From a virus, in the IMG/VR virus record IMGVR_UViG_3300027963_000056, positions 1-64,000 of that record: a DNA stretch of 64,000 nt. The stretch is one strand, 5' to 3'. Positions 1 through 64,000 of this stretch are shown piece after piece. The position numbers were made by a program, and so were the translations under genes. The notes below the pieces were generated by a model, which searched no databases, was not told where the DNA came from, and was given only the letters and a program-made list of their open reading frames with translations. Numbering within the stretch: position 1 is the stretch's first letter; each line of letters opens with the position of its first letter.

Positions 1-1
1 G

Positions 2-1789
2 CGTTACATGATTGCGGCTGCCACAGTGTTCCATAAAGAGGAACCCAACACAGCCCGTATGCGTTACATAAAGGAATACTACAATGCCGCAAGTGATGGA
101 TTATTTACCCTTGCTACTCCCGTCCTTGCTGGTCTCGGTACCCCTACTAAGCAATTCAGTTCGTGCGTACTCATTCGCAGTGATGATGACCTGGATAGTA
201 TTTTTGCTAGTGGTGAGATGATGGCCAAGTATGCCAGCAAACGTGCTGGCATTGGTCTAGAGATTGGACGCTTACGTCCATTAGGCAGTCCCATCAGAGG
301 TGGTGAGATTATGCATACAGGTATGATACCTTTCTTGAAGAAATGGTTTGGTGACTTACGCTCATGCTCACAAGGAGGTATCCGTAATGCAAGTGCTACT
401 GTATTCTATCCTATTTGGCATCTTCAGTTTGATGATCTTATTGTGCTTAAAAACAATCAAGGCACAGAAGAAACCCGAGTCCGGCACATGGACTATGGGG
501 TTGTACTTTCCGCATTTTTCTGGAGACGATTCAAGAACAAAGAAAACATAACTTTCTTTGATCCCAACCAGGTACCCGAACTGTACGAAGCGTTCTATGC
601 CAACACTGAACGCTTTGAGAAACTGTATGTTGAATACGAAAAGCGCAAGGACCTACGTACCAAGGTCATGAGTGCAGAAGAAGTGTTCAAGTCAGGCATA
701 CTCAAAGAGCGTACGGACACAGGTCGTATCTATCTAGTGTTCATTGACAATGTTCAGAATCAAGGACCCTTTGACACTGAATATCATACCATTTACCAGA
801 GTAACCTTTGCTGTGAAATTCTCCTCCCAACTAAACCATTCAAACGACTGGACGACGCTGATGGGCGCATTGCTTTATGCACTCTTGGGTCCATTAACTG
901 GGGAGCGTTCCGTAATCCTGAGGATATGCGTCGCGCTTGTCGCATTTTGCAACGCTCGCTGTGTAACATTCTTGACTACCAAGATTTCCTCTCGATCCAA
1001 TCGCAACTTTCGAATGACGAAATTCAGCCGCTTGGTATCGGCATTACTAACCTTGCTTACTGGCATGCCAAGCGCGGACTCCAATATGGTAACAAAGATG
1101 CTCTTGGAGAGGTTAAATCTTGGATGGAACATCAGGCCTACTACCTTACAGAGGCTACGGTTGAACTGGCAAAGGAACGCGGCCGTTGCAAAGATTCGGA
1201 CCGCACCTGGTACGGTAAAGGTGTCTTTCCTTGGGAGAGACGTAGCGCCGGGGTCAACGAACTCGCCGACTTTACACCTGAACTGAACTGGGAAGGCCTA
1301 CGTGCTGAAATGAGATCATATGGTGTACGCAATGCCACACTGATGGCCATTGCACCGGTTGAATCATCCAGTGTTGTGATCAACTCAACCAATGGTATTG
1401 AAATGCCCATGAGTCTTATTTCCGTTAAGGAAAGCAAAGCAGGTTCCCTTACACAAGTTGTGCCTGAGTATCACAAACTCAAGAACAAGTATCAAATGAT
1501 GTGGGCGCAGAAAGACTGTGATGGTTATTTGAAAACAGCGGCCGTGTTAGCGGCCTATGTTGATCAAAGCATCAGTACCAACACATTCTATAACCCAGCA
1601 CACTTTGCTGACCGTAAGGTACCAACCACATTAATTGCCAAGAACTTAATGCAGGCACACTACTGGGGATTGAAAACATTCTACTACAGCCTGATCAACA
1701 AAGCAGGTAGTAAACAAACTGCTGAAGCGGCTCCTCTTGAAATCATTGATTTTGATCTTGAGGAAGACTGCGAAGCCTGTAAACTTTAA
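2..1789 (+). CDS. nrdA: Ribonucleoside-diphosphate reductase class Ia, large (alpha) subunit, 5' truncated
   Basis: Reduces ribonucleoside diphosphates to deoxyribonucleotides in the cytoplasm, supplying phage DNA synthesis. The frame is open from base 2, so the N-terminus, including any ATP-cone, lies outside the window; about 595 residues remain of the usual 700-760. Visible active-site elements are QFSSCVLI (redox Cys equivalent to E. coli C225), SNLCCEI (N437/C439/E441 equivalents), IALCTLGS (C462 equivalent) and LKTFYYSL (the Tyr pair of the radical-transfer path). The tail ends in EEDCEACKL, the C-x-x-C that accepts electrons from glutaredoxin or thioredoxin. nrdB and a glutaredoxin follow within 4 kb, making a complete reduction module. 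The family call is firm; only the start is unseen. Confidence 0.97.
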   Translation, partial: RYMIAAATVFHKEEPNTARMRYIKEYYNAASDGLFTLATPVLAGLGTPTKQFSSCVLIRSDDDLDSIFASGEMMAKYASKRAGIGLEIGRLRPLGSPIRGGEIMHTGMIPFLKKWFGDLRSCSQGGIRNASATVFYPIWHLQFDDLIVLKNNQGTEETRVRHMDYGVVLSAFFWRRFKNKENITFFDPNQVPELYEAFYANTERFEKLYVEYEKRKDLRTKVMSAEEVFKSGILKERTDTGRIYLVFIDNVQNQGPFDTEYHTIYQSNLCCEILLPTKPFKRLDDADGRIALCTLGSINWGAFRNPEDMRRACRILQRSLCNILDYQDFLSIQSQLSNDEIQPLGIGITNLAYWHAKRGLQYGNKDALGEVKSWMEHQAYYLTEATVELAKERGRCKDSDRTWYGKGVFPWERRSAGVNELADFTPELNWEGLRAEMRSYGVRNATLMAIAPVESSSVVINSTNGIEMPMSLISVKESKAGSLTQVVPEYHKLKNKYQMMWAQKDCDGYLKTAAVLAAYVDQSISTNTFYNPAHFADRKVPTTLIAKNLMQAHYWGLKTFYYSLINKAGSKQTAEAAPLEIIDFDLEEDCEACKL

Positions 1790-1812
1790 CGTGAACGCCC
1801 GCTTACAAAAAC

Positions 1813-2937
1813 ATGATAGATCGTTTATATCAACAGTGGAACATCCAGCCTGCTAATATTCGCGGCGATCGTTTCACAGGGTATGAACATCTGTATGATC
1901 AATTTGATTTATACACTAAAGATGTTTATCAAAAAGATCCTGCAGGCACAATTGAAAAAATTAAAGATCTATATAGGTCTGTAAATCTTGTGCCCATAGA
2001 TTACTTTACAGAACCGGGCTTAATAAAAGAATTAAGACTTTTTCGAGATAAAAAAGTTAATTCAGTAGACAATAGTACGTTGGGGCTAGGTAATAATCAA
2101 GGACAAACCATTAATAGATTTTTGTTTCCAAACATGATGACTGCAGAACCCAAGGGTCGAGGCAGTAATAGTTTAAGAGATAGATTTTTAGATGATGCCA
2201 AATTAAAAAGAGCCATACGTATTTGTTTTGAATTTAGAGAAGGTGACAAGTTAGTTTACCCCACAGCCATGCGCCGGGCGCTTGAATTGGTCACTGGTGA
2301 AAATGTACAAAACTTCAAATCACAAAACGCCAGATCTATTGTGGAACATCTGTGTCCAGTGATGTGGGGTAATGTGTATGATTATTCTGCAGGCTATGGT
2401 GGTCGCATGCTAGGTATTACCAGTAGCAAAATGGGTTACTGTTACACAGGCATAGATCCCAACACAGAAACATTCGCTAACTTGCAATACCTTGCTAGTC
2501 TGATCACTGAAGCATACGGTCGTAAAGCAACATTGAACTGTGACACAAGTGAAAATTTTGAACCCATAGATGTTGACCTTGCATTTTCAAGTCCTCCGTA
2601 TTTTAATTTGGAAAAGTATTGTGATGAGCCTACACAATGCATGGTAAGGTGTACCACGTTGGATGATTGGTTTGAATTGTATGCAGTACCTACCATGAGA
2701 AATATACACAAAGGATTAAATTCAGATGGTGTGTTTGCCACCAACATTGCCGACTACAAAAGTTATGGCAACAAAGAATATTTTGTAGTTGATAGATGGA
2801 TTGATACTGCGGAGCAGATGGGGTTCCAACATCAAGGCATCATAAAAATGATGTTGAACACCAGACCTGGCGTTGGTAACAATAAAAAACAAGGTAGAGA
2901 AAAATGGGAAGGTATTTATGTTTTTACCAAAAAATAA
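1813..2937 (+). CDS. SAM-dependent DNA methyltransferase (N4-cytosine/N6-adenine type)
   Basis: 374 residues. The C-terminal half carries a SAM-binding motif I (DYSAGYGGR, near residue 190) followed by the catalytic SSPPY motif (near residue 259), the order typical of amino-methyltransferases acting on DNA. The N-terminal 180 residues have no motif I recognise and may be the target-recognition region. No restriction enzyme gene is adjacent, so an orphan methylase protecting phage DNA or regulating transcription is the simplest reading. It is AT-richer in codon choice than nrdA and lies between the two reductase subunits, which suggests a later insertion into the nrd operon. The start at 1813 is the first ATG of the frame, but no strong ribosome-binding site is visible. 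Confidence 0.8.
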   Translation: MIDRLYQQWNIQPANIRGDRFTGYEHLYDQFDLYTKDVYQKDPAGTIEKIKDLYRSVNLVPIDYFTEPGLIKELRLFRDKKVNSVDNSTLGLGNNQGQTINRFLFPNMMTAEPKGRGSNSLRDRFLDDAKLKRAIRICFEFREGDKLVYPTAMRRALELVTGENVQNFKSQNARSIVEHLCPVMWGNVYDYSAGYGGRMLGITSSKMGYCYTGIDPNTETFANLQYLASLITEAYGRKATLNCDTSENFEPIDVDLAFSSPPYFNLEKYCDEPTQCMVRCTTLDDWFELYAVPTMRNIHKGLNSDGVFATNIADYKSYGNKEYFVVDRWIDTAEQMGFQHQGIIKMMLNTRPGVGNNKKQGREKWEGIYVFTKK

Positions 2938-3094
2938 AATATGGCGGCTCTGGGCAAAAGCATTAGGTAACAAAGCAGGCGATACAAACTCTGAGTCAGA
3001 TCTTATTGCTTATATACGCACAGCAATTGTGTTGTGCTATATACTAACCAATCTGTTTATTATAGCAGGTGTATTGAGACATTGGAACGATTAA
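2918..3094 (+). CDS. Small single-pass membrane protein
   Basis: 58 residues starting MFLPKNKIWRLW, with a basic N-terminus and one hydrophobic segment near residues 29-51 (IRTAIVLCYILTNLFIIAGV). The ATG at 2918 is chosen because GGGAAGG lies just upstream; it overlaps the methyltransferase 3' end by 20 bases. No family is recognised. Translational coupling to the methyltransferase is likely, and its job is unknown. Confidence 0.55.
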   Translation: MFLPKNKIWRLWAKALGNKAGDTNSESDLIAYIRTAIVLCYILTNLFIIAGVLRHWND

Positions 3095-3095
3095 C

Positions 3096-3722
3096 ATGTT
3101 AGAAACCTGTTGTGATATATTAGTAGATGCGTACAAACGCAACTGGATAACCAGTAGAGATGGCAATATTTCTATACGTCATCACGACCGTGACCATTTT
3201 TACATTACTCCGAGTGGTGTGCGTAAGCAGACCATGCAACCGGACCAGTTCAAAAAGATTAAGATTGTAAGTAGTCTACATTGGCAAGAAGAAGTCTATA
3301 CCGACATCAGTTCTAACTTAAAACCCAGTGGAGAGATACCTCTGCATTTTGGATTACAGAAGGAAATGGGTCAGCACAGTAATGACGTTAGGGTAGTAGT
3401 TCATGTGCATCCAACCTATTGCATTGCGGCCATGCATGCCGGCATTGACCTTAGCACTGTCAGCAATGCATTTCCAGAACTCAATCGTTATACACGAGTG
3501 GCACCGAATGTGGGAGACGTAGCACCTATCAGTCAAGAACTTGCTGATGCTTGTCATCGTAATCTGGGACTAGACCCAGCAGGCAATATTGCCTACGACA
3601 TAGTGGGTATCAAAGGACATGGAGTTGTGGCTATCGATGTCACACCATGGCGTGCCTATGAGCACATAGAGAGATTAGAACATATTTGCAAGATAGTACT
3701 TGCATCAGGAAAACACAAATGA
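3096..3722 (+). CDS. Class II aldolase/adducin-family protein
   Basis: 208 residues. The class II aldolase fold is indicated by the early GNIS motif (DGNISIRHHD), the substrate-site TPSG, the zinc-binding HVHPTY pair and GHGVVAI near the C-terminus followed by a further His (YEHIERLEH). Relatives include fuculose-phosphate aldolase, ribulose-phosphate epimerase and methylthioribulose-phosphate dehydratase; which substrate applies here cannot be told from sequence. It sits between nrdA and nrdB and its stop overlaps the nrdB start by four bases (ATGA), so it is co-translated with the reductase. A role in sugar-phosphate salvage feeding nucleotide synthesis is a guess. Confidence 0.85.
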   Translation: MLETCCDILVDAYKRNWITSRDGNISIRHHDRDHFYITPSGVRKQTMQPDQFKKIKIVSSLHWQEEVYTDISSNLKPSGEIPLHFGLQKEMGQHSNDVRVVVHVHPTYCIAAMHAGIDLSTVSNAFPELNRYTRVAPNVGDVAPISQELADACHRNLGLDPAGNIAYDIVGIKGHGVVAIDVTPWRAYEHIERLEHICKIVLASGKHK

Positions 3723-4819
3723 GCAAACAACAATACAATTTAAAAACAAAAACAGATTATCTCAGTCGCAAGATGTTCTTGGATCCAGCAGGTCCGGTAA
3801 CCATTCAACGATTTGAAGAAGTCAAATACAACAAACTGGTCAAGTACGAGCAAGAAGCACGTGGCTTCTTCTGGGTTCCAGAAGAAATCTCCTTGACCAA
3901 GGACGCACAAGACTTCAAAGATGCATCAGATACAGTCAAACATATCTTCACCAGCAACCTCTTGCGTCAAACAGCCTTAGACAGTTTGCAAGGCCGTGGC
4001 CCTAGTCAAATTTTTACACCTGTAGTTTCAATTCCTGAACTGGAAGCCTTGGTCTACAACTGGACATTCTTTGAAACCAATATCCATTCACGTAGTTACA
4101 GTCACATCATTCGCAACATCTACAATGTGCCCAAGGATGTGTTCAACACAATTCACGACACACAAGAAATCGTTGACATGGCATCCAGTGTGGGCAATTA
4201 CTATGATCGACTACACATGATCAACTGTCGCAAAGAGTTGCTGGAAGAGTTTCCTGAACGTGAACACATCAAGGCCATCTGGATGGCACTGAATGCAAGT
4301 TATGCCTTAGAAGCATTCCGCTTCATGGTGTCATTTGCCACAAGTTTAGCCATGGTAGAGAATCGTATCTTCATTGGCAATGGCAATATCATTCAGTTGA
4401 TCCTGCAAGATGAAATGCTACACAAAGAGTGGACTGGTTGGTTGATCAATCAGGTGATCAAAGAAGATCCAAGATTTGCTGAGGTCAAGGCCGAATGTGA
4501 AGGCGAAGTATACCAAATGTATCTGGATGTGATTCGTGAAGAAAAAGCCTGGGCCGACTATTTGTTCAACAAAGGTCCAGTGATTGGTCTTAATGCAAAC
4601 ATTCTCAAAGACTTTGTGGACTTCACCGCATTCAATGCACTCAAAGAAATTGGCATCAAGTACACTGAAGAGCATCCACGTTCAACGCCTATTCCTTGGT
4701 TTACCAAGCACGTGGACACCAGCAAGAAGCAGACGGCCTTGCAAGAAAATGAATCAACCAACTATGTGATTGGGATTATGAGCGACAGTATAGATTATGA
4801 GGAGTTACCAGAACTATGA
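3719..4819 (+). CDS. nrdB: Ribonucleoside-diphosphate reductase class Ia, small (beta) subunit
   Basis: 366 residues; houses the di-iron/tyrosyl radical cofactor that starts catalysis in NrdA. Ligand motifs are visible: LDSLQGR (Asp), FFETNIHSRSY (Glu, His and the radical Tyr), YALEAFRF (Glu) and QDEMLH (Glu/His). Compared with the E. coli spacing ETIHSRSY there is one extra residue between the Glu and His, giving ETNIHSRSY. The C-terminal tail (SDSIDYEELPEL) is the acidic peptide that docks to NrdA. I choose the ATG at 3719, which overlaps the preceding stop as ATGA, instead of an in-frame start 33 bases upstream inside the aldolase gene. Confidence 0.96.
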   Translation: MSKQQYNLKTKTDYLSRKMFLDPAGPVTIQRFEEVKYNKLVKYEQEARGFFWVPEEISLTKDAQDFKDASDTVKHIFTSNLLRQTALDSLQGRGPSQIFTPVVSIPELEALVYNWTFFETNIHSRSYSHIIRNIYNVPKDVFNTIHDTQEIVDMASSVGNYYDRLHMINCRKELLEEFPEREHIKAIWMALNASYALEAFRFMVSFATSLAMVENRIFIGNGNIIQLILQDEMLHKEWTGWLINQVIKEDPRFAEVKAECEGEVYQMYLDVIREEKAWADYLFNKGPVIGLNANILKDFVDFTAFNALKEIGIKYTEEHPRSTPIPWFTKHVDTSKKQTALQENESTNYVIGIMSDSIDYEELPEL

Positions 4820-5268
4820 GAAATTTAATTAATTTAATGGAAGACCAAGGCGTTACAGATGCATGGTTTCGTGACGGCGGATTTAAAACTTTTAAAAAGC
4901 CTATTCCTGTTCCATATACTATTGCAAAGCAGGACGGTATTACTAAAACTTTAGAAGGTCCTGTTCCGCATAAGATGGGTCACTACATTATGGGTCCGGG
5001 TCCTAAAGGAGAATTCTGGCCTATGGATCCAGATAACTTTCACAGCAAGTATGATGATAACGGAGATGGCACTGGCACACCAAAAGGCGGCGTTACCAAA
5101 CTGGCCAAACTGGCAGACCATGACGGTATAATTAAAGCCACTTGGGGCAACTTAGAATACACTCGTGGCAACGACTACATTGTGCGTCATGGCCCGGGTG
5201 ATTACGGCCCGGTTAAAAAAGATATCTTTTTCAAAACATACGACACATCACAACTACAAGGAGAATAA
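4816..5268 (+). CDS. PGDYG-motif protein with possible capsid-targeting N-terminus
   Basis: 150 residues. The C-terminal part contains RHGPGDYGPVKKDIFFKTY, which matches the uncharacterised PGDYG domain found in bacteria and phages. The N-terminus MRNLINLMEDQG resembles the start of two other proteins in this window (the protein at 37264-38844 and the superoxide dismutase at 63877) and has an L-x-E suited to T4-type prohead protease cleavage. The start overlaps the nrdB stop by four bases. Biochemical function is unknown; head packaging is my inference from the N-terminal motif. Confidence 0.7.
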   Translation: MRNLINLMEDQGVTDAWFRDGGFKTFKKPIPVPYTIAKQDGITKTLEGPVPHKMGHYIMGPGPKGEFWPMDPDNFHSKYDDNGDGTGTPKGGVTKLAKLADHDGIIKATWGNLEYTRGNDYIVRHGPGDYGPVKKDIFFKTYDTSQLQGE

Positions 5269-5269
5269 A

Positions 5270-5491
5270 ATGAAAGCCATTGTATGGAGCAAAAATCAGT
5301 GCCCTTATTGCACTCAAGCAAAGGCATTGTTGGAATCTAGAGGTATTGAATTTGAAGAACGCAATATCGAGGATGGGTGGGACAAGGAAGACTTGTTGGC
5401 CGCTGTGCCAACTGCGCGAACATTACCACAAGTATTTTTAGATGAAGAACTCGTAGGAGGGTTTAATGAACTTAGAAAACGGCTCAGTTGA
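5270..5491 (+). CDS. grx: Glutaredoxin
   Basis: 73 residues with the redox site CPYC (residues 11-14), the cis-Pro segment TLPQVFLDEELVGG and the compact length of a classic glutaredoxin. It transfers electrons, normally from glutathione, to the C-terminal Cys pair of NrdA; gene order nrdA-nrdB-grx supports this pairing. The ATG at 5270 follows AAGGAG (about 5256-5262). The 3' end overlaps the next gene by 26 bases. Confidence 0.95.
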   Translation: MKAIVWSKNQCPYCTQAKALLESRGIEFEERNIEDGWDKEDLLAAVPTARTLPQVFLDEELVGGFNELRKRLS

Positions 5492-6137
5492 TGCCAAATC
5501 AATGACCATGGCCTGGTTGAAAGAAAAAATACCAACTCTTGAAACCAATAAATTTTTTACTGCTGATTGGTTTACAAATGGCCTGATTAATTTTGAATAT
5601 ACCAAAGAACAAATGGATTCACCGCCAGCATCAATACTAGAGATTGGGTGTCACGAAGGTCGGAGCACTTGTTGGATGTTAGAAAACTTACTAACAGAAG
5701 ATGGCGCAATCACTTGTATAGATCCGTTCGCAAACGAACCGCTCAGTGCCTTTCGAAATGACCAAGCGCCTGCACCAAACTTAATTGAGCAAGTATTCCG
5801 TCACAATACTGACCTAGCCAAAGCACCTGAGCAAACAATTCGACTCATGCCAACTTTGAGTTTTTATGCCTTGGCTGAGTTGATAACAGAAAATGCGCAA
5901 TTTGATTTTATCTATGTTGACGGCAGTCACAGCGCAGACGAAGTGTTAGCAGATGCTGTGATGGCATTTGGACTGCTAAAAAAGAATGGATACATGATTT
6001 TTGATGACTATCTTTGGATGGTAGCCACAGATATGTTAGATCGTCCCAAGATGTCTATTGATGCTTTTGTAAACATGTTTCAAAAGCATATAGAAGTTAA
6101 ATTGATTAATTATCAACTCGTTATAAAGAAAGTTTAA
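5466..6137 (+). CDS. Class I SAM-dependent methyltransferase
   Basis: 223 residues. Rossmann motif I is ILEIGCHEGRS (near residue 57), followed by an acidic loop (ITCIDPF) and FDFIYVDGSH, which with DDYLW resembles the Methyltransf_24/O-methyltransferase group that acts on small molecules or sugars. The substrate is unknown. A strong ribosome-binding site, AGGAGGG, lies just upstream of the ATG, inside the end of the glutaredoxin gene. Confidence 0.82.
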   Translation: MNLENGSVDAKSMTMAWLKEKIPTLETNKFFTADWFTNGLINFEYTKEQMDSPPASILEIGCHEGRSTCWMLENLLTEDGAITCIDPFANEPLSAFRNDQAPAPNLIEQVFRHNTDLAKAPEQTIRLMPTLSFYALAELITENAQFDFIYVDGSHSADEVLADAVMAFGLLKKNGYMIFDDYLWMVATDMLDRPKMSIDAFVNMFQKHIEVKLINYQLVIKKV

Positions 6138-6138
6138 A

Positions 6139-6438
6139 ATGCAATTCGAACAAAATCAAGTGTACACCTTCAAACTCAACTCTGGAGAAGAGTTGATTGC
6201 CCGTGTAGAAAAACCTGGCACAGAGTGGATTACAATCAGCGACCCTGTGAGCGTGGCTCCGGGTCCACAAGGTATGGGACTTGTGCCCAGTTTGTTTACC
6301 GCAGATATCAAGCGGGAAATACAACTAAATATCAACAGCATATCACTTTATGCCTATGCTGAAGACGCTGTTAAAATGAAATACATCGAAGCAACCACAG
6401 GCATTAAAGTTCCGGACAAAAAACTTATATTGGGATAA
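6139..6438 (+). CDS. Small beta-rich protein with LSm-like N-terminus
   Basis: 99 residues beginning MQFEQNQVYTFKLNSGEELIARV; the pattern of a short strand, KLxSGEEL and a second strand is reminiscent of the Sm1 motif of LSm/Hfq-fold proteins. I recall comparable short proteins in T4-like phages but cannot assign a role. It lies two bases after the methyltransferase and two bases before the PAAR gene, so it is probably expressed with the baseplate genes. Confidence 0.65.
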   Translation: MQFEQNQVYTFKLNSGEELIARVEKPGTEWITISDPVSVAPGPQGMGLVPSLFTADIKREIQLNINSISLYAYAEDAVKMKYIEATTGIKVPDKKLILG

Positions 6439-6439
6439 C

Positions 6440-6721
6440 ATGCCAGCAGTACAACGAGATGGTGATGCAAATGGCGCAGGGGGTGTGGTCTCCGGCGGTG
6501 TTGCCTCTGTACGTGTGAATGGTAGTCCTGTTACTGTGAACGGAAATCCTGTGAGTGCCCATGCACCTTGGGGACGACCACACCCACCACATGCGTCTGC
6601 CAGCACCACAGGAGGAAGTGGCACTGTTCGAGCCGGTGGTGTTCCCGTTGTTACTGCTGGTTGTTCAGACACTTGTGGACATGCTCGTGCTGGTGGTAGT
6701 GCTGACGTAAGGGCAGGATAA
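6440..6721 (+). CDS. PAAR-motif tail spike tip protein (T4 gp5.4-like)
   Basis: 93 residues, Gly/Val/Ala rich, made of repeating short strands (ASVRVNGSPVTVNGNPVSAH, then GSGTVRAGGVPVVTAG, then HARAGGSADVRAG). Conserved His and Cys residues (HAPW, HPPH, C, CGHA) could bind the metal that sharpens the cone. PAAR proteins cap the central membrane-piercing spike of contractile tails and pierce the outer membrane. The stop overlaps the start of the following virion gene (TAATG). Confidence 0.88.
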   Translation: MPAVQRDGDANGAGGVVSGGVASVRVNGSPVTVNGNPVSAHAPWGRPHPPHASASTTGGSGTVRAGGVPVVTAGCSDTCGHARAGGSADVRAG

Positions 6722-8808
6722 TGCCCAGTATTCTCAGTCCGTTACAATTAACCGCCGCTGTGTCCTTGTTGCAAAATCAAGGACTAAAACCGTTTCCGGC
6801 CGCATTGGCCACTGCTATTCAGTCTTTCAATGCTACCACAGTAATCAGTAACTTTCTTGCGGCGGTGAGTTTTTACAAAGCACAGAGTTTTGCCACACAA
6901 TCTACATTGACCAGTTTGTTGAGCATTGGTGCCACAGTATGTCCAGCACTGGGCAACAGCATACCAGAAACTCCCGTAGGCAGTTATCCTTATTTGAATA
7001 GCGAATATCTAATCAACTATCTTGGCGCCGCCGACGGATCTACAATTGATCCTTCGGGATTTTCAAACTTGATAGAACAAACATGTGCGGCCTATCTCGG
7101 TAATGGTGATGCTGGCGAGTTCGGTCAAGGCTTTGTGGCCATGCAAGGATATATTAACACAATTAATCAATATATAAACAGTTCAGTAAACGCCAATGAG
7201 TATCTTGGTCCCTTGTTTACTAATATGGATGATCTAGTAACAGGTAACATAGCCAGTATGACTACTGACTTACCTAGTTTTGGAGTTGATCTAGCCAACC
7301 AAGGCAATCTTTGGAACACAAGCAAGTTGGATTTGTATGGCACTCCGGCTGGCCTTGTACAACAAATATCTGCATTGGCCGGCATTCGAGGACGCACAAT
7401 TCCTGATCTACAAAATGCCATGATCAGTATGGGCCTGTCTGCTGGCAACATTGCTGACCTGGTGAACGATAATCGTGTGGGTCTAAACAATCCCACAGGC
7501 CTTACACAAAATGAATTTGATAAACTACAGTTGTTGGCGTACAATGCCACAACTATGATATCAGGTGATGCCCTCAATCAAACTTTAGACATACTGGGAG
7601 TGACTACCCCTAATATTGACAGCCTTGATGACTTGTTGAATCCTGTGATCATGTTCCCACTGAGTTATGCATCATTGCAAACACCCAGCCCTGATGGTGC
7701 TGTGCCTATTTTCAACTCAACTGGTGCAGTAAATTCAAACATCACTCCCATAGTCAACAGTTACTTGCCCACAGCGTCAGGTTGTGATGAACTGGGCAAG
7801 ATTATTCCACCTGCTCAGGCCACGGCCAACAAAGCCATTCAAGTGGCACTGCAACAAATCAATAACATACCCAATACAACGTTACCACGGTTGGCCGAAA
7901 CAGTATTAGGTAACACTGACAATCCTTGGGACATTACACAAGAATACTTGCCTAACGATGTTGTAAGTATAACTCCGTCCCCTACTCCTGCTAACCCGTC
8001 CTCTACTCCTCAATATTATCGTGCAAAGTCTCCAGGCTGTACTCTTGCAACTTTTATTGTTCCGCCAGGTACTGATATTGACGATGAAAATTTTTGGAGC
8101 CCTACCAAATTGGGTGGTCTTAGTACCATGGCCGATTTACCATTGATACAAGAACAAACTGCCCCGGTAGATTCGAGTGTGACTGATTATATTGCCAGTG
8201 CATTTGCCACTGGAACCGGGCCTTGTGGGACTATTACCACTAGTGATGTACTAGGACTAGCACTTGATAGCAACAACTTTGCCGCACAATTGAACACAGC
8301 CACCACAGCAATCAATGCATTACAGACCGCAGGCAGCCTTGCCACACTTAACACAGCATACGTAAATATCTTGTCGGCTGTTAATGATGCTGGAGTCATT
8401 ACACAAATTAGCAACGCCAACTCGGCTATTGCCGCACTTAGTGCAAGTCCTTATGTGATCACTCTGAACACAGCATGGACGTATATGGCCAATCTAATGA
8501 ACCTGAGTGCCAAGTACACAAGTCAGGCCGGTATTGACTATTTCCTTTTGCAACCTGGTAACAAGAACAGTGTGATTGCCTTTGTACAAAACTTGCCCAA
8601 TTACGGATTACTCACCGCCGCAGGAGATGCGGCTGAGTTTTTAGAAAATCTTGCAGATACCACGATTCTAGGTGGGCAGGCCATTGTGGGTGCCATGCGT
8701 GAAGGTCGCAATAATGCAAGATTGAATGCGGCTGGTCTGTACAATACCAATCAAATACCTAGTGCTCCGATAGTGACACCAATTCCAGCAATCGACCCAG
8801 TTACATGA
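6721..8808 (+). CDS. Large probable virion (baseplate/tail) protein
   Basis: 695 residues, rich in Ala, Asn, Thr, Leu, Ile and Gln with few charged residues and no signal peptide. The first 600 residues look mostly helical with amphipathic repeats (for example ISALAGIRGRTIPDLQNAMI); a Pro/Ser/Thr linker near residues 420-440 separates two halves. The location directly after the PAAR tip gene, with overlapping start and stop, argues for a baseplate or tail component. I recognise no named family, and the assignment rests on context. Confidence 0.7.
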   Translation: MPSILSPLQLTAAVSLLQNQGLKPFPAALATAIQSFNATTVISNFLAAVSFYKAQSFATQSTLTSLLSIGATVCPALGNSIPETPVGSYPYLNSEYLINYLGAADGSTIDPSGFSNLIEQTCAAYLGNGDAGEFGQGFVAMQGYINTINQYINSSVNANEYLGPLFTNMDDLVTGNIASMTTDLPSFGVDLANQGNLWNTSKLDLYGTPAGLVQQISALAGIRGRTIPDLQNAMISMGLSAGNIADLVNDNRVGLNNPTGLTQNEFDKLQLLAYNATTMISGDALNQTLDILGVTTPNIDSLDDLLNPVIMFPLSYASLQTPSPDGAVPIFNSTGAVNSNITPIVNSYLPTASGCDELGKIIPPAQATANKAIQVALQQINNIPNTTLPRLAETVLGNTDNPWDITQEYLPNDVVSITPSPTPANPSSTPQYYRAKSPGCTLATFIVPPGTDIDDENFWSPTKLGGLSTMADLPLIQEQTAPVDSSVTDYIASAFATGTGPCGTITTSDVLGLALDSNNFAAQLNTATTAINALQTAGSLATLNTAYVNILSAVNDAGVITQISNANSAIAALSASPYVITLNTAWTYMANLMNLSAKYTSQAGIDYFLLQPGNKNSVIAFVQNLPNYGLLTAAGDAAEFLENLADTTILGGQAIVGAMREGRNNARLNAAGLYNTNQIPSAPIVTPIPAIDPVT

Positions 8809-8839
8809 TCAAATTGGCTATTTTGAGGTTGATTTTGTA

Positions 8840-8868
8840 TTGACTTAATACAACTACGCATATATAAT
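8840..8868 (+). promoter_or_regulatory. Sigma-70-type promoter for the outer-membrane barrel gene
   Basis: TTGACT at 8840-8845 and TATAAT at 8863-8868 are separated by exactly 17 bases, followed by a ~40-base leader with an AAAAGGA ribosome-binding site before the ATG at 8912. Confidence 0.8.
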
Positions 8869-8911
8869 ACAGATTGACTATGTCATTCTACTTTTAAAAG
8901 GAAAAAACTAA

Positions 8912-9454
8912 ATGAAGAAAATCTTCGCAATTTTGGCTTTGGCCATCACAGGTACTGCATTTGCAGCCGACAGTTTTACTGTTGAAGGCCAACGCATTAA
9001 CAACGCAGGTGCCGCCGCACAACAACAATACGTTTTGGGCGTTAAGAAAGAATTCAGCGGGTTCGCTGGCGACTTAGCATTTTCGAATGCACAGACTGAA
9101 GGTACCAATGCTCTGAGCACACGCTTGGAAGCAGGCGCTACAGTTAACGGTCCAGTTGGATTGTATGCTCGTGCCGCATATGGTCAAAAGTATAGTAATA
9201 CTGCTGACTTTTCATACTACTCAATTGAGCCAGGTATCGCTGCCGCCGTTCCAGGTGTTGCAGGTTTAACTGCCAAAGTTGGTTTCCGTTGGAGAAGTGC
9301 ATTTGATAGTGCAAACAATGATCAAACTCACACAGCCCGTTATTCATTGGCTTATGCATTAAGCAAGAATGATACCGTTGCTGTCAAGTATGACCGTGTG
9401 CAAGGCGACAGCAACCAAAAGGTTGTTGCAGTAGCATACACACGTGGTTTCTAA
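8912..9454 (+). CDS. Outer-membrane beta-barrel protein with signal peptide
   Basis: 180 residues. A clean Sec signal peptide (MKKIFAILALAITGTAFAA, cleavage after AFA or FAA) precedes alternating strands such as GLYARAAYGQKY, GLTAKVGFRWRS, HTARYSLAYALS and DTVAVKYDRV, and the protein ends in YTRGF with the terminal Phe typical of barrels inserted by the BAM complex. Size suggests about eight strands. It is probably placed in the host outer membrane during infection; blocking superinfection by masking a receptor, or altering permeability, are possible roles but untested. It has its own promoter and terminator, an isolated transcription unit. Confidence 0.8.
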   Translation: MKKIFAILALAITGTAFAADSFTVEGQRINNAGAAAQQQYVLGVKKEFSGFAGDLAFSNAQTEGTNALSTRLEAGATVNGPVGLYARAAYGQKYSNTADFSYYSIEPGIAAAVPGVAGLTAKVGFRWRSAFDSANNDQTHTARYSLAYALSKNDTVAVKYDRVQGDSNQKVVAVAYTRGF

Positions 9455-9457
9455 AAA

Positions 9458-9475
9458 GTAGTACTTTAGTACTGT
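9458..9475. repeat. Copy 1 of an 18-bp palindrome upstream of a terminator (diverged)
   Basis: GTAGTACT, TT, AGTACTGT: arms pair with one mismatch. Three closer copies occur at 34219, 42453 and 56263, all between a stop codon and a terminator. Confidence 0.6.
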
Positions 9476-9508
9476 AAAAGCCCTGCAAGTTTGCGGGGCT
9501 TTTTTTTG
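9476..9508 (+). terminator. Intrinsic terminator after the barrel gene
   Basis: A GC-rich hairpin (AGCCCTGCAAG / TTTGCGGGGCT) is followed by eight T residues. It is immediately followed by the next promoter. Confidence 0.9.
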
Positions 9509-9509
9509 G

Positions 9510-9538
9510 TTGACCAATAATCGAGTTTTTGCTATAAT
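9510..9538 (+). promoter_or_regulatory. Sigma-70-type promoter, TTGACC-17-TATAAT family
   Basis: TTGACC 9510-9515, TATAAT 9533-9538. The initial transcribed sequence ACTTGTATAGAAACT is shared with promoters at 9724, 42824 and 56315, followed by AAGGAG before the ATG at 9569. Confidence 0.9.
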
Positions 9539-9568
9539 ACTTGTATAGAAACTAAAAAGGAGTCAGAG

Positions 9569-9727
9569 ATGCGTGATGCAATTCTTGCTAAACTTAGTGA
9601 AGTTGAAACCATGATAGACGAAGCAACCTGTAGTGGTGATCAACTGGCCGAATGTGGTCAAGTGTATAGGGACATCATGGACAAGTTGTCTGCACTCTCA
9701 CAGGCCGTACACTATTACGTTGATTGA
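9569..9727 (+). CDS. Small acidic phage protein, 52 residues
   Basis: Reads MRDAILAKLSEVETMIDEAT and continues to HYYVD; largely helical and acidic. It follows a dedicated promoter and an AAGGAG site eight bases before the ATG. The next promoter's -35 box overlaps its stop codon. Function unknown; its early-type promoter and size fit a host-takeover or accessory protein. Confidence 0.75.
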   Translation: MRDAILAKLSEVETMIDEATCSGDQLAECGQVYRDIMDKLSALSQAVHYYVD

Positions 9728-9752
9728 CCGAATATTCCCAATTTGTTATAAT
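9724..9752 (+). promoter_or_regulatory. Sigma-70-type promoter, TTGACC-17-TATAAT family
   Basis: TTGACC 9724-9729 overlaps the previous gene's stop codon; TATAAT 9747-9752. It shares the ACTTGTATAGAAACT initial transcribed sequence, then AGGAG and the ATG at 9783. Confidence 0.9.
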
Positions 9753-9782
9753 ACTTGTATAGAAACTTAACAGGAGCCCAAG

Positions 9783-10094
9783 ATGGAAAAACTCTCATCA
9801 ATTCAGCAAGTTAACTCTGCTATCATGTTTGGCACGTGGACCGATGTGGAACTTCGTAGCATGGCTGATGCCATTCGTTTTAATCAGATCAGTCTTCGCA
9901 AGCAGGTCAAACGTAGTCTGGACGTGGGCGTTCGAGTGCGTTGGGTCAGTAGCAAGAACCCCGCAGGTGCCACAGGCACAGTTAAGAAGATTGCTATCAA
10001 GTATGTCACAGTTCGTAATGACAGAGACGGTGGCTTGTGGAAGATCCCGGCCAATATGTTGGAGATAGTTGAAGGACAGATGGTGACAGCATGA
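9783..10094 (+). CDS. Conserved small phage protein with KOW/SH3-like C-terminal half
   Basis: 103 residues. A helical N-terminal half (IQQVNSAIMFGTWTDVELRS) is followed by a short beta domain: VGVRVRWVSSKNPAGATGTV, then KYVTVRN and WKIPANMLE. That pattern of R/K-rich strands around a Gly resembles small nucleic-acid-binding barrels. I recall related proteins in T4-like marine phages, none with a known function. Its stop overlaps the next start as ATGA. Confidence 0.75.
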   Translation: MEKLSSIQQVNSAIMFGTWTDVELRSMADAIRFNQISLRKQVKRSLDVGVRVRWVSSKNPAGATGTVKKIAIKYVTVRNDRDGGLWKIPANMLEIVEGQMVTA

Positions 10095-10246
10095 ACTTTC
10101 GTTCTTGGTGCAGAGAAAAGTGGTACGAGCACGTGGACGAACTGATCAGTTACGGGCTTGAACCACAGTTAACCGCACAGGAATATTTTCTCCAATATAA
10201 ATTTTGGCTCAAACGTGAATATAGACATCAACAAGGAGTAGAGTAA
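10091..10246 (+). CDS. Small phage protein, 51 residues
   Basis: Begins MNFRSWCREKWYEHVDELIS and ends HQQGVE; aromatic and charged, probably helical. It overlaps the preceding gene by four bases and the following by one base, which supports real translation even though it is short. No family recognised. Confidence 0.65.
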   Translation: MNFRSWCREKWYEHVDELISYGLEPQLTAQEYFLQYKFWLKREYRHQQGVE

Positions 10247-10602
10247 TGGGTCTCGACATGTATGCATACACTGCCGCCAAAGAACAGGCAGATTACGAAA
10301 CTGGTCAACGTGAAATTGCCTACTGGCGTAAACATCCTAATCTACATGGTTGGATGGAACGACTTGCCAAATCTAAAAATGTAGAGTACGGCTCATTCAA
10401 CGGTGTTGAACTGGAACTCACCTGGGAGGATCTGGATGAACTGGAACGTGCAGTAACACATAGCCAACTGCCGAGTACGCAGGGATTCTTTTTTGGCAAC
10501 GAGTCAGATGACTTTTACAAAGAACAAGATCTTGAATTCATCAAGAAAGCCCGAGCAGAATTGTTCATGGGACTTAAAGTGTTTTATAACTCATCGTGGT
10601 AA
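10246..10602 (+). CDS. Conserved phage protein beginning MGLDMYAY
   Basis: 118 residues. The start MGLDMYAY and the following YWRKHPNLHGWMERL / GFFFGNESDDFYKEQDLEFI pattern belong to a family I remember from many phages and some bacteria, where it remains uncharacterised. No membrane segment or catalytic motif is evident. The ribosome-binding site AAGGAG lies in the end of the preceding gene. Confidence 0.75.
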   Translation: MGLDMYAYTAAKEQADYETGQREIAYWRKHPNLHGWMERLAKSKNVEYGSFNGVELELTWEDLDELERAVTHSQLPSTQGFFFGNESDDFYKEQDLEFIKKARAELFMGLKVFYNSSW

Positions 10603-10614
10603 CCACTTAAATAT

Positions 10615-11988
10615 ATGAATGAAACAGACTTCTCAAACGAAAGGTTTGACAGCATAGTGGCGGCTGGATGGATCCGTGATCTAGAAAGTTCAGACAGTCG
10701 CATACACAAAGAAAAAACCATTGAAAAAGCCCTGATGGCCGCCAAACTGGGCAGTGCCGATGCACAATGTTTTCTCTTTAATTGTTACCAGGCCTACAAT
10801 CCTTTCTACACTTTTAACATCCGTCAGGTACCCGAAACCGAGGGACTGACTGATAGGCCCAACCCTTGGACAAAATTTTGGGGGTTACTGGAAGCCCTAC
10901 GCACAAGGTCTACCACAGGTAATCGTGCTAGAGAAGCCATTGAATCGATGAGTCAACAGTTTGACTCAGACGAGTGGAACAACTTGGCTCGCCGTGTGAT
11001 GATCAAAGATCTGCGTTGTGGCATCTCAGAGAAAACACTAAACAAAGTACTAGGTAAAACAGAATACAAGATTCCTGTGTTTACTTGTCAACTGGCACAA
11101 GACTCCACAGACCAACCCAAAAAACTCAAAGGCATCAAACGCCTGGAAGTCAAACTGGATGGTGTGCGGGTACTGGCAGTGGTCGACGGCAGTAATGTCT
11201 CCTTGTTCAGTCGCAATGGCAAAGAGTTTGCAAACTTTCCACAGATTGCAGATGCCATTGAAGATGCCCGCAAGCACTTTCAATGGGGTCGTGGCACAGG
11301 CGGACGTTTTGTATTGGACGGCGAGATTGTGGGCGAGAGTTTCCAGAAACTCATGAAGCAAGCACATCGCAAGAGTGATGCCCGAACCGAAGGCATGGTG
11401 TATCACATTTTTGATATCCTTCCATTAGATTCATTGCAAGAAGGTCATTGTAACATACAACAGTACAAACGCATTGAGTGGATTGAGAGTGCTCGAGATC
11501 GCTTGTTGGAAACACCTTGCTTGAGAATCATGAACGGCCTGGATGTGGATTTGGACACAGCAGAAGGTCATGACATCATGAACCGTTTTGCTCAAGACGC
11601 TGTGGCCCAAGGCTTTGAAGGCATCATGATCAAGAGCCTGGATGCACCTTATGAGTGCAAACGCAGTGACTTTTGGATGAAATGGAAACCCACTATCTCA
11701 GTTGATCTCAATATAGTGGGTTTTGAAGAAGGAACTGGTCGCAATGCTGGCCGGTTGGGTGCTATAATATGTGAAGGAGAAGACAATGACCGTAGAATTT
11801 GTGTTAATGTTGGTACTGGCTTTAGCGATACTGTTCGTGATGAGTATTGGACCAGTAGGGATCAGTTACTTGGTCACCTGGTTGAAGTCCAAGCGGACGC
11901 AGTCACCCAAAATCAAGACGGAACCTACAGTCTCCGATTCCCGAGATTCTTGAGATTCCGAGACTTTGACGCAGGAGAAAAAGTTTGA
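10615..11988 (+). CDS. ATP-dependent DNA ligase (T4 gp30-like)
   Basis: 457 residues; seals nicks in phage DNA using ATP. The nucleotidyltransferase lysine is K180 in VKLDGVR (motif I, KxDGxR). Downstream are LFSRNGKEF (motif Ia/III region), YHIFDILPLD (IIIa), EGIMIKSLDAPYE (IV) and WMKWKP (V), then a C-terminal OB domain ending LRFPRFLRFRDF. The N-terminal ~170 residues form the helical DNA-binding region typical of T4-type ligases. No strong ribosome-binding site precedes the ATG, but a TTAAATAT element does. The last 200 bases also carry a possible nested gene (11786-11953). Confidence 0.96.
   Translation: MNETDFSNERFDSIVAAGWIRDLESSDSRIHKEKTIEKALMAAKLGSADAQCFLFNCYQAYNPFYTFNIRQVPETEGLTDRPNPWTKFWGLLEALRTRSTTGNRAREAIESMSQQFDSDEWNNLARRVMIKDLRCGISEKTLNKVLGKTEYKIPVFTCQLAQDSTDQPKKLKGIKRLEVKLDGVRVLAVVDGSNVSLFSRNGKEFANFPQIADAIEDARKHFQWGRGTGGRFVLDGEIVGESFQKLMKQAHRKSDARTEGMVYHIFDILPLDSLQEGHCNIQQYKRIEWIESARDRLLETPCLRIMNGLDVDLDTAEGHDIMNRFAQDAVAQGFEGIMIKSLDAPYECKRSDFWMKWKPTISVDLNIVGFEEGTGRNAGRLGAIICEGEDNDRRICVNVGTGFSDTVRDEYWTSRDQLLGHLVEVQADAVTQNQDGTYSLRFPRFLRFRDFDAGEKV
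11786..11953 (+). CDS. Possible nested membrane-protein gene inside the ligase 3' end
   Basis: A second reading frame within the ligase C-terminal coding region encodes 55 residues: MTVEFVLMLVLALAILFVMS, a hydrophobic stretch to about residue 30, then WLKSKRTQ and a polar tail. It is preceded by TATAATATGTGAAGGAG, i.e. a -10-like box and a full ribosome-binding site seven bases before the ATG. The ligase frame continues through it with recognisable ligase sequence, so both frames may be used (overprinting). A chance open frame cannot be excluded; the combined signals are what make it credible. Confidence 0.45.
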   Translation: MTVEFVLMLVLALAILFVMSIGPVGISYLVTWLKSKRTQSPKIKTEPTVSDSRDS

Positions 11989-12182
11989 TGATACCCTTGT
12001 ATGAAATAGTGCTAGTGGCAGTCATGATAGTACAGAGCCCATTGGGCGGACCTCTAACTTTAGAATATCAACCTTTGGATTATTACAATTCATGGAACAC
12101 TTGCCGTCAAGAACAAAAGAGATTAAGTCATAAACAAGACAAACGAACTGGATATATCTGTGTAAAGGTTGATAGAAACTAA
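11988..12182 (+). CDS. Small protein with hydrophobic N-terminus
   Basis: 64 residues, MIPLYEIVLVAVMIVQSPLG then a soluble part with one Cys pair (NTCRQEQ, GYICVKV) suggesting a disulfide after export. The ATG overlaps the ligase stop (TGATG) and follows GGAG 12 bases upstream. Probably anchored in, or secreted through, the inner membrane. Function unknown. Confidence 0.6.
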   Translation: MIPLYEIVLVAVMIVQSPLGGPLTLEYQPLDYYNSWNTCRQEQKRLSHKQDKRTGYICVKVDRN

Positions 12183-12191
12183 AGGAGTTGT

Positions 12192-13529
12192 ATGAAACTT
12201 GCACTTGTAATCTCTGCATTGGCAGTGGCTCTAACAGGTTGTGGTGGTGGTGGTGGCGGTGGCGGAGGATCTTCTGGATCTAGTACACCAGCATTGGCGT
12301 CAAGTATTCTGATAACAAAAATCGGTACCACTGGCTCAACTTCGTCTGCATTTATTCCAACCCTGGTGTCTGGTGAGTTTGCTGGCGATGGTAGCAAGTA
12401 TGCAGTTGTCAGCGGATGGTATGTAAACGATTTGTCTGGGCCGCCAGTAAAGATTTACAAACTCAATTCTGATGGCTCGTCCCTGGATGCAACAGTTGCT
12501 ATTTTAGGTTCGGAGTTTTCTTTTTCTGTTATGTATCCTGTGGTAGCCGACTTTAACAATGATGGAATAGATGACATATTTTTTCCAGGGTTTACTGATC
12601 AACCAGGCACACCAAACAATCCCAGCGCAGTTTTTATAAGTCGTAAAGGCCAAAGTCATCAGCGATACGATTTAACAGATCCTATATCGGCACATGCCAG
12701 TGTTGCAGTGGACCTAGACAGTGACGGTGATCTTGACGTGATCAGCAATCAAGGGCAAGCATGGATAAACAGCGGCAGTGGAATATTCACTTATCGAAAA
12801 TATTCAAATTCTGGTGCTTCGGGAGTTTGTGCTGGTGACTTTAACAATACCGGTCGCAGTCAATTGGTATTCACAGACTCGTATGACTCCATTCAAGACA
12901 CATATATCTATGAAGTCAATACTACCTATGCAGAATTCAACAACTTAACAAAAGTTGCTACGTTACCTGTATCATATTTTGACAAAGATAGTACCACGCA
13001 AGAACTCAGCCATGATGTGAGTTGCGTGGTGGCCGATTTCAACAATGATGGGCGACCTGATATTGTGATAGTGAGTGCCAGTAATTCGGCAGCGATCCTT
13101 GCTGGAACATCACCGCCACAGAGTTATGTACAGGTGTATATCAATCAGGGCAATTATGTGTTTACGGAATCGTCTGGATTCAGCACTTATAATTCTAATA
13201 CTCTCAGCAGTTATACTCCCAAGGTGATGGATTTTAACAATGATGGCAAGCCTGATATTTGGCTAGGAAGTGTAAACGCCTGGCAAAACAACAACAGCAA
13301 TCAATTCTGGATCAACGATGGAACTGGACAATTCGCACAACAGGCCATATCTAAAGTGTCTACAATATTAGATAATTTTAGAACACTACACACTGACATA
13401 ACACCCGTTGGAAATTACGGTGTTGCACTGCCGATTAAAATAGATGGCAAATGGAATTTGGTTTTTACCGGCGGTAGCACCACCAATCAGCACAACATCG
13501 GATATGCTGTCACACAATGGACTTTTTGA
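12192..13529 (+). CDS. VCBS/FG-GAP repeat lipoprotein
   Basis: 445 residues. Signal peptide ends in a lipobox (ALTGC) followed by a long Gly run, a linker type I associate with Burkholderiales lipoproteins. The body has at least four calcium-binding FG-GAP/VCBS blades: DFNNDGIDDIFF, DLDSDGDLDVIS, DFNNDGRPDIVI and DFNNDGKPDIWL, predicting a beta-propeller of the integrin-alpha type on the cell surface or in the periplasm. Such a protein is unusual in a phage; it may have been taken from the host and could act in adhesion or surface masking. The AAAGGAG site is close to the ATG. It has no terminator before the next promoter. Confidence 0.88.
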   Translation: MKLALVISALAVALTGCGGGGGGGGGSSGSSTPALASSILITKIGTTGSTSSAFIPTLVSGEFAGDGSKYAVVSGWYVNDLSGPPVKIYKLNSDGSSLDATVAILGSEFSFSVMYPVVADFNNDGIDDIFFPGFTDQPGTPNNPSAVFISRKGQSHQRYDLTDPISAHASVAVDLDSDGDLDVISNQGQAWINSGSGIFTYRKYSNSGASGVCAGDFNNTGRSQLVFTDSYDSIQDTYIYEVNTTYAEFNNLTKVATLPVSYFDKDSTTQELSHDVSCVVADFNNDGRPDIVIVSASNSAAILAGTSPPQSYVQVYINQGNYVFTESSGFSTYNSNTLSSYTPKVMDFNNDGKPDIWLGSVNAWQNNNSNQFWINDGTGQFAQQAISKVSTILDNFRTLHTDITPVGNYGVALPIKIDGKWNLVFTGGSTTNQHNIGYAVTQWTF

Positions 13530-13532
13530 AGG

Positions 13533-13561
13533 TTGACAACTTGATTGCAATAGCATATAAT
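13533..13561 (+). promoter_or_regulatory. Sigma-70-type promoter
   Basis: TTGACA 13533-13538 and TATAAT 13556-13561, 17-base spacer, directly after the lipoprotein stop; drives the run of small genes from 13591. Confidence 0.88.
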
Positions 13562-13590
13562 AGTATATCAAAAATAAGTTGAGATTAAAA

Positions 13591-13818
13591 ATGACATCAA
13601 AAACAGCCAATGGTGTTCGTGGACACTTGTTAAACCTAGTTGACGGAACCATTGTATTCCGTGTGTATGATGCTGAACACAACTTTGTGGACTACGACAT
13701 ACATCACAGCGACTTGTGTATCACAATAGACGATACAGATGCATATTTTTATCAACGAGATGGTCAAGACATATTGGATCATGCACCTATGACACTGGGG
13801 ATGACAGATGATAGTTGA
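13591..13818 (+). CDS. Small conserved phage protein
   Basis: 75 residues starting MTSKTANGVRGHLLNLVDGT; short strands followed by an acidic segment (DIHHSDLCITIDDTDAYFYQ). It is the first gene after the 13533 promoter. I remember similar proteins in T4-like phages; no function is known to me. Confidence 0.7.
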   Translation: MTSKTANGVRGHLLNLVDGTIVFRVYDAEHNFVDYDIHHSDLCITIDDTDAYFYQRDGQDILDHAPMTLGMTDDS

Positions 13819-13927
13819 AATATTTTTATACGGTTTTATCTCAGCATTTGGTTGGTGGAGTGCCACACACTATGTGATCGAGCCGCACTTTCCACCGCCT
13901 ATTGAAAAGAAAGCAGAGCAAAAATGA
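13808..13927 (+). CDS. 39-residue membrane protein
   Basis: MIVEIFLYGFISAFGWWSAT followed by HYVIEPHFPPPIEKKAEQK: a single hydrophobic segment and a Pro/Lys tail. Overlaps both neighbours (11 and 4 bases), which argues it is a genuine coupled gene. I recall close relatives among marine T4-like phages, uncharacterised. Confidence 0.7.
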   Translation: MIVEIFLYGFISAFGWWSATHYVIEPHFPPPIEKKAEQK

Positions 13928-14364
13928 AAATTGGACTGAGTTACAGTCGATGTGTCCGTGATATTGTGGATGGTACAGTAGACATTGCGGATGTTCTTAT
14001 ACTAATCACTCGCACGGATTTTGATCCGCATGATGATGAGCAGTGGCGGGGCATCTGGGTTGGCTACGGTGGTGGCACAGACAATGCATACAGCCGTGGC
14101 TTCTTCAGTCAAAGCAATCCTGAATGGGCTGGCTATCACGATGAAGATCGTTTTCGTAGTGTCAGTATTGAACTTTGGGAATCAGGTAAGTTACACCAGC
14201 CACGCAAGTTTGGCGTAAAGCCTACTCGCCGTCCTGAAATATGGTTGGAAACTGTGCTACCAGATTCTGAGATGATGAGCCGTCCCGCAGTGAAAGATGC
14301 CTGGGATCAGTTCCAGACCATTGCAGGTTTGACCAATACCAAACTGGACAAGAGTTACAGATGA
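13924..14364 (+). CDS. Conserved phage protein beginning MKIGLSYSRC
   Basis: 146 residues: MKIGLSYSRCVRDIVDGTVD, then LILITRTDFDPHDDEQW and a Gly/Trp-rich centre (GIWVGYGGG). The family recurs in T4-like phages in my memory and is uncharacterised. Four-base overlaps on both sides make it part of a translationally coupled string. Confidence 0.75.
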   Translation: MKIGLSYSRCVRDIVDGTVDIADVLILITRTDFDPHDDEQWRGIWVGYGGGTDNAYSRGFFSQSNPEWAGYHDEDRFRSVSIELWESGKLHQPRKFGVKPTRRPEIWLETVLPDSEMMSRPAVKDAWDQFQTIAGLTNTKLDKSYR

Positions 14365-14819
14365 AAAAAATCTACTACGAAAAACGTGGTCGCAGATATG
14401 TGCCTGTGGCAGAAAACGACTACGACATGTTTGATGCCTTTCCCAAAGGATCACATCTTGTGATGTGTTACCCAGGCGGGCAAAGCAAACGCTACAACAT
14501 CAATCCCAACCATGCGGCCCTGCTTGCGGCCAGTCGTGTGGCTGAGTTTGCCATGTGTGATGCTCTGCGCAAGGCCAGCGAAGTACAACCAAGTCGTACT
14601 CCTCTTACACCTGAGCAAATAGCGGCCTGGAATCACTTGATTGAAGTGTTTGGCGAAGATGCTAGATCACTATCTCGGGCCAGTGCTCATGACATTGCTG
14701 AAGCAGGATTGAAAGCATTACAAACAGAAGCAGATCAATTAATGAAACACGCAAGTGTAAAACATGCATACGAACAATTCCTGTTGGTATGCGAACTGAC
14801 CAAGAAGGAAAACGCATGA
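14361..14819 (+). CDS. Conserved hypothetical phage protein
   Basis: 152 residues; the N-terminal third is basic (MKKIYYEKRGRRYVPVAEND), the remainder mostly helical with Ala-rich stretches (HAALLAASRVAEFAMCDALR). No catalytic motif. Overlaps its neighbours by four bases each. Confidence 0.7.
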   Translation: MKKIYYEKRGRRYVPVAENDYDMFDAFPKGSHLVMCYPGGQSKRYNINPNHAALLAASRVAEFAMCDALRKASEVQPSRTPLTPEQIAAWNHLIEVFGEDARSLSRASAHDIAEAGLKALQTEADQLMKHASVKHAYEQFLLVCELTKKENA

Positions 14820-14929
14820 TGTGTATCTCATCCAGAAATCTTGAAATACAGTTACCATGGGAACCAGGCCTCCTGGAATGGTTACAACAACACTATCCTG
14901 CTTCGGGATATTTTTTAATAGAGGATTGA
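14816..14929 (+). CDS. 37-residue phage protein
   Basis: MMCISSRNLEIQLPWEPGLL then EWLQQHYPASGYFLIED. The start overlaps the preceding stop and the next ATG lies one base after its stop, so it is held in the operon's coupled chain. Too short for a family call. Confidence 0.5.
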   Translation: MMCISSRNLEIQLPWEPGLLEWLQQHYPASGYFLIED

Positions 14930-14930
14930 T

Positions 14931-16139
14931 ATGGCCACCATTGAAGAACAACAAAAACTCATTGAAGTTTTGAAATTTACTCCAAGAACCTACAAAGTCA
15001 GTATGTGGGGCTACGGTGGTGAAAAGGTCATGGGCACAGTAGAACGAGATGTATGGGACTACTGCATGGAGCACCAGGTTGACCTATCTGAAATTGCCTG
15101 GAGCGATGAAGAAACTGTTCAAGATGATATGGGCTTAGATGTAGATCGACTACCATTTCCCCCAGGTTCATGGTACGAATGTGACGATATGACACACACC
15201 AATGGTGTTAGCCGTAATGCTGGCACACTACAGATTGAAGATGAAACTGGTGCTGTGGTATTTGAACGGAGATTAGAAGATATGGATGGAGGCAGTGACG
15301 ATAGCCCCGAATGGTCATGCAATGACGAAGCCTGGGTTGGCAGTAAGCCTGCTGGCACAGTGGTGTTCATCGGTACTAGCAATGAAAAAGGCACATTCTT
15401 CGAAGGCGAAATCAACCTTACGCAACCTTTTGATATTACCAAACTAACTTTGGGCTACGATGACATTGACGGTGAGGAACTGGTCAACAGCGTGACCTAT
15501 GATGATGAAGACATTGATAACTTTGGTGGTAGTACAGACGGTAAAAGTAGTGACTTTGGAATGTATCTTGTAATAGATAGCAACACCTGGGAAACTTATG
15601 CGCCTGAAGAAAAGGACTGGGGACATCCTCCACATGGATCAAGTCCCAGCACTTGGGAAAAATCTGAGACATTTAAATTTAAGAAAGTCCAGCCCACTCT
15701 CCCAGGCTATTACAGTTGTACATGGCGACACTCTGGTACAACATATGGCACAGCATACTGGGATGGCACACAGTTTGGGGAATGGGAATACGGCAAGTTC
15801 AATCCTATTACAGGAGAGATTGTCACTTGGTCAGGATACAACTGGGACACCGGTTCATGGGTCAATCAACCACCAGAGCCTGTAGATATTAGTTGCGATA
15901 ATAAGAAATGCGATTGGGTAGGCAAGAGTGAAGATCGTCGCACCGACGATGACTACAACGACCATTGCCCCGAATGCGATGGCACAGAGTTTACTTGGAT
16001 TGACTATGATCCAGACTCAGCAGTTGGACGCAAGAATCGTGCTAAGTACTGCGAAGAGTGGGATCCAGCAGTGGCACTAGAACGAATTGTAGTGCCTGCA
16101 AACAATGTACGGGCCAGGTGGCCAACCAACAGACCTTAA
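14931..16139 (+). CDS. Conserved phage protein with C-terminal zinc ribbon
   Basis: 402 residues, acidic and aromatic. The N-terminus (LKFTPRTYKVSMWGYGGEKV) is familiar from T4-like phage hypothetical proteins. The centre has beta-rich Gly/Trp segments, and the C-terminus contains CDNKKCDW ... HCPECDG, two Cys pairs about 35 residues apart that should bind zinc. No enzymatic motif recognised. Codon use and the short gap to the next gene fit the surrounding operon. Confidence 0.75.
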   Translation: MATIEEQQKLIEVLKFTPRTYKVSMWGYGGEKVMGTVERDVWDYCMEHQVDLSEIAWSDEETVQDDMGLDVDRLPFPPGSWYECDDMTHTNGVSRNAGTLQIEDETGAVVFERRLEDMDGGSDDSPEWSCNDEAWVGSKPAGTVVFIGTSNEKGTFFEGEINLTQPFDITKLTLGYDDIDGEELVNSVTYDDEDIDNFGGSTDGKSSDFGMYLVIDSNTWETYAPEEKDWGHPPHGSSPSTWEKSETFKFKKVQPTLPGYYSCTWRHSGTTYGTAYWDGTQFGEWEYGKFNPITGEIVTWSGYNWDTGSWVNQPPEPVDISCDNKKCDWVGKSEDRRTDDDYNDHCPECDGTEFTWIDYDPDSAVGRKNRAKYCEEWDPAVALERIVVPANNVRARWPTNRP

Positions 16140-16150
16140 AGGAGAAAACT

Positions 16151-16840
16151 ATGAATGATACACTTGTATTTAATGATGAACAATACCGTTCAGCCGAACA
16201 AATCAACTCAGCCATGGGCCGTGTTTACGGACACATGAGTCTGGCAGTGATTGTGAGTATGCTGATCAGTTACTGGGTAGGCACCACACCAGAGTTGCTA
16301 CAGTTCTTTTTCACTGGCGTGATGAAGTGGATTGTGATTTTTGCACCGCTAGCGGCCATATTTGGTGTGAGCATGGTGCTGGGTAATAACCCAAGCAAAC
16401 CAGTAGCACAGTTATGCCTACATGGCTTTGCCGCTCTAATGGGTCTGAGTTTTTCAATGATCTTTGCTGTGTTTGCCATGGGGTCAATTGTGAGTGCCTT
16501 TATGGGTGCGGCCATCTTGTTTGGTGTAATGAGTGGATATGGCTACTTTACCAAACGCAGTCTTGACAGCATGGGCAAGTTTATGATTGTAGGTTTGATC
16601 GCCATCTGTATTGCCAGTATTGTGAACATCTTTATTGGCAGCACCGTGATGCAGATGGTGATCTCTGCACTGGCTATCATTATCTTCTTGGGACTTACTG
16701 CCTATGACACACAACAGATCCGTGAAGAACTCAGTGTAGAAACTACTGATGCCGCAGAAGTGCGTGGTGCGTTGACCTTGTACATGGACTTTATCAACTT
16801 GTTCTTGAATTTGTTGCAATTGTTTGGCGATAGAAAATAA
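16151..16840 (+). CDS. Bax inhibitor-1/YccA-family membrane protein
   Basis: 229 residues with about seven hydrophobic segments and a soluble N-terminus (NDEQYRSAEQINSAMGRVYGHM). The C-terminal part, FLGLTAYDTQQIREELS followed by ALTLYMDFINLFLNLLQLFGDRK, is the signature of bacterial BI-1/YccA proteins. In E. coli YccA binds the membrane protease FtsH and slows its action; other members are calcium leak channels. In this window it stands 2 kb before clpX, so a role in controlling host proteolysis is attractive, though a channel role is equally possible. The ATG at 16151 follows AAAGGAG; an upstream in-frame extension overlapping the previous gene is unlikely. Confidence 0.9.
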   Translation: MNDTLVFNDEQYRSAEQINSAMGRVYGHMSLAVIVSMLISYWVGTTPELLQFFFTGVMKWIVIFAPLAAIFGVSMVLGNNPSKPVAQLCLHGFAALMGLSFSMIFAVFAMGSIVSAFMGAAILFGVMSGYGYFTKRSLDSMGKFMIVGLIAICIASIVNIFIGSTVMQMVISALAIIIFLGLTAYDTQQIREELSVETTDAAEVRGALTLYMDFINLFLNLLQLFGDRK

Positions 16841-16868
16841 ACATTACTGATTTTAGAACAACAATAAG

Positions 16869-16898
16869 TTGACACCGCCACCACTTTTCTTGTATAAT
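16869..16898 (+). promoter_or_regulatory. Sigma-70-type promoter for the 17.1-20.4 kb operon
   Basis: TTGACA 16869-16874 and TATAAT 16893-16898 with an 18-base spacer; about 195 bases of leader follow before the ATG at 17097. This is the nearest clear promoter upstream of clpX and rpsU. Confidence 0.8.
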
Positions 16899-16904
16899 GT
16901 ACGT

Positions 16905-17096
16905 GTGCATGAGCAAGGAGATTGGTGGCGATCTAATGGTATGAGCGGGGTGATCGATTCGCCCGGGCCCGACATAACCGTGGCAGGTAGATATAATGCC
17001 CACAAGGTTGAGACACTGACCAAGATCTAGCAATAGATTAAAACCGGCTGATACCCGGTGTATGCCCAGTTGGATTATCAGTGAAAGGAAGTTTAA
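16905..17096 (+). ncRNA. Long, possibly structured 5' leader
   Basis: This is the longest untranslated leader in the window. It contains an ACCGG/CCGGT hairpin at about 17041-17059 and a competing longer-range pairing CTGATA with TATCAG (about 17046-17083), so two mutually exclusive folds are possible just before the ribosome-binding site AAAGGAAG. A 29-codon frame (16941-17030) lies inside. It could be a regulatory leader or a small RNA; no known riboswitch class is recognised. Confidence 0.4.
16941..17030 (+). CDS. Possible 29-residue leader peptide
   Basis: ATG at 16941 opens MSGVIDSPGPDITVAGRYNA and continues to KVETLTKI. An AAGGAG lies 20 bases upstream, too far to be ideal. It might be a leader peptide or just a chance frame in a structured RNA. 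Confidence 0.25.
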   Translation: MSGVIDSPGPDITVAGRYNAHKVETLTKI

Positions 17097-17414
17097 ATGT
17101 CTGTTAAAATAGAAGCCTCTGATCCTATGCTTCCGTCCCTTGACTCTCTTAGAACAACGGCTTTGCCCATGCACAAATTATATTTCGAATTGTCAAGTGT
17201 GGACACATGGTACACTATCATGCGAGAAGCACGAGCACAGTTCGGTAAGAATTGGCGTAGTCAAGCACACGTCAAACGTAGACTAGAACATGCCGGCCTC
17301 TGGCGAATAGGTGGCTCCACAGAACGTGTTTGGTTTGAAGTGCCAGATCCTAAGTTTGGCACCTGGATAGCAATTAAACATGCTGTTAGACAAGTCGAAC
17401 CCACCGGTAAATAA
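17097..17414 (+). CDS. Hypothetical protein, 105 residues
   Basis: Contains a basic central region (FGKNWRSQAHVKRRLEHAGL) followed by WRIGGSTERVWFEVPDPKFG; the spacing resembles a small helix-rich DNA-binding fold followed by a beta hairpin, but I recognise no family. It is the first full-length gene after the long leader and the 16869 promoter. Confidence 0.65.
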   Translation: MSVKIEASDPMLPSLDSLRTTALPMHKLYFELSSVDTWYTIMREARAQFGKNWRSQAHVKRRLEHAGLWRIGGSTERVWFEVPDPKFGTWIAIKHAVRQVEPTGK

Positions 17415-17420
17415 TACTCT

Positions 17421-18989
17421 ATGATATTTGGTTTCAGCATCCTGGCCACAGCAATTTTACTCAGTTGTGTGGCCGCATATTACTCAGTAGCAGGTCTTAC
17501 TGCCATCTTCTCCGCGGCAACTATTCCTGTGATCATCATGGGCGGTTCATTGGAACTGGGCAAGATTGTGGCCACCGTTTGGTTACATAATAATTGGAAA
17601 CGTGCTGGATTTTTGTTCAAGGCATATCTAGTACCAGCAGTGATGTTCTTGATGTTACTAACATCAATGGGTATCTTTGGATACCTCTCCAAGGCACACT
17701 CAGATCAAAGCCTAGTGTCAGGCGACTCAATTGCAAAGGTGGCAATCTATGATGAAAAGATCAAAATATCTCGTGACAATATTGATGCCAACCGCCGAGC
17801 ACTTAAACAGATGGATGAGGCAGTGGACCAAGTTATGGGCCGAAGCCAAGATGAAAAAGGTGCCGACAAAGCAGTTGCAATACGAAGAGGCCAGCAAAAA
17901 GAACGGGCTAGGATACTTGTTGACATTGAAACCGAACAGAAAAAAATTACTAGCCTTAATGAAGAGCGGGCACCACTAGCGGCCGAGTTCCGTAAGGTCG
18001 AGTCAGAGGTAGGTCCAATCAAATACATTGCGGCCTTGATCTATGGAGATAACCCTGATGCCAATGTACTAGAACGTGCTGTACGTCTTGTGATCATCAT
18101 GATTGTGTTGGTGTTTGACCCACTGGCACTTACATTGATTCTGGCCGCCAACAAACAATTCCAATGGGCTAGAGAAGGCACAGGCGGCTTCATACATGAC
18201 GAGCCCCGGTACGAGCCCGATGATGGTCCGTTATCAGAGTCTCAGGTTGATCAACTTAAAAAATCTGTGGAAGTGTTCAAAACAGAGCCGCCCGACGATC
18301 CTATACCTTGCTACAAGTGTAGCACACCTTTAGTAGACGCTCCGGGTATTGGCTTGTTCTGTCCCAACAAAGAATGTGATGTAATAGACAATGTCAACGG
18401 TGAGGAACCTGTCAAATTTGCACCGATTGAAATCGAATACAAGTTTATAGACGAACACCACGAACCCGATCATGATCCTGACTTGCATGTCTATGACAAT
18501 GAGAGATTGGTATCACGTTTTGATAAAATACAGGCAGTTGAACCTCCAGATGAAGAGATTGACGACGATGAGGATGATGAAATCAAAACTGCCATTAAAA
18601 AGTGGAAGTCCGACCATCCTGACGACACCATAAAAAATCAACGTTACAAGTACATGCGTGGCGAGATTGCTGAATTGCCTTGGATGGGTTTGATAGCCGA
18701 CAATGCCGGTGGCAGAGAAAGTCGTAGTGGCTTTGGTATTGGTTTTCCAGAAATCCCCAACAAAGGTGATACTTTTGTACGGGTAGATATCATACCCAGT
18801 GTGCTGTACAAATACAACGGCGTTAACTGGATTGCTGTCGACAAAAATCTCAGCGATAGTTATACCTACGACTCGGCTTATATTGAGCATCTAATAAACA
18901 AAATAAGTACTGGCGAATACGACCCAGACTTGTTGAGTGACAGCGAACGTGAACAAGTGGCAGACTACTTACAAACAAAACAATCCTAA
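17421..18989 (+). CDS. Multi-pass membrane protein with coiled coil and zinc ribbon
   Basis: 522 residues. Three N-terminal hydrophobic segments (about 5-25, 29-50, 69-92), then a charged coiled-coil region (about 108-200), another membrane segment near residue 220-245 (LVIIMIVLVFDPLALTLILA), and a long acidic cytoplasmic tail with a Cys4 ribbon (CYKCS ... CPNKEC). The GGSLELGK motif in the first part is familiar from large T4-like phage membrane proteins of unknown role. No Shine-Dalgarno sequence precedes the ATG; instead AATAC sits three bases before it. The stop overlaps the clpX start (TAATG). Confidence 0.75.
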   Translation: MIFGFSILATAILLSCVAAYYSVAGLTAIFSAATIPVIIMGGSLELGKIVATVWLHNNWKRAGFLFKAYLVPAVMFLMLLTSMGIFGYLSKAHSDQSLVSGDSIAKVAIYDEKIKISRDNIDANRRALKQMDEAVDQVMGRSQDEKGADKAVAIRRGQQKERARILVDIETEQKKITSLNEERAPLAAEFRKVESEVGPIKYIAALIYGDNPDANVLERAVRLVIIMIVLVFDPLALTLILAANKQFQWAREGTGGFIHDEPRYEPDDGPLSESQVDQLKKSVEVFKTEPPDDPIPCYKCSTPLVDAPGIGLFCPNKECDVIDNVNGEEPVKFAPIEIEYKFIDEHHEPDHDPDLHVYDNERLVSRFDKIQAVEPPDEEIDDDEDDEIKTAIKKWKSDHPDDTIKNQRYKYMRGEIAELPWMGLIADNAGGRESRSGFGIGFPEIPNKGDTFVRVDIIPSVLYKYNGVNWIAVDKNLSDSYTYDSAYIEHLINKISTGEYDPDLLSDSEREQVADYLQTKQS

Positions 18990-20203
18990 TGAAACCTAAC
19001 GATACAATCGACACCTGTAGTTTTTGCGGCAAACACAAAGATGTAGTGGCCAAACTCATAGTGGGTGAACAAGTTGCAATCTGCAACGAATGTGTGGAAC
19101 TTTGTGAAACTTTGCTTCACGATGAAAACATTATCAAACCAAGTGAGACAATTGAACTTGATCCTGTACTGATCAAACAGCATCTGGACCAGTATGTGAT
19201 CGGCCAAGATCGTGCCAAGCAAGTACTAAGTGTAGCAGTTGTTAATCATTACAAACGTATTACCAATCCCAATCCTGATATAGAAGTTGAAAAGTGTAAC
19301 ATACTCATGCTTGGCCCTACAGGTTCGGGCAAAACATTGCTGGCTCGAACTGTGGCACGTTATTTGGATGTGCCATTTGTGATTGCAGATGCCACGAGTT
19401 TGACCGAAGCAGGTTATGTAGGCGACGATGTGGAAAGTTTGATTAGCAGACTGTTTGCGGCGGCTGGCGGCGATGTAGGAAAAACTCAACGTGGTATTGT
19501 GTTTATTGACGAAATTGACAAGATCAGTCGCCGTTCAGAGAGTGCCAGTATCACCCGAGATGTGTCGGGAGAAGGTGTACAACAAGCCTTGCTTAAATTG
19601 GTAGAAGGCACCAAGTGTAGAGTCACTCCCACAGGCAATCGCAAGCATCCTTCAGGTGACATGATTGAAATTGACACCACCAACATCTTGTTTATTGCTG
19701 GTGGTGCATTTGTGGGACTTGATAATGTGGTCAAGAACCGGGTGCAAGGAACCAGCATTGGATTTGGTGCTAAAATTAAAAACGATACAATAACACACTT
19801 GGACCAAACCAATCCAGAAGACTTGATCAAGTTTGGTATGATTCCAGAGTTTGTGGGACGTTTTCCAAGTTGGGTTGCGCTCAATGAACTCAGCAAAGAA
19901 GATTTGATCCGTATCTTGCTAGATGTCAAACACAGTTACATAGAACAGTATTCCTGGTTGTTTGGGCAGGACAAAGTAGAACTAGAATTTTCACCCGATG
20001 CCTTGGAAATGATTGCAGATCGCACTATTCTAAACAAAACTGGTGCCAGGGGATTGCACAGTGAACTGGAGCGTGTGCTATTGCCCCATATGTTCTATTT
20101 GGCCCGTTATCGTAGGGAGGGTATCGACCATGTGTTTATTGACGCAGATCAGGTAAATACCCCTACAGAATTAAAGGAAGTGAATGCAAAAGCTCAGAGG
20201 TAG
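18989..20203 (+). CDS. clpX: ATP-dependent protease unfoldase ClpX
   Basis: 404 residues, near the usual 420. An N-terminal zinc-binding domain (C10, C13, C32, C35) is followed by the AAA+ module: Walker A GPTGSGKT (about 109-116), pore loop GYVGDD, Walker B VFIDEIDK (about 171-178), the RKHP loop, and the IGF loop (257-259, SIGFGAK) that docks into ClpP. Thus it should unfold substrates and pass them to a ClpP barrel, either the host's or the phage-encoded ones at 36686 and 38896. It lies downstream of a membrane protein in the same operon and overlaps the bS21 gene. All key elements are intact, so an active enzyme is expected. Confidence 0.97.
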
Positions 20204-20408
20204 ATCGGTACTGGTACAAGACGGTAATGTAGACAAGGCTCTACGCAAGTTCAAAAAGAAGATCATGGAAACAGGATTGCTGAATGAACTTCGCGACCGT
20301 GAATTTTATACCAAACCTACTACTGCTCGCAAACTCAAGGCCAGTGCCGCAAAGAATCGTTGGAAGAAGAAACTGGCCAGCCAAGAATTGCCAAAGAAAC
20401 TTTACTAA
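20184..20408 (+). CDS. rpsU: Ribosomal protein bS21
   Basis: 74 residues, close to E. coli S21 (71). Matching blocks are [38 protein letters not shown] and a Lys-rich tail ending KKLY. bS21 binds the 30S platform beside the anti-Shine-Dalgarno end of 16S rRNA and affects mRNA selection at initiation. It is one of the few ribosomal proteins known from phage genomes. AAAGGAAG precedes the ATG, which overlaps the clpX 3' end by 20 bases, so bS21 and ClpX are made together. It could replace host bS21 on ribosomes, favouring phage messages. Confidence 0.95.
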
Positions 20409-20429
20409 GCCAATTTTCTTCTGTATAAT
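20401..20429 (+). promoter_or_regulatory. Promoter for hsp20
   Basis: TTTACT 20401-20406 and TATAAT 20424-20429, 17-base spacer; the -35 box is weak. Transcription should begin at about 20436, exactly at the base of a hairpin. Confidence 0.65.
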
Positions 20430-20436
20430 AAATAAC

Positions 20437-20464
20437 AATGTAGTGCCCATAGTGGGGCTACATT
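20437..20464 (+). promoter_or_regulatory. 5'-terminal stem-loop in the hsp20 leader
   Basis: AATGTA pairs with TACATT and GCCC with GGGC, with a two-base bulge and a six-base loop. Position at the very 5' end of the predicted message suggests protection from decay or temperature-linked control; it is 35 bases before the start codon and does not itself cover the ribosome-binding site. Confidence 0.6.
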
Positions 20465-20498
20465 ACAAGTCATCTTGCTTATATAAAGGAGAAAACAA

Positions 20499-20951
20499 AT
20501 GACAAAAACTCTCACCCTTCGTAGTTTCGATATTCCCGCACTTCACAAATTTGGTATCGGTTTCGATAACATGTTTGATGATCTCATGCGTGTGAGTACT
20601 CAACAATCCACTTCAAACTATCCACCCTACAACATTGTACAAATCAATGAAGATGAGTACATGATCAGTCTTGCTGTGGCTGGATTTGGGCTTGATAATC
20701 TTTCAGTCACCAAGGACAAAAAGTTCTTGATTATTGAAGGCAAAGAGTATCACCCTGAAAGCGAAAACATCGTGCCAAACTATTTGCACAAAGGAATTAG
20801 CAATAGAGATTTCCGTAGAGAATTCCAACTTGCGGATCATGTGGAAATCAGCAATGCTCACCTTGAACTTGGTATTCTAAGTGTTCACCTGCGACGTGAA
20901 GTGCCAGAAGACGCCAAGCCAAAGACTATTGCTATCACCTACACAGTGTAA
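20499..20951 (+). CDS. Small heat-shock protein, Hsp20/IbpA family
   Basis: 150 residues. The alpha-crystallin domain runs from about 45 to 140 (YNIVQINEDEYMISLAVAGF, FLIIEGKEY, GISNRDFRREFQLADHVEIS) and includes the NAHLELGILSVHL strand containing the conserved G-x-L motif. Binds unfolding proteins and holds them for refolding or degradation. Hsp20 genes are known from T4-like cyanophages; here it sits between clpX-rpsU and clpS, with its own promoter and 5' hairpin, inside a proteostasis block. Strong AAAGGAG site before the ATG. Confidence 0.95.
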   Translation: MTKTLTLRSFDIPALHKFGIGFDNMFDDLMRVSTQQSTSNYPPYNIVQINEDEYMISLAVAGFGLDNLSVTKDKKFLIIEGKEYHPESENIVPNYLHKGISNRDFRREFQLADHVEISNAHLELGILSVHLRREVPEDAKPKTIAITYTV

Positions 20952-20957
20952 TATAAT
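20929..20957 (+). promoter_or_regulatory. Promoter for clpS
   Basis: TTGCTA 20929-20934 (inside the hsp20 3' end) and TATAAT 20952-20957 directly after the hsp20 stop, 17-base spacer. Confidence 0.65.
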
Positions 20958-20967
20958 AGTGTAAATA

Positions 20968-20992
20968 CAGTAGCGGGACGGTCCCGCTACTG
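20968..20992 (+). promoter_or_regulatory. Perfect 5' stem-loop in the clpS leader
   Basis: CAGTAGCGGG pairs with CCCGCTACTG over 10 bp around ACGGT. No T-run follows, so it is not a simple terminator for hsp20; the predicted transcript start (about 20964) places it at the extreme 5' end of the clpS message. Confidence 0.65.
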
Positions 20993-21009
20993 AACAACAA
21001 GGAACTGAA

Positions 21010-21321
21010 ATGGCACAAAGCGATACAAGAACACGAATTAAACCTGCTGAAGACTTAAAAGAACCACCAATGTACCGTGTTGTATATCTCAATGACAATC
21101 AAACCACATACGAATTTGTGGTTGAATCGTTGATGCAGTATTTTGATCATACTGTGGAAACTGCTCAAACTATCACTGCTGATATTCACGAAGCCGGATC
21201 GGCTTGTGTGGCAGTGTTACCTTATGAAATTGCCGAACAAAAAGGTATTGAAGTTACCATGTTGGCTCGCGCTCAGAGTTATCCGTTGCAGATCAGAGTC
21301 GAGCCCGAAGGCGTAGTTTAA
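21010..21321 (+). CDS. clpS: ClpS-like N-end rule adaptor
   Basis: 103 residues, like bacterial ClpS (about 106). Matches include KEPPMYRVVYLNDNQTTYEF, where the N-D pair lines the N-degron pocket, and ADIHEAG with the pocket His. In E. coli ClpS delivers proteins with N-terminal Leu, Phe, Tyr or Trp to ClpA. No clpA is present in this window, so the phage adaptor would work with host ClpA, or with an as yet unseen phage unfoldase. The third pocket residue is Asn instead of the usual Asp (NDN versus NDD). Ends tail-to-tail with the next gene, overlapping four bases. Confidence 0.93.
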   Translation: MAQSDTRTRIKPAEDLKEPPMYRVVYLNDNQTTYEFVVESLMQYFDHTVETAQTITADIHEAGSACVAVLPYEIAEQKGIEVTMLARAQSYPLQIRVEPEGVV

Positions 21322-22109
21322 AACTCTACCACAATACGTTGAGGGTAATACACTGGCTTGGCGTAAGTTGTATTGCCTCTACCGCGACAGTTGTTTACAA
21401 AACGTATACCTGATCGGACCTGATCCACACTACCGTGATAGTGGCCAAAGCACCAGGTATGCAGTTTGTTTTCAGTATCGGCTGCCATGGCCTGCATCAT
21501 GAGTCTGTTGCCCATGGTGTTGAATCTCATGGTACCGTCTAGATCTATGTCATGGGCTATCAGTGCAGGATCAGGTACAGTATGAGTAACCATCACAATC
21601 TTTCGAACATCTTTATGATTTTGTAATTTAGCCACACTAGATATCATGTATGTGGCATCAGTATTGCTCATTCTGGCTATGCCTTTGGTAGCATTTTCAG
21701 TTATGTGATATCTTTCTTGAGTCCATTGTGCAGCCTGTTCAGGGTCGATACCAAGATCAAAGTCAAACCCCCACCAACCGTTGGTGCCCAAAATGGCCAC
21801 GCCGTCTACTATGACCACATTATCCTGGAGGTAAACCACATTGGGAATACGTCGCAAGCGTCGAGTGAGATCACTGTAACTATGCCCCAAATCCTCCAGT
21901 TGTGTATAATGTTCATCGTTGCCATCAACGTAAAATACAGCCTGATAACACTTGCCCAGGTGTTTAAGGATGCGCACCAGAATGTCCGGATCTCGGGTAA
22001 CGTCACCGGCTACAATGCACACAGGACTCGTGGCCTGGTACGTCCAATCAAACTCGCCGGGCCAGGTTTCTATATGTAAATCAGAAATTAAATCAAATGC
22101 TAAACTCAT
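21318..22109 (-). CDS. Calcineurin-like metallophosphoesterase
   Basis: 263 residues with the full motif set: DLHIE (first DxH, as SDLH), AGDVTRD (GD), YVDGNDEHY (GND-type), VTHT and CFGHYHGSVD (GHxH). Two-metal phosphoesterases of this type hydrolyse phosphomonoesters, diesters or nucleotides; the substrate is not predictable here. A second, different member occurs at 49528. It is transcribed against clpS, with a TTAAATAT element five bases before its ATG and no ribosome-binding site. Confidence 0.88.
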   Translation of the reverse strand: MSLAFDLISDLHIETWPGEFDWTYQATSPVCIVAGDVTRDPDILVRILKHLGKCYQAVFYVDGNDEHYTQLEDLGHSYSDLTRRLRRIPNVVYLQDNVVIVDGVAILGTNGWWGFDFDLGIDPEQAAQWTQERYHITENATKGIARMSNTDATYMISSVAKLQNHKDVRKIVMVTHTVPDPALIAHDIDLDGTMRFNTMGNRLMMQAMAADTENKLHTWCFGHYHGSVDQVRSGIRFVNNCRGRGNTTYAKPVYYPQRIVVEF

Positions 22110-22133
22110 GATACATATTTAAAAGGAAATGCA

Positions 22134-22484
22134 ATGAACATTATATTTGGCGACTTGGTTGATTCTATACCCAATCATTATATTATACTAGAACTTGATA
22201 CTTTTCGACCCGCAGATAGTGATGAAACAATGACTGCATACTGTTTGGTCGAAAAATTAGCACTAGATGAATTTGTTACACTAGAGCATGATAAACAAAT
22301 CCATGCTGATGCGATGAACTATTACAAACAAAAACACTGGGATTATTGCAAACCGGCTATCCAAGGATTGATGGGACGATGGGGAGGCGAACTTGACACA
22401 TTTTACACAGATTTATTGACTCGAATCGAGCAACACAAACAAAACGGTGTGCCCGACAACTGGGACGCAACATTAATCAAGTGA
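22134..22484 (+). CDS. Conserved phage hypothetical protein
   Basis: 116 residues starting MNIIFGDLVDSIPNHYIILE. Mixed strands and helices (CLVEKLALDEFVTLEHDKQI), a few His and Trp residues, no recognised family. AAAGGAAA lies before the ATG. Its 3' end overlaps the convergent glycosyltransferase gene by eight bases. Confidence 0.65.
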   Translation: MNIIFGDLVDSIPNHYIILELDTFRPADSDETMTAYCLVEKLALDEFVTLEHDKQIHADAMNYYKQKHWDYCKPAIQGLMGRWGGELDTFYTDLLTRIEQHKQNGVPDNWDATLIK

Positions 22485-23790
22485 GAGAATTTTTTTCTTC
22501 TATCCAATTTTTAAGTTTTTTCCGGCATTCTAAAGTTGGCCCAAACCCCAAGTGACTGTCACGTGATCTGCAAGCCGCTAGTGCTGGATCATTTAATGCT
22601 ATGCGCTCTAGTTCTTGTTGATATTTTCCTGTGGCGGTCAATTGAGTAACACCTGATATAAAATTATCATGAAACTCCTTTATGATACTATTTTGCCACT
22701 CATTTGAAAAAAATAATTCTTTATTTTGTTTGGCAATTGCATACAATCTAGTCCACAACAGTTTTTTTGTACGATAATCTAGACAACTGATTCTTTTCAT
22801 TTCTTGTGCAATTGCCTCCAATCGCTTTCGCGGATCTGCAATGGTATCGTACGTTTCGTCTATTAAGCCGTCAAATGTTTTGAAACCATACTGCTTTAAA
22901 TATTGTAAACTACCAGCAGTGGCGGCCAGGATAAATGGACGACCGCATGCAATCGGTCGCAACGACTTTTCTGTCAGATGATGCCGGGAGTCGTCAAACA
23001 GGGTTTCTAGTACAACTTCTATTGCTGTACATGCATAATCGTTTGCATTGTAATCTGCACTAGCAAAAGCATCGTGAGAATTGGTTGGATACAATTCATG
23101 CAGATCATCACGACAAATGGCAAGAGTTGAGTTGTTGAATTTGTGTTGAGTGTATTGAACGTGATTATCAAACTCAGAAAATTTTGTTTTACAAAACAAT
23201 AATAAATTGTGATTGACCACAATCTCTGCCAGGGTCAATCGATACTCGCGTGTGCCCGACCATGCACGATTATAAATCAAAAAATCATGAGTGATGTTGT
23301 CAAAATTTGGCATTAACATAGGATCTATATTGGCAAATCTATACCAGTCTCGGGAGATAAGGGCATGACTCCAGTAGTACACACCAATGAATCCATTTTG
23401 CTTGTAGAGTTCAAGTTCCGAACTATTTTTCTCAGAATGGCATAATAATACTTGGTCATACGCCATCAACGGTAATTTAATACATGCTCGCAAATGTAAA
23501 CTGGCCACAAGATTTTTTGGATTGTCTGATGGATAATAATCTCCGTAGGTGTCCAAATAATCTTGGAAATCTTTTTCAGTATACAAGTTATAATTTAACG
23601 GTTCTTGGTCATGAAATATCAGAGATGGAGTAGTCATCCCTTTGATCCAAGAAATTGACGATGTCTGATAGATGCTCTTTAGATCATCAAGTTTTCTTGA
23701 GCCATGCGGGTAAAAGCCATAAATTATTAAGTCATCACGATTTGCAATATCATGTAAAAAGTTGTATAATCTATCTAAAGGTACGCTCAT
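22477..23790 (-). CDS. Probable glycosyltransferase
   Basis: 437 residues from the ATG at 23790. The C-terminal half contains LTEKSLRPIACGRPFILAAT, then GSLQYLKQYGFKTFDGLIDE: the E-K-x-x-R ... G-x-P-F pattern is the nucleotide-sugar-binding loop of GT10/exostosin-like transferases seen in phage and capsule loci. The N-terminal half (LIFHDQEPLNY, WSHALISRDWYR) fits a first Rossmann domain. A 24-codon upstream extension is possible but lies antisense to the start of the divergent dehydrogenase gene. Together with that gene it suggests glycan synthesis on the host surface or phage particle. Confidence 0.7.
   Translation of the reverse strand: MSVPLDRLYNFLHDIANRDDLIIYGFYPHGSRKLDDLKSIYQTSSISWIKGMTTPSLIFHDQEPLNYNLYTEKDFQDYLDTYGDYYPSDNPKNLVASLHLRACIKLPLMAYDQVLLCHSEKNSSELELYKQNGFIGVYYWSHALISRDWYRFANIDPMLMPNFDNITHDFLIYNRAWSGTREYRLTLAEIVVNHNLLLFCKTKFSEFDNHVQYTQHKFNNSTLAICRDDLHELYPTNSHDAFASADYNANDYACTAIEVVLETLFDDSRHHLTEKSLRPIACGRPFILAATAGSLQYLKQYGFKTFDGLIDETYDTIADPRKRLEAIAQEMKRISCLDYRTKKLLWTRLYAIAKQNKELFFSNEWQNSIIKEFHDNFISGVTQLTATGKYQQELERIALNDPALAACRSRDSHLGFGPTLECRKKLKNWIEEKNSLT
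23742..23770 (+). promoter_or_regulatory. Promoter for the 23791 operon, inside the divergent glycosyltransferase gene
   Basis: TTGCAA 23742-23747 and TATAAT 23765-23770, 17-base spacer; the ATG follows 20 bases after with AAAGG in between. Confidence 0.65.
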
Positions 23791-25029
23791 ATGGAAAAAA
23801 TTGGATTTATTGGGATCGGTAAACTGGGTCTTGATTGTGCTGAAGTCATGGCAGAGAAGCATGAAGTCAGAGGCTACGATATTTACCCACGTGCAAGCGA
23901 CTCAGTAAAAGTTTGTGATATTGATGAACTTGTGAATGAAAGTGAGTGGATCTTTATTGCTGTACCTACTCCACATGCTGAAGGCTACGACGGTGCAGTA
24001 CCAAGTTCTCACTTGGAACCCCGTGACTTTGGATATGATGCTGTGATTGATGCCATCAACAAAATCAATAACCATGCTCGAGAATCCAAAAAAGTTGTAC
24101 TGATCTCTACAGTGTTACCAGGAACCACTCGCAGGGAGTTTGTTCCTAGATTGGCTCGCAAACACCAGTTTTTATATAACCCTTACCTGATTGCCATGGG
24201 CTCGGTCAAATGGGACATGGTCAATCCAGAAATGATCATGATTGGCACCGAAGATGGTAATCCCAATGCACTAGCCGGCGAACTTCGAGCACTGTACGAT
24301 ACTGTGATGCAAAACGATCCACGCTACGAAATTGGCACCTGGGACGAGTGCGAAGCAATCAAGATTTTCTATAATACATTTATTTCAGCCAAGGTTGGCT
24401 TGGTCAACATGATTCAAGATTTTGCCATGCGCATTGGCCATATCAATGTTGATATGGTCACTGATGCGCTGTCACGTAGCACTATGCGTATCATGGGTCC
24501 TAAGTACATGACCGCGGGCATGGGTGATGCAGGCGCATGTCATCCACGTGACAACATTGCCCTGCGTTGGTTGGCCAAAGAATATGACCTTGGTTACGAC
24601 TTGTTTGACACTGTGATGCATGCTAGAGAAATTCAAGCCAAAAACTTGGCCATGTTCCTGATTGAGCAGGCCAAACCACACGGCATGAGTATTGTGATTC
24701 ATGGCAAAGCATACAAACCAGATGTACCGTATTGTATTGGATCGTATTCTACATTGGTAGGACACTATGTTAAACAAGCAGGACATGATGTGAGATATCT
24801 AGACCCATTGGCAGACGATCCCGCTGAAGTTATTTCAGAACTGGCAGGACCCGCGGTTATATTATGGGCACACAATCGTAAGATAACTTATAACTATATC
24901 GAAGGTCAAACGGATACATTACCATACTGCGCAATTCCACGAAACAGTATCATTGTTGATCCGTGGCGCAAACTACCTGCAATCGAAGGCTTAACAGTAA
25001 TACCATATGGCAACACACGAAATTCTTAG
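23791..25029 (+). CDS. UDP-glucose/GDP-mannose 6-dehydrogenase family protein
   Basis: 412 residues. N-terminal NAD-binding fold GIGKLGLDCAEVMA (GxGxxG type) and IFIAVPTP; a middle domain with NTFISAKVGLVNMI; the catalytic thiol C250 in GDAGACHPRDN (family GGxCxPKD); and a C-terminal substrate domain starting VIHGKAYKPDV. The enzyme oxidises a nucleotide sugar to its uronic acid. Starts directly back-to-back with the minus-strand glycosyltransferase, zero bases apart. Likely partner of the neighbouring transferase, oxygenase-like and amidinotransferase genes in making a modified sugar, which is inference from position. Confidence 0.9.
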   Translation: MEKIGFIGIGKLGLDCAEVMAEKHEVRGYDIYPRASDSVKVCDIDELVNESEWIFIAVPTPHAEGYDGAVPSSHLEPRDFGYDAVIDAINKINNHARESKKVVLISTVLPGTTRREFVPRLARKHQFLYNPYLIAMGSVKWDMVNPEMIMIGTEDGNPNALAGELRALYDTVMQNDPRYEIGTWDECEAIKIFYNTFISAKVGLVNMIQDFAMRIGHINVDMVTDALSRSTMRIMGPKYMTAGMGDAGACHPRDNIALRWLAKEYDLGYDLFDTVMHAREIQAKNLAMFLIEQAKPHGMSIVIHGKAYKPDVPYCIGSYSTLVGHYVKQAGHDVRYLDPLADDPAEVISELAGPAVILWAHNRKITYNYIEGQTDTLPYCAIPRNSIIVDPWRKLPAIEGLTVIPYGNTRNS

Positions 25030-25525
25030 ATATCATATTCCTAAATTTTGGAATGAAGAGTTTAAACAACTCAACTATGTTAATGAATCGTTCAATGACA
25101 TTGTCAGCATTGAAAATTGGATGTCACAAGGTTATGCCAACCGGTTCACTGGGGACATGTGCGACATGCGCAGTCCACAACCCACATGGAATCAACAGTT
25201 TGTTAACATCTACACCGAACTAGGCTGGAAAGATATTGGGACCAGTTACTATAGAATGAGTACTGGTACTATACTTCCCACTCACAGTGATTTGTATTTG
25301 CGTTATGTTGATCTGTTCAACCTCAACGGCCAAGAACAACGCATACGCAGAGCCATTGTGTTCTTGGAAGACTGGAAACCCGGGCATTATGCAGAATACA
25401 ACAGCACAGCCAAGGTTGATTGGCAAGCAGGTGATGTGGTCGAATGGTGTTACGATGCGCCACACATGGCCGCCAACATGGGTCTCGAACCAAGATATAC
25501 CTTGCAAATAACAGGACATTTATGA
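25007..25525 (+). CDS. 2OG-Fe(II)/aspartyl-hydroxylase-like protein
   Basis: 172 residues. The core ILPTHSDLYLRY (HxD), RRAIVFLEDWKPGHY, WQAGDVVEWCYDAPHMAANM (distal His) and PRYTLQITG (Arg) is laid out like the double-stranded beta-helix of iron/2-oxoglutarate oxygenases of the aspartyl hydroxylase group. Substrate unknown. Overlaps the dehydrogenase gene by 23 bases and the amidinotransferase gene by four, indicating one pathway. Confidence 0.72.
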   Translation: MATHEILRYHIPKFWNEEFKQLNYVNESFNDIVSIENWMSQGYANRFTGDMCDMRSPQPTWNQQFVNIYTELGWKDIGTSYYRMSTGTILPTHSDLYLRYVDLFNLNGQEQRIRRAIVFLEDWKPGHYAEYNSTAKVDWQAGDVVEWCYDAPHMAANMGLEPRYTLQITGHL

Positions 25526-26433
25526 TATCAAGTCGCGACGAGTGGAGTCCACTAAAGAAAATTGTCGTAGGTTCGGCCACTGACGCTAACTGGCCTGTAA
25601 CTGATCCTGTGTTCGCTAAGGAAGGTGAAAAGACCACCTGGAAAGAAACGCCTGTTCCGCGTGGGCCTGTGCCCCAGTGGATAATTGACGAAGCCAACGC
25701 GGACCTGGATGGTCTAGCAACGACCCTGATGAGCCTAGGCGTAGAAGTAGTGCGTCCGGATCCACTCAACTTCCAGGTCCACGATGGCATGTACAATTAT
25801 TGCCCACGTGATCGGCTACTTGTGTATGGGTCGACTGTGATTGATCCTGCCATGATGTATCCTTGTAGAGATATGGAACTGCAATGTTATCATGACATTG
25901 TGGATAGTGCTGATCGTTATTTGTTCATGCCACGAAACGAAGGATTTATTTTGGATGCTGCCAATGTGTGCAGACTTGGCGACCGGATGTTATTCTTGGA
26001 ATCAGCATCGGGTAATCGTCAAGCATATGATTGGTTGTGTGAGCAATTTCCGGACGTTGAAATCGAATTGTGTAACTTCTATGCCGGTGTGCATATTGAT
26101 TCAACCATTGTACCCTTGCGTGAAGGCCTGGTCATGCTCAATGCCAGTCGGGTAAGTTTTGATAACGTACCCAGAGTATTTGATGGTTGGCACAAGATCT
26201 GGGTAAACGATGTGGTAGCACAAGGGTTCCACGAGTATCCATATGCATCAAAATGGATTGCTATGAACATGTTGGTGGTAGATTCACACACAGTCATATG
26301 CGACCGAAACCAAACCGAATTGATTAAAACGCTCCGGAGTTACCGATTTGAAGTGATACCAATAGAACTACGCCATAGTCGCACTTTGGGTGGTGGTTTC
26401 CATTGTGTGACTTTGGATTTACAACGCGGTTGA
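25522..26433 (+). CDS. Amidinotransferase (arginine:glycine/inosamine amidinotransferase family)
   Basis: 303 residues. Catalytic elements of the family are visible: NYCPRDRLLVYG (Asp/Arg region), GVHIDSTIVPL with His191, and the nucleophile Cys295 in TLGGGFHCVTLDL. These enzymes transfer the amidino group of arginine to an amine, for example glycine or the streptomycin precursor scyllo-inosamine phosphate. In a phage with adjacent sugar enzymes, guanidination of an amino sugar on a surface glycan or of a nucleobase precursor are both possible. The start at 25522 overlaps the previous stop as ATGA. Confidence 0.9.
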   Translation: MISSRDEWSPLKKIVVGSATDANWPVTDPVFAKEGEKTTWKETPVPRGPVPQWIIDEANADLDGLATTLMSLGVEVVRPDPLNFQVHDGMYNYCPRDRLLVYGSTVIDPAMMYPCRDMELQCYHDIVDSADRYLFMPRNEGFILDAANVCRLGDRMLFLESASGNRQAYDWLCEQFPDVEIELCNFYAGVHIDSTIVPLREGLVMLNASRVSFDNVPRVFDGWHKIWVNDVVAQGFHEYPYASKWIAMNMLVVDSHTVICDRNQTELIKTLRSYRFEVIPIELRHSRTLGGGFHCVTLDLQRG

Positions 26434-26458
26434 CTATTAATTTCAAATGCTGTATAAT
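26430..26458 (+). promoter_or_regulatory. Sigma-70-type promoter, leaderless arrangement
   Basis: TTGACT 26430-26435, TATAAT 26453-26458, 17-base spacer. Only six bases separate the -10 box from the ATG at 26465, so the transcript should begin at or next to the start codon. Confidence 0.85.
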
Positions 26459-26464
26459 TACAGC

Positions 26465-27496
26465 ATGACTACACCCCAAATTGGCTTTTGTTGCAAATGG
26501 CTCAATGATCCCTCGGAAACAGGGGGCATGAAAGTCAATGCAAAGGACCGTGAACTAAACGGCAGATCAACTACCATGAGGTGGCTTCGCGAACACAAAG
26601 ACGAAGCGGAACAACGCCAATGGGATATCATGAATCACAACACGTCGGCGGCTGTGAAAATGATTGAGCGTGTGGCCACCCTGCCTGAAGGTCGTAGAAT
26701 GGTACGTCTGGGCAGTGAAATGCTACAGGGCTACACTGAAGCCAATTGGATTGACTGGTGGCAACGAACAGAGATTCAAGGTCACTGTGAGAAGATATTT
26801 GCTCCCATAGGCGAAACTGCAAGACGCCTGGGTGTGCGACTGAGTTTCCATCCTGGACAGTTTTGTGTACTTGCTAGTGAAAGCGACGAGATTGTAGAAC
26901 GCAGTGTGTTAGAGTTTGAGTATCATGCAGACATGGCTAGATGGATGGGCTACGGTGCCACCTGGCATGATCATGGATTTAAGATTAATGTGCATTTATC
27001 GGGTAAAGGTGGTCCCGCTAAATTCCTGAAGACCTTGGGTCGCCTCACTCCAGAGGCCAGGAACTTGATAACCATCGAGAATGACGAGATGACAAATGGA
27101 TTGGACACTACTTTGGCTGTGGCTCAGCATGTGGCTCTTGTGTTGGATGTACACCACCACTGGATCAACTCAGGCGAATACATCGAACCGCAGGACGTTC
27201 GTACAAGTAGGGTTATTGACTCTTGGCGCGGCGTTCGCCCTGCAATGCATTTTAGTACTAGCCGCGAAGATATTCTTGTCGACCATGATCCAGGAGTTCG
27301 ACCAGACCTTGCTGAACTTCTTGCTAGAGGTTATAAAAAGCAGAAACTCCGGGCACACAGTGACTTCTGCTGGAATTGGGCTGTGAACGCATGGGTCTTA
27401 GGCTTTCGTGATCAGTTTGATATACAAGTAGAAGCCAAGGGCAAAAACTTGGCAAGTGAACAACTGTATGAACAATATATTTCTCAACATCTTTGA
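26465..27496 (+). CDS. UV damage endonuclease (UvdE/UvsE family)
   Basis: 343 residues. Recognisable features are the start IGFCCKWL, MVRLGSEMLQGYTEAN, the metal site LSFHPGQFCVLAS, YHADMARWMG, HDHGFKINVHLSGKGG, LITIENDE and ALVLDVHHHWINSG: a TIM-barrel with three-metal His/Glu/Asp ligands. It nicks DNA 5' of UV photoproducts and starts alternative excision repair. Useful to a phage living in sunlit water. No ribosome-binding site is present, consistent with the leaderless promoter. Confidence 0.92.
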   Translation: MTTPQIGFCCKWLNDPSETGGMKVNAKDRELNGRSTTMRWLREHKDEAEQRQWDIMNHNTSAAVKMIERVATLPEGRRMVRLGSEMLQGYTEANWIDWWQRTEIQGHCEKIFAPIGETARRLGVRLSFHPGQFCVLASESDEIVERSVLEFEYHADMARWMGYGATWHDHGFKINVHLSGKGGPAKFLKTLGRLTPEARNLITIENDEMTNGLDTTLAVAQHVALVLDVHHHWINSGEYIEPQDVRTSRVIDSWRGVRPAMHFSTSREDILVDHDPGVRPDLAELLARGYKKQKLRAHSDFCWNWAVNAWVLGFRDQFDIQVEAKGKNLASEQLYEQYISQHL

Positions 27497-27758
27497 TTGG
27501 ATTCGAAGTGACTACAAAACTAACCCACTTAGGTTTTTCGTGGAAGTACTGGCTTGGGCTGTGTCTATTGGGTGCAGTATTACGATGGCTGCCACTGTAC
27601 CTAATCCCCCTCTCGTGGTACTTTACCCTATATGGATTAGTGGTTGTGCTATGTATGCTTGGGCTAGTTGGACTCGTCAATCGTTTGGTATGTTGGCCAA
27701 CTACATCCTGTTAGTCAGTATCGATACGGTGGGCCTGATCAGGATGCTATCTCAGTAA
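27468..27758 (+). CDS. Small integral membrane protein, conserved in T4-like phages
   Basis: 96 residues starting MNNIFLNIFDWIRSDYKTNP, with three hydrophobic segments (VEVLAWAVSIGCSITMAA, LYPIWISGCAMYAWA, LANYILLVSIDTVGL). Starts inside the UV endonuclease gene, overlapping 29 bases, so coupled translation is likely. I recall very similar proteins in marine myoviruses; no function known. Confidence 0.75.
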   Translation: MNNIFLNIFDWIRSDYKTNPLRFFVEVLAWAVSIGCSITMAATVPNPPLVVLYPIWISGCAMYAWASWTRQSFGMLANYILLVSIDTVGLIRMLSQ

Positions 27759-27779
27759 TATTATTGTAACATATACTTC

Positions 27780-27787
27780 TATAAATA
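27780..27787 (+). promoter_or_regulatory. T4-late-type promoter octamer
   Basis: Exact TATAAATA, followed about 75 bases later by an intrinsic terminator and with no coding frame between. Confidence 0.65.
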
Positions 27788-27792
27788 AATGC

Positions 27793-27864
27793 AACCGACC
27801 ACAATGATAGAGTGGCGCTGGAACTCGTAACCAGTAGATACCCCAAAATTTGGGGTATTTTTTT
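27793..27864 (+). ncRNA. Candidate small RNA, about 70 nt
   Basis: Bounded by a TATAAATA promoter element and a strong terminator. It can form two small hairpins (CCAC/GTGG at about 27799-27815, CTGG/CCAG at about 27818-27834) before the terminator stem. Intergenic, no plausible peptide. It might alternatively be just the 3' trailer of the upstream operon ending at the terminator. Confidence 0.45.
27839..27864 (+). terminator. Intrinsic terminator
   Basis: TACCCCAAA / TTTGGGGTA nine-base-pair stem with a T7 tract. Confidence 0.9.
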
Positions 27865-27895
27865 GTGTCATAAAACTGTCAAAAAATCACGGTCA

Positions 27896-27903
27896 CTAAA
27901 TAC
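27896..27903 (+). promoter_or_regulatory. Late-type element CTAAATAC, three bases before an ATG
   Basis: Matches the core of T4 late promoters (TATAAATAC). Only TGA separates it from the ATG at 27907, and no Shine-Dalgarno sequence is present. Confidence 0.6.
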
Positions 27904-27906
27904 TGA

Positions 27907-28572
27907 ATGAAACCCACCATAGCCCTGTTCTTGCACGACCCCAAATGCAGTGTGCAAAGCGGTAATGGGCTCATGCGAGCCTTGGGTGATCATTACAAAT
28001 TCAAAATATTTGGTAAAAACAAACTAGAAGATGTGTTCTTTGATGACGTGGACATGATTGCTGTGCCCGGCGGCTTTGGTGATGCTGATTCATTTGAATC
28101 ACTTTTCAAACACAATGCCGAACGTGTGCAACAATTTCTTGCTCGTGGTGGCAGATACCTGGGCATCTGTATGGGCGCCTACTGGGCCGGAAGTGAATAT
28201 CTTGATATATTAGATGGTGTGGATGCAGTACAGTATATCCGACGTCCGGGTACAGACACACATAGACCACATGCCAAGAACTTGCCTGTGCTATGGCGCG
28301 ATCGTTGGGGGAACATCGAGCCTTGGAACATGTTCTTTTACGATGGCTGTGCCCTGGTAGGCGACCGGACCAAGTTTAAGACCATGGCCACATACATGAA
28401 TGGTGATGCCATGGCCATTATACAAAACAACATTGGTCTAATAGGATGTCATCCTGAAAGTGAACAATTCTGGTACGACAGTTACTCCTGGATGCGGGGT
28501 CGATATCATAGGGGTCAACACCATACACTGTTGTTGGATTTTGTGGACCAAATGTTTGTAACAAAACAGTAA
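27907..28572 (+). CDS. BPL_N/class I glutamine amidotransferase-like protein
   Basis: 221 residues. VDMIAVPGGFGDADSFES and GRYLGICMGAYWAGSEY give the oxyanion Gly motif and nucleophile Cys of the amidotransferase elbow, and GLIGCHPESEQFWY supplies the His-x-Glu of the triad. The layout matches the N-terminal domain found beside biotin-protein ligases (BPL_N) and related eukaryotic-like proteins of unknown activity. It begins an operon-like run of envelope genes, yet each gene here has its own late-type element. Confidence 0.75.
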   Translation: MKPTIALFLHDPKCSVQSGNGLMRALGDHYKFKIFGKNKLEDVFFDDVDMIAVPGGFGDADSFESLFKHNAERVQQFLARGGRYLGICMGAYWAGSEYLDILDGVDAVQYIRRPGTDTHRPHAKNLPVLWRDRWGNIEPWNMFFYDGCALVGDRTKFKTMATYMNGDAMAIIQNNIGLIGCHPESEQFWYDSYSWMRGRYHRGQHHTLLLDFVDQMFVTKQ

Positions 28573-28583
28573 CACAATTCTGC

Positions 28584-28591
28584 CTAAATAC
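28584..28591 (+). promoter_or_regulatory. Late-type element CTAAATAC, three bases before an ATG
   Basis: CTAAATAC-TAG-ATG at 28595; same geometry as at 27896, 49183 and 63866. Confidence 0.6.
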
Positions 28592-28594
28592 TAG

Positions 28595-29389
28595 ATGCCA
28601 AAAACATACCGCAGTATTTTTATTAGTGACGTCCATCTTGGCACAAGAGACTGCAAGGCAGAAGAACTAAACAATTTCTTAAAGCACAACTCCTGCAATA
28701 CCTTATATCTAGTAGGCGACATCATTGACGCCTGGAAGATGCAACAAAATAGATTGAGATGGAAACAAAGCCATACCAATGTGGTTCGCAGGGTTCTTGG
28801 TCATGCCAAGCGTGGCACTAGGGTTGTATACGTGGCTGGAAATCATGACGAATTCCTGCGTCCCATGATACCATATGCCGCCACATTCGGTACTGTGGAA
28901 ATATGTAATCAATGCGAACATGTGGGTGCAGATGGTAAACATTACCTTGTGGTGCACGGCGACCTATTTGATGGTATTACCCGCCTGGCACCGTGGTTGA
29001 GTTTTTTAGGAGACAAAGCATATGATTTTATCCTGGGGCTTAATAGCAGATTTAATTGGATCCGCCATCGTATGGGTTTTGGTTACTGGAGTCTTAGCCA
29101 GTTTCTTAAGCATAGGGTCAAAAAAGCCATTGACTTCATATTTCACTTTGAACGGAATCTTGCAGCCTACTGCAAAAAAAGAGGATTTGACGGTGTGGTC
29201 TGTGGTCACATCCATCACGCAGAAATAAAAGAGATCAACGGCGTTGTATACATGAATGATGGCGACTGGGTAGAATCATGTACCGCCTTGGTAGAACATC
29301 ACGACGGGCACTGGGAGATTGTAACATGGACTCAAGAACATGACAAAGAAGATACTGATAATAACGGACAACTTACCGGATCAAATTAA
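28595..29389 (+). CDS. LpxH-like UDP-2,3-diacylglucosamine pyrophosphohydrolase family protein
   Basis: 264 residues of calcineurin fold: SDVHLGTRDC, LVGDIIDAWK, VAGNHDEFLR, VVHGDLFD and VCGHIHHAEI. The DAWK, GNHDEFLRP and RFNWIRHRMG segments are closest to the LpxH/YbbF group that cleaves UDP-diacylglucosamine in lipid A synthesis, or to its common environmental relatives followed by glycosyltransferases. The next gene, overlapping 50 bases, is indeed a GT4 transferase. True LpxH activity is plausible but not certain. No ribosome-binding site; leaderless geometry. Confidence 0.82.
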   Translation: MPKTYRSIFISDVHLGTRDCKAEELNNFLKHNSCNTLYLVGDIIDAWKMQQNRLRWKQSHTNVVRRVLGHAKRGTRVVYVAGNHDEFLRPMIPYAATFGTVEICNQCEHVGADGKHYLVVHGDLFDGITRLAPWLSFLGDKAYDFILGLNSRFNWIRHRMGFGYWSLSQFLKHRVKKAIDFIFHFERNLAAYCKKRGFDGVVCGHIHHAEIKEINGVVYMNDGDWVESCTALVEHHDGHWEIVTWTQEHDKEDTDNNGQLTGSN

Positions 29390-30353
29390 TGGTGTGGTCA
29401 CCACTTACAAGAACATTGAGGCTCATGCAATTCGCGATGGTTATCATGTTGATTATATTGATCCCGGGCGGTTCCGCTACATTGATTGTCCTAGGTACCA
29501 CGAAGTCAAGATTGCCTATCCGCGTAACCTGGGCGCGAAGATTGAGGAGATACGTCCGGATTATATCCACATCGCCACAGAAGGTCCTCTGGGTTTGTGG
29601 GCTAGAGCATATCTTTCACTGGGTGATATTTGTCACAATACCGCTTATCATACTAAGTTTCCTGAGGGACTTAAAAAGTTATTTGGCATTCCTGAATTTA
29701 TAACCTGGCGATTTGTGCGTTGGTTTCACAAGCACTCGGGCAAGGTGTTGACCACAACTGACTCAATGGTAGCGGAGTTACAAGCGCATGGCTTTGACGG
29801 AGAAGTCATTTCCTGGACACGTGGTGTGGACCGTGAGATATTTCATCCTGGCTATCGAGATCGACAAGACAATGTCAAGGTGCTGTTGTGTGTTGCCCGT
29901 GTGAGCAAAGAAAAGAACCTGGAAGACTTTTTTGAATTACAATATCCCAACAGTCGCAAGATCATGGTAGGTGATGGTCCCATGCTAGAAAAATACCGGA
30001 AGCAGTATCCTGATGTGGAGTTTGTGGGATTCAAAACAGGCGCAGAACTGGCCCAATACTATGCCATGGCAGATGTGTTTGTGTTTCCGTCACGCTGGGA
30101 AACATTTGGCATTGTGATGATAGAAGCCATGGCCTGCGGAACACCTGTTGCAGCCTACCCTTGTCAAGGTCCAGAGGATGTGATTGATGAAGGCGTTACA
30201 GGTTGTATGAATGAAGACTTGAAGCAAGCAGTCACTGATTGTTTGTTCTTAAATAGACAACAAGTATGGTCAGGCAGTCAACGTTGGTCATGGGATCGAG
30301 CCTGGCACATATTCCGAGACAATCTCACTCCCAACCACTTGTGGACCAAGTAA
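29340..30353 (+). CDS. GT4-family glycosyltransferase
   Basis: 337 residues. N-terminal half has DNLPDQINGVVTTYKNI and HIATEGPLGLWAR; C-terminal half has VLLCVARVSKEKNLEDFFEL, VGDGPMLEKYR, EFVGFKTGAELAQYYAMADV and FPSRWETFGIVMIEAMACGT, the E-x7-E nucleotide-sugar motif of GT-B enzymes. Similar to alpha-mannosyltransferases acting on diacylglycerol or polyprenol-linked acceptors. The overlap with the LpxH-like gene strongly suggests they serve one pathway, perhaps glycolipid remodelling. Confidence 0.92.
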   Translation: MTKKILIITDNLPDQINGVVTTYKNIEAHAIRDGYHVDYIDPGRFRYIDCPRYHEVKIAYPRNLGAKIEEIRPDYIHIATEGPLGLWARAYLSLGDICHNTAYHTKFPEGLKKLFGIPEFITWRFVRWFHKHSGKVLTTTDSMVAELQAHGFDGEVISWTRGVDREIFHPGYRDRQDNVKVLLCVARVSKEKNLEDFFELQYPNSRKIMVGDGPMLEKYRKQYPDVEFVGFKTGAELAQYYAMADVFVFPSRWETFGIVMIEAMACGTPVAAYPCQGPEDVIDEGVTGCMNEDLKQAVTDCLFLNRQQVWSGSQRWSWDRAWHIFRDNLTPNHLWTK

Positions 30354-30372
30354 ATAAACCAAAGGAAATTCA

Positions 30373-30981
30373 ATGAAAGAAATACTACAAACACTTCGCG
30401 AGCAACGCTGGGACGACCATCGTTACTATCATCATAGCAGAATCAATCAATTCTTGCACTTGATTTCAGCCACAAGTTTCTTGATTGCCTATGTGTATCT
30501 GTTCATTGATCCTGTTGTGAGTGCATACATTGCATGGTTGATTGCCATGACCACTCGTCAAGCCGGACATTTTTTCTTTGAGCCGCACGGCTACGATGAA
30601 TACAACAAGGCCACATTTGACCACAAAGAAAAAATCAAAATTGGATTTAACTTGAAACGCAAACGTGTGCTACTGACCTGTTGGGCGGCTGTGCCTGTGC
30701 TGGCGTACTTTGATGCTGAACTAATGAACCTGCTGATTCCCGACAACGACCCAATGACATTTGTGAATCGCGTGGGCATGGGATGGTTATGGCTGGGTGC
30801 GGCCGGTGTTGTGTTTAGAATGATTCAACTGACCGCACTGCAAAGCCGACGAGTTGCACTGGTCTGGTGTCTAAAGATCATAACTGATCCGTTTCACGAT
30901 GTATGGATCTATCGCAAGAGCCCCATATACTTGATGCAGGGCCAGTTGATTGACCCTGACCTTCGCCAAGATTACTCTTGA
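30373..30981 (+). CDS. Multi-pass membrane protein, Mpo1/DUF962-like (tentative)
   Basis: 202 residues. RYYHHSRINQFLHLISATSF and RQAGHFFFEPHGYDEYN resemble the HH...H and GH..FE motifs of Mpo1/DUF962 proteins, iron-dependent enzymes of fatty-acid alpha-oxidation; four or so membrane segments follow. The match is partial and no search was possible. The ATG follows AAAGGAAAT and a GTAAATAA late-type element. Neighbouring LpxH-like, transferase and desaturase genes point to lipid metabolism. Confidence 0.6.
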   Translation: MKEILQTLREQRWDDHRYYHHSRINQFLHLISATSFLIAYVYLFIDPVVSAYIAWLIAMTTRQAGHFFFEPHGYDEYNKATFDHKEKIKIGFNLKRKRVLLTCWAAVPVLAYFDAELMNLLIPDNDPMTFVNRVGMGWLWLGAAGVVFRMIQLTALQSRRVALVWCLKIITDPFHDVWIYRKSPIYLMQGQLIDPDLRQDYS

Positions 30982-31682
30982 TTGCGCAGTCTAGCAAGCC
31001 CTAGCAGTCTAAACAGGCCAAGCCACATCCAGCCTATATCAAACTCCCACCACTTTTTAGAGAGGCGGGCACTCGCTGGGTCCAAGTGGTGGTTGTTATG
31101 CAACTCTTCGCCGCCAATAACAATGCCCCAAGGACTAATATTACGACTATGATCTTTAGTTTTGCCATTTTTATATCCTATCCAATGGCCTAGTCCATTG
31201 ATAACACCTGCGGCCCAGAATGGAATCCATATCATCTGGACGCCCCAGATTAACATTCCCCACCAACCAAACACCAAGATGTCTAGCAAAAAGAGAATGC
31301 CAATGCCAAGTCTAGAGTAAGGCTGGTATACGTGAAGCTCCATCCAATCAGCAGGAGTATCACGACCGTATGCGTCAACCATGACTTTATCTTTTGATGC
31401 CGCATGATATAACATTGCTCCTTTGAATAATACCTGCCATATACCGTACACGTGAGGGGTATGCGGATCACCTTCCACATCACTGTATCTGTGATGTTTG
31501 CGATGTATGGCCACCCACTGTCGGGTTACCATGCCTGTTGTGAGCCATAACCAAAATCTCATGAAATGTTCAAGGATGGGATGAAACTCAATGCCCTTGT
31601 GAGCCTGGCCACGATGCAAATACAATGTGACACAGACGATGGTAATGTGTGTCATTACCAGTGTTGCGATTAGTTCTGTCAT
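30972..31682 (-). CDS. Membrane fatty acid desaturase (delta-9 type)
   Basis: 236 residues with all three histidine boxes of the di-iron desaturases: LHRGQAH (HxxxxH), IHRKHHRYSD (HRxHH) and EELHNNHHLDP (HxxHH), separated by membrane segments in the usual order. Introduces double bonds into acyl chains of lipids; a phage copy could make the host membrane more fluid. Slightly short for the family (often 260-300), lacking extended termini. Starts three bases after a GTAAATAA element; no ribosome-binding site. Its 3' end overlaps the Mpo1-like gene, tail to tail. Confidence 0.92.
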   Translation of the reverse strand: MTELIATLVMTHITIVCVTLYLHRGQAHKGIEFHPILEHFMRFWLWLTTGMVTRQWVAIHRKHHRYSDVEGDPHTPHVYGIWQVLFKGAMLYHAASKDKVMVDAYGRDTPADWMELHVYQPYSRLGIGILFLLDILVFGWWGMLIWGVQMIWIPFWAAGVINGLGHWIGYKNGKTKDHSRNISPWGIVIGGEELHNNHHLDPASARLSKKWWEFDIGWMWLGLFRLLGLARLRNQE

Positions 31683-31741
31683 GTTTTATTTACTCATATG
31701 TATGTGCTTTTGTTTTTATAAGTCTGTTCTAAATACGTGAT

Positions 31742-31882
31742 ATGAGTAGTATCTTTGAAGACCTAAACGATCTAGTGACAGATAATCCTGCTGGCAAGGT
31801 GCTGGGTGTTACTCTATTGATCCTTGTTTTGTCTGGGGCCATTGCTCTGGGCTTTGCCTATTGGCTGACTCACAGACACTAA
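31742..31882 (+). CDS. 46-residue single-pass membrane protein
   Basis: MSSIFEDLNDLVTDNPAGKV followed by LGVTLLILVLSGAIALGFAY and a short polar end WLTHRH. Preceded by a CTAAATAC element at 31729-31736. It lies between divergent and convergent minus-strand genes, with its stop two bases from the end of the next one. Function unknown. Confidence 0.65.
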   Translation: MSSIFEDLNDLVTDNPAGKVLGVTLLILVLSGAIALGFAYWLTHRH

Positions 31883-31883
31883 A

Positions 31884-32657
31884 TTATCTTCCTGAATATC
31901 GTTTGGGTTCTGCTTCCTGTTGACGTTGACGTTCTGTTTTGGGTACAATACCTGTGCCTAGTTCAGGATACTTTTGAATTCTGTCTTGTACTACCCATAC
32001 CATCATCAGTCCAATGGCACAAGCAATAACAATGGCTGCCACTCCCCACACAGCATTGGCCCACACAGCATCCATGCGTCTGCGATGCCTGACAGCACTG
32101 GCATGATCTGCTCGCATTTGCCGGGCAATAAGAATTTTTTGTTGCTTGCCCATCTTTTCCATCATGTCTTCAACGTCCGAGTGCAAGGCACCCAGTTCAG
32201 GAGGCGATTGGTACACCATTATCTCACGCAGTTCTGTGCCCATCTGTTCCAGTTGTTTTTTCATCAGCACACGCTGTAGAGCACGTTTGCCTAGACTGGC
32301 ATCACCTTGATAGATCTCATGCTCGTGATGTTTTTCTTCCTCCTCAAATATGGCCATACACTTGTAGTAGTTGTCATAGTAGGCACCCAGGTGCTCGCCT
32401 AGTTCAGTATAGATGCCTGCAGTCTCACCATCGCGTTTGTTCAATTCTATCACACGATTTTTTTCTTTTACAAACTGATTACGTGCTTCTACACTTGCGG
32501 GTTTGTCTTTGTGTGCGTTGTGAAACTGCTCGTCGAGATCCTTGAGAACAGCCTTGACATCGCCTGAGGCACCTTTGATGTCCTTGTACAGTTGACAGCC
32601 TTTTTTCACAGCGGCAACCGCTGTATTGGCCAGAGCAAATAATGTTATGGGATCCAT
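31884..32657 (-). CDS. Coiled-coil membrane-anchored phage protein
   Basis: 257 residues. A largely helical, highly charged body (about 20-190) with a single membrane segment near the C-terminus (WGVAAIVIACAIGLMMVWVV) and a basic tail. The start MDPITLFALANTAVAAVKKG is familiar to me from T4-like marine phages. A virion or membrane-associated role is possible. Overlaps the upstream gene by one base (TAATG). Confidence 0.7.
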   Translation of the reverse strand: MDPITLFALANTAVAAVKKGCQLYKDIKGASGDVKAVLKDLDEQFHNAHKDKPASVEARNQFVKEKNRVIELNKRDGETAGIYTELGEHLGAYYDNYYKCMAIFEEEEKHHEHEIYQGDASLGKRALQRVLMKKQLEQMGTELREIMVYQSPPELGALHSDVEDMMEKMGKQQKILIARQMRADHASAVRHRRRMDAVWANAVWGVAAIVIACAIGLMMVWVVQDRIQKYPELGTGIVPKTERQRQQEAEPKRYSGR

Positions 32658-32911
32658 TACTTTATCTCTTTCTTCAACCGATACTCAACACAGATCAAGA
32701 TTCTATTGTTGATGTCACCAATCCAGGCAGTTCTTACACATTCGGCAATGCCGTGGTTGAGTCGGACTTCTCGTTCTCTAGAGGGTAGTTCTTGGGCAAC
32801 ACTGGGTCGATTGCCTCCGTACATGGGTGAACTTGATACCATCGCGGAAGCACATAGTATTAGCAATGATACTAAGATTACAGTTCTATAGATGGCCCCA
32901 TATTTTTTCAT
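32657..32911 (-). CDS. Exported small protein
   Basis: 84 residues with a signal sequence (AIYRTVILVSLLILCASAMV, cleavage after ASA or later) and two Cys in the mature part (AECVRTAW, ILICVEYR) likely to form a disulfide in the periplasm. A GTAAATACT late-type element and a GCCCT/AGGGC hairpin lie upstream on the same strand (about 32954-32918). Confidence 0.65.
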   Translation of the reverse strand: MKKYGAIYRTVILVSLLILCASAMVSSSPMYGGNRPSVAQELPSREREVRLNHGIAECVRTAWIGDINNRILICVEYRLKKEIK

Positions 32912-32980
32912 TGTACTCCATGCCCTTGTTGTTCAGGGCTTAGAGTATTTACAGGATCCTGGTGCTAGATTAAACTGGGT

Positions 32981-33526
32981 TTAAAACAAGGTGGGAATCC
33001 AGAGCCAGATGGCCTGACTCATCAGCACCATTGCGATGCCGCCTACGTACAAACTGGCTGTATACAAGCGATTGTTCACTGCCAATATACTAGCACTTAA
33101 TAACACAATGGCAATCTGGAATAGTGATCCAGCAAATGTATACCAAGGGCTACGTTGTTTGGCCACAGCACGATCTGCTTCTAGAGCACGAGCCTTGGCC
33201 ATAAGTTCTTTCTTGCCTTCGCCTGTTACAGGATCTGATTCATAACGTGCAATCTTCTTGCTGAGTGAGGCAACCTTGTTCACATCCTTACGAGCCATAG
33301 CATCATCTAATGACATTTCGGCCAAGGTACCCTTGATTGATTTTGCTTGATAAAATGCCCAAGTGTTGTTGGCTTCGATTGTGTCGTTTAGTATACGACC
33401 CGAGTTGCCACTGCCTAGATATGTGTTGATGGCCAAAAATGCCGCGAATACAACAATTACCCATCCTGCTTTATCTTTGATGACGGCTTCACGTTCTGAG
33501 CGTGAGAGTGATTTTTGTTCTGCCAT
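32981..33526 (-). CDS. DUF4337-like membrane protein
   Basis: 181 residues: one membrane segment near residues 21-39, then NNTWAFYQAKSIKGTLAEMS, the W-x-Y-Q-A-K-S signature of DUF4337, a coiled region, and two C-terminal membrane segments. The family is uncharacterised and widespread in Proteobacteria, so this may be host-derived. Reads MAEQKSLSRSEREAVIKDKA at its start, after GGAAACG upstream. Confidence 0.75.
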   Translation of the reverse strand: MAEQKSLSRSEREAVIKDKAGWVIVVFAAFLAINTYLGSGNSGRILNDTIEANNTWAFYQAKSIKGTLAEMSLDDAMARKDVNKVASLSKKIARYESDPVTGEGKKELMAKARALEADRAVAKQRSPWYTFAGSLFQIAIVLLSASILAVNNRLYTASLYVGGIAMVLMSQAIWLWIPTLF

Positions 33527-33544
33527 GATCGTTTCCTTTGTGTA

Positions 33545-33805
33545 TTATTCAGCCAGGGGTTTTTTGGCTCGTGGTTTTTTGGACGCCACTGCTGGTTTTG
33601 CAACAGGTGCCGCTTTGGGCCGGGCAGGTGCTCGGGGCTTTTTGACAGGAGCAGTTGTGGCTACTGGAGCGGGTTCCGGAACAATTTCAGTTGCTTTGGG
33701 AAATGGCCAATCGGTGCTGGGTGCTTCCACTTTGTATGGTGCTGTTGGTGGCAAGGTATCTGGGTGTTTTGGCTTGGCAAAAAAGCCTTTTAAAAATCGT
33801 AACAT
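33545..33805 (-). CDS. Lys/Ala/Pro-rich basic protein
   Basis: 86 residues; the second half is a low-complexity string of KKPRAPARPKAAPV type resembling the tails of histone H1-like proteins. Likely binds nucleic acid non-specifically. Strong AGGAG site and an AATAAATA element upstream on the minus strand, suggesting late expression and perhaps packaging with DNA. Confidence 0.65.
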   Translation of the reverse strand: MLRFLKGFFAKPKHPDTLPPTAPYKVEAPSTDWPFPKATEIVPEPAPVATTAPVKKPRAPARPKAAPVAKPAVASKKPRAKKPLAE

Positions 33806-33856
33806 ATGGTTCTCCTGTGCAGTTATTTATTAGTGATCGCTCACTAGAGAAAACCA

Positions 33857-33886
33857 TTGATTTGTGGTTGCGAAATCATATATAAT
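33857..33886 (+). promoter_or_regulatory. Promoter for the phasin-like gene
   Basis: TTGATT 33857-33862 and TATAAT 33881-33886, 18-base spacer, followed at once by a hairpin. Confidence 0.65.
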
Positions 33887-33891
33887 ACTAC

Positions 33892-33919
33892 ATAGGACGC
33901 TGGACAGGCCGGGTCCTAT
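33892..33919 (+). promoter_or_regulatory. 5'-terminal stem-loop in the phasin-like leader
   Basis: ATAGGAC pairs perfectly with GTCCTAT around a GC-rich 14-base loop; it begins about where transcription should start, like the hairpins before hsp20 and clpS. Confidence 0.6.
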
Positions 33920-33946
33920 AGTAAACTCGCTTTATAGGAGAACCAT

Positions 33947-34222
33947 ATGTTTACAGCAGACGCAATCATCGACACCGTTCAAACCGGTAAAAAAACTTTC
34001 GTTAACACATTCGTTACAAACGAAACTGCCAAAGAATCAATGATCAAATTCATTGACGCACAAGCAGACTATACCAAACGAGCCGCCAAGGTTGGTACAG
34101 ATACTTTCACTACACTTACAACTGAAGCAGTCAAAGCAGTTCAAGAAGCCGCTAAATTTGACTATTTCAAATCATGCGAAGATTTCTTCAAGGCGCTCAA
34201 GCCAGCAACCGCTAAAAAGTAA
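33947..34222 (+). CDS. Phasin-like protein
   Basis: 91 residues, amphipathic helical throughout: FVNTFVTNETAKESMIKFID, AQADYTKRAAKVGTDTFTTL and VQEAAKFDYFKSC, a pattern and composition seen in phasins, which coat polyhydroxyalkanoate granules. If correct, the phage could alter host carbon stores during infection. Short for a phasin (usually 110-190), so a generic amphipathic helical protein is the alternative. It has a dedicated promoter, a 5' hairpin, an AGGAG site and a terminator, suggesting strong expression. Confidence 0.6.
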   Translation: MFTADAIIDTVQTGKKTFVNTFVTNETAKESMIKFIDAQADYTKRAAKVGTDTFTTLTTEAVKAVQEAAKFDYFKSCEDFFKALKPATAKK

Positions 34223-34236
34223 TACTCAAGTATTAC
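34219..34236. repeat. Copy 2 of the 18-bp palindrome (perfect)
   Basis: GTAATACT-CA-AGTATTAC, arms fully complementary; overlaps the phasin-like gene stop codon. Confidence 0.8.
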
Positions 34237-34243
34237 AATTTGC

Positions 34244-34268
34244 AAGGCCCCAGATTTTGGGGCTTTCT
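34244..34268 (+). terminator. Intrinsic terminator
   Basis: AAGGCCCCA / TTGGGGCTTT hairpin with TTTCTCTT tail, running directly into the next promoter's -35 box. Confidence 0.85.
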
Positions 34269-34269
34269 C

Positions 34270-34298
34270 TTGACCAATAATTCGTCATTTGCTATAAT
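34270..34298 (+). promoter_or_regulatory. Sigma-70-type promoter, leaderless arrangement
   Basis: TTGACC 34270-34275, TATAAT 34293-34298, 17-base spacer; exactly six bases to the ATG at 34305 and no ribosome-binding site. Confidence 0.88.
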
Positions 34299-34304
34299 AC
34301 GGCT

Positions 34305-34724
34305 ATGGACACAAAACTTTACTTCGGCTACGGCATGAACACCAACTTGCATGAGATGGCGTATCGGTGTCCGCAGGCCCAGAGCCTTGGCCCTGCACGA
34401 CTGCTAGATAATGCGTTTCGCTTTGCTATTCATGCTGATGTGGTAGTGGTTCCTGACTGCTATGTGGACGGAGTGCTGTGGTCAATCACCGAAGAATGTT
34501 TACAGAAACTGGATGCCTTAGAAGGCTTCCCACACTACTACAATCGCATTGAGATGGTGGTAGAACACAACGGCGAGACGAAAGATGCCATTGTGTATTT
34601 TATGAATCCAGGTCAGGCAGATGGATTGCCTGGGCAAGGTTATTTTGATCTGGTACTAGAAGGTTACACCCAACACGGTGTGCCCACTGATCAGTTGTAC
34701 AACGCTCTGGAGTTATGGGCATGA
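34305..34724 (+). CDS. Gamma-glutamylcyclotransferase/AIG2-like protein
   Basis: 139 residues. LYFGYGMNTNLHEMAYRCPQ matches the FxYGxxM/L substrate loop of the cyclotransferase fold; LWSITEECLQKLDALEGFP includes the catalytic-type Glu in DALEGFPHYY. The family cyclises gamma-glutamyl amines, for example in glutathione breakdown. Head of a run that continues into lipoprotein genes. Leaderless start. Confidence 0.85.
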   Translation: MDTKLYFGYGMNTNLHEMAYRCPQAQSLGPARLLDNAFRFAIHADVVVVPDCYVDGVLWSITEECLQKLDALEGFPHYYNRIEMVVEHNGETKDAIVYFMNPGQADGLPGQGYFDLVLEGYTQHGVPTDQLYNALELWA

Positions 34725-34966
34725 TCGGTCGACTGCTACCCATCGTGTTGCTCACTGGTTGTGCCGCAACCGTGAACTACAATCCACCCGCCAGTGTGTC
34801 AGCCATGCCCAATGATTGTGCCAATCAAGTGGCCATGATCAATTGGTTGGAAACCCAAGCCCGCGTCCCACGTCACTCCCTAGAAAGGCAAGAAGATTAT
34901 GAAACCAGCCGTGCATCGTTCCGTCATCGCATCTGGCATTTGCGTTATGTGTGTCGTCCTGTTTAG
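34721..34966 (+). CDS. Small lipoprotein
   Basis: 81 residues: MIGRLLPIVLLTGCAAT, a short signal peptide with lipobox LTGC, and a mature part with two Cys (NDCANQV, YVCRPV). Start overlaps the previous stop (ATGA). Member of a group of four successive exported proteins. Confidence 0.75.
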   Translation: MIGRLLPIVLLTGCAATVNYNPPASVSAMPNDCANQVAMINWLETQARVPRHSLERQEDYETSRASFRHRIWHLRYVCRPV

Positions 34967-35225
34967 TGGCTGTGCCAATCAAATTGATCCCCGTCGTGTG
35001 CCGATGAGCACTCGAGACCTCAATCACTTTCAAGTTGATTGCAGAATCAAATCACAGCAGGTGGCCATGTTGCAAAGCATGAGACAAAGCCGTGATGAAC
35101 AATTTGCCTCCAGCATGCGAAGCACGTTTCGTCCATTCTCATGGACACCAGATCATGACATTGCACACAACCACCCCAACAAGTATATTGACTTCCATCT
35201 TAACCAATTGAGTTACTGCCAATGA
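34899..35225 (+). CDS. Lipoprotein
   Basis: 108 residues; signal peptide ends VLFSGCANQ (lipobox FSGC), mature part helical with VDCRIKSQQVAMLQSMRQSR. Overlaps the gene before it by 68 bases in another frame and the one after by four. The two small lipoproteins share the pattern DC-(x)n-Q-V-A-M, suggesting an ancestral duplication. Confidence 0.75.
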   Translation: MKPAVHRSVIASGICVMCVVLFSGCANQIDPRRVPMSTRDLNHFQVDCRIKSQQVAMLQSMRQSRDEQFASSMRSTFRPFSWTPDHDIAHNHPNKYIDFHLNQLSYCQ

Positions 35226-35782
35226 AACGATTGCTATTAGCGGCCCTGATTCCCATACTGGCACAGGCCGAATGTGTGATGACTGATCGCACCACTACTT
35301 CGGCCACAGTGAGAATTGAAGAACGCAGTGACGTTCGCAAGGACATTGTGCCCAGTCCCAGCCAAGGATATCGCAGATGCCAAGTGAGTTACAAAGCCAG
35401 AATTGGTGCTCAGTGGTACTTGGCCACAGGCGTGTATGATTGGCCGGGCAACGCACCTGACACCGAAGCCTGTGCTGTGGCCATGAGCCGAGCAGATGCC
35501 AGTGTAAGAACACATGTGGCTCCAGTTGGTGTGCGTGGAGAAAGCACCATGGTCTGTACTGATCGCCCCAATATGGACACCCTAAGACGAACAGCAGTGG
35601 GCACACAAGGACGCCTGCACCAGTTTAGGCCGCACCCGGATTATCCTCGAGAGTTCTGGCACAATGGCACTCGGTGCCGTTGGTTTTTGGATACCGAATG
35701 GGCCCAGACCGATGTGGTCACACGTCAAGGCATTATCTGCAGATTGGAAACGGATCAGTGGGTAGTGGTTGACAAAATATAA
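35222..35782 (+). CDS. Periplasmic/secreted protein
   Basis: 186 residues with signal peptide MKRLLLAALIPILAQAE and several Cys in the mature part (ECVM, RRCQVS, EACAVA, MVCTD, TRCRWF, IICRLE), implying disulfides. Beta-rich, no family recognised. The next gene's promoter overlaps its end. Confidence 0.7.
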   Translation: MKRLLLAALIPILAQAECVMTDRTTTSATVRIEERSDVRKDIVPSPSQGYRRCQVSYKARIGAQWYLATGVYDWPGNAPDTEACAVAMSRADASVRTHVAPVGVRGESTMVCTDRPNMDTLRRTAVGTQGRLHQFRPHPDYPREFWHNGTRCRWFLDTEWAQTDVVTRQGIICRLETDQWVVVDKI

Positions 35783-35797
35783 TCAATCCTGTATAAT
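35769..35797 (+). promoter_or_regulatory. Sigma-70-type promoter overlapping a coding end
   Basis: TTGACA 35769-35774 lies in the last codons of the previous gene, TATAAT 35792-35797, 17-base spacer; AAAGG precedes the ATG at 35831. Confidence 0.85.
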
Positions 35798-35830
35798 TTA
35801 ACTATCGTAAAACTAACCTGAAAGGTATGT

Positions 35831-36637
35831 ATGTTAATCAAGCGTTTATCAACCGTGGCCGTGGCAGTGAGTCTTGTGGCCTGTGCCAGCACACAAAAGG
35901 CCGAAACAATAGCACCTACGCCGGCTCCGGCTGCTCGAGTGGTTGAGATTGCGCCACCGCCGCATCCTTACGCCTTGCCCCAGGCACAGGCTCGAGTGGT
36001 ACCGCAGGCACCTGCTTGGTTTGTGAACTTGCCCCCAGACACTGAAGACATGACATTTGCTGTGGGCACTGCAACATCAACAGATGAGCAGATGGCCTAC
36101 GACAAAGCACGTATGGCCGCAGAGCGCAAACTGGTTGAACAAATGTACAGCCGTATTACAACACAGACCAACAGTTACAAAGCCGATCGTGGAAGTGTCA
36201 CAATCGAAAACTATCAACAAGTCACTCGCAAAAATGCCAATGGCGAATTGAGTGGCGCCCAACGAGTTGACAGTCAGGCCACACATGATGGTCAGTACTA
36301 CAAGGTCTATGTGTTATTGCGTTTGCCTACAGGCGCCAACAATGCAATGCAAACACGCAGAGATCAAACTCGTATGCAACGTGAAGCAGAGATCCGTGGT
36401 CGCGCCGCAGAGCGTGATATGGACGCCAACGAAGCCCGTGATTCCAAGCGTGAGCAAGATGCTGATTCTGCACTTGAGCGTAGATTGACTCCACAGAGCC
36501 GAGTTGCTCCTGTAATTGTGCCCACAACGTCAGGTGAAGTCAAGTTACTTGATGTGGACAATGCTGAATACCGACAAAAACGGGATGAAGCACTGGCCAA
36601 ACCCGGTGCAGTAATCGGCCAAACCACCGTACGATAA
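35831..36637 (+). CDS. LPP20-family lipoprotein
   Basis: 268 residues. Lipobox LVACAS; a Pro-rich linker; then APAWFVNLPPDTEDMTFAVG and ATSTDEQMAYDKARMAAERK, the pattern of LPP20-type lipoproteins, which often accompany CsgG/curli-type secretion genes. The C-terminal third is a charged coiled region. It closes the cluster of exported proteins that may rework the host envelope. Confidence 0.8.
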   Translation: MLIKRLSTVAVAVSLVACASTQKAETIAPTPAPAARVVEIAPPPHPYALPQAQARVVPQAPAWFVNLPPDTEDMTFAVGTATSTDEQMAYDKARMAAERKLVEQMYSRITTQTNSYKADRGSVTIENYQQVTRKNANGELSGAQRVDSQATHDGQYYKVYVLLRLPTGANNAMQTRRDQTRMQREAEIRGRAAERDMDANEARDSKREQDADSALERRLTPQSRVAPVIVPTTSGEVKLLDVDNAEYRQKRDEALAKPGAVIGQTTVR

Positions 36638-36643
36638 ACGGCG

Positions 36644-36651
36644 TATAAATA
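36644..36651 (+). promoter_or_regulatory. T4-late-type promoter octamer
   Basis: Exact TATAAATA just after the lipoprotein stop. Confidence 0.6.
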
Positions 36652-36653
36652 GA

Positions 36654-36685
36654 AGCGGTGCCAACAACACCGCTTTTCCTCTTTT
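36654..36685 (+). terminator. Hairpin with T-rich tail between a late-type octamer and a ClpP gene
   Basis: AGCGGTG / CACCGCT stem followed by TTTTCCTCTTTT. It can terminate the lipoprotein transcript, but also lies at the 5' end of any transcript from the octamer. Confidence 0.7.
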
Positions 36686-37267
36686 ATGATCATGCCAACT
36701 ATTGAAACTACCCCGACAGAACAAACTCACGCCCAAGCACTTGCCGATTCCGGCATGTATGTTTTCATGGGAGATGTAGATGAAGAAAGTATCAAACCAG
36801 TTGTGGAATGGTTGCTTTACGAAAACTATGTGACCAAGAAAAAGAAAAAAGAACTACTGCTCATGGTCTGCTCCAACGGAGGAGACATGGGTGCGGCCTT
36901 TGCCTTGATTGATGTCATGATGAGTTCTCGAATTCCAGTAAAAACTGTGGGACTAGGAACCATTGCATCAGCAGGCTTGCTAATCTTCATATCCGGCACT
37001 CACGGACGCCGGGTGCTCACTCCCAACACAAGTATTCTAAGCCATCAGTTCTCATGGTACAACGAAGGCAAGGCACATGAGTTGTTTGCTACCATGCGTG
37101 AGTTTGAACTCACACAGGCTCGAATGATTGCACACTATGAATTGTGTACAGGACTGGGTCGGGAAGAAATACGCACGAACCTGTTGCCACCACAAGACAT
37201 CTGGCTGTCAGCCCAAGAAGCACTAGCACTGGGCATCTGCGATGACATCAGTGTGGTCAAGAGTTAA
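36686..37267 (+). CDS. ClpP-family serine protease, divergent
   Basis: 193 residues with the ClpP fold: VCSNGGDMGAAFALID (oxyanion Gly-Gly loop), Ser95 in GTIASAGLL, His120 in SHQFSW and Asp171 in PPQDIWLSA; the spacing Ser-25-His-51-Asp is identical to the canonical ClpP at 38896. The N-terminal 20 residues that in ClpP form the axial pore and the hydrophobic docking strand differ, so it may form a mixed barrel or act with a different partner. There is no ribosome-binding site before the ATG at 36686 (an alternative ATG is at 36692). Confidence 0.9.
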   Translation: MIMPTIETTPTEQTHAQALADSGMYVFMGDVDEESIKPVVEWLLYENYVTKKKKKELLLMVCSNGGDMGAAFALIDVMMSSRIPVKTVGLGTIASAGLLIFISGTHGRRVLTPNTSILSHQFSWYNEGKAHELFATMREFELTQARMIAHYELCTGLGREEIRTNLLPPQDIWLSAQEALALGICDDISVVKS

Positions 37268-38844
37268 CCTTTTTTCTTACGTCCCAGCGTCTTTTCGTCA
37301 AAGTCGGGCTCTTGACTTTGTCTGGATGCTCGAGCACCTGGACCAGACAGTCTAGGTTCAGAACCTACCTGATCAAGTTTTGCATTCTCAGCATCAGTGT
37401 CGCCTACCGCAGTGGTGGTTACATCAGTATCCTTATTGCCACCACCGTTGTAACTAAAACTCACACGCCCAATAATACCGGTAGCCGCATAAACTTTAGT
37501 AGCATCTAGTCCCACAGTTCCTTTGAAATCTGGCGGATATTTACTGGTAAATCCAGTGACAGTATAATTGCCGGATTTTTCAGACCCGTTTAGGTGCAAC
37601 TGAATAATAGGACTGGAGTTAAGAAACTTTAAACAAGCCTCACCAAACTTGGGATCTGAATTTACGTTCTTGGCCACACGTCGAGCCAAGGCGGCCAAAG
37701 TGTGATACCCTGTATTGTAACGTGGGTTATCTGTTTTGGCATTGATGTCACCCATAAGATCCAGGATAGTCGGATTGGTAGGTGTGGCATTGGTTTTAAC
37801 CAACTGCTTTATTTCTGCTCCAGTGTCCTGATCAATGATGCCTTGCTCTATGCCATACACTATGGGAAAGTCTATAGCACTCATGGATCCAATTTTTTCA
37901 ATAATTTCCACCTGCGACGCATACGTGTCAAGCAACTCAGTCATGCCCTTGTTACGTGCAGTAGTCACACCATCCGAAATATTTTTAACTGATGCCGACG
38001 CACCTTTTTCACCCTTGCTAGAGATACCAATCTCTATACCACTTGGATGAAACAAGTAACTGTCTACTAGACCGTTGTTTTTGTCAGCTGGGAAATTGAT
38101 CGCGCTTCCATCATAGGTACCATCTTTGCCAAGTATATCTTTACGTGCGGCTTCAGCACCCACTCCCATATCCATGCCCTGGATCAAAGCAATAGGCCCA
38201 ATGGTTTCTCCTAGGTCATCACGCACAGCAGTGACCATGTCGCCCATGTTTTCAAACTTTGGCAATTGACCAGCCAGCAACTGATCCATGCCAGGTCGTA
38301 CTTTATCAATGCTGGCCATTTGATCGGGTGTTGTTCCTGGTCTAGTGCCCATGGCAGCCACGGTATCTGATGGAGTATCGAACGTAGAATTTGCTGGAAA
38401 CAAGTCAGCAGGTTTGAGTTTGTAATACGCACCTTTTAAACTTACTGCTTTGTTCAATTGCCAACCTCCGGGCAGTTCGGAGTTTTTCCAAAAGCCCGCC
38501 ATGTCAGGTTTTATTTCATTGAAAAATCTACCAAAATATGTTTGTTGCCCGGCCTCGGGACCGTTGAATGTAACAATAGCAAAGGCCTTGCTGGCTTGTG
38601 TGGGTTTGTTACTCCAAGTAATACTGGGATATTGTTTGAACAAATCTGCACCTGTTAGCGACATTTCATCATAGTTGGCATAGGCACCTGGCATGCCAGG
38701 AAAGTAGTCAACCTTGTCAAATACAATTTCAGCAGTGGGGTTATCCTTGGATCCTTGGAAAAACGAGTCGCCCGCATCGCGATACAATAGGCCACGACTT
38801 TTTTCCATAAGAACATTATCAAGTAAATTGAGTAGATCACGCAT
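37264..38844 (-). CDS. Large protein with possible capsid-targeting N-terminus
   Basis: 526 residues. It begins [20 protein letters not shown], like the PGDYG protein and the superoxide dismutase, with an L-M-E suited to prohead-protease cleavage, and ends in a very basic KTLGRKKKG. The centre has [20 protein letters not shown], an arrangement of Asp, Glu and Lys vaguely like a PD-(D/E)xK nuclease core, but this is weak. A head-internal protein, possibly injected with DNA, is my preferred reading. Convergent with the ClpP-like gene and divergent from the canonical clpP. Confidence 0.65.
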
Positions 38845-38872
38845 TGTTTTTTCCGTAAGAATATGTTATACT
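38844..38872 (+). promoter_or_regulatory. Promoter for clpP
   Basis: TTGTTT 38844-38849 and TATACT 38867-38872, 17-base spacer; overlaps the start of the divergent minus-strand gene. AAGGAG follows before the ATG at 38896. Confidence 0.55.
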
Positions 38873-38895
38873 TATGCTTTGAACAAGGAGACCCC

Positions 38896-39486
38896 ATGCC
38901 AAATCTAGTGCCAATTGTGCTTGAACAAACCTCAAAAGGTGAACGCAGTTATGACATCTACAGCCGATTACTAAAAGACCGTGTGATCATGCTGGACACA
39001 GAAGTATCAGAACACACAGCCAGTTTGCTGGTAGCACAGATGTTGTTTTTGGAAAGTGAAAATCCAGACAAAGACATCAGCCTGTATATTAACTCGCCTG
39101 GCGGATCAGTCACAGCAGGCATGGCCATCTACGACACCATGCAGTTTATTCGATGTGACGTACAGACCATTGTGATGGGACAAGCATGTTCCATGGGAAG
39201 TCTGCTAAGTACAGCAGGAGCCGCAGGCAAGCGCATGATTCTGCCCCATGCTCGACACATGATTCACCAACCATCAGGTGGTGCTTCAGGACAAGCCACA
39301 GACATCCAAATCCAAGCAAGAGAAATCCAAAAGATGAAAGAATATCTTACTACGATCTATGTCAAGCACAACTCAGCGGGCAAAACCTTTGAGCAGTTGA
39401 GTGCAGACATGGAACGTGATTTCTTTATGTCAGCTCAAGAAGCCTTGGACTATGGATTAGTGGACAAGATACTCGACAAACGTTAA
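38896..39486 (+). CDS. clpP: ATP-dependent Clp protease proteolytic subunit
   Basis: 196 residues, very close to bacterial ClpP without a propeptide extension: [39 protein letters not shown], Ser99 in GQACSMGS, His124 in MIHQPSGG and Asp175 in [13 protein letters not shown], ending [11 protein letters not shown]. Forms a 14-subunit barrel that degrades proteins fed by ClpX or ClpA. The phage ClpX keeps its IGF docking loop, so an all-phage ClpXP is possible. The ATG at 38896 follows AAGGAG. The stop overlaps the next start (TAATG). Confidence 0.97.
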
Positions 39487-40751
39487 TGGCACTAAAAAAT
39501 CATTTTTGCCCAAGCCCATGGTTCCACATGCGTATTACCAACAATGGCGGTATGACCTATTGCCGTTGGGCAGACAAAAACACAACAGAAGTCAACATCC
39601 GGGACGTTGATCCTCAAAGTTTTTTTCAACAGCACATGGCCGGTGTACGCACCACCATGTTGCAAGGTGAACCAGTGGCGGGGTGCAATAGATGTTATCT
39701 CATGGAGACACACAACAAGGTCAGCGGCAGACAAAAACAACTACTCAAGATTGGTGTGCGGGTTGAACAGTTTGAAAAGACCCTAGCATCAAGTCCTTGG
39801 GTCAACACCTTGGCCTCGCAGGAATTCTCACAGTTGCCCCAAGATTGGCAAATAGATCTTGGCAATCATTGTAACAGTGCTTGTATTTTTTGTCACCCCA
39901 ATGCCAGTTCACGATTGGCCACGGAATGGAAACGCATAGGTTTTATTGATCAACTGCCGGCACCAAACTGGACCGATAATCCAACACTGGTCAATCAATT
40001 CATTGCCATGCTGGAAGCAAGTCCGCATATTCAGTATCTACACTTTATTGGTGGCGAGACCTTGATAACTCCGGCGTTTCAAACCATACTACAAGCCATG
40101 ATCCGATCAGGGTTGAATCGCACAGCCACCATTGGATTCACTACCAATCTTATCACGTGGAATCAGCCCGTGGTTGATTTGCTTTCACAATTTGCCGGCG
40201 TAAATCTTGGCATGAGTATTGAATCATTTGACACGGTAAACGATTATGTGCGTTGGCCTGCTACCATGCCCAAGATACATCAGTACCTGGACCAATGGAT
40301 TGCTATAGCACGGGATCACAATTGGCTCATGCAGTTCCGTACCACTCCCACAGCATTGACCATTGACTCTTTGTTGAGTGTGTACCAGTATGCCTGGGAT
40401 CGATCAATAGCAATCGAAAGTTGTAATTTTTTAGATCAACCTGAATGCATGCGCCCTTCGGTACTGCCCTTGAGTCATCGTCTGCCCATAATCGATCGTA
40501 TGGAATCTTGGATTGCGGAACATGATACCAACAGCAAAACCATTGTGAACACTCGAGATCCATCAGTGGCTCAACAACAGATTGTGCAAGATCTACAAAG
40601 TTACGTGAACTATTTGAAACGTGAATCCGATGAAAGTTTTAGATTGCCTGCACTAGTGACCTATCTAAAACGCATTGAAGCCGGCCGTGGCAACAGCGTA
40701 CTAACTTATCTACCCCAATATGAAGAACTTTTCAGAACTGCTGGCTACTGA
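39486..40751 (+). CDS. Radical SAM protein with twitch/SPASM-type Cys motifs
   Basis: 421 residues. The radical SAM cluster motif is C129-x3-C133-x2-C136 (HCNSACIFC). Before it are FCPSPWFHM and GCNRCYLMETH, a split auxiliary cluster placed N-terminally, an arrangement I remember from radical SAM proteins of T4-like phages. HFIGGETLITPAF is the GGE SAM-binding segment. The substrate is unknown. A related 517-residue protein lies at 62316. Confidence 0.88.
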   Translation: MALKNHFCPSPWFHMRITNNGGMTYCRWADKNTTEVNIRDVDPQSFFQQHMAGVRTTMLQGEPVAGCNRCYLMETHNKVSGRQKQLLKIGVRVEQFEKTLASSPWVNTLASQEFSQLPQDWQIDLGNHCNSACIFCHPNASSRLATEWKRIGFIDQLPAPNWTDNPTLVNQFIAMLEASPHIQYLHFIGGETLITPAFQTILQAMIRSGLNRTATIGFTTNLITWNQPVVDLLSQFAGVNLGMSIESFDTVNDYVRWPATMPKIHQYLDQWIAIARDHNWLMQFRTTPTALTIDSLLSVYQYAWDRSIAIESCNFLDQPECMRPSVLPLSHRLPIIDRMESWIAEHDTNSKTIVNTRDPSVAQQQIVQDLQSYVNYLKRESDESFRLPALVTYLKRIEAGRGNSVLTYLPQYEELFRTAGY

Positions 40752-40968
40752 TTTAAAACTAAACGTTGTTGTGAATGACCAGGCCGTTGATGCCAACCTA
40801 CACGACCCGTTGTTTTTCAACGCAGATGACACTGTCACCGTTGATGGTGTTGATATATTACCTAGGTATTTGCATCTAGCAACCAACGGCACATTGGCAA
40901 TCAATGAGCCATTTTATCACTGGTACCACCGAGTATCAGACCAAGGCTGGTTATTAACCCCACACTAG
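40720..40968 (+). CDS. Small hypothetical protein
   Basis: 82 residues, MKNFSELLATDLKLNVVVND then DTVTVDGVDILPRYLHLAT and an aromatic end (FYHWYHRVSDQGW). Overlaps the radical SAM gene by 32 bases. The beta-rich TVTVDGVDILP could be a peptide substrate or binding protein for the radical SAM enzyme, which is speculation from position. Confidence 0.65.
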   Translation: MKNFSELLATDLKLNVVVNDQAVDANLHDPLFFNADDTVTVDGVDILPRYLHLATNGTLAINEPFYHWYHRVSDQGWLLTPH

Positions 40969-41027
40969 GGATGAATTTCCCAACCTTCACGAGCCCAGCG
41001 ATACAGCATCAATATATCTGCAATCAT
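40965..41027 (-). CDS. Possible 20-residue peptide gene
   Basis: MIADILMLYRWAREGWEIHP; its ATG overlaps the stop of the minus-strand gene before it as ATGA. Very short, supported mainly by this coupling. Confidence 0.35.
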   Translation of the reverse strand: MIADILMLYRWAREGWEIHP

Positions 41028-41143
41028 TTTGCGTATATGGCCTTGGCTTCGTTTATTTTACCTGCCCTGGCCAATACTGTGGCTGCACGGGCTTCGCCCA
41101 TGGCTTCAAGAAAATTCCAAACTGAGTTTAAAAATTGTTTCAT
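41024..41143 (-). CDS. 39-residue protein
   Basis: MKQFLNSVWNFLEAMGEARA followed by ATVLARAGKINEAKAIYAK; helical with the E-A-x-G-x-A-R-A-A pattern of small proteins I recall in Burkholderiales and phages. Coupled (ATGA) to genes on both sides. Confidence 0.6.
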   Translation of the reverse strand: MKQFLNSVWNFLEAMGEARAATVLARAGKINEAKAIYAK

Positions 41144-41310
41144 GCAAAATTCCTATCTGATTGTTTGTCGTACTGACGTTGCCAGTATTCTACGTCTGAT
41201 GCGCTGGTTATGCATTTGGTGCTTAAATACTGTTCCAAACGCGATTGATAACCTTGCTTGGGGAACATCTCAGCAAGACGTTCTATAAATTGAATAAACA
41301 TTTGTGACAT
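41140..41310 (-). CDS. DUF3563-like small protein
   Basis: 56 residues: SRLEQYLSTKCITSASDVEY resembles the L-E-x-Y-L-(x)n-D-x-E pattern of DUF3563. The ribosome-binding site GGAG and a GGTAAATAC late-type element lie upstream on the minus strand (about 41335-41318). First of a three-gene coupled string. Confidence 0.65.
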   Translation of the reverse strand: MSQMFIQFIERLAEMFPKQGYQSRLEQYLSTKCITSASDVEYWQRQYDKQSDRNFA

Positions 41311-41362
41311 TTATTTTTCTCCTTCGCCAGTATTTACCACTACGTAGAAACCATTATATATT

Positions 41363-42436
41363 ATGAGAATCAGATTAATTGGACAAAGAAACCAGTACGG
41401 AATAGGCGTACATTATAGCAATTTTGCCGATGCTCTTCGACGTATAAGTCACATAGGCAATCTAGTGGAAGAAATCAACTGTGACAATCAGGATGAAGTC
41501 TGGGCCGGGGTTGAACGCAGTCGTCCCGAAGACATCAATATCTCGTTTGTGAGCATGCCCATACAAGATCACTATCAAGGCACAAACATTCAATGGGTTG
41601 TGTTTGAAAGTACTCGAGTGCCACCCACTGTGATGAACACCATGCTGACCGCAGACCAAGTATGGGTTCCCAGTGAGTGGGGACGGAAGATTTTAGTTGA
41701 CGGTGGTGTTGCGGCTGACCTGTGTCATGTGGTACCCGAAGGAGTAGACAGTGCTCGATATCACCCATACGCACCCAGAGTAGAATCACCTATCTTGAGT
41801 TATCTCATTGCCGGCAAGTATGAACTGAGGAAAAGTATTATAGAAACCATATATGCCTGGATCCAGGAGTTTGGCAATGATTCTGACGTGGAACTTGTGG
41901 TCAAAAGCAATTATTTTACCAACCAAGCGGCCAAGTACAATGAACTGTCTGGTTGGATCGAAAGCACTGGCGTTCAAAACGTGCGAGTGTTATGGGGCAC
42001 CAGTTCAACATCTGACCTAATTGACCTGTATCAACAAAGCCACATTTTTGTGTTGCCCACCAAAGGTGAAGGTTGGGGACTGCCACTAATTGAAGCCGCG
42101 GCAGTGGGCTTGCCCATCATCACAGTCATGCACAGTGCGCACACAGAATTTTTACAGCACATACCTTCCAGTGTGGTACCTGTGGAGTTTGACATGGCTC
42201 CTATTGCTTGTGAGGAATATAAATCTTATTACCCCACTGATGATGGCAACTGGGGTTCATGGGCACAACCCAGGGTTGACAGCATCCGCTCAGCATTAAG
42301 AACCTCGCGAGACAACTATGTCACACTACAATCAAGGGCCTTTGCCAACAGTTCTATCATACGTGATGCATTTTCGTGGGATCGATCAGTAGATCGTGCG
42401 TTGAGCATACTTCATGCCAACGAATTATTGAAGTAA
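41363..42436 (+). CDS. GT4-type glycosyltransferase
   Basis: 357 residues. IGQRNQYGIGVHYSNFADAL (N-terminal Gly loop), WVPSEWGRKILVDGGV, VPEGVDSARYHPY and HIFVLPTKGEGWGLPLIEAA (the E-x7-E donor site) identify a GT-B glycosyltransferase of family 4. Acceptor unknown. No ribosome-binding site precedes the ATG; the upstream sequence is TATATATT. Confidence 0.88.
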   Translation: MRIRLIGQRNQYGIGVHYSNFADALRRISHIGNLVEEINCDNQDEVWAGVERSRPEDINISFVSMPIQDHYQGTNIQWVVFESTRVPPTVMNTMLTADQVWVPSEWGRKILVDGGVAADLCHVVPEGVDSARYHPYAPRVESPILSYLIAGKYELRKSIIETIYAWIQEFGNDSDVELVVKSNYFTNQAAKYNELSGWIESTGVQNVRVLWGTSSTSDLIDLYQQSHIFVLPTKGEGWGLPLIEAAAVGLPIITVMHSAHTEFLQHIPSSVVPVEFDMAPIACEEYKSYYPTDDGNWGSWAQPRVDSIRSALRTSRDNYVTLQSRAFANSSIIRDAFSWDRSVDRALSILHANELLK

Positions 42437-42452
42437 AAATGTAACCCAAAAA

Positions 42453-42470
42453 GTAATACTCAAGTACTAC
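42453..42470. repeat. Copy 3 of the 18-bp palindrome
   Basis: GTAATACT-CA-AGTACTAC, one mismatch between arms; identical to copy 4 at 56263. Confidence 0.75.
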
Positions 42471-42471
42471 C

Positions 42472-42502
42472 AAAACCCTACAGAGATGTGGGGTTTTCTT
42501 TT
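42472..42502 (+). terminator. Intrinsic terminator
   Basis: AAAACCCTACA / TGTGGGGTTTT stem with CTTTT tail; nearly identical to the one at 56283. Confidence 0.85.
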
Positions 42503-42504
42503 GG

Positions 42505-42533
42505 TTGACCAATAATGGTCCTTTTGCTATAAT
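42505..42533 (+). promoter_or_regulatory. Sigma-70-type promoter, TTGACC-17-TATAAT family
   Basis: TTGACC 42505-42510 and TATAAT 42528-42533; leader with AGGAG before the ATG at 42566. Confidence 0.9.
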
Positions 42534-42565
42534 ATAGACATAGAGTAACAAAACAGGAGCACCAA

Positions 42566-42817
42566 ATGCGCCACGTAGCAGGATTTAGTAACAGCACCCG
42601 AATTCGTTTTATTGTCAACGGTTTTGGTATGTACGGTACTATCAACGACATCTACACAAAAACAGCCACAGCGAGCCACGGTGCCGCTCTGCGACTGGCC
42701 ATACAGAAATTGGCTTATGATCGCCGTCACAGTAGTTTTACTGGTGCTGGTCGCCCAGTGGGTGTGAACATCACCCACGAGGGACATGACGTACAAATCA
42801 CACTGATGGCCAATTGA
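42566..42817 (+). CDS. Small phage protein
   Basis: 83 residues: MRHVAGFSNSTRIRFIVNGF, then Ala-rich helix (SHGAALRLAIQKLAYDRRHS) and a short C-terminal strand pair. A compact alpha/beta fold; no family recognised. Single-gene unit with its own promoter; the next promoter begins seven bases after its stop. Confidence 0.7.
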   Translation: MRHVAGFSNSTRIRFIVNGFGMYGTINDIYTKTATASHGAALRLAIQKLAYDRRHSSFTGAGRPVGVNITHEGHDVQITLMAN

Positions 42818-42823
42818 TTTTGG

Positions 42824-42852
42824 TTGACCAATATTTCTCGATCGGTTATAAT
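42824..42852 (+). promoter_or_regulatory. Sigma-70-type promoter, TTGACC-17-TATAAT family
   Basis: TTGACC 42824-42829, TATAAT 42847-42852, with the shared ACTTGTATAGAAACT start and AAGGAG. Confidence 0.9.
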
Positions 42853-42881
42853 ACTTGTATAGAAACTAAAAGGAGCCAGAA

Positions 42882-43166
42882 ATGAGTCACAGTTATTATG
42901 TTGTCAGCAAAGGTTCAGGTCTAATTGTCAACGACGGTCCTGCCAAAACTCGTGCATACAAAACTTTTGGTGCCGCAATGGCCACCCGCACTCGTCTCTG
43001 CCGCAAGTCGGGTTGGAACATCTCCGAACTTGCTATCATTGCTACCAATCACTACAAACCCCGGATGGTTACCCGCACTAATCTTATGACTGGCCAAGAA
43101 TATCAAGAGGACGTGAATACTCCTAGATCTTGCTCGCCCAGTTCAGAACTTTTTTGGACAATGTAA
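42882..43166 (+). CDS. Small phage protein
   Basis: 94 residues, basic, starting MSHSYYVVSKGSGLIVNDGP with AMATRTRLCRKSGWNISELA. First gene of a five-gene coupled set ending with the exported HExxH protein. No family recognised. Confidence 0.65.
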   Translation: MSHSYYVVSKGSGLIVNDGPAKTRAYKTFGAAMATRTRLCRKSGWNISELAIIATNHYKPRMVTRTNLMTGQEYQEDVNTPRSCSPSSELFWTM

Positions 43167-43321
43167 TGATAGATCCCAAAGACTATTGGTTTAAAATGTC
43201 GTGGACACAACCCTATGCAAGTTGGCCCAAGCCTGCGGGCAGGCCAACAGAATATCGGGAACCCGAAATTGTAGACTTTGCTGAGGCACGTGAAGTCATA
43301 GCAAGGATCATGGCCAAATGA
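43166..43321 (+). CDS. 51-residue phage protein
   Basis: MIDPKDYWFKMSWTQPYASW, a Pro-rich middle and a helical end (DFAEAREVIARIMAK). Start overlaps the previous stop by one base. Confidence 0.55.
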   Translation: MIDPKDYWFKMSWTQPYASWPKPAGRPTEYREPEIVDFAEAREVIARIMAK

Positions 43322-43665
43322 AATGGTTTGCTGAAACTACTGACTACCGAGATAATACACCTAATGGCGTGTACTTATTAGATGATGGCAAGAGCAAGAT
43401 GTATGCTTTTAAGCCGTTTGGTACAGGCACAATCAAAGTATTTAAAAACCCAATCCGCATTGATCTGCGTGGCCGTAAGTTTACCATTAACTCTGTTCAG
43501 TTTGAAACTGACTTGAAAGAACCTGAACCTGAAGGTCGTGTGTTCACTGTGACAGGAAGCAAAGGCGATCAGTACACAGTGAACGAAGTGCGTGGCTCAT
43601 GGTCATGCACCTGTTCAGGATTCAAATTTAGAGGCGAGTGTAAACATATCAAGGAGTTGTCATGA
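43318..43665 (+). CDS. SWIM zinc-finger protein
   Basis: 115 residues. The C-terminus WSCTCSGFKFRGECKHIKEL is a SWIM finger (CxCx(n)CxH), which binds DNA or protein. The N-terminal part is beta-rich (YLLDDGKSKMYAFKPFGTGT). May act as a regulator; overlaps both neighbours by four bases. Confidence 0.82.
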   Translation: MKWFAETTDYRDNTPNGVYLLDDGKSKMYAFKPFGTGTIKVFKNPIRIDLRGRKFTINSVQFETDLKEPEPEGRVFTVTGSKGDQYTVNEVRGSWSCTCSGFKFRGECKHIKELS

Positions 43666-43958
43666 AATTGACTCTAATTGCGGCATTGTTGTTTTCGAGC
43701 AGTATGGCGTCTGCGCAAAGTTACAACATACAATTTGAAGCCCAACCCAACCTGCCAGAAAAAATCATACGCTGGGTGGTAGTGGAGAATGTGAGTGCAG
43801 TTTGCCAAAACAAGATTCCAGCCTTGGCTGGTCAACGCATCTTGGCCTGCTCAGAATACAACAATCGTGCCTGTACCATCTACACTGGACTGGTCACTGA
43901 CATGGCCATAGTGGGTCATGAAATACGCCATTGCTTTGAAGGGCAATGGCATCGGTAA
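43662..43958 (+). CDS. Exported protein with HExxH motif
   Basis: 98 residues. Signal peptide MKLTLIAALLFSSSMASA, then two Cys pairs and a C-terminal VGHEIRHCFEGQWH: HEIRH fits the zinc-binding HExxH of metallopeptidases, with a further His downstream. Small periplasmic zinc protein, possibly a peptidase acting on envelope proteins. I recall similar Burkholderiales proteins of unknown role. Confidence 0.7.
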   Translation: MKLTLIAALLFSSSMASAQSYNIQFEAQPNLPEKIIRWVVVENVSAVCQNKIPALAGQRILACSEYNNRACTIYTGLVTDMAIVGHEIRHCFEGQWHR

Positions 43959-43974
43959 TTCTGCTACACTCACA

Positions 43975-44001
43975 AGAAAGCTCCTTTCGGGGCTTTTGTT
44001 T
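43975..44001. terminator. Terminator between convergent genes
   Basis: AAAGCTCC / GGGGCTTTT hairpin with T-rich tail on the plus strand, directly before the tail-fibre 3' end on the minus strand. Confidence 0.75.
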
Positions 44002-45479
44002 TATGCACGGAGCCAACATCCTTGGAAGTATTGCGGTACAATACTTGAAAGAGTAGTACATCCAGTAATGTTGGTAACATACGCTAAAATACACTGTAGT
44101 TGATCACCAACTGCAAGATACACAAGTGTGCTAATAGAAGATGAACTTATTGCCCATCCAACACCGGTTAATATTTTAAGTTCTTGAAACGGACCAGATG
44201 CCACCGGAGAGCCATTTTTGTATATTCCAATTAGTGCAGATCCATAATATGCAGTGGAGGGAATAATCGATAAAGGAGGAAATCCTCCAGCACAAGCACT
44301 AATCTGATAGTATCCAGCAACAGGTGCAATAAATTTTCCAGCATTAGTTCCTGACACCTGATAACCATTACTAATATTTTTACTAACACTATTATATACA
44401 AGTGGATATTGCGTTATCGAAAGGGGCGATACAGGAAGACTTTGCCCATTAGTTATTGTGGCTATAAATGCTGGACCACTAGTTGCAATATAAGGGGTTC
44501 CATTAATATTTCCAACAGTCAAGTTTGTAGCAATAACATTAGGACTGTTAATCATTGATCCAATTACTACGCCGGCAGCAGATATGTATCCCGCTGTAGC
44601 AATATTACCAGCAAACACATTGCCACTGGCGCTGATTGTGGCTGGTGCAAAGGCTCCAGTGATTGCTAAATTTTGTGCGGCGATATTACCTGCGGCAGAT
44701 ATTGATCCAGTTGTTCTTAGATAATTAGCCTGTAGATTTCCAGATATTGAAACTGCATTGCCTACATTTAAATTAGTAGCCACCACCGAATCACCTATGA
44801 CTGTACCAGTGGTCGATATTGTACCAGCAGTGGTGATGTTGCCACCAGTTATATTACTACTGACCACAAGTGATGTCAGGGTACCAACACTAGTAATGTT
44901 TGGTTGTGCGGCGGTGGTCACTGTGCCAGCGGTACCTGCTGTACCTGCATTTATTCCACTCAACTGACTGCCGTTTCCAACAAACACGCTACCAAATACT
45001 GCCCCGGTTGCTGAAACAACACCAGCGGTTAATATGTTGCCACCTGTGGCATTTCCGGTTACTACAATATTAGAGCCTGCCAACGCACCTGTATAAGTTG
45101 GCAAATAAGCCGCAACGTTGGCATTGGTATATGAAGTACCACCAGTGCTGATACCAGTCAATTGTGAGCCGTTACCAACAAAGTAAGCACCTGTGACATT
45201 TCCACTAGCCGAAACAGTTGAGCCAGTTAGGGCACCTGTGTAAGTTGGCAAATAAGCCGCTACATTAGAGTTAGCATAAGAACTACTGGCAATACCAGTC
45301 AATTGTGAGCCGTTACCAAAAAAGTATCTGCCTGTTATGTTTGCACTGCCTGCATTTATTGATCGAGTGGCAGTGATATTGCCAGCATCGACGTTGGCTG
45401 CTGAAACATAGGTTCTAGCACTGACATAAGTGGTAGCACTAACAAAACTCTGGGATTGTACATTTGGGAATGATGACAT
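44001..45479 (-). CDS. Tail fibre protein with repeats and C1q-like C-terminal domain
   Basis: 492 residues. Repeats of the type YFFGNGSQLTGI ... NSNVAAYLPTYTGAL occur two to three times, followed by many short ISxxGN(I/V) strand repeats typical of trimeric phage fibres. The C-terminal ~130 residues (KFIAPVAGYYQISACAGG, IGIYKNGSPVASG, LVYLAVGDQLQCIL, QGCWLRA) have the F-x-A-P-x-x-G-Y-Y and GD patterns of C1q/TNF-like jelly-rolls, a likely receptor-binding head. Preceded on its strand by CATAAATA and an AAGGA site, consistent with late expression of a virion gene. Confidence 0.88.
   Translation of the reverse strand: MSSFPNVQSQSFVSATTYVSARTYVSAANVDAGNITATRSINAGSANITGRYFFGNGSQLTGIASSSYANSNVAAYLPTYTGALTGSTVSASGNVTGAYFVGNGSQLTGISTGGTSYTNANVAAYLPTYTGALAGSNIVVTGNATGGNILTAGVVSATGAVFGSVFVGNGSQLSGINAGTAGTAGTVTTAAQPNITSVGTLTSLVVSSNITGGNITTAGTISTTGTVIGDSVVATNLNVGNAVSISGNLQANYLRTTGSISAAGNIAAQNLAITGAFAPATISASGNVFAGNIATAGYISAAGVVIGSMINSPNVIATNLTVGNINGTPYIATSGPAFIATITNGQSLPVSPLSITQYPLVYNSVSKNISNGYQVSGTNAGKFIAPVAGYYQISACAGGFPPLSIIPSTAYYGSALIGIYKNGSPVASGPFQELKILTGVGWAISSSSISTLVYLAVGDQLQCILAYVTNITGCTTLSSIVPQYFQGCWLRA
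45085..45378 (-). repeat. Two tandem 147-bp units in the fibre gene
   Basis: Units starting at 45085 and 45232 share the blocks GTAAGTTGGCAAATAAGCCGC (one base varied) and CCAGTCAATTGTGAGCCGTT; 49 codons each. In-frame duplication allows fibre length change by recombination. Confidence 0.75.
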
Positions 45480-45496
45480 AAGCGGTCCTTGACTTC

Positions 45497-45504
45497 TATT
45501 TATG
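45497..45504 (-). promoter_or_regulatory. Late-type promoter octamer CATAAATA for the tail fibre
   Basis: On the minus strand it lies about 17 bases before the fibre ATG; a virion gene behind this octamer supports its late function. Confidence 0.65.
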
Positions 45505-45511
45505 TAGTCAC

Positions 45512-45540
45512 AAGAAAGCCCCTTTCGGGGCTTTCTTTTT
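45512..45540. terminator. Bidirectional intrinsic terminator
   Basis: AAGAAAGCCCC / GGGGCTTTCTT near-perfect palindrome; ends the minus-strand gene at 45539. Confidence 0.85.
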
Positions 45541-45766
45541 ACGCCTGGTCTACAAACTTTTTAAGTTCTTCGGCCTTGACCACAATGTCCGTACTGGACG
45601 GAAAATCGGGCATGGTTGGATAAGGAAGAGTTCCGCGATTGGCATCATTCAGTTTGGAATGATATTCGTCGCTTAGGCTACTGCGTTTTTCGTAGACTGG
45701 CGCTTGAAGAATTTCCTTGGCCAAGGTCAAGAGTTCGAGACGGATCTCGTAAGGTGTTTTGCTCAT
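45539..45766 (-). CDS. Small phage protein
   Basis: 75 residues, MSKTPYEIRLELLTLAKEIL then a Pro-rich segment (TLPYPTMPDFPSSTDIV) and a short helix. The start resembles small T4-like phage proteins I remember. AGGAG lies before the ATG. Confidence 0.7.
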   Translation of the reverse strand: MSKTPYEIRLELLTLAKEILQAPVYEKRSSLSDEYHSKLNDANRGTLPYPTMPDFPSSTDIVVKAEELKKFVDQA

Positions 45767-45838
45767 GTTTTTCTCCTGTGTATGTGTGTGTCGCTCCGGT
45801 CCCGCCCTATGCAGGACAAGATTGCTACACGAGCAAGA

Positions 45839-46270
45839 TTACTTATAGATGTAATTGACGGTGTCAGAATTTTCGCGGTAGATGCCAGCACCATTCTTTA
45901 GGTGGAAACGTCGGGCCATCTCGGTCTTGGGACTGAGTGTAACGTAGGTGTCGATGTTGGGAAATTCCGCTTTGATTGATTCTTGAGCCCGAACAATCAG
46001 TTCACGCCCTGCCCCAGATGCATACGACCAAATTGTGTAAAATACCGCAGTTTTGGCACTCCCGACCAAGTCCACCAAGTCATCCACTGCCGCAGGAACC
46101 ACATCCAAAAACTTCACACAGGTGATTGCTCTGGTTTGGTCGCCGTCCTTGAGCATGTATATTCGACTGTTTTGATTAACACGGTCGGTGGCAGGTATCT
46201 CAGGTCGCACTGGGTCGTCCTTTAGGAGATTGACAATTTCGTCGGTAATACTTGTGATGGTGTGTAACAT
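45839..46270 (-). CDS. GNAT-like acyltransferase-fold protein
   Basis: 143 residues from the ATG at 46270. FYTIWSYASGAGRELIVRAQ resembles the acetyl-CoA pyrophosphate loop of N-acetyltransferases, and TYVTLSPKTEMARRFHLKNG the C-terminal strand and helix. Substrate unknown. GATAAATA lies upstream on the minus strand (46306-46299). Confidence 0.65.
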   Translation of the reverse strand: MLHTITSITDEIVNLLKDDPVRPEIPATDRVNQNSRIYMLKDGDQTRAITCVKFLDVVPAAVDDLVDLVGSAKTAVFYTIWSYASGAGRELIVRAQESIKAEFPNIDTYVTLSPKTEMARRFHLKNGAGIYRENSDTVNYIYK

Positions 46271-46298
46271 AATACGCTCTTTATATGCTTGCAAACCT

Positions 46299-46306
46299 AT
46301 TTATCA
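46299..46306 (-). promoter_or_regulatory. Late-type promoter octamer GATAAATA
   Basis: About 28 bases before the start codon of the GNAT-like gene on the minus strand. Confidence 0.5.
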
Positions 46307-46315
46307 AAGGTATGT

Positions 46316-46346
46316 AGAAAAAGAAAACAGGGCCCTTCAGCCCTGT
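46316..46346 (-). terminator. Intrinsic terminator (minus strand)
   Basis: ACAGGGC / GCCCTGT stem followed on the minus strand by TTTTCTTTTT; overlaps the 3' end of the 46337-46606 gene. Confidence 0.85.
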
Positions 46347-46606
46347 ATTTCTCGATACTTTTGTAAAGCCCGTATCCTGGCTATGAGTAATCTAGTCTTT
46401 ACATAGTCACTTAGTTCTTCATCATCATCCAGATCTGGTTGAAATGGTTGAACTCGGGGCTTACGTGCCTGACTAGAACACAGGAATTCATCATCCGGTG
46501 CATCATATGGGTTGGTACCCTGCAACCGGATGGCGGTAAACCTGTTGGGATTACTTCTTAGTAGTTTCGGCTTTGGCGGCAGGCGCGGTAGGTGCGCTTT
46601 TGGCAT
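46337..46606 (-). CDS. Hypothetical protein
   Basis: 89 residues; a Pro/Lys/Arg-rich N-terminus (HLPRLPPKPKLLRSNPNR) and an acidic-then-helical C-terminus (DLDDDEELSDYVKTRLLIAR). The N-terminal part overlaps the preceding exported-protein gene by 56 bases, so translation might start further in. Followed by a terminator. Confidence 0.5.
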   Translation of the reverse strand: MPKAHLPRLPPKPKLLRSNPNRFTAIRLQGTNPYDAPDDEFLCSSQARKPRVQPFQPDLDDDEELSDYVKTRLLIARIRALQKYREIQG

Positions 46607-46751
46607 CAGCCTTGGCAGGTGTACTGGCTGCTGGAGCAGGCGCAGTAACAGCAGGCTTGGCTTCTACTTTCTTTTCTTCTTTCTTGGGTGCATCTGCGGC
46701 AAACACAGAAACGGCAAACACGGTAGCGATGAGAGCGACGAATTGTTTCAT
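46551..46751 (-). CDS. Exported Ala/Lys/Pro-rich small protein
   Basis: 66 residues: signal peptide MKQFVALIATVFAVSVFAAD and a low-complexity mature part (KKEEKKVEAKPAVTAPAPAA...). Similar low-complexity periplasmic proteins are common in Betaproteobacteria. AAAGGAG precedes the ATG. Divergent from the winged-helix gene across an operator-like palindrome. Confidence 0.7.
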   Translation of the reverse strand: MKQFVALIATVFAVSVFAADAPKKEEKKVEAKPAVTAPAPAASTPAKADAKSAPTAPAAKAETTKK

Positions 46752-46833
46752 AGTAATCTCCTTTGATTTGAAACTAGCAAGAATTTCTCTTGCTGTATAT
46801 ACAACGCCACAGCCCTACAAAAGGTTGACACAG

Positions 46834-46851
46834 TTTGGCAATGTTGCCAAA
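46834..46851. promoter_or_regulatory. Operator-like palindrome
   Basis: TTTGGCAA-TG-TTGCCAAA, perfect 8-bp arms, a few bases upstream of the -35 box of the following promoter and between two divergent genes. Confidence 0.7.
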
Positions 46852-46856
46852 ACATG

Positions 46857-46885
46857 TTGCGATTGTGTTACAGTCGTACTATAAT
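46857..46885 (+). promoter_or_regulatory. Promoter for the winged-helix protein gene
   Basis: TTGCGA 46857-46862 and TATAAT 46880-46885, 17-base spacer. Confidence 0.7.
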
Positions 46886-46931
46886 ACTTAGATGCTGTAC
46901 GCAACGGCTACACTTAAGAAAGGTAAAAATT

Positions 46932-47201
46932 ATGCGTTTTAATGAAGATACCAAGACTTACAAAGTCTTTTCCGCACTCCAAGCAGGCGAGACATTGACT
47001 CCTGCCCAGGCACAACACCGTTTTGGTGTTAAGAACCTCAGCGCCGAAGTCAGCCGCGTTCGCCAGGCTGGTTTCTGTGTTTATGCCAACAGCCGTGTTG
47101 CTGGTAATGGCGTTAAGGTTACTGAGTACCAAATCGGCAAGCCAAGCCGAAAACTTATTGCCGCTGGTTACAAGGCGCTTGCAATGGGCATCGTAGCCTA
47201 A
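46932..47201 (+). CDS. Winged helix-turn-helix DNA-binding protein
   Basis: 89 residues. TYKVFSALQAGETLTPAQAQ, HRFGVKNLSAEVSRVRQAGF and a beta wing (CVYANSRVAGNGVKVTEYQI) match the small wHTH family common in T4-like phages. Probable transcription regulator; the palindrome at 46834 immediately upstream is a natural candidate for its binding site and autoregulation. The ATG at 46932 follows AAAGG. Confidence 0.82.
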   Translation: MRFNEDTKTYKVFSALQAGETLTPAQAQHRFGVKNLSAEVSRVRQAGFCVYANSRVAGNGVKVTEYQIGKPSRKLIAAGYKALAMGIVA

Positions 47202-47208
47202 AAAATCT

Positions 47209-47261
47209 AACACTATTATTCAATAGTGTTATATGCCCGGGTGCAATGCCCGGGCTTTTTT
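47209..47261 (+). terminator. Double hairpin terminator
   Basis: AACACTATT / AATAGTGTT (9 bp) at 47209-47230, then GCCCGG / CCGGGC at 47235-47255 with a T6 tract. Confidence 0.9.
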
Positions 47262-47807
47262 ATGACCAGCCGGATATTGCCAAGTCCAACTTCCATCATC
47301 TTTGTACAATCTTTTTCTTCCAGTTACAGTAGCAGAAATTTTAGCGGCACTTCTTCTCCCAGTTTCGGCAGAGTACGGTCTTGGTTTACCTTTGTGTGCT
47401 TGTCTAATTTTTTCTCTTACTTCTGGTCGAGAAGAAGCATTTCGATCTCCAGTCGCAGGTCCTTTTTTTGTCTTAGGTACGCCCATACCTTTATTCCACG
47501 GAATCTTGTTAGCATGTGCCCGGCGTTGATTCTCATTCCATTTGCCGCCACCAAATCCATCACCACCTGCGGTCATGTTTCGAAGTATCCCGGTACCCAA
47601 ATCCTTGCGACCATACCAAGAGATAAGTCTGCGTTCTATAGCACAGGCTCCAATATTGGTTAGGTTTGATTCTACAAAAACAATTCGATCTTGTGGCGGC
47701 ACTTTTACCTTGTGGTCTCGATCCCAAGCCCTGCGACCTTTGCCCTTGCCGATATAGTAAGGTGTGCTATCTTTGCGTAGATAGGCGTAAACGTAGTAAA
47801 TATTCAT
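47229..47807 (-). CDS. GIY-YIG nuclease with NUMOD3-type DNA-binding repeats (homing endonuclease-like)
   Basis: 192 residues. N-terminal GIY-YIG core: [20 protein letters not shown] with R and E catalytic residues downstream ([21 protein letters not shown]). C-terminal NUMOD3-like DNA-binding units ([35 protein letters not shown]). Free-standing homing endonucleases of this kind (Seg family) are typical of T4-like phages. AAAGGAG precedes its ATG; the 3' end overlaps the terminator of the convergent regulator gene. Confidence 0.92.
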
Positions 47808-47872
47808 GCTGATTGCTCCTTTTAAGCATTAGAGTAGTTGGGAATTCCCGTTCCGCGAACTACACCTATATT

Positions 47873-47880
47873 TATAAATA
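47873..47880 (+). promoter_or_regulatory. T4-late-type promoter octamer
   Basis: Exact TATAAATA followed by CTCAAAGGAT and the ATG at 47896. Confidence 0.75.
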
Positions 47881-47895
47881 CTCAAAGGATTTATT

Positions 47896-48351
47896 ATGGC
47901 AGCAGGCACAGCATTAAACGCATGGACAGCAGATTTTATTAACACTATCATACCGGCTATAAACACAGCCCTTGCATATTGGTCTAAAAGAAACAGTACC
48001 ACCAGCCTGGAGAGAGTTACAAATGACAAATATGAGAAAGGTAGCAGGAATGCTAAGCCAAAATTTATAAGTGTGCCTTTTACTTTTGATCAAAAATATG
48101 CCACTACTCTTCTTAACAGCGCCGTTGATAGCGCGGCTTCTGCTAGAGTAAAATTGGTCAATTTGTTGTCTATTCCTGAGATAAATCCAGCCACGGCCAA
48201 TGGGTTATTATCTTCGTTTGATAAAGCATTTCAACCTTTAGCCGATTTTCAAAAGAATACAAATTTACCAGTACCAAATTCTGTAGGGCAGGCGCTATTT
48301 GATTGGTACCTAAAAAATCTCAGATCAATATTGATATCTTTGGGTGTCTAA
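47896..48351 (+). CDS. Probable late/virion-associated protein
   Basis: 151 residues: MAAGTALNAWTADFINTIIP, a basic segment (NDKYEKGSRNAKPKFI) and helical remainder. No family recognised; the canonical late octamer and ribosome-binding site upstream suggest expression with structural proteins. Ends before a strong terminator. Confidence 0.65.
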   Translation: MAAGTALNAWTADFINTIIPAINTALAYWSKRNSTTSLERVTNDKYEKGSRNAKPKFISVPFTFDQKYATTLLNSAVDSAASARVKLVNLLSIPEINPATANGLLSSFDKAFQPLADFQKNTNLPVPNSVGQALFDWYLKNLRSILISLGV

Positions 48352-48369
48352 TCACACGGGACACTACGC

Positions 48370-48399
48370 AAAAAACCCTGTTCACGACAGGGTTTTTTC
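48370..48399 (+). terminator. Intrinsic terminator
   Basis: AAAAAACCCTG / CAGGGTTTTTT stem with T-rich end; its last bases abut the next -35 box. Confidence 0.9.
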
Positions 48400-48428
48400 T
48401 TGACTGAATATTCCTAATCTTGTATAAT
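48400..48428 (+). promoter_or_regulatory. Sigma-70-type promoter, leaderless arrangement
   Basis: TTGACT 48400-48405, TATAAT 48423-48428, 17-base spacer; exactly six bases to the ATG at 48435. Confidence 0.85.
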
Positions 48429-48434
48429 AGTGAT

Positions 48435-48887
48435 ATGCTTAAAAAACTCTTTGAATCATGGGGTCGGTACCGTATTATCATGGACCGGGTAGACAATCAA
48501 CCTTACCTGGAACGCTACTACGTGTTTCTCCGGGATCGTGAACGATTTCCGTTCAACATCTTTGTACACAAGTTTTTGAAAAGTGATACCGAAGATGTGC
48601 ATGATCATCCTTGGCCGTTCCTGACTGTGATTCTCAAAGGTGGCTACTGGGAGTGGCGGCCACAGTTTGACAGCCAAGGTCAAAAGGTCGGAGAGATTGC
48701 CAAGTGGTGTGGACCGGGAAGCATGCGTTGGGCCCGTGCCAGTCAGTATCATAGAGTAGAACTAGACCCAGACGTCACATGTTGGACACTATTCTGTCCC
48801 GGACCAAAACAACGTGACTGGGGATTCCTGGTTCGCAATCAATGGATCCAGTGGGAACAATATTTGAAACAAAGGAAGTCAGTATGA
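48435..48887 (+). CDS. Cupin-like protein
   Basis: 150 residues. VHDHPWPFLTVILKGGYWEW and CGPGSMRWARASQYHRVELD give the two His-bearing cupin motifs (HxH...; later H), with a jelly-roll pattern of strands. May bind a metal and a small molecule. Leaderless start; stop overlaps the next start. Confidence 0.75.
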   Translation: MLKKLFESWGRYRIIMDRVDNQPYLERYYVFLRDRERFPFNIFVHKFLKSDTEDVHDHPWPFLTVILKGGYWEWRPQFDSQGQKVGEIAKWCGPGSMRWARASQYHRVELDPDVTCWTLFCPGPKQRDWGFLVRNQWIQWEQYLKQRKSV

Positions 48888-49180
48888 ATTGGTTAAAACG
48901 TTGGTTGGCTCGAGCAGTGGTAGAAGGGCATGAAGATTCAGATCGTCAAGACCGTGTGTACGCAACTGCTGTATCCAAGTTGTCTGTCGGGCGAGACGTT
49001 GAAAGCGATGATGGACTCAATATCACAGTACGCAAAGCCATTGGTGGCCGGATTGTGACGTTCAGGCATTATGATGTCAAAACTGACCGTCATAATCACC
49101 GGCTGTATGTTGTCCCAGAAGACTTGGATTTTGAGAGAGAGTTAGGCAAAATGATCACCCTAGAATCCATGAGAGGCTGA
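48884..49180 (+). CDS. Small phage protein
   Basis: 98 residues: amphipathic N-terminal helix MNWLKRWLARAVVE, then beta-rich (NITVRKAIGGRIVTFRHYDV). Familiar layout from T4-like phages, function unknown. ATGA overlap with the previous gene. Confidence 0.65.
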   Translation: MNWLKRWLARAVVEGHEDSDRQDRVYATAVSKLSVGRDVESDDGLNITVRKAIGGRIVTFRHYDVKTDRHNHRLYVVPEDLDFERELGKMITLESMRG

Positions 49181-49182
49181 AA

Positions 49183-49190
49183 GTAAATAC
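49183..49190 (+). promoter_or_regulatory. Late-type element GTAAATAC, three bases before an ATG
   Basis: GTAAATAC-ACT-ATG at 49194; no Shine-Dalgarno sequence nearby. Confidence 0.55.
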
Positions 49191-49193
49191 ACT

Positions 49194-49562
49194 ATGGAAC
49201 TACTAAATTTTATACTTGATCTTGTGTTTTGGGGCATTGTGTCCTGGTTTGTGTTTACCTGGCTAGTGAGTCGTTATTTGGAACAACGCCAAATTGGCCA
49301 AGTGGTTAGAGATCTTGACCAGGAGCAGTTGATTCCACTCACAGTAGAGGTTGACCAAGATCAATATTTTTGCTATAATAGTATTACCAAAGCATTTGTG
49401 TGCCAAGGATACAATTTGAAGGAAATTGTAGAACGTTTTCGACAACTGTATCCGGACAAGTCTGCCGCCATCTATGATGGTGATGAGACTGCGGTGCGTA
49501 TCCTTAAAAGTCAATTGAAAGAACTCGGTGAAAATTTCTCTAGTGTCAGACGTACATCTTGA
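49194..49562 (+). CDS. Membrane-anchored phage protein
   Basis: 122 residues, N-terminal membrane segment (ILDLVFWGIVSWFVFTWLVS) and a soluble C-terminal part with YNLKEIVERFRQLYPDKSAA. The coding sequence contains a full promoter at 49351-49379. Function unknown. Confidence 0.7.
   Translation: MELLNFILDLVFWGIVSWFVFTWLVSRYLEQRQIGQVVRDLDQEQLIPLTVEVDQDQYFCYNSITKAFVCQGYNLKEIVERFRQLYPDKSAAIYDGDETAVRILKSQLKELGENFSSVRRTS
49351..49379 (+). promoter_or_regulatory. Intragenic sigma-70-type promoter
   Basis: TTGACC 49351-49356 and TATAAT 49374-49379, 17-base spacer and the same TTTTTGC context as the intergenic family, embedded in codons for EVDQDQYFCYN. Likely drives the phosphoesterase gene at 49528. 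Confidence 0.8.
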
Positions 49563-50382
49563 ATTTGGAGACCTTGATTTTGAAAATGATCAAGGTGCTG
49601 AAGTCTTGATCTTGAGCGGCGATATCTGTGTTGCTCATGATATCACACAACGTGACCCTTACGGCGTGATGGGTCCAGAATATCGTAGCAATCGATTCCA
49701 TGACTTCTTTCAACGCTGTCATGATCGGTTTCCACACGTGATCTATATTGTGGGCAATCATGAATACTACAATGGCGACTTTGCCACCGCTTTTGCACAC
49801 CTAAAGGACGTGCTGGGCTACTTGCCTAATCTGCATGTGCTGGAAAAAGAATCTATCATGATCGATGATGTTACATTCTTGTGTGGTACGCTGTGGACTG
49901 ACATGAATCGCGAAGACCCACATACCTTGTGGGAAATTCGACGCTACATGAATGATTTTAGAATCATCAAGGACAGTCGCCATCCTGTGCATTACAAGGA
50001 CTCGGAAGGTCACCGTCACACACGTGATGGCAAATTCAGCCCCGAGGCAACTGTGGAAGAACACCGGGCCATGTTGAAATTTGTTGAAGAGTCCGTTGAC
50101 GCCAACCCCACAGGTAAGTATGTGGTAGTTGGGCATCATGCACCCAGCCGGGCGTCAACTCACCCACAGTATGCAGATCAAACCATGGTGAATGGTGCTT
50201 ACAGTTCAGATCTGGATCAGTTTATTCTTGATCGTCCACAAATCAAATTGTGGACGCATGGACACACTCATCATGAGTTTGACTACATGATTGGCTCATG
50301 CCGTGTGATGTGCAACCCACGTGGCTATGATGGCTATGAACAACAGGCGGAACAATGGAAACTCAAAACAGTAGATATCTAA
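49528..50382 (+). CDS. Calcineurin-like metallophosphoesterase
   Basis: 284 residues. SDVHLEFGD, LSGDICVAHD, IVGNHEYYNG, VVGHHAPS and WTHGHTHHEF supply all metal ligands. Start is GTG at 49528, inside the preceding gene, giving MKISLVSDVHLE, the only frame position that includes the first motif. Distinct in sequence from the phosphoesterase at 21318 and the LpxH-like one at 28595. Substrate unknown. Confidence 0.9.
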   Translation: MKISLVSDVHLEFGDLDFENDQGAEVLILSGDICVAHDITQRDPYGVMGPEYRSNRFHDFFQRCHDRFPHVIYIVGNHEYYNGDFATAFAHLKDVLGYLPNLHVLEKESIMIDDVTFLCGTLWTDMNREDPHTLWEIRRYMNDFRIIKDSRHPVHYKDSEGHRHTRDGKFSPEATVEEHRAMLKFVEESVDANPTGKYVVVGHHAPSRASTHPQYADQTMVNGAYSSDLDQFILDRPQIKLWTHGHTHHEFDYMIGSCRVMCNPRGYDGYEQQAEQWKLKTVDI

Positions 50383-50561
50383 ATTGGTTCCGGTACAGTG
50401 GGATCAGTGTTATTGTTACACTGAACCCACTGCATTGGCGCTTGATACCTGGTGCTAGACGTGAGCCCAACGATGGTTGGCCCAGTCCCAATGAACGCAC
50501 CTGGAGTGTGGGTTGGTTGTTCTTGACCATACGTGGTTGGGTTGACAATGGTGATTGGTAA
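50355..50561 (+). CDS. Conserved small phage protein
   Basis: 68 residues, very Trp/Arg-rich: YLNWFRYSGISVIVTLNPLH, PSPNERTWSVGWLFLTIRGW. I recall close relatives in T4-like marine phages. Overlaps the phosphoesterase gene by 28 bases. Confidence 0.78.
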   Translation: METQNSRYLNWFRYSGISVIVTLNPLHWRLIPGARREPNDGWPSPNERTWSVGWLFLTIRGWVDNGDW

Positions 50562-50713
50562 TGCGAGAGCATGCAGAGTGGATTGTACTTGCTGTGCTGA
50601 TTGCGTTGGCTGTGATCAACAACTCGGTAATGGGGGAAGACAGTGAACGTACGGCACTGGATCGGGTACGCAACTCAAGTGGATACTTAATACGATATGA
50701 ACCAACAGACTAA
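50561..50713 (+). CDS. 50-residue membrane protein
   Basis: MREHAEWIVLAVLIALAVIN then a short charged end (GEDSERTALDRVRNSSGYLI). Start overlaps the previous stop by one base (TAATG). Confidence 0.6.
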   Translation: MREHAEWIVLAVLIALAVINNSVMGEDSERTALDRVRNSSGYLIRYEPTD

Positions 50714-50966
50714 ACAACTAGCAGAACAGGCAGGCTTTGTACTGGATGAATTACCAGACTCAGTACTACAACCATTAGAAACATTTGCTGATCTATTGCG
50801 AGCCGCAAACACTCGTGAAGTGATTGCATTGTGTGCCAACACAATTAACAATAATCTCAATGAGCAAAAGCAAAAAACAAAACATCGTTGGGACATTGTG
50901 GAAGCCGTTGTGATCGTCACAGCATTGGCTGTCTGGGTCACCTGGTGGTACACTCAATATCATTGA
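50697..50966 (+). CDS. Small tail-anchored membrane protein
   Basis: 89 residues with a helical soluble part (QPLETFADLLRAANTREVIA) and a C-terminal membrane segment (VEAVVIVTALAVWVTWWYTQ). Three bases separate TTAATAC from its ATG. Confidence 0.65.
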   Translation: MNQQTKQLAEQAGFVLDELPDSVLQPLETFADLLRAANTREVIALCANTINNNLNEQKQKTKHRWDIVEAVVIVTALAVWVTWWYTQYH

Positions 50967-50978
50967 TAAAGGATAAAC

Positions 50979-51692
50979 ATGAAAATATATATTGGTAAAC
51001 CGCGTGATCACTGGATCTCACCTTACACAATCATGGATTATGTGTTCTGGTGGACCGACTGGTCCAAGTGTAGTCGTGACCGGCGTATTCGCAGTCTTGA
51101 AGAAGAAAGCACGTATGTTGAGCATCCGGCCTGGGTAGAACGCTGGAGTGATCGTCTTGAACCCATTAGTCGTGCGATCCAATGGATCTTGGATCGTGTG
51201 CATCCGGCCATCAATTACGTAAAAATTGACTACTGGGACACCTGGAGCATGGACCATACCTTGAGTCCCATCATCCTGCCCATGTTAAAGCAGTTAAAAG
51301 CAACTCAGCACGGTGCAGGATTTGTGGACGATGAAGATGTGCCCGAAGAACTAAAAAGTACCAGCGCACCTGCCAAAGAGAACGAATGGGATACCGATGC
51401 CAATCACTTTGCTCGTTGGGAATATGTACTGGACGAAATGATATTTGCGTTTGAGTGCAAAACAGATGACTCCTGGGAAGATGCGTTCCGTGAGGGCGAG
51501 ATTGACATATTGTGGGTGCCTGTGGACCGGGATGGTAATGAAGTGCCCCGAGGTGAACACAAGCACTATCAAATGAAAGACGGTCCCAACAACACACACA
51601 AGTGTGATTACGAAGGTATGAAAGTGGTTGAAGCACGTATACAAAACGGCTTTCGCTTGTTTGGCAAATACTACCAAAACCTTTGGGATTGA
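50979..51692 (+). CDS. Conserved phage protein beginning MKIYIGKPRDHWISPYTI
   Basis: 237 residues. The start and VFWWTDWSKCSRDRR are characteristic of a T4-like phage family I remember, uncharacterised; it also has WDTWSMDHTLSPIILPML and many Trp/His/Asp residues. AAAGGA precedes the ATG. Heads a run of five small genes. Confidence 0.8.
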   Translation: MKIYIGKPRDHWISPYTIMDYVFWWTDWSKCSRDRRIRSLEEESTYVEHPAWVERWSDRLEPISRAIQWILDRVHPAINYVKIDYWDTWSMDHTLSPIILPMLKQLKATQHGAGFVDDEDVPEELKSTSAPAKENEWDTDANHFARWEYVLDEMIFAFECKTDDSWEDAFREGEIDILWVPVDRDGNEVPRGEHKHYQMKDGPNNTHKCDYEGMKVVEARIQNGFRLFGKYYQNLWD

Positions 51693-51693
51693 G

Positions 51694-51948
51694 ATGACAT
51701 TCAAACACATGATCAGAGACATGATGACCTATGCTGAAAATTTGGGTGTAGAATTCACTCCCAACTCCGTCCCCCGAAGCGATTATGAGCAGTGGCGGAA
51801 ACAATACACCTGGGACGCTCTGCATGATCTACGCTATGGTCAAAGTTTCTGCAACTACTTTGGCATCACAGATCACAGACTCTTCTTTGAGCGAAACTGG
51901 TTGGTGTGCGACACAGTGATTCAGCGAGAGTGGCTTGCAAGATCCTAA
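51694..51948 (+). CDS. Small phage protein
   Basis: 84 residues, MTFKHMIRDMMTYAENLGVE, ending FFERNWLVCDTVIQREWLAR. ATG one base after the previous stop. No family recognised. Confidence 0.6.
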   Translation: MTFKHMIRDMMTYAENLGVEFTPNSVPRSDYEQWRKQYTWDALHDLRYGQSFCNYFGITDHRLFFERNWLVCDTVIQREWLARS

Positions 51949-52177
51949 CTTTCCACACGGTGCTCAAATATCATGGGGCAGAGAGTATGACACAATCACA
52001 GCCTGGGACACAATTGCCACCTGGGGTGTAGAGTTTTTTGGCCTGCCCGGCGATCGTTATGTCACCGACATTCACATCAACGATATGACCTGGTGGTTTC
52101 GATCCGAACATGACAGGTTGCTGTTTGTTTTACGCAACGGCCTGGCTCGATGCATACAGTTAGAGTCCACAACATAG
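51935..52177 (+). CDS. Small phage protein with TTG start
   Basis: 80 residues, aromatic (ISWGREYDTITAWDTIATWG; DMTWWFRSEHDRLLFVLRNG). The frame has no early ATG; TTG at 51935 within the previous gene's end is the likely start. The C-terminal layout W-x-R-x-x-x-D-x-x-x-F-x-L recurs in the next genes at 52150 and 52381, suggesting a small paralogous group. Confidence 0.55.
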   Translation: MQDPNFPHGAQISWGREYDTITAWDTIATWGVEFFGLPGDRYVTDIHINDMTWWFRSEHDRLLFVLRNGLARCIQLESTT

Positions 52178-52368
52178 AAGTTTTTGATGCAATTGACCTA
52201 AAGAATCAATTGCTCCAGGCGGGCCTGGCAATAGAGCAAGACTTTGAATGGGCCTGGATCACTGCTGAATACAACAACGTAGAAGGATGGACACGGCAGA
52301 AACATGCAGAATTTCGATTCCATGATCCAGCCGTGGCCACGTTTTATCAGTTGAAATGGGCACGATAA
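52150..52368 (+). CDS. Small phage protein
   Basis: 72 residues: MHTVRVHNIEVFDAIDLKNQ ... AEFRFHDPAVATFYQLKWAR. Ends in the same F-x-F-x-D-x-x-x-x-x-x-F-x-L-x-W layout as its neighbours. Confidence 0.6.
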   Translation: MHTVRVHNIEVFDAIDLKNQLLQAGLAIEQDFEWAWITAEYNNVEGWTRQKHAEFRFHDPAVATFYQLKWAR

Positions 52369-52380
52369 TAAGTATTGTTG

Positions 52381-52620
52381 ATGAAGCGCACTCATGAACC
52401 CCTGTTTGAAATTCGTCTTGGCGATAGTTTTAACTATGCCCGAGAAATCAACAAACCTTTTGGTGCGCTGGACCGGGTACTGGCCTGGTGCAAAACTGAA
52501 CTAACAGGTGAATGGCGTTGGCAACTGGTAGACGTCAGCACAGACCAACGACCAGGTCGTTACATTTTCTATTTTGATGATGAGCGTGATTACTTTGCTT
52601 TCACGTTGTATTGGCAGTAG
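52381..52620 (+). CDS. Small phage protein
   Basis: 79 residues: MKRTHEPLFEIRLGDSFNYA ... GRYIFYFDDERDYFAFTLYW. Same C-terminal layout as the two preceding genes. Followed by a promoter. Confidence 0.6.
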   Translation: MKRTHEPLFEIRLGDSFNYAREINKPFGALDRVLAWCKTELTGEWRWQLVDVSTDQRPGRYIFYFDDERDYFAFTLYWQ

Positions 52621-52634
52621 TACTTAGGTAGTAC

Positions 52635-52663
52635 TTGACAAATAATCCCAAACCTTGTATAAT
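52635..52663 (+). promoter_or_regulatory. Sigma-70-type promoter
   Basis: TTGACA 52635-52640, TATAAT 52658-52663, 17-base spacer. Confidence 0.88.
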
Positions 52664-52693
52664 CAACACATAGCAACTTTAATAGGTGTCAAT

Positions 52694-52930
52694 GTGAGCA
52701 TAGAAATAAAAAATCTAACCGCCGAGCAGGTAGAAATGCTAGATATCATGTGGAGTTTTGATTCCGCAGAAGAATATCTAAACTGGTACCACCTGCTGGA
52801 CGCTGAGGATCAAGACATGGCCGATGTACTGCAACGCATGATCATTCTTGAGACCATGGATGAGATGCTGGAAGAAGTTAGCGATAACTACGCTGATATC
52901 AAATCTTACTTGAAAAAGTTCATGCTATGA
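52694..52930 (+). CDS. Small acidic helical protein with GTG start
   Basis: 78 residues: MSIEIKNLTAEQVEMLDIMW, then DVLQRMIILETMDEMLEEVS. GTG at 52694 follows TAGGTG; any upstream start would lie in the promoter. Acidic, all-helical; function unknown. Confidence 0.6.
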   Translation: MSIEIKNLTAEQVEMLDIMWSFDSAEEYLNWYHLLDAEDQDMADVLQRMIILETMDEMLEEVSDNYADIKSYLKKFML

Positions 52931-53259
52931 ACCATCACTTTGTTGTGATGTGGGACAACACTGGCCTAGAGTATATAGGCGATATCACTGCTGACGAAGT
53001 AAACCGTAGTTGGTCGGCACTACAAGGTCGACCCGTTGGTAGTGCCTTGCCCAACCTCAATCACATGATACTCCGTGCTAGATACAACCCACAGCGTCAC
53101 TATGAGATTTATCAGATTGAAGCCACAGATGGCATCACTGCCGACGACATACGAGACATGTTTGCGGCCAGTCCCCAAACAGCCGCGGACACAATCCGCA
53201 GACTTGGTCACTGTTACTTTAGTGACCGAGTGCAAGAAGACCGCGTGGTAATACGTTAA
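52927..53259 (+). CDS. Conserved small phage protein
   Basis: 110 residues: MNHHFVVMWDNTGLEYIGDI, LNHMILRARYNPQRHYEIYQ, ITADDIRDMFAASPQTAADT. Familiar from T4-like phages. ATGA overlap with the previous gene. Confidence 0.75.
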   Translation: MNHHFVVMWDNTGLEYIGDITADEVNRSWSALQGRPVGSALPNLNHMILRARYNPQRHYEIYQIEATDGITADDIRDMFAASPQTAADTIRRLGHCYFSDRVQEDRVVIR

Positions 53260-53262
53260 AAT

Positions 53263-53907
53263 ATGGCAACTCTACAACAAGTTTGTGACTACAACAGAAC
53301 CCGGGTCAATTGGATCAAGATGTATTCAATGATTGATACTCTTGGTACAACTATGAACAGTCAAAAGGATCGTTTTGACAAAAGTGATCTCATTGAAATG
53401 GGACTGGAAGTCTACAGTAACAGCGACATTAAATATATAAACCAGCCCGGCATAGATCACGAACTGGTAAACCTATTAGATGCTCAAGGCGTGCCAGTTA
53501 CACAAGAAATGAAGTTTGTTAGTACACTTTTTTACAAAGATATTGTCATTGAACGTGCTAACCGGCGGCGAGGAATCAAAGGCACAAAAGAATTGCAACG
53601 ATCAAATCAACCTGTTACAATAAAGTTGGTTAACTCAATGGGATCAAACACTCATACAAAGTTGCCTGCAACATACGCAAAATTTTTATTAGTAGCAGAT
53701 AACAATAGTGCTCATGTGATTGAGATTGCTACACTATTGCCGTATTTGGTATTTGGTGGTGATGGAATTACAGCCGTTGATGTTCCATCAAACTTGTTTA
53801 CCCAAGTGATTGGCCCAGATGATATTACTGCCAGACAGCCCTTAGCAAACTTCAACTACAAAACTGAAAAGTTGATATTTCAACGTGATTTTTTAAACAG
53901 GTTTTAA
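53263..53907 (+). CDS. Hypothetical phage protein
   Basis: 214 residues; helical N-terminus (VCDYNRTRVNWIKMYSMIDT), basic middle (IERANRRRGIKGTKELQRSN) and mixed C-terminus. No family recognised. No ribosome-binding site; the preceding sequence is GTAATACGTTAAAAT. Confidence 0.6.
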   Translation: MATLQQVCDYNRTRVNWIKMYSMIDTLGTTMNSQKDRFDKSDLIEMGLEVYSNSDIKYINQPGIDHELVNLLDAQGVPVTQEMKFVSTLFYKDIVIERANRRRGIKGTKELQRSNQPVTIKLVNSMGSNTHTKLPATYAKFLLVADNNSAHVIEIATLLPYLVFGGDGITAVDVPSNLFTQVIGPDDITARQPLANFNYKTEKLIFQRDFLNRF

Positions 53908-53908
53908 T

Positions 53909-54784
53909 ATGACATACCAAGTTTACAACCAATCTTGTATAGAAGGCATGCGTGAGCATGTGGCCAATGACAGCATTGACTTGATCTTTACCGATCCGCC
54001 TTATGGCATCAAAGGTGATGAATTGGATGTGCATTACCACAGAGACGAATCAAAGGTAGTGCCAGGCTACGTTGATGTGCCACTCAGCGAGTATGCCAAA
54101 TTCAGTCTGGACTGGATTCGAGAATGTGAGCGTGTGCTACGTCCAGGTGGCAGTATGTACATTGTGAGTGGCTATACCAATCTGCATCATATTCTCAATG
54201 CGCTACATGCCACTGGCCTGGAAGAGATCAATCACATCATTGCCAAGTACAGTTTTGGCGTCAGTACCAAGAACAAATTTGTGAGCAGTCACTACCATGT
54301 GCTATTTTGGACCAAACCAGATCGAGGTAGCAAGAAACGCACTTTCAATTCCAACTACAAGTACACGGATCAAAAAGACAGTTATCACGATAGGTTGAGT
54401 GTGCAAGACATGCCCAGAGACTACAAACCCGGACAAGTCAAAAACAAAAATCAATTGAGTGAAGACTTTATTGAAAAGTTTATCATGTACTCTAGTAACC
54501 GAGGTGACACTGTGTTAGATTGCTTTGGTGGTGGATTGACCACAGGCAGAACAGCACTACGCTGGGGTCGTAAGTTTGTGGGGTTTGAACTCAACACTCA
54601 TGCCTATGATGCATTTGTGCCCACGTTAGATACAGTAGAAGAGTTACCGGATCCTGTGCCCAGTACACCTGATGCTGTTGAACTAGCCAAGCGTCAAAAA
54701 CTACGAGATGGTTGGAAACGGGATCGGCTGGCAAAAAAAGCAAACAAAAGTACTACTCAGCCAGTGGTTGACCAAATTCAATAA
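53909..54784 (+). CDS. DNA adenine/cytosine-N4 methyltransferase
   Basis: 291 residues, beta-class order: catalytic TDPPYGIKG first (near residue 30), then DWIRECERVLRPGGSMYIVS, and the SAM-binding DCFGGGLTTGRTAL near residue 208 with FVGFELN. Different architecture from the methylase at 1813. Acts on phage or host DNA; no cognate nuclease is adjacent. The next promoter overlaps its last codons. Confidence 0.92.
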   Translation: MTYQVYNQSCIEGMREHVANDSIDLIFTDPPYGIKGDELDVHYHRDESKVVPGYVDVPLSEYAKFSLDWIRECERVLRPGGSMYIVSGYTNLHHILNALHATGLEEINHIIAKYSFGVSTKNKFVSSHYHVLFWTKPDRGSKKRTFNSNYKYTDQKDSYHDRLSVQDMPRDYKPGQVKNKNQLSEDFIEKFIMYSSNRGDTVLDCFGGGLTTGRTALRWGRKFVGFELNTHAYDAFVPTLDTVEELPDPVPSTPDAVELAKRQKLRDGWKRDRLAKKANKSTTQPVVDQIQ

Positions 54785-54796
54785 ATCTGATATAAT
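54768..54796 (+). promoter_or_regulatory. Sigma-70-type promoter, TTGACC-17-TATAAT family
   Basis: TTGACC 54768-54773 within the methylase end; TATAAT 54791-54796; initial sequence ATACACATATTAA is shared with the promoter at 56834. Confidence 0.9.
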
Positions 54797-54824
54797 ATAC
54801 ACATATTAACTACTGGAGCCTTTG

Positions 54825-55958
54825 ATGATTCCTGCATACGAAGATGTTGTGCGTAAGCCAAACGTCATGAAAAACAGAAACCCGCTTAAACAAAAAACCA
54901 GTCGGATTGTGGCGTTGGCAGATCGTGTGGCACAACTGCAAACATACAAAGGTTGGCAACGATTGATTGCTGAATATCAAAAACAAGGCATTCAAATTGA
55001 TCCTAAATTACGACCATTGATCAAGATGGTCAAGTTGAAATTGTTGTTCATCGACGAAGACATTCAACGAGCACTAGATGCCAAACATTGTACCAGCATC
55101 GCAGGTATTGGTAATTTCAACCCAATGTACCTGCAGGTGTTTTATTGTGTTAAAATACCGGGCAAAGAAGAATACCATTCAGTTGATGCCCAACATACTG
55201 CCACACTAGTTGCGGCCTTGATTGATGCTGGGGTGTTTACCGACGAAACAGATTGGCGTGAAGTAGAAATGCCTGTGCTGTATATGGAAACCAATAGCAA
55301 GGCATTTGCTCGTAAAGCATTTGCACTTATCAACGGCAAAGGCAAAAAGAAAATTAGTGCGTGGTACGAACATCGAACCAAAGTGATGAGTGCTCGAATT
55401 GATCAAAGCAATGACGACGACGACCAAGAAGCATTAACCAAGCAAGAAATTTGCGAAAAATACGATTGCTACCCAGTAGACAAAGAAAGTGATTTTATAG
55501 GTTTGCCCGGTACGTTTACTCATATGCAAGCACTGAGTCTTGACAATGAAATTTTGGAAATGGCCTGTAAATTTCACAGCGACTATTTCCACTATGATGA
55601 GATCAATGGTTCACTGTGGTTTATGATGGAAGATTTGTTCAAGGCATTCAGGGCTGCCAAGATCAAAATCACAGACAAGTTCCTGGGCGAACTTGCTGGA
55701 ATTCTGCAAGGCTACTTTGCAGGACTTGCAGGCTTTCACGAGGCTGTACATCATGCACATCGCCAATGGGGCGAGCATACATATGGCTATGAAGTATCTT
55801 GGCAAGATGAGGCCATTGCGGCCGTTTTAGTACTACTTTATCAACGACTGGGTGGTACCCAACGCATTCCAAAACCCTTGTTGGATCGATTTGAAAAGAT
55901 ACTTGACTTTGTGGCAGATGACATCAAAGCACTCTACGAAGAAGTTGAAACAGCATGA
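54825..55958 (+). CDS. DUF6551/ParB-like phage protein
   Basis: 377 residues. LLFIDEDIQRALDAKHCTSI, FYCVKIPGKEEYHSVDAQHT (the D-x-Q-H-T turn), and VLYMETNSKAFARKAFALIN with NGKGKKKISAWYEH resemble the ParB/sulfiredoxin-like N-domain plus helical region of proteins that phages use in place of partition or DNA-modification factors. Assigned loosely. GGAG six bases before the ATG. Confidence 0.65.
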   Translation: MIPAYEDVVRKPNVMKNRNPLKQKTSRIVALADRVAQLQTYKGWQRLIAEYQKQGIQIDPKLRPLIKMVKLKLLFIDEDIQRALDAKHCTSIAGIGNFNPMYLQVFYCVKIPGKEEYHSVDAQHTATLVAALIDAGVFTDETDWREVEMPVLYMETNSKAFARKAFALINGKGKKKISAWYEHRTKVMSARIDQSNDDDDQEALTKQEICEKYDCYPVDKESDFIGLPGTFTHMQALSLDNEILEMACKFHSDYFHYDEINGSLWFMMEDLFKAFRAAKIKITDKFLGELAGILQGYFAGLAGFHEAVHHAHRQWGEHTYGYEVSWQDEAIAAVLVLLYQRLGGTQRIPKPLLDRFEKILDFVADDIKALYEEVETA

Positions 55959-56266
55959 GTTACTTCTACATCCTTCCCGGGCCATTCCGAACAGGATTTG
56001 GCATTACTGGTGACCACGAACGTCGAGAAAAAGACTACACCGGTGCCTGGGGAGGTGTAGCACGTTTTTCATACCTGTTTGAAGGCACTAGTACACACAT
56101 CAAGCGATTAGAAAACATCATCAAAATTCAAAATAGAGACATGCTGTGGAAAGTAGATGAGTGGGAAACCGAGTGGCTGGACAATGACTGGACTCCTGAA
56201 CAGTTACTGGGATTCGTGCAAGAACTAGTAGCAGAACGCCACCTAAAAGTAGTACAAATAAGGTAA
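55955..56266 (+). CDS. GIY-YIG-like small phage protein
   Basis: 103 residues: FYILPGPFRTGFGITGDHER, REKDYTGAWG, and STHIKRLENIIKIQNRDMLW. The order strand-GxT-helix-R with a later E is like the T5orf172/MUG113 branch of GIY-YIG nucleases, though the Y-I-G is replaced by FGI. ATGA overlap with the previous gene. Confidence 0.6.
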   Translation: MSYFYILPGPFRTGFGITGDHERREKDYTGAWGGVARFSYLFEGTSTHIKRLENIIKIQNRDMLWKVDEWETEWLDNDWTPEQLLGFVQELVAERHLKVVQIR

Positions 56267-56280
56267 TACTCAAGTACTAC
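56263..56280. repeat. Copy 4 of the 18-bp palindrome
   Basis: GTAATACT-CA-AGTACTAC, overlapping the previous stop codon. Confidence 0.75.
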
Positions 56281-56282
56281 CG

Positions 56283-56312
56283 AAACCCTACAGCAATGTG
56301 GGGTTTTCTTTT
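56283..56312 (+). terminator. Intrinsic terminator
   Basis: AAACCCTACA / TGTGGGGTTT stem with TCTTTT tail. Confidence 0.85.
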
Positions 56313-56314
56313 GG

Positions 56315-56343
56315 TTGACTGAATATTCCCTTTTTGCTATAAT
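56315..56343 (+). promoter_or_regulatory. Sigma-70-type promoter family member
   Basis: TTGACT 56315-56320, TATAAT 56338-56343, shared ACTTGTATAGAAACT start. Confidence 0.9.
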
Positions 56344-56373
56344 ACTTGTATAGAAACTAAAAAGGGGTTCAAA

Positions 56374-56844
56374 ATGGGAACACGTAGTCGCATCGCAGTC
56401 ATGCACGGTCCAGTTGCCAAGTCAGTTTACTGCCATTGGGACGGCTACCTAGAGCACAATGGTGCCATCCTGTTGGAGCACTATGACTCCTCCAAAGCCA
56501 ATCAACTGGTTGCCCTGGGCGACATGAGTAGTCTGCGTCCTGAGATTGGAGTAAAGCATCCTTTCTCTTGTTTAGATGCTGATGCTGGTAGCGACTATGA
56601 AGAACGTTATGGCAACATGTGTACCTTTTACGATCGTGATCGCGGCGAAACAGAATGCACTTGGTCAGTAGATCACACGTTTGAAGATTTCCTGAACCGT
56701 GCCAAAGGTTGCGGTGCTGAGTTTTACTATGTGATGAAAGATGGTGTATGGTATGTGGGTGACACTTATGATTCTACTGAATTAAGTAATAAGTTAACAC
56801 CACTTGCGGAAGCCATGCAAGCCGTGGAAACGGTTGACCAATAA
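56374..56844 (+). CDS. Conserved phage protein beginning MGTRSRI
   Basis: 156 residues. MGTRSRIAVMHGPVAKSVYC with HWDGYLEHNGAILLEHYDSS is a widespread phage family I remember; uncharacterised. Single-gene unit with AAGGGG before the ATG. Confidence 0.85.
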   Translation: MGTRSRIAVMHGPVAKSVYCHWDGYLEHNGAILLEHYDSSKANQLVALGDMSSLRPEIGVKHPFSCLDADAGSDYEERYGNMCTFYDRDRGETECTWSVDHTFEDFLNRAKGCGAEFYYVMKDGVWYVGDTYDSTELSNKLTPLAEAMQAVETVDQ

Positions 56845-56862
56845 TCGCCGAACTGCTATAAT
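56834..56862 (+). promoter_or_regulatory. Sigma-70-type promoter family member
   Basis: TTGACC 56834-56839 overlaps the preceding codons; TATAAT 56857-56862. Confidence 0.9.
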
Positions 56863-56892
56863 ATACACATATTAAGACAACTAGGAGCCCGT

Positions 56893-57672
56893 ATGCCAGG
56901 ATTTGTAGACGTATCAAACATGACAGCCCGTGAAATTCGCATGATGGATCATGCGGCTGACGCCGATGAAACCGATCAGCCACGTCAAACTTGGAAACCC
57001 AAGGCCAAGCCCGCAGGTATTACTTACTCTGTAGACAATGTGTGGGGTGCGGCAGTGGCGGCACAACGTATCAATGGCTCTTACGTTAAAGAGACCATGT
57101 ACAAGGTTGATCCAGAAACGTCCAGCAATACTGTGGTAGACAAACGTCGCAACCGCGACATCATGCTTGACATCTTGGCCAACCCTGCTGTGCTCACCGT
57201 GGAAGATATTGCACAGGGTCAGGAGTGCCGCAAGTTCCTGCAAAACGACATTACCTTCCGTGCCCTCAAAGGCCGGCTGACAGACTTTGACTCTTCAACC
57301 AGCAAGGTCATTGCTGTGGAAGATGAATTTGATACTGTAAAGCACAAGTTGGAACTGGCTGTGGTTGCATGTCTGCCTGCAAGTCATGCTCGCAGTTTGG
57401 AGCGTGAGGCTGTGCAGGAACGTGTGCGCCAAACATCAGGAGCCTTGATCGGCACCTCTGGTATCAAAGTTCAACTGGCAGTTGAGATTGTGAAATCCAA
57501 CTACAGTCAGCAATGGAACACCTGGTACGCCACTGGCGTTACCGCAGACAATTCTGCTGTGTTTTTTGCATACCGCCAAGAACTGGCTAAAGGTGCAAAG
57601 TACACTATCGTAGGAACCGTCAAGGCTCACAGAGACGGCTCCACCCAACTCAACCGTGTGAGCATTATCTAA
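56893..57672 (+). CDS. Conserved hypothetical phage protein
   Basis: 259 residues. N-terminal region charged (TAREIRMMDHAADADE), then GITYSVDNVWGAAVAAQRIN and a C-terminal beta part ending in FAYRQELAKGAKYTIVGTVK AHRDG (a small strand repeat). No enzymatic motif. Strong AGGAG site. Similar proteins are familiar from T4-like phages, without function. Confidence 0.7.
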   Translation: MPGFVDVSNMTAREIRMMDHAADADETDQPRQTWKPKAKPAGITYSVDNVWGAAVAAQRINGSYVKETMYKVDPETSSNTVVDKRRNRDIMLDILANPAVLTVEDIAQGQECRKFLQNDITFRALKGRLTDFDSSTSKVIAVEDEFDTVKHKLELAVVACLPASHARSLEREAVQERVRQTSGALIGTSGIKVQLAVEIVKSNYSQQWNTWYATGVTADNSAVFFAYRQELAKGAKYTIVGTVKAHRDGSTQLNRVSII

Positions 57673-57681
57673 GGACATGTC

Positions 57682-57810
57682 ATGAGCAAACTCATAATTG
57701 GATTCATTTTAGGCTTGGTGGTCAGTGCCGTTGGATTTTCGGGCATTGCTCGAATGTTTGACAAAGGCGTACAGACCATCCAAACTCAGAGCAAGGAACT
57801 GGCCCAGTAA
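57682..57810 (+). CDS. 42-residue membrane protein
   Basis: MSKLIIGFILGLVVSAVGFS followed by GIARMFDKGVQTIQTQSKEL and AQ: one membrane segment and a short amphipathic helix. I remember near-identical small proteins in marine T4-like phages. AAGGACAT precedes the ATG. Confidence 0.75.
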   Translation: MSKLIIGFILGLVVSAVGFSGIARMFDKGVQTIQTQSKELAQ

Positions 57811-57847
57811 AACGGGCAAATCGAACCAAAAATTATTGCAAAAGTGG

Positions 57848-57876
57848 TTGACCATAATATCATCTTTTGTTATAAT
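57848..57876 (+). promoter_or_regulatory. Sigma-70-type promoter
   Basis: TTGACC 57848-57853, TATAAT 57871-57876; a 60-base leader with a direct repeat GGCAAC (57920 and 57934 area) follows. Confidence 0.88.
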
Positions 57877-57943
57877 TTAGGTATGTTGTGCAGAGATGCA
57901 AAACATTTTTTAAACTTTAGGCAACTTTGAAAGGCAACCTATC

Positions 57944-58279
57944 ATGTCAGCAGACAAACTCTTTACAGTAGCAGGTACCGCTACAAATTCCGATGGTACT
58001 ACTAAGGCTCGCTTTGCGAACGACTTGGTAGCCCGCATTAAGATCCTTAACAAGGCCAAATGCACCAACATCAACTTGGTAGAATTGCCTAAGGCAATGA
58101 CCAAGTTAGAGGCTCTCCAGTTCTTGACTGAACAGGGCATTACAGACGGCGACGCTGGCTATGCTGTGGCCAACAAATTGGCTGAGAAGTCAAAGGTCGC
58201 CAAGAAAGGCGAAGTCATGGTCAAGGCTGTGAAAGCCTCTGCACCCAAGACCACTGCCAAGACTGCTGTGACAGCATAA
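57944..58279 (+). CDS. Small phage protein with Ala/Lys-rich tail
   Basis: 111 residues: FTVAGTATNSDGTTKARFAN, LVELPKAMTKLEALQFLTEQ and a basic low-complexity end (KAVKASAPKTTAKTAVTA). The tail suggests nucleic-acid contact. Own promoter and terminator. I recall similar proteins in T4-like phages. Confidence 0.72.
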   Translation: MSADKLFTVAGTATNSDGTTKARFANDLVARIKILNKAKCTNINLVELPKAMTKLEALQFLTEQGITDGDAGYAVANKLAEKSKVAKKGEVMVKAVKASAPKTTAKTAVTA

Positions 58280-58296
58280 GCACACTGGAGTGCCAA

Positions 58297-58323
58297 AAAA
58301 GGCGGCTTTCGGGCCGCTTTTCT
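58297..58323 (+). terminator. Intrinsic terminator
   Basis: GCGGC / GCCGC hairpin within AAAAGG...CTTTTCT. Confidence 0.8.
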
Positions 58324-58355
58324 ATGGCTTTTTGTTTGAGTACATAATTAATACT

Positions 58356-58607
58356 ATGTTAGAACAAGACGAATTCTTACACGAGCGTATCCAAACGGTC
58401 ATGCTTGAAGTCATGGGTGTGCTTTACGGCAACAACATTACCTTGGTACACATGGGTGCCATGATGAGATTGTTGGGAGTGCCAGACGCCAAGGCCGCTG
58501 AGCATGACAACGAGATGTTGGAACTGGACGAACAGTTTGGTGCCATGCTTGCAGAATTAAACAAAAGCATACCAAAACAAGTCCCCAAAGACGCTATCAT
58601 ACATTAA
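58356..58607 (+). CDS. Small phage protein
   Basis: 83 residues starting MLEQDEFLHERIQTVMLEVM, helical with several Met and acidic residues. No ribosome-binding site; TTAATACT lies directly before the ATG. Stop overlaps the next start. Confidence 0.65.
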   Translation: MLEQDEFLHERIQTVMLEVMGVLYGNNITLVHMGAMMRLLGVPDAKAAEHDNEMLELDEQFGAMLAELNKSIPKQVPKDAIIH

Positions 58608-58855
58608 TGACCATACCCAACTATCGTGCAGTGGAACCACTGTACATTGTGATCTTGCGCAACACCAATCAAGCCGAAACAATGTTTCGAACCTGGATCA
58701 AAGAAAACAGAATCGAACATGCCAACATCTCGGGCAATCGAATGATGCTTCACGACCAACGTGCATTTGAACAGTTCCGCGTGACTTGGTCACACAACAT
58801 GAATTCTGTCACTGTATGGGATACCTGGTTGAGACGACACATTTATCTTGACTAG
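58607..58855 (+). CDS. Small phage protein
   Basis: 82 residues: PLYIVILRNTNQAETMFRTW, MMLHDQRAFEQFRVTWSHNM, WDTWLRRHIYL. The C-terminal layout resembles the small proteins at 51935-52620. Confidence 0.6.
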   Translation: MTIPNYRAVEPLYIVILRNTNQAETMFRTWIKENRIEHANISGNRMMLHDQRAFEQFRVTWSHNMNSVTVWDTWLRRHIYLD

Positions 58856-58882
58856 CAAGAGTGCCAAAAACCTGGCATTTTA

Positions 58883-58911
58883 TTGACAAACACCTTGTAT
58901 GACTGTATAAT
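58883..58911 (+). promoter_or_regulatory. Sigma-70-type promoter
   Basis: TTGACA 58883-58888, TATAAT 58906-58911, 17-base spacer; AAGGAG before the ATG at 58940. Confidence 0.88.
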
Positions 58912-58939
58912 TACTATTGTCGTTACAAGGAGAATATCA

Positions 58940-59125
58940 ATGACACAACACGAACAAATCGTAGCCGCTTATGAAAACTATTTGGCTGAGAATGCCAAGT
59001 TCACTGAAAAAGGTGTCAAAGCCGCCGCCGCCCGTGCTAGAAAAGCCCTGCAAGAAATGAGCAAGGGCATCAAAGAGCGCCGTAAAGAAATCACTACAGA
59101 AAAAGAAGCCTTGGCTGCCAAGTAA
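58940..59125 (+). CDS. Histone H1-like small basic protein
   Basis: 61 residues: MTQHEQIVAAYENYLAENAK, then GVKAAAARARKALQEMSKGI and KERRKEITTEK. Highly charged helices like the small histone-like proteins annotated in T4-like phages. Probable DNA-binding or nucleoid protein. Confidence 0.7.
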   Translation: MTQHEQIVAAYENYLAENAKFTEKGVKAAAARARKALQEMSKGIKERRKEITTEKEALAAK

Positions 59126-59319
59126 TGCCTGTAGTTCAAGTAGTGGAAGACCCAGACAATCCAGGACAACTCTTGTTGGATTTGGGTCTTGAACTGTGTG
59201 CTGAAATCGGATGGAAAGTAGGCGACACAGTGCAATGGATAGACCAAAAGGACGGTTCATGGCTACTAAAGAAGAAAGTCTTGACGAATACCTCACCCGA
59301 CTCAACTCAAGATCATTAG
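59125..59319 (+). CDS. Small conserved phage protein
   Basis: 64 residues: VVEDPDNPGQLLLDLGLELC, AEIGWKVGDTVQWIDQKDGS. The G-W-K-x-G-D-x-V-x-W pattern resembles AbrB-like swapped-hairpin barrels. Start overlaps the previous stop (TAATG). Confidence 0.68.
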   Translation: MPVVQVVEDPDNPGQLLLDLGLELCAEIGWKVGDTVQWIDQKDGSWLLKKKVLTNTSPDSTQDH

Positions 59320-59774
59320 AAGACACTTACGTTACGTGGACCGCAGAGCCTATTGATCCGCAGACAACTTATAGTATATCTAGTGGTGGTACATTTAATC
59401 CCGCATACGGTTCTGTGCCTAATGTGTCCATTAGTGGGATGAGTGCCACTGGTAGCAATGTTAGTCCTGTTTGGACTACAACTACTAATAACACTGGCGC
59501 ATATACTTTTGCCAATCAAAACATTCAGCCCAACAACACAGTTCATATTCGGGGTGAAGACGCCGATCTCTTGATCAATGACAAGAGCCTAAAGATCTGG
59601 ATGGAGCGAGTGGAGGAACGACTGAACATTTTGACACCCAATCCTGAACTGGAAAAAGAGTGGGATCAATTGCGTCGATTAGGCGAGAGATATCGCAAGT
59701 TAGAAAAAAAGTGCCAAGAACAATCAGACATGTGGAAGCGACTGAAGAGCATGCCTAAGCCTAACATCAAATAA
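59259..59774 (+). CDS. Conserved phage protein with coiled-coil C-terminus
   Basis: 171 residues from the ATG at 59259: MATKEESLDEYLTRLNSRSL, a low-complexity Thr/Ser/Asn centre, then INDKSLKIWMERVEERLNIL and EKEWDQLRRLGERYRKLEKK. The C-terminal half is a common T4-like phage module, perhaps for oligomerisation. Overlaps the previous gene by 61 bases. Confidence 0.7.
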   Translation: MATKEESLDEYLTRLNSRSLEDTYVTWTAEPIDPQTTYSISSGGTFNPAYGSVPNVSISGMSATGSNVSPVWTTTTNNTGAYTFANQNIQPNNTVHIRGEDADLLINDKSLKIWMERVEERLNILTPNPELEKEWDQLRRLGERYRKLEKKCQEQSDMWKRLKSMPKPNIK

Positions 59775-59860
59775 TTTAAACCGCGCCGTTTACCACAAAA
59801 CGGCACCATTTTGTCCCGGTCTTTGCCCGGTTCTGCAACCATTGAGTAAGTAAAACTACC

Positions 59861-60448
59861 ATGAAAGCACAAGTAAACCACCTCAGCGATCAAATCGCAA
59901 TTTGGAGTTTGAGGGCGTTCCGAGTCGCAGGACTTTGGATCATTGCCCTTGCTGTGATCGCTGTATGCAATCACAAGTTAAATAATCTCCGCGCAGGCGT
60001 GGAATCCATGCCCGCCGGTTACGTGTCAGCCACAGAAAAAATTCGATCCTTGGATTGTTTGACACGTAACATCTACTGGGAAGCCGCTTCAGAGCCTTTT
60101 GAAGGCAAAGTTGCTGTGGCCCAAGTCACAATGAACAGACTGGCATCGGGACGCTTTGGCGATTCGGTATGCGGTGTGATCTATCAGAAAAACGTATTCT
60201 ACGAACGAGTAATCTGTCAGTTTAGTTGGGTGTGTGAAACCACACATAAAACTCGACCAGTACATCCGCCCTTGTGGGCAGAGTCAGAATTAGTGGCTAA
60301 AAAAGTATTGTTGGAAAACTTTAGACTGCCCAGTTTAAAAGGCGCACTTTATTATCACGCCGACTACGTTAGCCCGGGTTGGCAAAAACCCAAAATTGAT
60401 AAAATCGGTCGTCACATCTTTTACGGAGAGCGTAATAATGCCCTTTAA
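59861..60448 (+). CDS. SleB-type cell wall hydrolase with N-terminal signal anchor
   Basis: 195 residues. A hydrophobic segment near residues 25-45 (VAGLWIIALAVIAVCNHKLN) is followed by the Hydrolase_2/SleB domain: LTRNIYWEAASEPFEGKVAV (catalytic Glu), AQVTMNRLASGRFGDSVCGV, CQFSWVCE and GALYYHADYVSPGWQ. Cleaves peptidoglycan. The anchor plus an adjacent small multi-pass gene suggests a lysis unit. Its 3' end overlaps that gene by 11 bases. Confidence 0.88.
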   Translation: MKAQVNHLSDQIAIWSLRAFRVAGLWIIALAVIAVCNHKLNNLRAGVESMPAGYVSATEKIRSLDCLTRNIYWEAASEPFEGKVAVAQVTMNRLASGRFGDSVCGVIYQKNVFYERVICQFSWVCETTHKTRPVHPPLWAESELVAKKVLLENFRLPSLKGALYYHADYVSPGWQKPKIDKIGRHIFYGERNNAL

Positions 60449-60752
60449 TTTTCCTGTTGCAATTGTTGCCCTTCGTGACTACGTTACCAACAGCCTGACA
60501 AAACTCAGTGCAGACACATTGGGTTGGTTGGCGGCCATTGTGTTGCATTGTGCAACCCTGCCCAGTTTCCTGGCACTCATGACTGGGCTTAGTGATCGAA
60601 CTCCAAGCCTGGACATCATTTTGTTCTTGTGGAGCGGCCTGGTGCTGTTGTTCATGCGAGCCGTAGTGCTCAAAGACATGCTGAACATCATCACAATTGG
60701 ATTTGGATTTATACTACAAGCCGGATTCATGGCCTTGATCCTGTTTAAGTAA
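60438..60752 (+). CDS. Small multi-pass membrane protein, possible holin
   Basis: 104 residues, with three hydrophobic segments (LGWLAAIVLHCATLPSFLAL, IILFLWSGLVLLFMRAVVL, IITIGFGFILQAGFMALILF). Position directly after a peptidoglycan hydrolase and small size fit a holin; no holin family motif is recognised. Confidence 0.6.
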   Translation: MPFNFPVAIVALRDYVTNSLTKLSADTLGWLAAIVLHCATLPSFLALMTGLSDRTPSLDIILFLWSGLVLLFMRAVVLKDMLNIITIGFGFILQAGFMALILFK

Positions 60753-60762
60753 AAAGTACTAC

Positions 60763-60791
60763 TTGACTACAAATGCTTGATCTGCTATAAT
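60763..60791 (+). promoter_or_regulatory. Sigma-70-type promoter
   Basis: TTGACT 60763-60768, TATAAT 60786-60791. Five bases later an ATG (60797) opens a six-codon frame MIEKLL whose stop overlaps the ATG at 60814. Confidence 0.85.
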
Positions 60792-60813
60792 ATAGCATGA
60801 TTGAGAAATTGTT

Positions 60814-61035
60814 ATGAAACTGTGCCCTAATTGTGACGAGCGAGCCTTGTGCTGTGACCACTGTGCCTATTTCCAGTTCAATGGAGATGAGAGCGGTGCC
60901 TACACTGGCAACGGCCATTGCCGACTGCACAAGCGAGCAGAAGATCCGGGCAGTTTGTGTGACGAGTATTTTTGTTTTGAACTCTTAGCAAAGGACCTGC
61001 CCAATGAGCATGCATCTACACCATCCCAGTCTTAG
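60814..61035 (+). CDS. Cys-rich zinc-binding protein
   Basis: 73 residues with CPNCDERALCCDHCAYF, CRLHKRA and GSLCDEYFCFE: four pairs of Cys/His suited to two zinc sites. Possibly a regulator. Translation may be coupled to the tiny upstream frame, since only a weak ribosome-binding site is present. Confidence 0.75.
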   Translation: MKLCPNCDERALCCDHCAYFQFNGDESGAYTGNGHCRLHKRAEDPGSLCDEYFCFELLAKDLPNEHASTPSQS

Positions 61036-61396
61036 TCTCAACGGTAAAAAGAAGGGCCGAGTGAAATTTCGCAACGCAGACGAAGCCCGCAAGGCACGTG
61101 AACTAGATACTTCGTGGAAAGAATTAAAAAAGAAGTGGGACGTGGATCTTGAAGAAAAGCGCCGTAGTCGTGCCATGAAGGCCGAGCCCTTGGTATACAA
61201 ATTAACCGGCGCCACAGATCGTGCAGGTACTGCTCACATTCCCAGTGTCAACACAGGTGGCAATGCTACCCTGGCTCCGGCCAAAGTGTACACAGGCACC
61301 AAGGTCAAAGGTATTGCTACTATGCACAAGTCTAATGCTGTGCCTGTGTTCTCAGACGAAGAGGCAATTGAAATTTCCCGGATGCGTCGTGGATGA
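61004..61396 (+). CDS. Conserved small phage protein
   Basis: 130 residues: KFRNADEARKARELDTSWKE LKKKWDVD is a familiar T4-like phage pattern; the C-terminal half is Gly/Thr/Ala-rich (IPSVNTGGNATLAPAKVYTG). Basic overall. Overlaps both neighbours. Confidence 0.72.
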   Translation: MSMHLHHPSLSLNGKKKGRVKFRNADEARKARELDTSWKELKKKWDVDLEEKRRSRAMKAEPLVYKLTGATDRAGTAHIPSVNTGGNATLAPAKVYTGTKVKGIATMHKSNAVPVFSDEEAIEISRMRRG

Positions 61397-61653
61397 AAGA
61401 CTTGTACGCCACGCCCGAAGCAAGACTGGACACCATACTAGGCGAGGTCTCTTTTTGGGCACAGATGCAACGATGCAGAACATCTGAAGAAGGTGAGAAG
61501 AATTGTCGCACAGGCGCAGACACAATCACATGGTTTAGGGACACTTGGGGTATACAACTGATACCTTCGGATGATACCATATTTGGATTCCAGCGTGGAG
61601 TCAACATTGTGGATGAGCAAAAGTACATGATATTTTTATTGAAGTGGGCATGA
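61393..61653 (+). CDS. Small phage protein
   Basis: 86 residues: ARLDTILGEVSFWAQMQRCR ... NIVDEQKYMIFLLKWA. Mixed fold, two Cys; no family recognised. ATGA overlap at its start. Confidence 0.6.
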   Translation: MKDLYATPEARLDTILGEVSFWAQMQRCRTSEEGEKNCRTGADTITWFRDTWGIQLIPSDDTIFGFQRGVNIVDEQKYMIFLLKWA

Positions 61654-61691
61654 TTAAAAAACGTTTGTTAACCTATAAAGGAGATTTTGAA

Positions 61692-62084
61692 ATGGGTAGT
61701 ATGTGGGAAAAAGATGAAGTGGTTCGCTTGCTCAAAGGTGTGCCTGGCACACAGTATCAAGAAGGTGATGACCAAATCAAAGAACAGATACGTTCATGGG
61801 TTAGGGGTCTGCTGACCAACAGTGAGATCAACATAACATTTACCAAAGCAGATGGCACTGACCGTGACATGCTGTGTACTTTGGATCATTCAAGAATTCC
61901 AGTCAGCGTAGCAAAGCCGGTATCAACCACTGCACCAGTAGATGGTATTGTGCGTGAAAGTCGAAAGCCCAAGAAAGAACCTGATCCGCATAGTATCCGT
62001 GTGTTTGATTTGGAAAAGCAAGAGTGGCGTAGTTTCCGTTTTGATAGGCTCAAAAAGGTCACAGCCACCCTGGATTTCCAATAA
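61692..62084 (+). CDS. SH3/WYL_2-type small barrel protein
   Basis: 130 residues from the ATG at 61692 (AAAGGAG eight bases upstream). INITFTKADGTDRDMLCTLD, then KPKKEPDPHSIRVFDLEKQE and WRSFRFDRLKKVT is the split-barrel pattern of the phage DUF2693/WYL_2 Sm-like family. Possibly binds RNA or DNA. Directly precedes infA. Confidence 0.72.
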   Translation: MGSMWEKDEVVRLLKGVPGTQYQEGDDQIKEQIRSWVRGLLTNSEINITFTKADGTDRDMLCTLDHSRIPVSVAKPVSTTAPVDGIVRESRKPKKEPDPHSIRVFDLEKQEWRSFRFDRLKKVTATLDFQ

Positions 62085-62094
62085 GTAATACTCA

Positions 62095-62313
62095 ATGGCA
62101 AAAGAAGATATTATTAGCATGGAGGGGCGGGTTGAAGAAGTACTACCAGCCGCCATGTTCCGGGTCAAACTAGATAACTTAAACAATATAATTTTAGCGC
62201 ACCTTTCGGGTCGCATGCGCAAAAACAACATCAAGGTCCTGCTGGGAGATCGGGTAGAAATGGAATTCTCACCCTACGATCTCACCAAGGGACGTATTAC
62301 TCGTCGCAAATAA
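62095..62313 (+). CDS. infA: Translation initiation factor IF-1
   Basis: 72 residues, exactly the bacterial length, with [48 protein letters not shown] and [17 protein letters not shown]: the complete S1-like OB fold. Binds the ribosomal A site during initiation. Ten bases after the previous stop; no Shine-Dalgarno sequence, but AATAC lies three bases before the ATG. With bS21 it gives the phage two components of the initiating 30S subunit. Confidence 0.96.
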
Positions 62314-62315
62314 AG

Positions 62316-63869
62316 ATGTATCATATAAAATTGAGTGATCCAGCAAATCAAGTACTGTTCCTTGGCAACAACGATGAATCTACAGACCGGCTCGTGACGA
62401 TATTGGCAAAGAAACACAAAACTATCAATCACGGTCTTGTTTCAGAATCAGAGTTTGATCCTTCTTTGCCGGGATTTTATCATACTACCATTGTGGATAT
62501 TCCTTTTGGAAATTTAATTGGATTTGCACAAAAATTTGACTTGATTGTTATGTTGGATCAACCACAATCCCAATGGAGTCATTGGAAGTGTCTGCAGGCC
62601 ACTTTCAAGTTGATGTTGAAACTGGAAGAACTCAACAAACCCACTGTGTTTCGAGATAACAAAAATATAAAGAAGATTTTATATTGGTCTGATTTAGTAT
62701 ATAAACAAAATAAAAGTTTTTGCATATATCCATGGATCACTTTTGTAGATGATGGCGACAGGTTAAAATTGTGTTCTCGAGATGGTCCTGGCATAACAAC
62801 CAAAGACAAATTCACGGAATGGACAACAGACCCAGCCTACACCCAAATTCGAAACAAAATGTTACAAGGAGAACTTCTACCGGATCATTGTAAAACTTGT
62901 TACAAGTACGAAGAACATGGCATCGAAAGTTACAGACAATTTGAAACCATGGACTGGGTAGTTCCATTGGAATTAGAAAATATTGAAGATTTATCTAGAC
63001 TTCAAAAACCCTATTTTTATGAAGTACATGCAGGAAATCACTGCAACATCAAATGCAGAGGTTGTCAGCCCGGCAAAAGTGCGCCAATTGGCAAAGAAAT
63101 AAAAAAGTTCGATATCAAAGTTCCATTTCCAATAAGTTGGAAGCCAAATGCTTCTTCAATAGATTCAATAGACATCGATACATTAGACAAAAAAACTTCA
63201 GTATATTTTCAAGGCGGTGAACCCACTATCATGCCCGAAGTATTGAATTTTATGAAACAATGTATAGCAAAAAACAAAACTGATTTTTTCCTTACCATGG
63301 CCACCAATGGGGTTAAGTTTTCTGATGAATTCTTGGAAACAATTTCACATTTTTCCAACACTAATTTTAGTTTTAGTCTAGATGGTTATGCAAAGATCAA
63401 CGACTACTGGAGATCTGGAACTAACTGGAAAAAAGTCATAGCAAATGCACACATGTTGCAAGCCCGCGGCCATGCTATCAGCATTAACAGTGTACCGGGC
63501 ATTTACAATGTGACCAATTTGCATTTGTTGTTTGAGTTTTTGGATCGCGAATTTCCGTTCACTGCCATTTATGTTCAAGTCAATCATTTGCCCGCACAAT
63601 CAGCCCTAAATCACCCTCTTAAAGATCTAGTGATAGAATCCATGCTCAAATGTATGAAAACCTCAGTTTATCATTCAAACGGTAAAAGTTGCAAAAGTGG
63701 TATAGACAGCATTTACAATCATTATATCAATGATCCTGTTTGCAACATCAAAGATCTTCGAGACTTTTTTGATTATAATGATCAACTGGACCGTGTGCGT
63801 GGCACAAAGTTGGCAGATTTTATACCCGAATTAGAAGCCGCAAGAAGTTACATCGCGGAATTAAAATAA
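62316..63869 (+). CDS. Radical SAM protein with twitch/SPASM-type Cys motifs
   Basis: 517 residues. The N-terminal ~110 residues are a separate alpha/beta domain. FCIYPWITFVDDGDRLKLCS and HCKTCYKYEEHGIESYRQ form an auxiliary cluster site, then C243-x3-C247-x2-C250 (HCNIKCRGC) and FQGGEPTIMPE (GGE). Same general plan as the protein at 39486, with a larger N-terminus. Substrate unknown; AT-rich codon use distinguishes it from neighbours. Confidence 0.88.
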   Translation: MYHIKLSDPANQVLFLGNNDESTDRLVTILAKKHKTINHGLVSESEFDPSLPGFYHTTIVDIPFGNLIGFAQKFDLIVMLDQPQSQWSHWKCLQATFKLMLKLEELNKPTVFRDNKNIKKILYWSDLVYKQNKSFCIYPWITFVDDGDRLKLCSRDGPGITTKDKFTEWTTDPAYTQIRNKMLQGELLPDHCKTCYKYEEHGIESYRQFETMDWVVPLELENIEDLSRLQKPYFYEVHAGNHCNIKCRGCQPGKSAPIGKEIKKFDIKVPFPISWKPNASSIDSIDIDTLDKKTSVYFQGGEPTIMPEVLNFMKQCIAKNKTDFFLTMATNGVKFSDEFLETISHFSNTNFSFSLDGYAKINDYWRSGTNWKKVIANAHMLQARGHAISINSVPGIYNVTNLHLLFEFLDREFPFTAIYVQVNHLPAQSALNHPLKDLVIESMLKCMKTSVYHSNGKSCKSGIDSIYNHYINDPVCNIKDLRDFFDYNDQLDRVRGTKLADFIPELEAARSYIAELK

Positions 63870-63873
63870 ATAC
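63866..63873 (+). promoter_or_regulatory. Late-type element ATAAATAC, three bases before an ATG
   Basis: ATAAATAC-AAG-ATG at 63877; no ribosome-binding site. Late expression would fit a virion-packaged enzyme. Confidence 0.6.
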
Positions 63874-63876
63874 AAG

Positions 63877-64000
63877 ATGAAAATACGTGACTCAATCAAT
63901 CTAGTAGAAGCCAGCACTCGTCCATCAAAACTGGAAACTACCCCTCTTCCTTACGGCGAAAAAGATCTTGAGCCAGTGCTGAGCAAAGAAAGTTTGGAAT
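63877..64000 (+). CDS. Iron/manganese superoxide dismutase, N-terminal fragment
   Basis: The 41 visible codons read MKIRDSINLVEASTRPSKLE followed by TTPLPYGEKDLEPVLSKESL. The second half matches the conserved start of Fe/Mn superoxide dismutases (LPY-x3-x-LEP-x-[IL]-S-x-E). The first 18 residues are extra and carry the R-D-x-I-N-L-x-E motif shared with the proteins at 4816 and 37264, suggesting a cleavable head-targeting peptide. The catalytic metal ligands lie beyond the window. The assignment rests on a short but distinctive match. Confidence 0.75.
   Translation, partial: MKIRDSINLVEASTRPSKLETTPLPYGEKDLEPVLSKESLE

Follow-up and report, generated by a model that had tools for sequence, protein, structure and literature searches.

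We put at about 60% the probability that the stretch of viral DNA analysed here (the window, 64,000 nucleotides) comes from a phage that owns a ClpXP/ClpAPS turnover system, belonging to the core genome that a deep clade of huge phages related to T4 has in common, and with a clpX operon that is headed by an RNA leader. Its role during infection is most likely protein quality control together with selective turnover. The window comes from an IMG/VR virus record of 93,911 bases in which profile searches match a clamp loader of the T4 type and a baseplate wedge, and the window holds six intact open reading frames, for BI-1, ClpX, Hsp20, ClpS and two ClpPs, all above their Pfam gathering scores (Table 1). 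The gene content described in the original prediction is thus confirmed, including the small heat-shock chaperone and the ClpS adaptor, with a bS21 gene located between ClpX and Hsp20 as a correction to the gene list; the interpretation given to it was right in part.

Table 1. Features of the window considered in this analysis.
Feature	Position	Strand	Evidence
BI-1/TMBIM-family membrane protein	16151..16840	+	PF01027 (Bax1-I) 181.8 bits
sigma70-type promoter	16869..16898	+	TTGACA-18-TATAAT, 12/12 consensus
structured leader RNA (~195 nt)	16899..17096	+	model match 16901-17095; covariation
orf17097 (105 aa; first gene after leader)	17097..17414	+	68/69 ClpX-seeded loci (upstream DNA >=4 kb)
orf17421 (522 aa; membrane-like/coiled-coil)	17421..18989	+	69/69 ClpX-seeded loci (upstream DNA >=4 kb)
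clpX	18989..20203	+	over NCBIfam equivalog cut-offs; motifs
bS21 ribosomal protein gene	20184..20408	+	PF01165 63.9 bits; overlaps clpX end
hsp20 (small heat-shock protein)	20499..20951	+	PF00011 49.4 bits (gathering 20.8)
clpS (N-degron adaptor family)	21010..21321	+	PF02617 85.1 bits (cut-off 23)
clpP1 (divergent)	36686..37267	+	PF00574 97.6 bits; triad kept, axial N-terminal loop missing
clpP2 (canonical)	38896..39486	+	PF00574 272.5 bits; Ser-His-Asp triad and axial loop

ClpX scores 528.8 bits (cut-off 359) and 512.1 bits (cut-off 370.75) against NCBIfam equivalogs, matches AAA_2 (114.7 bits) and zf-C4_ClpX (53 bits) in Pfam, and has kept the zinc domain, the Walker A and B motifs, the GYVG pore loop, the sensor-2 GAR and the IGF docking loop. 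The latter, present as SIGF, had rightly been called intact, and in some relatives it is replaced by MGF or FGF. PADLOC yielded weak AAA matches only for this protein. Hsp20 is found below the IbpA equivalog cut-off (118.2 vs 212), and ClpS is likewise below the NCBIfam equivalog cut-off (best 73.9 vs 149). In an alignment of ClpS, residues N34, D35, T38, V43, H66 and L99 (E. coli numbering), which we take to be those that bind the N-degron, are conserved, as are E79 and K84, presumably facing ClpA, while position 40 is a tyrosine in the window and a methionine in the majority of relatives. The expected partner of ClpS is ClpA, not ClpX, and ClpA had been overlooked in the original prediction. 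Elsewhere in the genome, a ClpA profile match occurs in all 6 lineage contigs that reach 300 kb and in 11 of the 13 that reach 200 kb, and in all six of the relatives' sequences that were read, Clp_N is matched and two Walker A motifs, two AAA modules and an IGL/IGF loop are present. In the relative G024, both Clp_N and AAA of ClpA exceed the Pfam cut-offs; the one ClpA sequence tested against the NCBIfam equivalog fell below its cut-off (795 vs 993.15). The window's own record of 93,911 bases gave no match to ClpA, and as this record is a fragment, the ClpA of the window's phage is one that we infer from its relatives.

The conserved ClpA-facing residues of ClpS, together with the conserved docking loops, make cross-assembly with host proteins plausible, and phage ClpS and ClpX might reprogramme the host ClpAP and ClpP, in line with a host-machine role proposed for phage ClpS in a passage of PMC7824862. 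Since both ClpA and ClpP are encoded by the relatives themselves, there is no need for a partner from the host, and we regard such a takeover as doubtful, albeit compatible with a phage-owned system.

As claimed originally, both serine peptidases possess the complete triad of Ser, His and Asp and the second one starts at 38896. An AAGGAG ribosome site precedes this start. ClpP2 exceeds the cut-offs for the PRK00277 subfamily (315.9 vs 249) and for PRK12553 (254.9 vs 228) and remains just under that of TIGR00493 (301.5 vs 308.6). ClpP1 stays under the NCBIfam cut-offs (best 91.3 vs 228) and, judged by its sequence, is a ClpP-superfamily peptidase but not a canonical ClpP. All 6 lineage contigs that are 300 kb or longer contain two ClpPs. 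A serine of ClpP2 at the position of E. coli Tyr60 was considered as a special docking residue, an idea that was dropped because Bacillus ClpP also has a serine there.

Alternatively, the ClpPs might be virion-maturation proteases, with ClpX and ClpA acting as ATPases for assembly or replication and no general proteolysis system being present. The ClpP of PA5oct (gp212) does carry the annotation head maturation protease together with an ESI-MS/MS note, but in that phage the note is also attached to many enzymes (RNR, FtsH, ligase). Models of ClpP-related head-maturation proteases match both ClpPs of the window below the cut-off, with 106.1 for ClpP2 and 49.5 for ClpP1 in NF045542 (cut-off 120). 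The axial loop and triad of ClpP2 are canonical, however, a separate S77 prohead protease exists in 3/3 cultured relatives and 5 of the 6 lineage contigs from 300 kb upwards (without a match in G024), and to our knowledge ClpS has no role in heads. Although a passage of PMC7824862 reads jumbo-phage ClpA and ClpX as translocating unfolded proteins or serving virion assembly, we consider this alternative unlikely. In a phage-owned turnover system, ClpX would instead form a ClpXP protease with ClpP2 and perhaps ClpP1, ClpS and the phage ClpA encoded elsewhere in relatives would deliver substrates with destabilising N-termini to ClpAP, and Hsp20, DnaJ and a GroES-like protein may hold or refold clients.

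In a check set beforehand, ClpX, Hsp20 and ClpS proved to be retained together far above most of their neighbours, beyond what is expected of random accessory genes. Counting loci with sufficient flanking DNA, Hsp20 and ClpS were each found in 58/58 ClpX-seeded loci whose downstream DNA extends over 4.5 kb or more, and in ClpS-seeded loci Hsp20 was found within 1.5 kb before clpS in 76/76 and ClpX upstream in 67/68 cases. Several other neighbours of ClpS are far less fixed (BI-1 17/68, UDPGDH 31/57, ADI 35/57, GT22477 35/67), and bS21 is located between ClpX and Hsp20 in 123/150 loci. Note that a metallophosphoesterase, MPE (64/67), and orf22134 (61/67), for which we know of no role in proteostasis, accompany ClpS almost as constantly as ClpX does, and conservation of gene order alone is therefore no proof of a shared function. 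A core of 52 genes is common to the lineage, PA5oct and the Sinorhizobium phage Phosso; it includes ClpX, ClpS, ClpA, ClpP2, DnaJ and the GroES-like protein, which therefore look vertically inherited. At least in part, the clustering represents collinear inheritance of a genome backbone and not a recent proteostasis island.

The near-invariant co-retention and the core status of the Clp genes contradict the notion that ClpX, Hsp20, ClpS, ClpP and ClpA are random accessory genes of a large genome or part of a mislabelled bacterial contig. Phage structural and replication matches in the record argue in the same direction, and so does the position of ClpX apart from the sampled bacterial ClpX: in a tree whose bacterial rows were 40 of the 80 nearest, and in which the PA5oct branch is very long, the 20 phage rows all fall on one side of a branch with support 100/97. 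The distribution of BI-1, FtsH and several neighbours is patchy, and mislabelled bacterial contigs seem to be present in the phage collection, but as a general account this is highly improbable; it may hold for BI-1. Matches to the Acinetobacter 'phage' MD-2021a were judged by gene content to be bacterial chromosome contigs and were dropped.

The BI-1 protein is most likely an accessory to the Clp set. It had been described as a YccA/BI-1 relative of an FtsH modulator, of which the assignment to the BI-1 family stands and the protein aligns to YetJ. The YccA part does not, as the score for the YccA equivalog is 40.2 bits vs a cut-off of 353, and with FtsH found in 0/20 lineage records the proposed link fails for this lineage. 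Members of the BI-1 family occur in 10/20 lineage records, with some copies far from clpX.

The view that no system with all of these components had been described finds no support in the record of Pseudomonas phage vB_PaeM_PA5oct (Arenbergviridae, NC_071039), which annotates the whole set and in addition FtsH. Here ClpX, S21, Hsp20, ClpS, a BI-1-like protein (Pfam match under the cut-off), FtsH and ClpP lie within ~11 kb, the first four in the same order on one strand as in the window, with S21 adjoining clpX; ClpA adjoins DnaJ, and a GroES-like 'chaperonin' is encoded. PA5oct and G024 share 80 reciprocal best hits with broad collinearity. PA5oct differs from the window in having FtsH beside the BI-1-like gene, a single ClpP, other genes upstream of clpX in the place of orf17421 and no significant match to the leader RNA. 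Two further phages have the ClpX/Hsp20/ClpS/ClpP part of the set and lack a BI-1 match. For Agrobacterium phage Atu_ph07 (NC_042013), the published description (PMC6102473) gives seven Clp proteins, among them ClpX, ClpA and ClpS, and reports ClpB. Its Hsp20-TK-ClpS and ClpX share a strand through the start of the circular map, but with thymidine kinase and other genes inserted and one ClpP by Pfam profile; the leader RNA search covered its two end stretches. Phosso (PV764938) has the one-strand order ClpX, IF-3, S21, Hsp20, TK, ClpS and, like the window, two ClpPs, one of the divergent type, but ClpX and ClpS are ~16 kb apart, the two ClpPs are distant from each other, and no leader RNA match was obtained. 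With the bacterial ClpXP/ClpAPS and N-degron pathway the system shares motifs and families, ClpX even at equivalog level; it differs in being phage-encoded, in the divergence of ClpS, ClpA and ClpP1, the extra divergent ClpP, and in the Aat transferase for secondary N-degrons, found in 0/21 records. The combination of Clp proteins is thus already known from PA5oct and, in part, from Atu_ph07. Passages of a 2021 review treat ClpP and ClpS as occurring in different jumbo phages; ClpA, ClpX, ClpP and ClpS here travel together as core genes in Pseudomonas, Agrobacterium and Sinorhizobium phages and in the window's lineage, and the reason for a virus to own N-degron and ClpXP machinery can be tested directly in cultured Phosso, Atu_ph07 and PA5oct.

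Upstream of clpX, the full promoter consensus is found in 57/83 distinct upstream regions of relatives; a promoter score of at least 10 occurs before clpS in 75/102 distinct upstream regions, and before hsp20 in only 20/102. The motif TATAAATA (4 in the window vs 1.88 expected) was too weak an indication of late-promoter timing and was dropped, as were late-like sites before clpP1 (5/15 rows; 2/15 badly placed long rows) and clpP2 (0/27). The leader that follows the promoter contains a pseudoknot in which CACTG (17014-17018) pairs with CAGTG (17079-17083), with the SD directly after. As evidenced by an alignment of 39/62 distinct leaders plus the window, picked for diversity and without the variants L060, L070 and L206, 118 two-sided compensatory cells contrast with 32.8 (sd 6.2) in shuffles (0/500). 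The RNA model still retrieves the three variants (62, 59.6 and 44.3 bits) and has one match each in the window's record and in G024. Single-sequence folding is ordinary (z 0.14), so that the structure is visible only in the alignment, and for the one sequence searched no Rfam covariance model reached its gathering score or E = 1. With conserved structure, covariation and a location upstream of a start codon, the leader resembles a riboswitch or other cis-regulatory leader and is an unclassified candidate regulatory element that gives measurable predictions.

The strong promoter would drive an operon orf17097-orf17421-clpX, presumably early in infection, with clpX as the third gene. As the first ribosome-binding site adjoins the structured leader, a ligand, a protein or folding itself could set dose and timing. 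The leader directly precedes the small protein orf17097 in 51/51 matches with usable downstream DNA, and its SD-proximal pseudoknot resembles protein-repressed leaders. T4 gene 32 is an example of an autoregulatory leader bound by protein, and it is nearly an even chance that the leader is such a binding site or a stand-alone small RNA, not a ligand-sensing riboswitch. A simple scan of the + strand found no terminator-like site between the leader and orf17421, which makes a free small RNA less likely. For orf17097 no match was obtained in Pfam, PHROG, NCBIfam or PADLOC, and for orf17421 none in the PDB at E <=0.001, with SRP68 (19.2 bits, below cut-off) as the only Pfam hit and an AlphaFold2 model of mean pLDDT 71 and pTM 0.32. 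The stop codon of orf17421 and the start of clpX have one base in common. A more far-reaching and tentative reading, which we hold to be somewhat improbable, would see a self-sufficient core proteolysis system (ClpX, ClpA, ClpS and either one or two ClpPs) that includes an N-degron pathway of its own in this deep clade of huge phages, and in the lineage a clpX operon whose translationally coupled membrane coiled-coil partner could tether ClpX, under control of a new pseudoknotted RNA switch sensing the state of the infected cell. Leader and orf17421 persist at L206 and L474, where the site is without clpX, and the direct target of the RNA may therefore not be ClpX.

All six genes of the phage proteostasis block put forward in the original prediction, coding for a YccA-like protein (BI-1), ClpX, Hsp20, ClpS and two ClpP peptidases, were found in place, and all six exceed the Pfam gathering scores. 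The ClpP pair is located 15-18 kb downstream of the other four, which share one strand. The window ClpX contains the zinc domain, the Walker motifs, the GYVG and RKH loops and sensor 2, and as predicted both its SIGF loop for ClpP docking and the Ser/His/Asp triads of the two peptidases are retained. The first ClpP lacks the axial N-terminal loop and stays under the cut-off in all 10 of the 10 NCBIfam models matched, and is thus seen as a divergent enzyme of the ClpP superfamily. A bS21 gene, missing from the predicted gene list, accompanies clpX, and the order ClpX-S21-Hsp20-ClpS is the same in the cultured Pseudomonas phage PA5oct (NC_071039); Sinorhizobium phage Phosso (PV764938) also has it, but with insertions. 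Note that the ORF separating the clpP genes had no match in Pfam, PHROG or PADLOC. A T4-late-like TATAAATA precedes clpP1, and similar sites are found upstream of this gene in 5 of 15 relatives' rows.

Positions of the Clp genes and associated features in the window
Feature	Position	Strand	Remark
BI-1, ClpX, Hsp20 and ClpS genes	16151-21321	+	
Sigma70-type promoter	16869-16898		12/12 consensus; upstream of orf17097
Leader RNA	16899-17096		198 nt without plus-strand gene; between promoter and orf17097
clpX	18989-20203	+	
bS21 gene	20184-20408		overlaps end of clpX
T4-late-like site	36644-36651		35 bases upstream of clpP1
clpP1 (first ClpP)	36686-37267	+	
526-aa ORF	37264-38844	-	between the two clpP genes
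clpP2 (second ClpP)	38896-39486	+	start preceded by an AAGGAG site

The window belongs to an IMG/VR virus record of 93,911 bases, which encodes a clamp loader of T4 type and also matches a baseplate wedge, and megablast of window positions 14000-23000 against the phage collection returned no match. Scans of viral contigs seeded with ClpX gave 547 confirmed relatives and those seeded with ClpS at least 531, the best 80 being retained in each case. The co-occurrence analysis called for by the original prediction came out in its favor. In the best 80 ClpX-seeded loci, Hsp20 and ClpS were each present in 58/58 with at least 4.5 kb downstream, and orf17421 (69/69), orf17097 (68/69) and BI-1 (21/69) were scored where at least 4 kb upstream were available. 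The best 80 ClpS-seeded loci yielded Hsp20 in 76/76, ClpX in 67/68, orf17421 in 68/68, the metallophosphoesterase MPE in 64/67 and orf22134 in 61/67, together with BI-1 (17/68), UDPGDH (31/57), ADI (35/57) and GT22477 (35/67). The two sets are partly shared: the second has 69 distinct ClpS sequences, 42 of which the first lacks, and loci with these 42 had Hsp20 in 45/45 and ClpX in 37/38. In six loci (L185, L187, L189, L198, L210 and L215) a ClpP follows 2.5-4.1 kb after ClpS. All these counts describe one lineage and include near-copies; within it the association of ClpX, Hsp20 and ClpS is real, and a conserved neighborhood need not imply a shared function. Two loci labelled Acinetobacter phage MD-2021a, L122 (CAKLQF020000008) and L123 (CAKLQF020000005), resemble bacterial chromosome contigs, with argC, rpiA, tig and a tonB-dependent receptor.

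We further compared ORFs from a crude caller run on 20-kb stretches. Reciprocal best hits of the related contig G024 (417 ORFs) number 80 against PA5oct (379 ORFs) and 59 against Phosso (649 ORFs), and the 52 genes consistent in all three contain ClpX, ClpS, ClpP2, ClpA, DnaJ and a GroES-like protein, the 'chaperonin' of PA5oct. Hsp20, a reciprocal hit between G024 and PA5oct outside these 52, is placed close to ClpS by the annotations of Phosso and of Agrobacterium phage Atu_ph07 (NC_042013). Gene order in G024 and PA5oct is broadly collinear, so that the clustering partly reflects an inherited order of genes. A single branch (100/97) of the ClpX tree splits 20 phage rows from 40 bacterial ones, which would fit one old acquisition, with caution as the PA5oct branch is long.

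The original prediction knew of no described system with all of these genes, and here it was contradicted: the PA5oct record annotates ClpX, S21, Hsp20, ClpS, FtsH, ClpP and an 'FtsH-interacting integral membrane protein' within one 11-kb stretch, with ClpA next to DnaJ some 13 kb beyond. At PA5oct 174475-176890 (L120) a BI-1-like gene lies directly upstream of the FtsH gene, an arrangement well suited to testing for an FtsH-modulator pair of phage origin. FtsH occurs in 1 of 23 records, PA5oct only, and BI-1 in 10 of 20 lineage records, with an additional match below the cut-off in PA5oct. Published reports give seven Clp proteins for Atu_ph07, with clpA beside DnaJ (PMC6102473), and Hsp20 plus six Clp ORFs for AP-J-162 (PMC11242549). 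The available text of the MIJ3 paper discusses FtsH, with ClpX, ClpS and ClpP absent from that text (PMC6892783), a 2021 review states that several phages encode ClpS 'instead' (PMC7824862), and PMC13037316 and PMC12363816 name ClpP or CLP_protease only in passing. Text search found no Clp discussion in PMC10761892, PMC13282480, PMC11079468 and PMC7162821, and none of the best-ranked literature matches listed, most subscription papers being outside reach, presents these genes together as a conserved system.

ClpS is known to serve ClpA and ClpC, not ClpX, as an adaptor. The window's 94-kb record has no ClpA match. Clp_N matches were found in 6/20 lineage records of one set and 7/12 of another, in 11 of the 13 lineage contigs returned by the scans with a length of 200 kb or more, and in all six that reach 300 kb. 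In six full-length ClpA sequences (750-758 aa) the Walker A motif occurs twice and an IGF loop is present, and clpA adjoins a DnaJ-type ORF in G024 as it does in PA5oct. A survey of 40 records showed ClpP in 23, of which 20 have two copies, and each of the six contigs of 300 kb or more likewise has two; the two are mostly 2-3.5 kb apart, and far apart in the contig G042 and in Phosso. ClpS was found in 19/19 records, partly by construction because these were reached via ClpX or ClpS, and Aat in 0/21. The view that ClpP is the virion protease is weakened by a separate S77 prohead protease in 11 of 19 records (8/16 lineage, 3/3 cultured). We favor a ClpXP/ClpAPS system of the phage's own that would serve quality control and selective turnover.

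Ahead of clpX, a perfect sigma70-type promoter is followed by a covarying, pseudoknotted RNA at the head of the operon orf17097-orf17421-clpX, whose output the RNA would set. The 12/12 promoter recurs in 57 of 83 distinct upstream regions of relatives, and scores of at least 10 in 68 of 83 (3.9% in shuffles). The structure comprises 29 pairs in seven helices including one pseudoknot and is 94.9% paired over 40 sequences, a percentage biased in its favor as the helices were picked from the same alignment and a near-copy. There are 118 two-sided compensatory cells, a count inflated by kinship of the rows, versus 32.8 (sd 6.2) in shuffles, none of 500 reaching 118; sliding the partner strands abolished the signal. 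In the pseudoknot, CACUG/CAGUG, the 3' strand adjoins the Shine-Dalgarno sequence. No Rfam family matches the window leader. Its covariance model gives a single match in G024 and another in the window's record, whereas PA5oct (one weak match, E 0.35), Phosso and the two end stretches of Atu_ph07 yielded nothing significant. Of 62 further lineage loci, some missing the relevant flank, 29 match at E < 1e-6, so that the RNA may be absent or diverged in distant sublineages. A DNA pattern built from the leader alone fetched at least 120 stretches, and the model matched 53 of the 119 tested (36/79 and 17/40), many of them on contigs already in the ClpX set. Among the matches listed, all 51 whose downstream DNA could be used have orf17097 directly after the RNA, and 27 of the 28 with at least 2.7 kb have ClpX.

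The conserved 522-residue orf17421 product combines hydrophobic helical segments at its N-terminus with a coiled coil and, at the C-terminus, a small domain; its fold had no PDB match, and that it tethers ClpX is speculation. Among 147 loci, the orf17421 stop and the start of clpX mostly overlap or are a few bases apart (spacing -3 in 75, 0 in 14 including the window, +3 in 12), and in 14 the gap exceeds 800 bases. At loci L474 and L206 the leader RNA, orf17421 and Hsp20 persist with clpX missing from the site, and the immediate target of the leader is thus probably orf17097/orf17421 rather than ClpX.

Follow-up and report, generated by a model that had tools for sequence, protein, structure and literature searches.

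A jumbo-phage superoxide dismutase with a predicted T4-type capsid-targeting propeptide

Analysis of a 64,000-base stretch of viral DNA (hereinafter, the window), positions 1 to 64,000 of a parent record of 93,911 bases, points to a superoxide dismutase (SOD) that is likely made late in infection, bears a T4-type capsid-targeting propeptide, is packaged and trimmed and is probably ejected together with the phage DNA. Under this scheme, in which late transcription, docking, cleavage, packaging in this particular phage, injection and enzymatic activity are all predicted steps, the SOD of a T4-like jumbo phage would be docked by the propeptide MKIRDSINLVE in the prohead's scaffold core, and the T4-type prohead protease of the phage would cut after Glu11, leaving the mature SOD (ASTRPSKLETTPLPYG...) inside the head. 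The mature enzyme would then most likely enter the host with the DNA and remove superoxide early in infection, which could protect iron-sulfur and other oxidant-sensitive enzymes.

The SOD open reading frame (ORF) starts with an ATG at position 63877 on the plus strand and is open at the end of the window; the complete ORF occupies 63877..64425 of the parent record and encodes a protein of 182 amino acids that begins with MKIRDSINLVEASTRPSKLETTPLPYGEKDLEPVLSKESLEYHYG.... The elements of this region that are relevant for the subsequent analysis are:

63865..63872, plus strand: AATAAATA, a late-promoter-like octamer that ends 4 nt before the ATG and shares bases with the stop codon of the gene upstream.
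63877..64000, plus strand: 5' part of the SOD gene (residues 1-41), with the remainder extending to 64425 of the parent record.
63877..63909, plus strand: predicted capsid-targeting propeptide MKIRDSINLVE, with the predicted cut after Glu11 (codon 63907-63909) and Ala12 as the putative start of the mature protein.
63910..63942, plus strand: linker ASTRPSKLETT, which connects the predicted cut to the SOD domain and shows strong conservation within the close clade.
63943..64000, plus strand: start of the SOD domain (PLPYGEKDLEPVLSKESLE...), with the PF00081 match from residue 22 and the alignment with solved SODs from residues 19-21.

An earlier note on this DNA, which saw the 5' part of the gene, called it a dismutase and proposed to look for the metal ligands in the rest of the gene; the sequence beyond the window bears this out, with both Pfam domains, all four ligands and the SOD fold. 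The 182-amino-acid protein matches PF02777 (Sod_Fe_C; E 3e-20, 72.6 bits) and PF00081 (Sod_Fe_N; E 1e-6, 29.6 bits), in both cases above the cut-off. The ligands (three His and one Asp), namely H43, H72, D148 and H152, are invariant in the alignment of homologs down to 32-44% identity, and so is H137, which is probably the counterpart of the C-terminal water-coordinating His used by most SodFM3/4 enzymes (PMC10172142); Y51, GSGW119-122 and E151 are invariant in this alignment as well. A Gly four positions before the second His was found in 230 sequences, and at D-2, Leu is present in 229 of 232. The HXXXHH motif of most SodFM subfamilies (PMC10172142), a subfamily feature that does not define the family as a whole, is not matched in the window SOD, where the corresponding sequence is HYGHLA and the first His alone is retained. 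The AF2 model of the SOD (pLDDT 88.5) has a confident body, with TM-scores of about 0.7-0.8 to SODs from the PDB. Among solved structures, the closest relatives are Fe/Mn SODs, including the enzymes of Bacteroides fragilis and Porphyromonas gingivalis, with which the window SOD shares the fold, the four ligands and the active-site Tyr and Trp; the water-coordinating C-terminal His is probably shared with most SodFM3/4. The differences from the cellular SodFM are a shorter hairpin, the lone first His of HXXXHH, Leu at D-2 and the N-terminal tag. Altogether, the protein belongs to the Fe/Mn SOD family as a divergent representative and is predicted to be active. The SodFM survey (PMC10172142) contains no mention of viruses or phages.

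The solved cellular SODs align with the phage protein from query residues ~19-21, which correspond to chain residues ~3-5, so that about 18 N-terminal residues are extra. Thus, the 18-residue extension described in the earlier note is real, and the L-V-E that the note matched to the (I/L)-x-E rule of the T4 prohead protease is found at residues 9-11, followed by A12, with the rule retained across the viral homologs. In the AF2 model, the N-terminal stretch lies off the fold and is of low confidence (pLDDT below 50 for residues 4-13, with a helix at residues 3-12).

Among 100 distinct close homologs, the position before the predicted cut (P1) is invariably Glu (100 of 100), Leu (87) or Ile (13) is found at P3, P2 accommodates V, I or L, and Ala follows the cut (P1') in 96, whereas P4 is occupied by ten different residues, the other tag residues vary too, and the length of the tag from Met to Glu ranges from 8 to 15. 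The conserved positions are encoded by different synonymous codons (two for Glu, six for Leu and three for Ile). As the tag keeps Leu or Ile at P3 and Glu at P1 in every one of these homologs although its other residues vary, its (L/I)xE end is beyond chance.

In distant viral SODs, the whole tag is swapped and the (L/I)xE end is kept, as in MAYNFIQKFIVE/G, MYNFIRYVSLNE/G, MSYNFIRQFITE/G, MRDLLSIVE/T, MYDIVEKISE/S and MNNEIERYLAILE/G (the slash marks the putative cut); additional tags of distant SODs are MRDLITLTE/E, MNNLRDLITLIE/D and MRAVEFLTE/S. The motif is present in 22 of the 24 viral SOD clusters delineated at 70% identity, and the two exceptions contain I-x-E nearer a Met. An automated re-count with mis-set anchors recovered the tag in 17 of 22 clusters; of its five misses, L214, L261, L269 and L270 read as (L/I)xE and L234 is ambiguous. 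The loose (L/I)xE pattern is also matched by 15-19% of the ordinary N-termini of phage proteins, and the SOD homologs share ancestry, so that the motif counts are not independent and the binomial values are a guide only. Both considerations speak for (L/I)xE being a chance or inherited feature without a function, but this explanation appears highly improbable given the synonymous codon variation at P3 and P1, the variable tag length, and the retention of the motif by otherwise unrelated tags in nearly all clusters.

The SOD of Vibrio phage 2.275.O (L005:7968-8537) has no N-terminal tag. This protein has a C-terminal extension, ...KMLDE/SVNIRHLINFISK, which includes an L-D-E site, resembles the IRxxIN tag and is possibly a C-terminal propeptide; the Alt protein of T4 is processed C-terminally (PMC9026906).

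Similar tags are not limited to SODs. The earlier note likened the extension to the starts of two unrelated phage proteins, a comparison that holds for the first of the following ORFs and departs at the Glu in the second one:

4816..5268, plus strand: unrelated 150-amino-acid ORF that starts with MRNLINLME/D, a tag of the same type (Pfam PGDYG match below the cut-off).
37264..38844, minus strand: unrelated 526-amino-acid ORF that starts with MRDLLNLLD, with Asp in place of the Glu of the SOD and L-M-E at residues 12-14.

The homolog of the latter ORF in G001, a 345 kb relative whose SOD is 93% identical to the window SOD, is located at 68638, starts with MRDLINILD and has TAAATA just upstream. 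Other unrelated genes of the window phage, G001 and the distant relative G015 start with MKINDILVE, MKITDILSE, MKANEFITE, MRAREFITE, MRAHEFIVE, MRAQDFIVE, MKTLKDYLTE, MRAKEFINE or MRASEFIVE. The T4 tag is MKTYQEFIAE, and the tags on these genes resemble it in sequence. The MRAVEFLTE tag found on some SODs belongs to this type as well and thereby connects the SOD tag with those of the other genes. A stringent form of the tag was detected at 5 of the 536 candidate N-termini of G001 compared to 0 of 1488 internal Met (p 0.001); a third motif, [ILF][ND][LI]xE, showed no enrichment at N-termini over internal Met. In the parent record, several genes bearing T4-type tags (MKINDILVE, MRAQEFVTE, MKITDILSE and MKANEFITE) are clustered at 87087-91549, and their products are candidates for further capsid cargo. 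The tagged protein at 87087 contains a short domain common to families annotated as virion structural protein.

In T4, gp21 cleaves after L/I-X-E, ten residues of IPIII suffice for packaging, and the infecting phage carries foreign proteins that are fused to the tag into the host (PMC9026906). We did not find a gp21-family protease (PF03420) in the 94-kb parent record, itself a fragment; most of the near-complete relatives encode this family, namely 10 of the 14 large close ones, phage PA5oct, Vibrio phage 2.275.O and 2 of 5 further, distant relatives. The capsid proteins of G001 (RKYLKE/NASAG) and PA5oct (KRFLVE/NASAG) contain a putative LxE/NASAG cleavage site near the likely start of the mature protein. 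The window SOD shares with IPI, IPII and IPIII of T4 a short N-terminal tag ending in (L/I)xE, a gp21-family protease in its relatives, and modularity of the tag between proteins (PMC9026906). However, the predicted cargo is a conserved enzyme as opposed to the small basic proteins of T4, and the tag of the window clade, xxIRxxINLVE, differs in sequence from that of T4.

A homolog of the SOD, EST35_0261 (38% identity), is encoded by PA5oct and is deposited as a 'hypothetical protein' with an ESI-MS/MS note. Its N-terminal sequence is MNDSIKKYISIAE, and the tag ends in IAE/A; like sodB of phages MIJ3 and Callisto, this homolog has its own tag with this end, unlike the window tag in sequence. 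Superoxide goes unmentioned in the publications on MIJ3 and Callisto. The ESI-MS/MS note is attached to 93 PA5oct genes, most of which are called structural protein, and the abstract of the PA5oct omics paper reportedly gives 93 virion-associated proteins. The retention of (I/L)xE across otherwise unrelated tags, the presence of PF03420 in the relatives and the PA5oct mass spectrometry note jointly support the capsid-targeting interpretation offered in the earlier note, in which cleavage, packaging in this phage and injection are predictions.

The PA5oct ESI-MS/MS set also includes ribonucleotide reductase and thymidylate synthase; with such non-structural enzymes in the set, carry-over is possible for the SOD. 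The SOD could then be an ordinary auxiliary metabolic enzyme of the infected cell, with the extension forming a structural helix or an interaction tail and the PA5oct detection resulting from lysate carry-over. This explanation is compatible with the sharing of the mass spectrometry note by other metabolic enzymes, with the tagless N-terminus of the Vibrio phage SOD, and with the literature, where phage Fe/Mn SODs are mentioned as auxiliary genes and are proposed to buffer the oxidative stress of the host (PMC12542629). Nevertheless, we consider it improbable: a structural helix is not expected to fix a Glu and a Leu/Ile two positions before it while the rest is replaced, the AF2 model places the segment off the fold with low confidence, and unrelated genes bear similar tags.

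As a predictor of PA5oct virion proteins, the loose (L/I)xE pattern was rejected, being not enriched among the proteins with the mass spectrometry note (15 of 93 vs 39 of 181); (L/I)xE followed by A, S or G weakly predicts detection (5 of 93 vs 2 of 181; p 0.047). The PA5oct protein EST35_0152 (MK797984 84079-84711), annotated as 'prohead assembly (scaffolding) protein', is a gp21-type protease by PF03420, and EST35_0153, which carries no mass spectrometry note, looks like the true scaffold.

The octamer upstream of the SOD gene is not an isolated case: TAAATA is found a few bases ahead of the ATG in most SOD loci, whatever gene is upstream. In G001, TAAATA precedes 34 ORF starts, including that of the portal gene, by 4-7 nt, and in G015, 25 ORFs have it 4-5 nt before the ATG. 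This element looks like a T4-type late promoter that abuts the start codon, an arrangement that would yield a late, nearly leaderless mRNA.

Directly upstream of the SOD gene is a Radical-SAM gene (PF04055; 62316-63869 of the window), with several paralogue-like matches in G001. Downstream, a gene for an A-type Fe-S carrier (PF01521; 64425-64745 of the parent record) overlaps the SOD stop codon. The signature of this carrier is present within 900 nt downstream of the SOD in 134 of the 156 close loci (including copies of one contig) and in 29 of the 77 distant ones, consistent with the protection as well as the repair of Fe-S enzymes.

Ejection of the SOD and its retention in the head are not separable from sequence, and the tag could be a genuine packaging and cleavage signal of an enzyme that guards the particle (such as its packaged DNA when the water is sunlit) or helps only during assembly and is not an injected effector. 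The close relatives come mostly from environmental contigs (freshwater-type metagenomes), sunlight exposure being an assumption, and the virion of chlorovirus PBCV-1 contains a packaged SOD (PMC7019647). On balance, we find this alternative rather unlikely because foreign proteins fused to the T4 tag reach the host on infection (PMC9026906), and because the Fe-S carrier gene in most of the close loci points to the protection of cell metabolism. The PBCV-1 enzyme, the Cu/Zn SOD A245R, is a precedent for a virus-packaged SOD: like the window SOD, for which late synthesis and presence in the particle are predicted, it is virus-encoded, late and contained in the particle, and it has been proposed to lower superoxide on infection (PMC7019647). 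The two differ in that A245R belongs to the Cu/Zn rather than the Fe/Mn family, comes from a virus of eukaryotes, and has no gp21-type propeptide described.

Our literature search yielded no paper linking a phage SOD to capsid targeting. Beyond the window phage, the odds seem slightly in favor of a general enzyme-loading route in the T4-like jumbo-phage lineage, whereby a fast-evolving, functionally conserved and exchangeable tag packages SOD and other cargo, and hundreds of environmental phages deliver an antioxidant enzyme. If this is the case, a redox enzyme arrives with the infecting phage, which places oxidative stress within the earliest phage-host conflict, and T4-style capsid targeting serves jumbo phages as a general route for cargo. 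Other injected proteins would then be predictable by a sequence rule that is easy to read. With a homolog present in the cultured phage PA5oct, this reading is testable now.

A scan of viral contigs with the SOD protein detected 260 relatives, several of these on contigs of 200-364 kb, which suggests that the parent genome is probably that of a jumbo phage of about 340 kb. Among public phage records, the nearest matches come from the PA5oct group of Pseudomonas jumbo phages, with 38% identity, and from Vibrio phage 2.275.O, with 41%; a search of viral contigs for relatives of the latter's SOD found none. The scan of cellular genomes gave two distant matches only, and no recent host origin of the SOD was found. 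In PA5oct, genes for an Hsp20-like protein and ClpS directly precede the SOD gene, and in Vibrio phage 2.275.O, a ClpS-like gene is located three genes upstream; the proximity of SOD to ClpS in both phages suggests old descent within the lineage. In the window, the homologs of these PA5oct neighbors, an Hsp20-like gene (20499-20951) and a ClpS-like gene (21010-21321), are 43 kb away from the SOD gene; judging from this gene order, an old Hsp20/ClpS/SOD cluster is broken up in the window phage.
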